Source: an uncultured Subdoligranulum sp. | Lineage (GTDB): Bacteria; Bacillota_A; Clostridia; Oscillospirales; Ruminococcaceae | Assembly: GCF_937890665.1 (NCBI RefSeq) | Contig: NZ_CALADU010000323.1 | Coordinates: 1-5,306 of the forward strand | Direction of reading: 5' to 3' | Length of the DNA: 5,306 nucleotides | Shown: positions 1-5,306 of the stretch, piece by piece | Numbering within the stretch: the first letter of the stretch is position 1 | Layout: every line of letters begins with the position of its first letter | The notes under the pieces: generated by a model | Told to the model about the DNA's origin: nothing | The model's input: the letters and a program-made list of their open reading frames with translations, nothing else | Databases searched by the model: none | Made by a program: the position numbers and the translations under genes

Positions 1-111
1 CTCGCTCGGAGAAGCCGCTTCGCTGGAGTTCTCGCTGGCACCTGTACCCCCGCAGGCGGCCAGGGTCAGGGCCAAACTTCCCGCCAAAGATAATGCAATC
101 AGTTTTTTCAT
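1..111 (-). CDS. Lipoprotein, N-terminal 37 residues only (partial; runs off left edge)
   Basis: The reverse complement opens with ATG at 111, preceded by a GGAGG ribosome binding site at 120-124. The visible protein begins MKKLIALSLAGSLALTLAAC, a lysine-bearing signal peptide with hydrophobic core and a LAAC lipobox (Cys20), followed by a Gly/Ser/Glu-rich linker typical of mature Gram-positive lipoproteins. This predicts export, lipidation on the cysteine and anchoring to the outer face of the membrane. The start resembles substrate-binding lipoproteins of ABC transporters, but no binding domain lies inside the window, so the function is not established. It is co-directional with the collagen-like lipoprotein upstream, with a gap of 48 bases, so co-transcription is possible. 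It may be host sequence outside the mobile element; no att site can be seen to decide this. Confidence 0.8.
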   Translation of the reverse strand, partial: MKKLIALSLAGSLALTLAACGGTGASENSSEAASPSE

Positions 112-159
112 CGGTTTTTCCTCCAATCTATTTTACACCGCGCGGCGAGGCGGTTCTGT

Positions 160-849
160 TTAACTTTCGATTGTGCCATCCAAGGGAATAGGCGATGGAG
201 AAGGCGGCGGTGTGGTGGGTGTAGGTTCAGGCGTAGGCTCCGGCGTAGGGTCGGGGGTCGGCTCCGGAGTCGGCGTTACTTCGGGCGTCGGCGAGGGCCG
301 GGGCGTGGGAATCTCCATCACGAAATCGTAGTACATGACGGTCTGCATGCCGCACTTATCGCAAACCATCGTGTAGGTTCTGCGTAGTAAGCTGCTTCCA
401 TCCTCGTAAGTCTCCAAGGTCTCTACATCTTGTGAAACTTGGCGATAGACATGGCTGCAAGCCGCCGCGCTGGACCCGTCAGAGCCATCGCGGCCATCCC
501 GGCCGTTTGCGCCGTCCGCGCCATCCTGCCCGGCAGGACCGGCCGCACCTGTTTCGCCTTTAGCCCCGGCGGGGCCTTGCGCGCCTGTCGCGCCATCTTT
601 TCCATCGATACCATCGGCACCGTCTTTGCCATCCTCGCCGTCTTTCCCATCCCGACCAGGCTCGCCCTGCGGGCCGCGAAGATCCTCGACGGCGATCAGG
701 TTTTCCCAATCAGTGCCGTTATAATACTGTATGTAGCCGTCCGCGACCTGCATCTGGATTTCCGGCGCGTCGGCCTCGCGGGTCTCTTGTCCGCATGCCG
801 CCAGCAGGGACGCCATAAGCAGTACAGCCGCAATTTTTCCTGCTTTCAT
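160..849 (-). CDS. Collagen-like surface lipoprotein with Cys/His cluster and proline-rich tail
   Basis: A 229-aa protein with ATG at 849 and GGAGG at 859-863. Residues 1-19 are a signal peptide ending in lipobox LAAC (Cys19), so it should be membrane-anchored and face outward. Residues 38-58 carry a short segment (DGYIQYYNGTDWENLI) of the kind that often precedes collagen repeats in Clostridia surface proteins. Residues 59-127 are 23 uninterrupted Gly-X-Y triplets rich in GKDG/GADG, which should form a collagen-like triple helix. A C-S-H (131-133) and C-D-K-C (163-166) set could bind a metal. Residues 181-222 are a Thr-Pro/Glu-Pro tail. There is no LPXTG sorting signal, so anchoring is by lipid at the N terminus. 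The toxin gene ends 27 bases upstream with no visible terminator, so read-through expression from the toxin-antitoxin locus is possible. Ligand and role are unknown; adhesion is only a guess. Confidence 0.85.
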   Translation of the reverse strand: MKAGKIAAVLLMASLLAACGQETREADAPEIQMQVADGYIQYYNGTDWENLIAVEDLRGPQGEPGRDGKDGEDGKDGADGIDGKDGATGAQGPAGAKGETGAAGPAGQDGADGANGRDGRDGSDGSSAAACSHVYRQVSQDVETLETYEDGSSLLRRTYTMVCDKCGMQTVMYYDFVMEIPTPRPSPTPEVTPTPEPTPDPTPEPTPEPTPTTPPPSPSPIPLDGTIES

Positions 850-876
850 TTTTTGATTCCTCCATTATCATCATTT

Positions 877-1293
877 TTACATGATCCGATTTTCAAAATA
901 TTGTAATGTACTGTAGCGTGTTATGTTTGCGTAGTGTGGGTTTCCATGGTTTTGGACAGCTTTTATGTACAGCTTCAAATAGCGGGCAAACTCTCTTGCG
1001 ATTCGTGAGTCCTGACCTTTCAGCGCATTAAATTCATCCTGGTCGATTTGAACGCGATCCGGCGCTATGTAGCTGCCATCGGGAACGACTACCGCTTTTG
1101 TGTAGTCCAACCCACAGCCGGGCTTTGTAATAAAGGCGTACTTGTGGGCGATGTGGTGCCGGAATGGGATCGCAAAGGTCACACCTGAGATATAGACAGC
1201 CAGGCAGGCGTAGGGACGGGTCGGCTTTTTCAAAATCTCCTTACACCCGCCATACTCTGCGTAAAACTTTTGGGACAAGTATATGAGTTTCAC
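877..1293 (-). CDS. Type III toxin-antitoxin endoribonuclease toxin (ToxN/AbiQ superfamily, CptN/TenpN-like)
   Basis: A 138-aa protein read from GTG at 1293 with AGGAGG at 1299-1304. No in-frame ATG lies near this start, and the GTG start gives the family-like N terminus (V/M)KLIYLSQKFYAEY. Other family-like blocks are RPYACL (26-31), FAIPFRHHIAHKYAF (40-54), GLDYTKAVVV (61-70) and a C-terminal helical region with YLKLYIKA (105-112). I recognise these from memory as ToxN/AbiQ-superfamily toxins of the CptN/TenpN branches; no search was run. Such toxins are small sequence-specific RNases that cut host and phage mRNA and process their own antitoxin RNA. They are held inactive in a protein-RNA complex. 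The size is within the family's usual range. The context supports the call strongly: a two-unit RNA repeat array and an intrinsic terminator lie directly upstream. CptN is my first choice and TenpN the alternative. Catalytic residues were not assigned. Confidence 0.88.
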   Translation of the reverse strand: MKLIYLSQKFYAEYGGCKEILKKPTRPYACLAVYISGVTFAIPFRHHIAHKYAFITKPGCGLDYTKAVVVPDGSYIAPDRVQIDQDEFNALKGQDSRIAREFARYLKLYIKAVQNHGNPHYANITRYSTLQYFENRIM

Positions 1294-1305
1294 ATAAACC
1301 TCCTG

Positions 1306-1342
1306 AAAAAGGAAAAGCCCTCTGCCGTGAAGCAGAGGGCTT
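1306..1342 (-). terminator. Rho-independent terminator between antitoxin RNA array and toxin gene
   Basis: On the minus strand an 11-bp stem, AAGCCCTCTGC paired with GCAGAGGGCTT, closes a 6-base loop TTCACG and is followed by TTTTCC then TTTTT. It ends just before the toxin's AGGAGG. In known type III systems a terminator at exactly this place lets most transcripts stop after the antitoxin while leaky read-through makes a little toxin mRNA. Confidence 0.93.
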
Positions 1343-1476
1343 TCTTCCATTGAGCTTTTTTTAGATTATGCTGCTTGCGCTCTACAAGCAAATCATGCCA
1401 TTGAGCATTTTTTATTTTTGGCTCGCCGCGCTCTACGGCGATATCATGCAGGCGATGCGGCAGGCACCTTTCCTGT
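1315..1476 (-). ncRNA. Type III antitoxin RNA precursor (ToxI/CptI-like)
   Basis: The predicted transcript starts about 7 bases after the -10 element (near 1476, approximate) and ends in the terminator. It contains a 5' leader of about 28 bases with a possible small hairpin (GGTAC pairing with GTGCC, one G-U pair), then two 51-nt repeats, then the terminator stem. In the family, the cognate toxin cuts such a precursor into single repeat units, each binding and inhibiting toxin. Here the units share ends CATGAT (5') and GCTCAATGG (3'), so the cleavage site probably lies near that junction; the exact base is not visible. The gene is not a protein gene despite an open frame across it, because the sequence differences between repeats preserve RNA base pairs. 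Confidence 0.88.
1347..1448 (-). repeat. Two tandem 51-nt antitoxin repeats, each an H-type pseudoknot
   Basis: Unit 1 spans 1448-1398 and unit 2 spans 1397-1347, both exactly 51 nt with 37 identical positions by my count. Stem S1 pairs unit positions 8-13 with 21-26: TCGCCG/CGGCGA in unit 1 and TGCTTG/CAAGCA in unit 2, so four pairs change on both sides and pairing is kept. The 7-base loop TAGAGCG is invariant. Its GAGC (16-19) can pair with the invariant GCTC (43-46), forming S2 of an H-type pseudoknot. Positions 27-42 are the A-rich connecting strand. Stem, conserved loop, A-rich strand and distal complement match the known architecture of type III antitoxin RNAs. Confidence 0.9.
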
Positions 1477-1482
1477 ACCCTC

Positions 1483-1511
1483 ATTATATTCAATTTTCCG
1501 TTGAAATGCAA
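1483..1511 (-). promoter_or_regulatory. Sigma-A type promoter of the type III toxin-antitoxin locus
   Basis: On the minus strand, TTGCAT (1511-1506), a 17-base spacer, and a perfect TATAAT (1488-1483). The predicted start lies near 1476, giving a short leader before the antitoxin repeats. No copy of the phage operator is seen here, which suggests expression independent of the prophage repressor. Confidence 0.78.
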
Positions 1512-1563
1512 TATCCCGAATGTGAAATTTTATAGCCCGCGGCAGATGCCGACGGTTTCACCT

Positions 1564-2190
1564 TCAAAACCAGTGGGTGTACCCAACGGCCTTCCCCTCG
1601 ATATGAACCGTATCAAGGATTGGGCCGGTGTAGACCAAGGGAGCAAAGTTCCGATTCTCGGCCAGCAGGGTCATGGTCTGGGTTTCTTCGTTCCAAAAGA
1701 AGCGCTTCAGGGTAGCTTCCCCGCCTATGCGGACGGCGGCAATCTGGCCGTTCTCGACTTGCGGTGTGATGTGGATATAGACCACATCGCCATCGTGGAT
1801 TCCTGCGTCGATCATGCTGTCGCCTTTGCAGCGCAGGCAGAAATCACATTGAACATTCTCCGGCACGTCCACATAGTCCTCGATGTTTTCCTCGGCCGTG
1901 ATCGGTTCCCCGCAAGCGATACTGCCCACCAGAGGGCGCTTGACCATTTTGGGGAGCGGCTCGAAGCCGGGAGGGATGGGCGCAGAAGACGGATGTGCAT
2001 CATCAAGTATTGCGCTTTTCGGAACCCCGAAATAGGCGGCCATTTTTTCCACAGCTCCCATACGGGGAGTTTTAATATCTGCTTCCCAAGTGGAAACGGC
2101 CTTGTCTGTCACACCAGCTATTTTTCCGAGTTCCGCTTGAGACAGTTGTGCATCTGTGCGAAGTCGTTTGATGTTCGATCCTATGCTCAT
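1564..2190 (-). CDS. LexA/CI-type prophage repressor: XRE helix-turn-helix plus S24 peptidase
   Basis: A 208-aa protein with ATG at 2190 chosen because AAAGAGG (2204-2198) is then 8-9 bases upstream; an in-frame GTG at 2199 and ATG at 2196 lie too close to that site. Residues 1-60 form an XRE-type DNA-binding domain (LSQAELGKIAGVTDKAVSTWE is its helix-turn-helix core). A linker follows, then an S24 peptidase domain: cleavage-region motif IACG (Cys93-Gly94, comparable to the Cys-Gly site of UmuD), GDSM with nucleophile Ser125, and EATLKRF with Lys162 as general base. The family represses lytic genes and cleaves itself when RecA filaments form after DNA damage. Its gene is divergent from the Cro-like gene across a region with palindromic operators. 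All key residues are present, so it is probably functional and SOS-inducible. Confidence 0.93.
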   Translation of the reverse strand: MSIGSNIKRLRTDAQLSQAELGKIAGVTDKAVSTWEADIKTPRMGAVEKMAAYFGVPKSAILDDAHPSSAPIPPGFEPLPKMVKRPLVGSIACGEPITAEENIEDYVDVPENVQCDFCLRCKGDSMIDAGIHDGDVVYIHITPQVENGQIAAVRIGGEATLKRFFWNEETQTMTLLAENRNFAPLVYTGPILDTVHIEGKAVGYTHWF

Positions 2191-2211
2191 GTTCATCACC
2201 TCTTTATATGT

Positions 2212-2240
2212 AGCTTACTCTAAAAGTAGGAAAAAGTCAA
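2212..2240 (-). promoter_or_regulatory. Weak candidate leftward promoter of the repressor gene
   Basis: On the minus strand, TTGACT (2240-2235), a 17-base spacer and TAAGCT (2217-2212, three matches to TATAAT). The degenerate operator copy at 2217-2229 falls in the spacer. The implied transcript would begin close to the ribosome binding site, an unusually short leader, so this is only a candidate. Confidence 0.35.
2217..2229. promoter_or_regulatory. Degenerate operator copy
   Basis: Matches the 13-bp operator found at 2280-2292 at 9 of 13 positions, with an intact right half (AAAGTAG). It starts 42 bp before the copy at 2259, twice the 21-bp spacing between the other two sites, so the sites could lie on the same helix face. 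Confidence 0.45.
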
Positions 2241-2258
2241 CAGAAAATGAAAATTTTC

Positions 2259-2271
2259 CTACTAAAAGTTC
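2259..2271. promoter_or_regulatory. Operator copy upstream of the rightward promoter
   Basis: CTACTAAAAGTTC matches the perfect palindrome at 2280-2292 at 10 of 13 positions and starts 21 bp (two helical turns) before it. It abuts the -35 element, a position suited to cooperative repressor binding. Confidence 0.55.
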
Positions 2272-2300
2272 TTGACACACTACTTAAAGTAGAGTATACT
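2272..2300 (+). promoter_or_regulatory. Rightward early promoter (PR-like)
   Basis: TTGACA (2272-2277), a 17-base spacer and TATACT (2295-2300): a near-consensus sigma-A promoter driving the Cro-like gene and probably the early operon. The 13-bp operator lies wholly inside its spacer, so repressor binding should exclude RNA polymerase. Confidence 0.9.
2280..2292. promoter_or_regulatory. Perfect 13-bp palindromic operator
   Basis: CTACTTAAAGTAG has two perfect 6-bp half sites around a central A. It occupies the spacer of the rightward promoter and recurs exactly at 2527-2539. It is the likely binding site of the S24 repressor and/or the Cro-like protein; which of them binds cannot be told from sequence. 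Confidence 0.8.
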
Positions 2301-2333
2301 ATAATCAATCCAAAAAGAGCGGAGGTGTTTTAC

Positions 2334-2534
2334 ATGGGCTTTTCTGTTAAACAGGCACGTAACTATGCGGGGCTCACCCAGGTGGAGGTTGCTCAAAAGC
2401 TGGGGATTTCCCGCGATTCTTACAGGAAAATCGAGCTTTTTCCCGAGACCGCTTCTATTGCCATTGCAAAGAAGTTCAGCGAAGTCGTTGGGATTCCAAT
2501 CGACCAAATTTTTTTCGCTGAAAATTCTACTTAA
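2334..2534 (+). CDS. Small Cro-like XRE-family regulator
   Basis: A 66-aa single-domain protein with ATG at 2334 and GGAGG at 2321-2325, spacing 8. An in-frame upstream ATG at 2247 would start before the promoter and lacks a ribosome binding site. Residues 5-60 form an XRE helix-turn-helix domain: SVKQARNYAGLTQVEVAQKL, then GISRDSYRKIE as turn and recognition helix, then a short helical C terminus ending in the family-typical GIPIDQIFF. It is the first gene rightward from the strong early promoter and divergent from the repressor, the classic position of Cro. Expected role: repress the repressor gene and moderate its own promoter through the shared operators. Its last codons and stop overlap an exact operator copy. 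An activator role as in some Firmicutes phages cannot be excluded. Confidence 0.9.
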   Translation: MGFSVKQARNYAGLTQVEVAQKLGISRDSYRKIELFPETASIAIAKKFSEVVGIPIDQIFFAENST

Positions 2535-2553
2535 AGTAGATTGCGGGATGCAA
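2524..2553 (-). promoter_or_regulatory. Candidate leftward promoter antisense to the Cro-like gene (PRE-like position)
   Basis: On the minus strand, TTGCAT (2553-2548), an 18-base spacer and TAGAAT (2529-2524, five of six matches). It would transcribe leftward through the Cro-like gene in antisense into the repressor gene. Its -35 is identical to that of the toxin-antitoxin promoter, and the operator palindrome overlaps its -10 and spacer. Confidence 0.4.
2526..2540. promoter_or_regulatory. Second perfect operator, overlapping the stop of the Cro-like gene
   Basis: The 13-bp CTACTTAAAGTAG at 2527-2539 is identical to the operator in the early promoter, and one flanking base on each side extends the palindrome to 15 bp. 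It sits between the Cro-like gene and the next gene. It could block elongation, allow looping to the promoter operators about 250 bp away, or control the antisense promoter. Confidence 0.7.
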
Positions 2554-2570
2554 CAAAGGAGGTGAACCGG

Positions 2571-2759
2571 ATGCAGATTCTTTCAATTGAAAACGGCCTT
2601 CCGTTGCTTGACGGAAAGCCGGTTGAGGGAATGATTTCATTTGAATTGAGTGCGAACAATACGGGGACAGCAGTTTTTACACCCAAAATCGAGGTCAAAT
2701 TAAGGAAGTCCCAAGCTGGCTTTTATTGCAGCGGCGACAACAGCCGAAGCAATACTTGA
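2571..2759 (+). CDS. Small early-operon protein of unknown function, tail possibly altered
   Basis: A 62-aa protein with ATG at 2571 and a strong AAAGGAGGTG at 2555-2564; the in-frame ATG at 2541 lacks such a site. I do not recognise a named family. It begins MQILSIENGLPLLDGKPVEG and continues FELSANNTGTAVFTPKIEVKL, a compact beta-rich pattern of a type seen in small phage early proteins. The last 60 bases (from 2700) are antisense to the C-terminal codons of the DUF2513 gene on the other strand, and that encoded tail (KSQAGFYCSGDNSRSNT) differs in character from the rest. The tail may therefore have been acquired when the antisense gene entered the operon. It lies 36 bases after the Cro-like gene and is probably in its transcript. 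Confidence 0.65.
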   Translation: MQILSIENGLPLLDGKPVEGMISFELSANNTGTAVFTPKIEVKLRKSQAGFYCSGDNSRSNT

Positions 2760-3086
2760 AAGTGTTGAGAGAGAAAGAGAACCCACTTTCGATGCAGTGG
2801 ATTTGACTTTTGACCAGTTATCGTTGCTTCTGATATTCGCCAAAAATTCATGAGCCGCCGGAGAAAGGTCTTCTATAAAATAAGTTCCATACATGTCTTG
2901 GCTTGCCTTATAGAAATATCCTGAAAGGTCACACTGACGAAGATGGTAGGACAATTCTTCCCAGTTGTAAGTTCTTCCATCCATTGTAAGTGTGGTTCCA
3001 GGGTCAAATTCAACACCAGAAGTCGTTGTACATTTATCTTCACAATACATGAGAATATCTCTTACACAATCTGGATTCAATCTCAT
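2700..3086 (-). CDS. DUF2513 family protein (function unknown)
   Basis: A 128-aa protein with ATG at 3086 preceded by AAAGGGGGTGAG (3101-3090). A frame extending to 3242 is rejected because it has no ribosome binding site and reads through GC-rich upstream DNA. The protein opens MRLNPDCVRDILMYCE and contains YHLRQCDLSG (47-56) and the block DLSPAAHEFLANIR with SNDNW (73-91), which I recognise as the DUF2513 signature, a small winged-helix-like family frequent in phages and mobile elements with no established function. The C terminus (100-128) is a Ser/Ala-rich helix. The gene is opposite to the surrounding operon, visibly AT-richer than the genes after 4029, and has its own candidate promoter, so it looks like inserted cargo. 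Confidence 0.85.
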   Translation of the reverse strand: MRLNPDCVRDILMYCEDKCTTTSGVEFDPGTTLTMDGRTYNWEELSYHLRQCDLSGYFYKASQDMYGTYFIEDLSPAAHEFLANIRSNDNWSKVKSTASKVGSLSLSTLSSIASAVVAAAIKASLGLP

Positions 3087-3109
3087 AAACTCACCCCCTT
3101 TCCAACCCC

Positions 3110-3138
3110 ATTGTAGCACGGGCCGAGGGGGAGGACAA
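3110..3138 (-). promoter_or_regulatory. Promoter of the DUF2513 gene
   Basis: On the minus strand, TTGTCC (3138-3133), a 17-base spacer and TACAAT (3115-3110). The expected start near 3103 gives a short leader containing the ribosome binding site. This supports expression independent of the rightward early operon. Confidence 0.65.
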
Positions 3139-3157
3139 GGCAAAGGAGGTGAACAGG

Positions 3158-3316
3158 ATGCAGATTGCTTTGACTGGCGACCCGAAAGAGCTCGCTGATT
3201 TTTTCCGAAAAGCAGTAGGTGCTTGGGAGATTTCCATTGCACCTTTGAATTCCAAGGGGGAGCAACACCAGTTGACAGAGGATGAAATGCCGAAGCATAG
3301 TCAAGAGCTTACTTAG
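3158..3316 (+). CDS. Small 52-aa early protein of unknown function
   Basis: ATG at 3158 follows AAAGGAGGTGAACAGG (3142-3157), nearly the same ribosome binding region as the gene at 2571. The 52-aa product begins MQIALTGDPKELADFFRKAV and ends in a charged tail (LTEDEMPKHSQELT). The opening 'MxIxLTGxPKEhAdhh' is a pattern I associate with small proteins of Clostridia phages, where a short beta strand and helix are seen; no function is known to me. It stands alone on the plus strand between two minus-strand genes, ending 11 bases before the convergent 3' end of the 207-aa gene. Its RBS and phage-like opening argue that it is real. Confidence 0.65.
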   Translation: MQIALTGDPKELADFFRKAVGAWEISIAPLNSKGEQHQLTEDEMPKHSQELT

Positions 3317-3327
3317 TTGATTTTTCT

Positions 3328-3951
3328 TCAGCGTACTCGCTTGCCAACTGTAACAGGAAATGAAACAAGGTACTCCCATCTGGGAGAATCGGTTTGCATA
3401 CCAGACCAATATTTTACGGCAGAATTCAGATTTAAAACAGGGGAAAAACCCAAATAGGAGCCCCCTATAGAGCCTTGGTTTAAAACATATCCACCTCTAA
3501 GCCATTTTGAGTCGAATCGCTGTGTAGAGTCAGAAACGGATATCTCGTACACGTGACAATCTGGGGGAAAATTACAGTCTTGCCATTGTACGAATTCCTC
3601 TATCGATGCTACTGCGAAAAGACATTGCATGCGGGAAGGAACTTTTGGAAAAAGGGCGCGTCGAACCAATTCAAAATTGTACTCACAAAACGAATTGTCC
3701 AGATCCCTTTTAGCGGCAGAAAAATCATCGGGAAGAATTATTTCTATACGATTGTTTCCATTCGGGAGCCAGTAACTTCTTATATCCCGAATACAATCGT
3801 CGAAGTAGTGTACCCCATGTCTTGAAAGTCCATCAGGATAAAGATCATAAATGACGTGCAAATCTTTTTGAGCCAAGTGATAGTTGTTTTCTAACGTTAA
3901 GGTTATTCCCTCAGACAATAAATTTTCCCGATCGGCATGGTACAAAATCAT
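3328..3951 (-). CDS. Unrecognised 207-aa protein, antisense cargo gene; possible ADP-ribosyltransferase-like fold
   Basis: ATG at 3951 is chosen over in-frame GTG at 3960 because AGAAAGG (3967-3961) then has normal spacing and the protein begins MILYHADRENLLSEG. I cannot assign a family with confidence. Visible landmarks are LYHADRENLLSEG (3-15), VRRALFPKVPSRMQCLFA (96-113), VYEISV (134-139) and YWSGM with WEYLVSFPVTV (181-202). An N-terminal strand with His, then a late strand with Glu (Glu193), recalls proteins with an ADP-ribosyltransferase-like fold and some DUF-annotated cargo proteins, but this is inference from layout only. No membrane segment or signal peptide is seen. It is AT-rich, opposite to the operon, and has a candidate promoter of its own, so it looks like a moron, possibly in defence or host interaction. 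Confidence 0.7.
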   Translation of the reverse strand: MILYHADRENLLSEGITLTLENNYHLAQKDLHVIYDLYPDGLSRHGVHYFDDCIRDIRSYWLPNGNNRIEIILPDDFSAAKRDLDNSFCEYNFELVRRALFPKVPSRMQCLFAVASIEEFVQWQDCNFPPDCHVYEISVSDSTQRFDSKWLRGGYVLNQGSIGGSYLGFSPVLNLNSAVKYWSGMQTDSPRWEYLVSFPVTVGKRVR

Positions 3952-3972
3952 TTTTATCACCCTTTCTAATTC

Positions 3973-4001
3973 ATTTTACCGCGGGGAGGTACAAACCACA
4001 A
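3973..4001 (-). promoter_or_regulatory. Candidate promoter of the 207-aa antisense gene
   Basis: On the minus strand, TTGTGG (4001-3996), a 17-base spacer and TAAAAT (3978-3973, five of six matches). The -35 lies in the tandem 17-bp repeat that on the other strand carries ribosome binding sites, so one short stretch serves both directions. The leader to the ATG would be very short. Confidence 0.45.
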
Positions 4002-4024
4002 GGAGGTACAAACCACAAGGAGGT
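3985..4024 (+). repeat. Tandem 17-bp repeat carrying three Shine-Dalgarno sites
   Basis: The unit GGAGGTACAAACCACAA occurs at 3985-4001 and 4002-4018 without change, and a third GGAGGTAC begins at 4019. Each unit starts with a Shine-Dalgarno motif, but only the last (4019-4023) is correctly spaced, 5 bases, from the ATG at 4029. Confidence 0.95.
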
Positions 4025-4028
4025 ACCC

Positions 4029-4181
4029 ATGATTGAACGTACATACACCATCAAAACAGAATTATCAGGCGGCGCTCCCATACACGACGCCGTGTTGACT
4101 GAGGATGGCATCAACGCCATCGCTCCCCTGCTGGTTCAGCTTTTTGCGGCGGCTTTGGCAGCGGGACACGAAAACGACTGA
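4029..4181 (+). CDS. Small 50-aa early protein of unknown function
   Basis: ATG at 4029 with GGAGG at 4019-4023. The 50-aa product begins MIERTYTIKTELSGGAPIHD and continues with a hydrophobic C-terminal helix (INAIAPLLVQLFAAALAAG) before a charged end. The helix is amphipathic to hydrophobic and could associate with a membrane or a partner; there is no signal peptide. I do not recognise a family. It resumes the plus-strand operon after the antisense 207-aa gene, and base composition turns GC-rich from here to the right edge. Its stop overlaps the start of the AAAGGAGG of the next gene, indicating translational packing in one operon. Confidence 0.7.
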   Translation: MIERTYTIKTELSGGAPIHDAVLTEDGINAIAPLLVQLFAAALAAGHEND

Positions 4182-4195
4182 AAGGAGGTCCCATC

Positions 4196-4444
4196 ATGAC
4201 TGAAAAAAAGATGACCGCCCCGGTGCTGGCACACCGGGACGGCCCAGAAAAAGAGCTGATGCAAAAGCTCCCCCTTATTGTAACGCTGCTGCGCGCCGCC
4301 GTCAAGACTGCGGCAGTGACACTGGGCGCCTATATCCTGGCCGCTGTGGCCGCGCTCAACGTCCCCGCGCTGATCGGCGGGGTGCTGGTACTCAACGCTT
4401 TGCTGGGCGTGTGGTTCGCGTTGGAGGAGGTGCCTCACGCATGA
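4196..4444 (+). CDS. Small integral membrane protein, two predicted helices
   Basis: An 82-aa protein with ATG at 4196 and AAAGGAGG at 4181-4188. The N-terminal 24 residues are polar and charged. The rest holds two hydrophobic segments, roughly 37-56 (ending GAYILAAVAALNV) and 57-76 (beginning PALIGGVLVLNALLGVWFAL), separated by a short turn at Asn-Val-Pro, so it should form a helical hairpin in the cytoplasmic membrane. Positive charges before the first segment suggest the N terminus stays inside. Size and topology are compatible with a holin, but its place among early genes makes that unlikely, and no family is recognised. The TGA overlaps the next ATG by four bases (ATGA), a sign of translational coupling. 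Confidence 0.8.
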   Translation: MTEKKMTAPVLAHRDGPEKELMQKLPLIVTLLRAAVKTAAVTLGAYILAAVAALNVPALIGGVLVLNALLGVWFALEEVPHA

Positions 4445-4635
4445 TCTATGAGACCATCGAGGCCGCCTACCGCTACGGCCGCCCGGACGCCGACCTGCTA
4501 CTCCACGAGACCGTGGAGAGCATACTGGAGGCAGGCGGCAACGACAAAGACAAGCTGTACAAGATCCGCTGCGCCTATGCTTCGGCCCGGAACGGAAAGG
4601 CCCTGCGCAGCGCCGAGATGCAACAGGAGGTATAA
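4441..4635 (+). CDS. Small 64-aa soluble early protein of unknown function
   Basis: ATG at 4441 overlaps the preceding TGA, with GGAGG at 4426-4430 inside the end of the membrane protein gene. The 64-aa product (MIYETIEAAYRYGRPDADLL...) is charged and predicted mostly helical, with three likely helices around 3-12, 16-30 and 36-58. There is no cysteine pair or known motif. The helical small-protein form suggests a protein-interaction role, but I do not recognise it. An upstream in-frame ATG at 4411 lies within the previous gene and lacks the well-spaced ribosome binding site. Its final codons supply the AGGAGG for the next gene. Confidence 0.75.
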   Translation: MIYETIEAAYRYGRPDADLLLHETVESILEAGGNDKDKLYKIRCAYASARNGKALRSAEMQQEV

Positions 4636-4640
4636 CGAAC

Positions 4641-4910
4641 ATGGACAGCAAAATTTCGATTGCCTGGGCACATGGTGCAGCGGCAAATCACGGAGAGATT
4701 GAGGTCTCCGTGTGTGCGAACAAAGTGGACACGTTTTTTGCACTGGCCCGCGCCACAAGCGGCATTCTGCGCCAGGGAGCCAAGCCGGATGCTTTCGACG
4801 CGCTGCTGCTGGAGTATATCGGCCTGCTGATCGACGTGGCCCATGACGACGGCGAGAAGGCCGTCGGGCTTGACCTCGGCGCCACGATGGGAGCCGACGA
4901 CAATGGTTGA
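4641..4910 (+). CDS. 89-aa early protein of unknown function preceding the exonuclease
   Basis: ATG at 4641 with AGGAGG at 4625-4630, spacing 10. The 89-aa protein has a beta-like N terminus (KISIAWAHGAAANHGEIEVSV) followed by helices (residues 27-44 and 52-68, including FDALLLEYIGLLIDVAH) and an acidic C terminus. No catalytic motif or named family is recognised. It overlaps the exonuclease start by eight bases, so the two are translationally coupled and may act together in DNA recombination or replication; this link is by position only. Codon choice is GC-rich, like the genes on either side, fitting a native member of the early operon. Confidence 0.78.
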   Translation: MDSKISIAWAHGAAANHGEIEVSVCANKVDTFFALARATSGILRQGAKPDAFDALLLEYIGLLIDVAHDDGEKAVGLDLGATMGADDNG

Positions 4911-5306
4911 ACTCATCGACACCGGCCTGGCCCAACCCCGGAACACGGCTGAATGGCTGGCCTGGCGGCGGCAGGGCATCGGGGCCAGCGAGGCCAGCGC
5001 CGTCGTGGGGCGCAACCCCTACCTGAACAACCAGACGCTGTGGCGCTATAAGACCGGGCAGGCCGAGCCGGAGGACATCAGCGGCAAGGCGTGCGTCCAG
5101 TATGGCCATGACGCTGAGGCACCCATCCGCGAACTGTTCGCGCTGGATCACCTCGAGTTTACCGTGCAGTATGGCGGGGCTTTCGATATGGTGCGCCACC
5201 CGGACTATCCCTGGCTGTTTGCCACGCTGGACGGCCGCCTGATCGAGCGCAGCACCGGCCGGCGCGGCATCTATGAGGGCAAGACCACCGAGATCCTGCG
5301 CAGCAT
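4903..5306 (+). CDS. YqaJ/lambda-exonuclease family recombination nuclease, N-terminal part (runs off right edge)
   Basis: The start is ATG at 4903, with GGGAG near 4889 and an eight-base overlap with the preceding gene; 134 codons are visible. The motif GIGASEASAVVGRNPY (25-40) with LWRYKTG (46-52) is the hallmark N terminus of YqaJ-like viral recombinases. Candidate catalytic residues of the PD-(D/E)XK nuclease fold are Glu72 (in YGHDAEAPIRELF), Asp110 (ATLDG), and Glu125 and Lys127 (YEGKT). The family degrades one strand of duplex DNA from a 5' end to leave 3' single strands for a partner annealing protein of RecT/Bet type, which would be expected just downstream. All visible active-site positions are intact. 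The C-terminal part is not in the window. Confidence 0.93.
   Translation, partial: MVELIDTGLAQPRNTAEWLAWRRQGIGASEASAVVGRNPYLNNQTLWRYKTGQAEPEDISGKACVQYGHDAEAPIRELFALDHLEFTVQYGGAFDMVRHPDYPWLFATLDGRLIERSTGRRGIYEGKTTEILRS

Follow-up and report, generated by a model that had tools for sequence, protein, structure and literature searches.

A likely prophage-borne TenpIN-family toxin-antitoxin locus with predicted 6A RNA antitoxin repeats, and toxin-less 6A copies in viral contigs

For TenpIN of Photorhabdus luminescens (NCBIfam NF047358), one of the systems closest to the locus considered here, the published array holds 2.1 copies of a 50-nt repeat. Photorhabdus TenpIN is described as aborting phages (PMC5377504). 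CptIN of Eubacterium rectale (4rmo), with reported repeats of 45 nt, is said to stabilize plasmids in an account that describes phage abortion as not seen in E. coli (PMC4627078). In ToxIN/AbiQ systems (4ato, 2xd0, 7d8o, 4glk), published ToxI repeats measure 34-36 nt and occur in 2.8-5.5 copies. A parallel outside these families is AbiF with the RCd22 RNA of a C. difficile prophage, described as a prophage-borne toxin neutralized by an upstream two-motif RNA, as is predicted for the present locus; the AbiF system differs in its Abi_2 protein and its RNA motif RF03085, and no cutting between the motifs is described (PMC12373285).

The DNA analyzed here (the window, the whole stretch of 5,306 nt) carries a locus that is, part by part, an ordinary and complete TenpIN system. 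Our main reading, held with a probability of roughly 90%, is that a likely prophage carries a complete type III locus of the TenpIN family, with a predicted RNA-cutting toxin restrained by 51-nt 6A pseudoknots. All parts lie on the minus strand, in the order promoter-like site, two 51-nt repeats, terminator, AGGAGG and GTG-started toxin frame. The promoter-like site (1483..1511) combines TTGCAT (-35, 1511-1506), a 17-nt spacer and a perfect TATAAT (-10, 1488-1483), for 9/12 consensus matches overall; it is absent from a stricter consensus scan because the -35 matches at only 3/6 positions. The repeats stand at 1396..1446 (R1) and 1345..1395 (R2) in the Rfam register, or at 1398-1448 and 1347-1397 in that of the repeat search, and are 73% identical. 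Between the array and the toxin gene, an intrinsic terminator (1313..1344) forms a 14-pair stem (dG -24.1 kcal/mol, z -5.85), and the Shine-Dalgarno motif AGGAGG (1299..1304) lies 5 nt ahead of the GTG. The toxin frame runs from 1293 to the stop at 877 (138 aa), with a start position that most aligned homologues share. The initial annotation had named the promoter, the repeats, the terminator and the GTG-started frame, beside a prophage repressor, as a complete type III toxin-antitoxin locus; all of them are present, two Rfam matches over the gathering score place the repeats beyond chance, and the reading of the whole is supported.

The locus resembles TenpIN in its toxin family, assigned by a curated cut-off, in the terminator between array and toxin, and in repeats of about 50 nt in about two copies, upstream on the same strand. 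It differs in that its RNA is of the 6A type, that it lies beside a prophage repressor and that its repeats are so unequal; the founding member's RNA lay outside this comparison.

Upstream of the array is a CI/LexA-like repressor gene (1564..2199, minus strand) with HTH and Peptidase_S24 Pfam domains, matched to the transcriptional repressor family phrog_4 at E 2.4e-38. A small HTH gene (2334-2534) is divergent from it, and an incomplete RecE/YqaJ-type nuclease gene runs past the right edge of the window. Going by the neighbor genes alone, the region is probably the early/lysogeny part of a prophage. Directly behind the toxin gene is a lipoprotein-like gene with collagen triple-helix repeats (160-849, minus strand; Pfam Collagen, 42.2 bits). 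Genes for DUF2513 (2703-3086, minus strand) and DUF2441 (3328-3960, minus strand) run opposite to the early genes and are flanked by similar ribosome-binding stretches, as if they were separate inserted cargo.

The toxin belongs to the TenpIN equivalog NF047358 (140.3 bits against a cut-off of 90, residues 6-136), the only model to match in the NCBIfam scan. Pfam returned no match at E up to 1 and PADLOC none, and PHROGs places the protein in phrog_8049, where its function is given as unknown. One database search yielded 176 homologous proteins at E up to 0.001; aligning 30 of them with the window protein (A1) gives 20 invariant columns. The structure model built from A1 has a mean pLDDT of 95.4; its top Foldseek match is 4ato, ToxN of B. 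thuringiensis, at a probability of 1.00 and an E-value of only 0.019. A second structural comparison scores 4ato at 13.3, AbiQ 4glk at 12.5, ToxN 7d8o at 11.6, ToxN 2xd0 at 11.5 and CptN 4rmo at 10.4, followed by a MazF-like toxin at 7.0. The modeled protein adopts the ToxN/CptN fold and is predicted to be an endoribonuclease; the active-site residues of ToxN are listed in PMC5086642. The original description of the protein as ToxN/AbiQ-like thus survives for the predicted fold and fails for the sequence, which is of TenpN type. Membership of ToxIN/AbiQ is ruled out by sequence, as Pfam gave nothing and the two matches in a PDB sequence search at E up to 10 are not type III toxins, and by repeat size (51 nt in two copies), which also sets the locus apart from the 45-nt repeats of CptIN. 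Distant toxin relatives occur in one record of a phage collection and in 70 records of a plasmid collection, and a DNA-level search of such collections returned four records with 66-78% similarity over part of the query.

Both repeats match the Rfam family RF02925, '6A RNA', over its gathering score of 41.2 (R2 62.5 and R1 45.8 bits; E 3e-11 and 7e-7). Our own 6A covariance model scores R1 at 60.6 and R2 at 71.9 bits, both sequences being among its 30 training repeats. Window matches to snoZ168, ctRNA and mir-17 fell below their gathering scores and were dismissed. 6A was reportedly first described by Weinberg et al. in 2017. Rfam types it as 'Gene; sRNA', without the type 'Gene; antitoxin' that it uses for another family, PtaRNA1. 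The literature search found no paper joining '6A RNA' with Rfam or with an antitoxin, nor any on RF02925; the original 6A and founding TenpIN descriptions fell outside that search and may mention toxins.

The pseudoknot pairing proposed in the initial annotation is seen in both copies, with a stem 1 of 7 bp and a stem 2 of 4 bp in which the loop GAGC pairs with a 3' GCUC. Across 30 aligned repeats from relatives and the window, 98.8% of 328 cells are paired, and double changes occur at 9/11 pairs, of which seven belong to stem 1 and two to the pseudoknot stem; covariation is 0.499, against 0.177 when shuffled and at most 0.090 when slid. The 15 first repeats have 97.7% of 131 cells paired, double changes at 6/9 pairs and a covariation of 0.389 against 0.152, with a number of further pair types not beyond that of shuffles (114/500). 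Stem 1 supplies most of the covariation. Stem 2 is largely constant, and its variants still pair: GGGC/GCCC (L003, L031) and GAAC/GUUC (L040 and the toxin-less L096), in one sequence each. Folded singly, R1 has a z of -2.16 against shuffles and R2 is no more stable than they are (z 0.09); energy alone is therefore insufficient for the structure, and covariation carries it. Each repeat is accordingly predicted to form an H-type pseudoknot from covariation that is strong in stem 1 and sparse but consistent in stem 2.

Searching with A1 finds 27 genome loci and 5 viral loci, among which L029 repeats L003 and the upstream region of L023 is a near copy of that of L008. 6A exceeds the gathering score in 15/32 of these loci, and L006 (39.3 bits) and L009 (41.1 bits) lie just under it. 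In the other 15, also below the cut-off, our own model weakly matches 8/8 spirochaete loci (21.4-26.4 bits) and does not exceed 13.7 bits at any of the remaining 7. Read by eye, nearly all toxin-found loci have a promoter, two repeats, a terminator and the toxin. With the window included, a looser scripted promoter scan places one of the two best candidates per region 155-224 nt upstream of the toxin in 32/33 regions (L028 is the exception), and a script that scores a T-rich tail without requiring it finds a stem of at least 10 pairs ahead of the toxin in 32/33, missing L021.

The association also holds when the search begins from the RNA. In overlapping samples of 391, 394 and 397 genomes, searched with RF02925 under stricter filters, 6A exceeds the cut-off in 11 genomes, four of them already found through the toxin. 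In every newly found genome (7/7), 6A is immediately followed on its own strand by a TenpN frame, which is complete in six (124.8-151.4 bits) and shortened in one (L048, 23.5 bits). A 6A match in G803 (30.4 bits, below the cut-off) stands without a toxin and is taken as chance. In the family of genome G003, whose locus L007 is from Lachnospiraceae, 15/394 genomes carry a TenpIN toxin over the cut-off and only 3/15 of these have 6A over the cut-off; 6A is therefore one version of the antitoxin, not the TenpI. By eye, 11 of the other 12 have repeats of about 52 nt of another kind and one (L071) has a third kind. The second kind follows the same plan, with a loop CGGU able to pair with ACCG; L059 and L067 have one copy, and the loop deviates in L067. 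A repeat finder given eight of these loci reports a tandem pair of 49-53 nt in 7/8 (L060, L061, L063, L065, L066, L068, L070, all of the CGGU kind).

Antitoxin RNA type and toxin clade go together. On a tree of 54 toxins, labels assigned by the analyst from the upstream RNA (6A 25 rows, CGGU 11, spirochaete 8, GGG 5, other 5) can be accounted for by 4 changes, which is the minimum, against an average of 26.6 in shuffles. The 6A label needs one change, as it does in 95% of bootstrap trees, with a clade support of 92/92 that is under the strict mark. The tree omits L023, L029, the shortened L048, three loci that are second copies (L069, L072, L073), matches that are weaker or only partial (L076-L086) and the later-found L099 and L107.

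The two repeats of an array are often unlike each other. In eight related loci, R1 and R2 are on average 69% identical within a locus, while identity between loci is 81% for R1s and 89% for R2s; the low value within L005 (53%) is due to a one-base register shift. Seven spirochaete loci have 68% within and 96% and 96% between loci. The window's own group (window, L001, L011, L028, L031) keeps R2 (91%) but not R1 (70%), with 72% within loci. Over all groups, three loci have near-identical repeats (L028 90%; L041 and L046 98%). These identities indicate that unequal repeats are common and that each position keeps its own sequence in two groups; in a 2:2 complex, the roles of the two units may differ.

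A scan of 20 neighboring genes of 11 loci places L003 and L032 between an upstream repressor and a downstream integrase; in L003 a single 170-aa frame separates the integrase from the toxin. L030 and L031 have a repressor-like gene upstream; L004, L006, L007 and L009 have an integrase downstream, behind an intervening 270-aa frame in L004; and neither gene was among the scanned neighbors of L010, L012 and L028. In temperate phages, the genes that a lysogen expresses are housed in this repressor/integrase region.

6A also occurs without a toxin. Six pattern scans of IMG/VR matched 23 contigs, of which five (L055, L092, L094, L095, L100) were rejected as 6A, scoring at most 17.1 bits or failing to match the model at all. 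The remaining 18, all with a 6A model match, divide into nine with a toxin (L030, L053, L056, L057, L058, L093, L099, L104, L107; contigs of 8.5-40.5 kb) and nine whose whole record gives no toxin hit even at E-values as high as 10 (L054, L096, L097, L098, L101, L102, L103, L106, L108), a ratio that is no census since the patterns are not exhaustive. Toxin-less records may be fragments, but each of them includes the DNA that directly follows the repeats. Rfam 6A exceeds the gathering score in 6/7 of those scored (L054, L096, L097, L098, L101, L103), with L102 below it. The nine represent about six lineages because L096/L098, L101/L103 and L106/L108 are pairs with a stretch in common. Every contig over 100 kb is toxin-less (4/4: L096 122 kb, L097 106 kb, L103 110 kb, L108 148.6 kb), and a tyrosine recombinase is present in 2/3 of those tested (L108 was outside the test); we do not call these large phages virulent.

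In large phages or fragments, toxin-less 6A lies at L096:6792-6893, L097:4909-5016, L102:2354-2404 and L103:4625-4675. L096, L102 and L103 have a common gene order of phosphoesterase-like gene, 6A, CxxC-protein gene and terminase; the CxxC protein is phrog_3314 in L096 and L103 and not in L102, the phosphoesterase match of L096 is under the Pfam cut-off, and L096 and L102 have a ClpP-like gene in the same stretch. Megablast of pieces of L096 and L103 against phages gave no match, and that of L097 reached ten Lactococcus phage records over 61 bases only. The closest link to a toxin locus is in L106 (12174-12224) and L108 (7226-7276, minus strand), contigs from two different samples that are alike at 1958/1962 compared positions and hold one repeat unit each: 50 nt of this repeat are identical to the second repeat of L107 (1104-1153), a complete TenpIN locus, and the L107 and L108 stretches compared (2.6 and 10.2 kb) have no other 25-mer in common. 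The remaining orphan repeats reach at best 69-84% identity with the toxin-linked repeats compared. Behind the L108 repeat lies a 100-aa frame that PHROGs does not match, which leaves room there for an unrelated partner protein.

A precedent for such copies is PhiTE, a 142-kb phage whose toxin-less antitoxin-like repeats (pseudo-ToxI) are reported as usable for escape from a type III system; one escape phage took up ToxI itself, and pseudo-ToxI is described as the first case in which a non-coding RNA of a phage evolved to suppress a system of this type (PMC3475682). Wild-type PhiTE is reported to hold 1.5 repeats, with no full unit, and must expand them, whereas the 6A orphans comprise one whole unit or two, of TenpIN type. 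Because of this precedent and the 50-nt identity between L106/L108 and L107, the orphan repeats are likely antidotes.

One promoter would drive the array, and the terminator would let only a minority of transcripts through to the toxin gene. The toxin would cut the precursor between repeats into 51-nt pseudoknot units, which would close around it, binding and silencing it, perhaps as a ring of 2 toxins and 2 RNAs as in CptIN, a stoichiometry suggested by there being only two repeats. As a lysogeny-module gene beside the repressor, the locus would protect the lysogen against other phages: an infecting phage that shuts down transcription would deplete the short-lived RNA, and the freed toxin would halt the cell. 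Large phages with toxin-less 6A repeats would supply the RNA themselves and keep the toxin silent.

The pair might serve prophage maintenance (addiction) instead of the exclusion of other phages. Plasmid stabilization by CptIN, reported without phage abortion in E. coli (PMC4627078), would fit that role, as would the integrase downstream in six relatives and the distant toxin relatives in 70 plasmid records; however, Photorhabdus TenpIN is described as aborting phages (PMC5377504), and toxin-less 6A in large phages makes most sense if the toxin hurts infecting phages. We consider maintenance the less probable role, though a serious competitor. Far more doubtful is the idea that 6A is primarily a structured phage RNA with its own job, which TenpN toxins adopted or sit behind by chance. 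Half of the IMG/VR 6A contigs lack a toxin (9/18), and in three large-phage lineages the RNA sits between phosphoesterase-like and CxxC-protein genes, then terminase, with a tRNA nearby in two of the three and a skipping-rope RNA in one, but the toxin frame right behind 6A in 7/7 newly found bacterial genomes, the agreement of RNA types with the toxin tree at the fewest possible changes and the type III layout with its terminator all argue against it.

The toxin-less copies might also be decayed toxin-antitoxin loci and not antidotes, which we judge unlikely overall and possible most of all for L054 and L048. L048 (genome G1035) keeps both repeats beside its shortened toxin, and L054:1551-1650 has a promoter-like site, two 6A repeats and a terminator, flanked by an HTH gene and an integrase-like gene that were both identified by eye, with the toxin slot empty. 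Decay agrees less well with the large-phage records, where even an E-value limit of 10 reveals no toxin, or with the preservation of structure: six orphan repeats (L054's second included) keep 60/60 pair cells, with double, compensating changes at 6/10 pairs. Nor does it readily explain exactly one repeat unit in L106/L108 with no further 25-mer in common with L107.

The antidote reading forms part of a wider proposal, to which we give even odds as a whole: 6A is the antitoxin of a TenpIN clade largely carried on temperate phages, large phages captured single repeats as RNA antidotes, and many arrays hold two position-specific pseudoknots, maybe for an asymmetric 2:2 complex. If true, this would define a class of counter-defense in which what the phage makes is a single pseudoknot of its host's antitoxin, and toxin-less 6A repeats in phage genomes would mark, at the sequence level, predicted RNA antidotes to type III systems. 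The present findings appear to assign a role to 6A, a family with no Rfam type beyond sRNA, and they show antitoxin RNA type tracking toxin clade; the window locus is of value for naming 6A and for bringing the orphan copies to light.

Several 6A-bearing viral contigs have other RNA features. A Type II hammerhead ribozyme lies on the same viral contig as the L028 locus (L028:627-691, minus strand), and FuFi-1 RNA occurs in two contigs (L030:2306-2567, L054:2613-2771), with a match in L029 below the gathering score. Skipping-rope RNA (RF02924) follows shortly after the orphan 6A pair at L096:6928-7013 and L098:2576-2661. In the divergent repeat L097:4909-4959, the loop UAGCCGA is complementary, by eye, over 7 nt to a downstream UCGGCUA, compared with the 4-bp pseudoknot stem of 6A.
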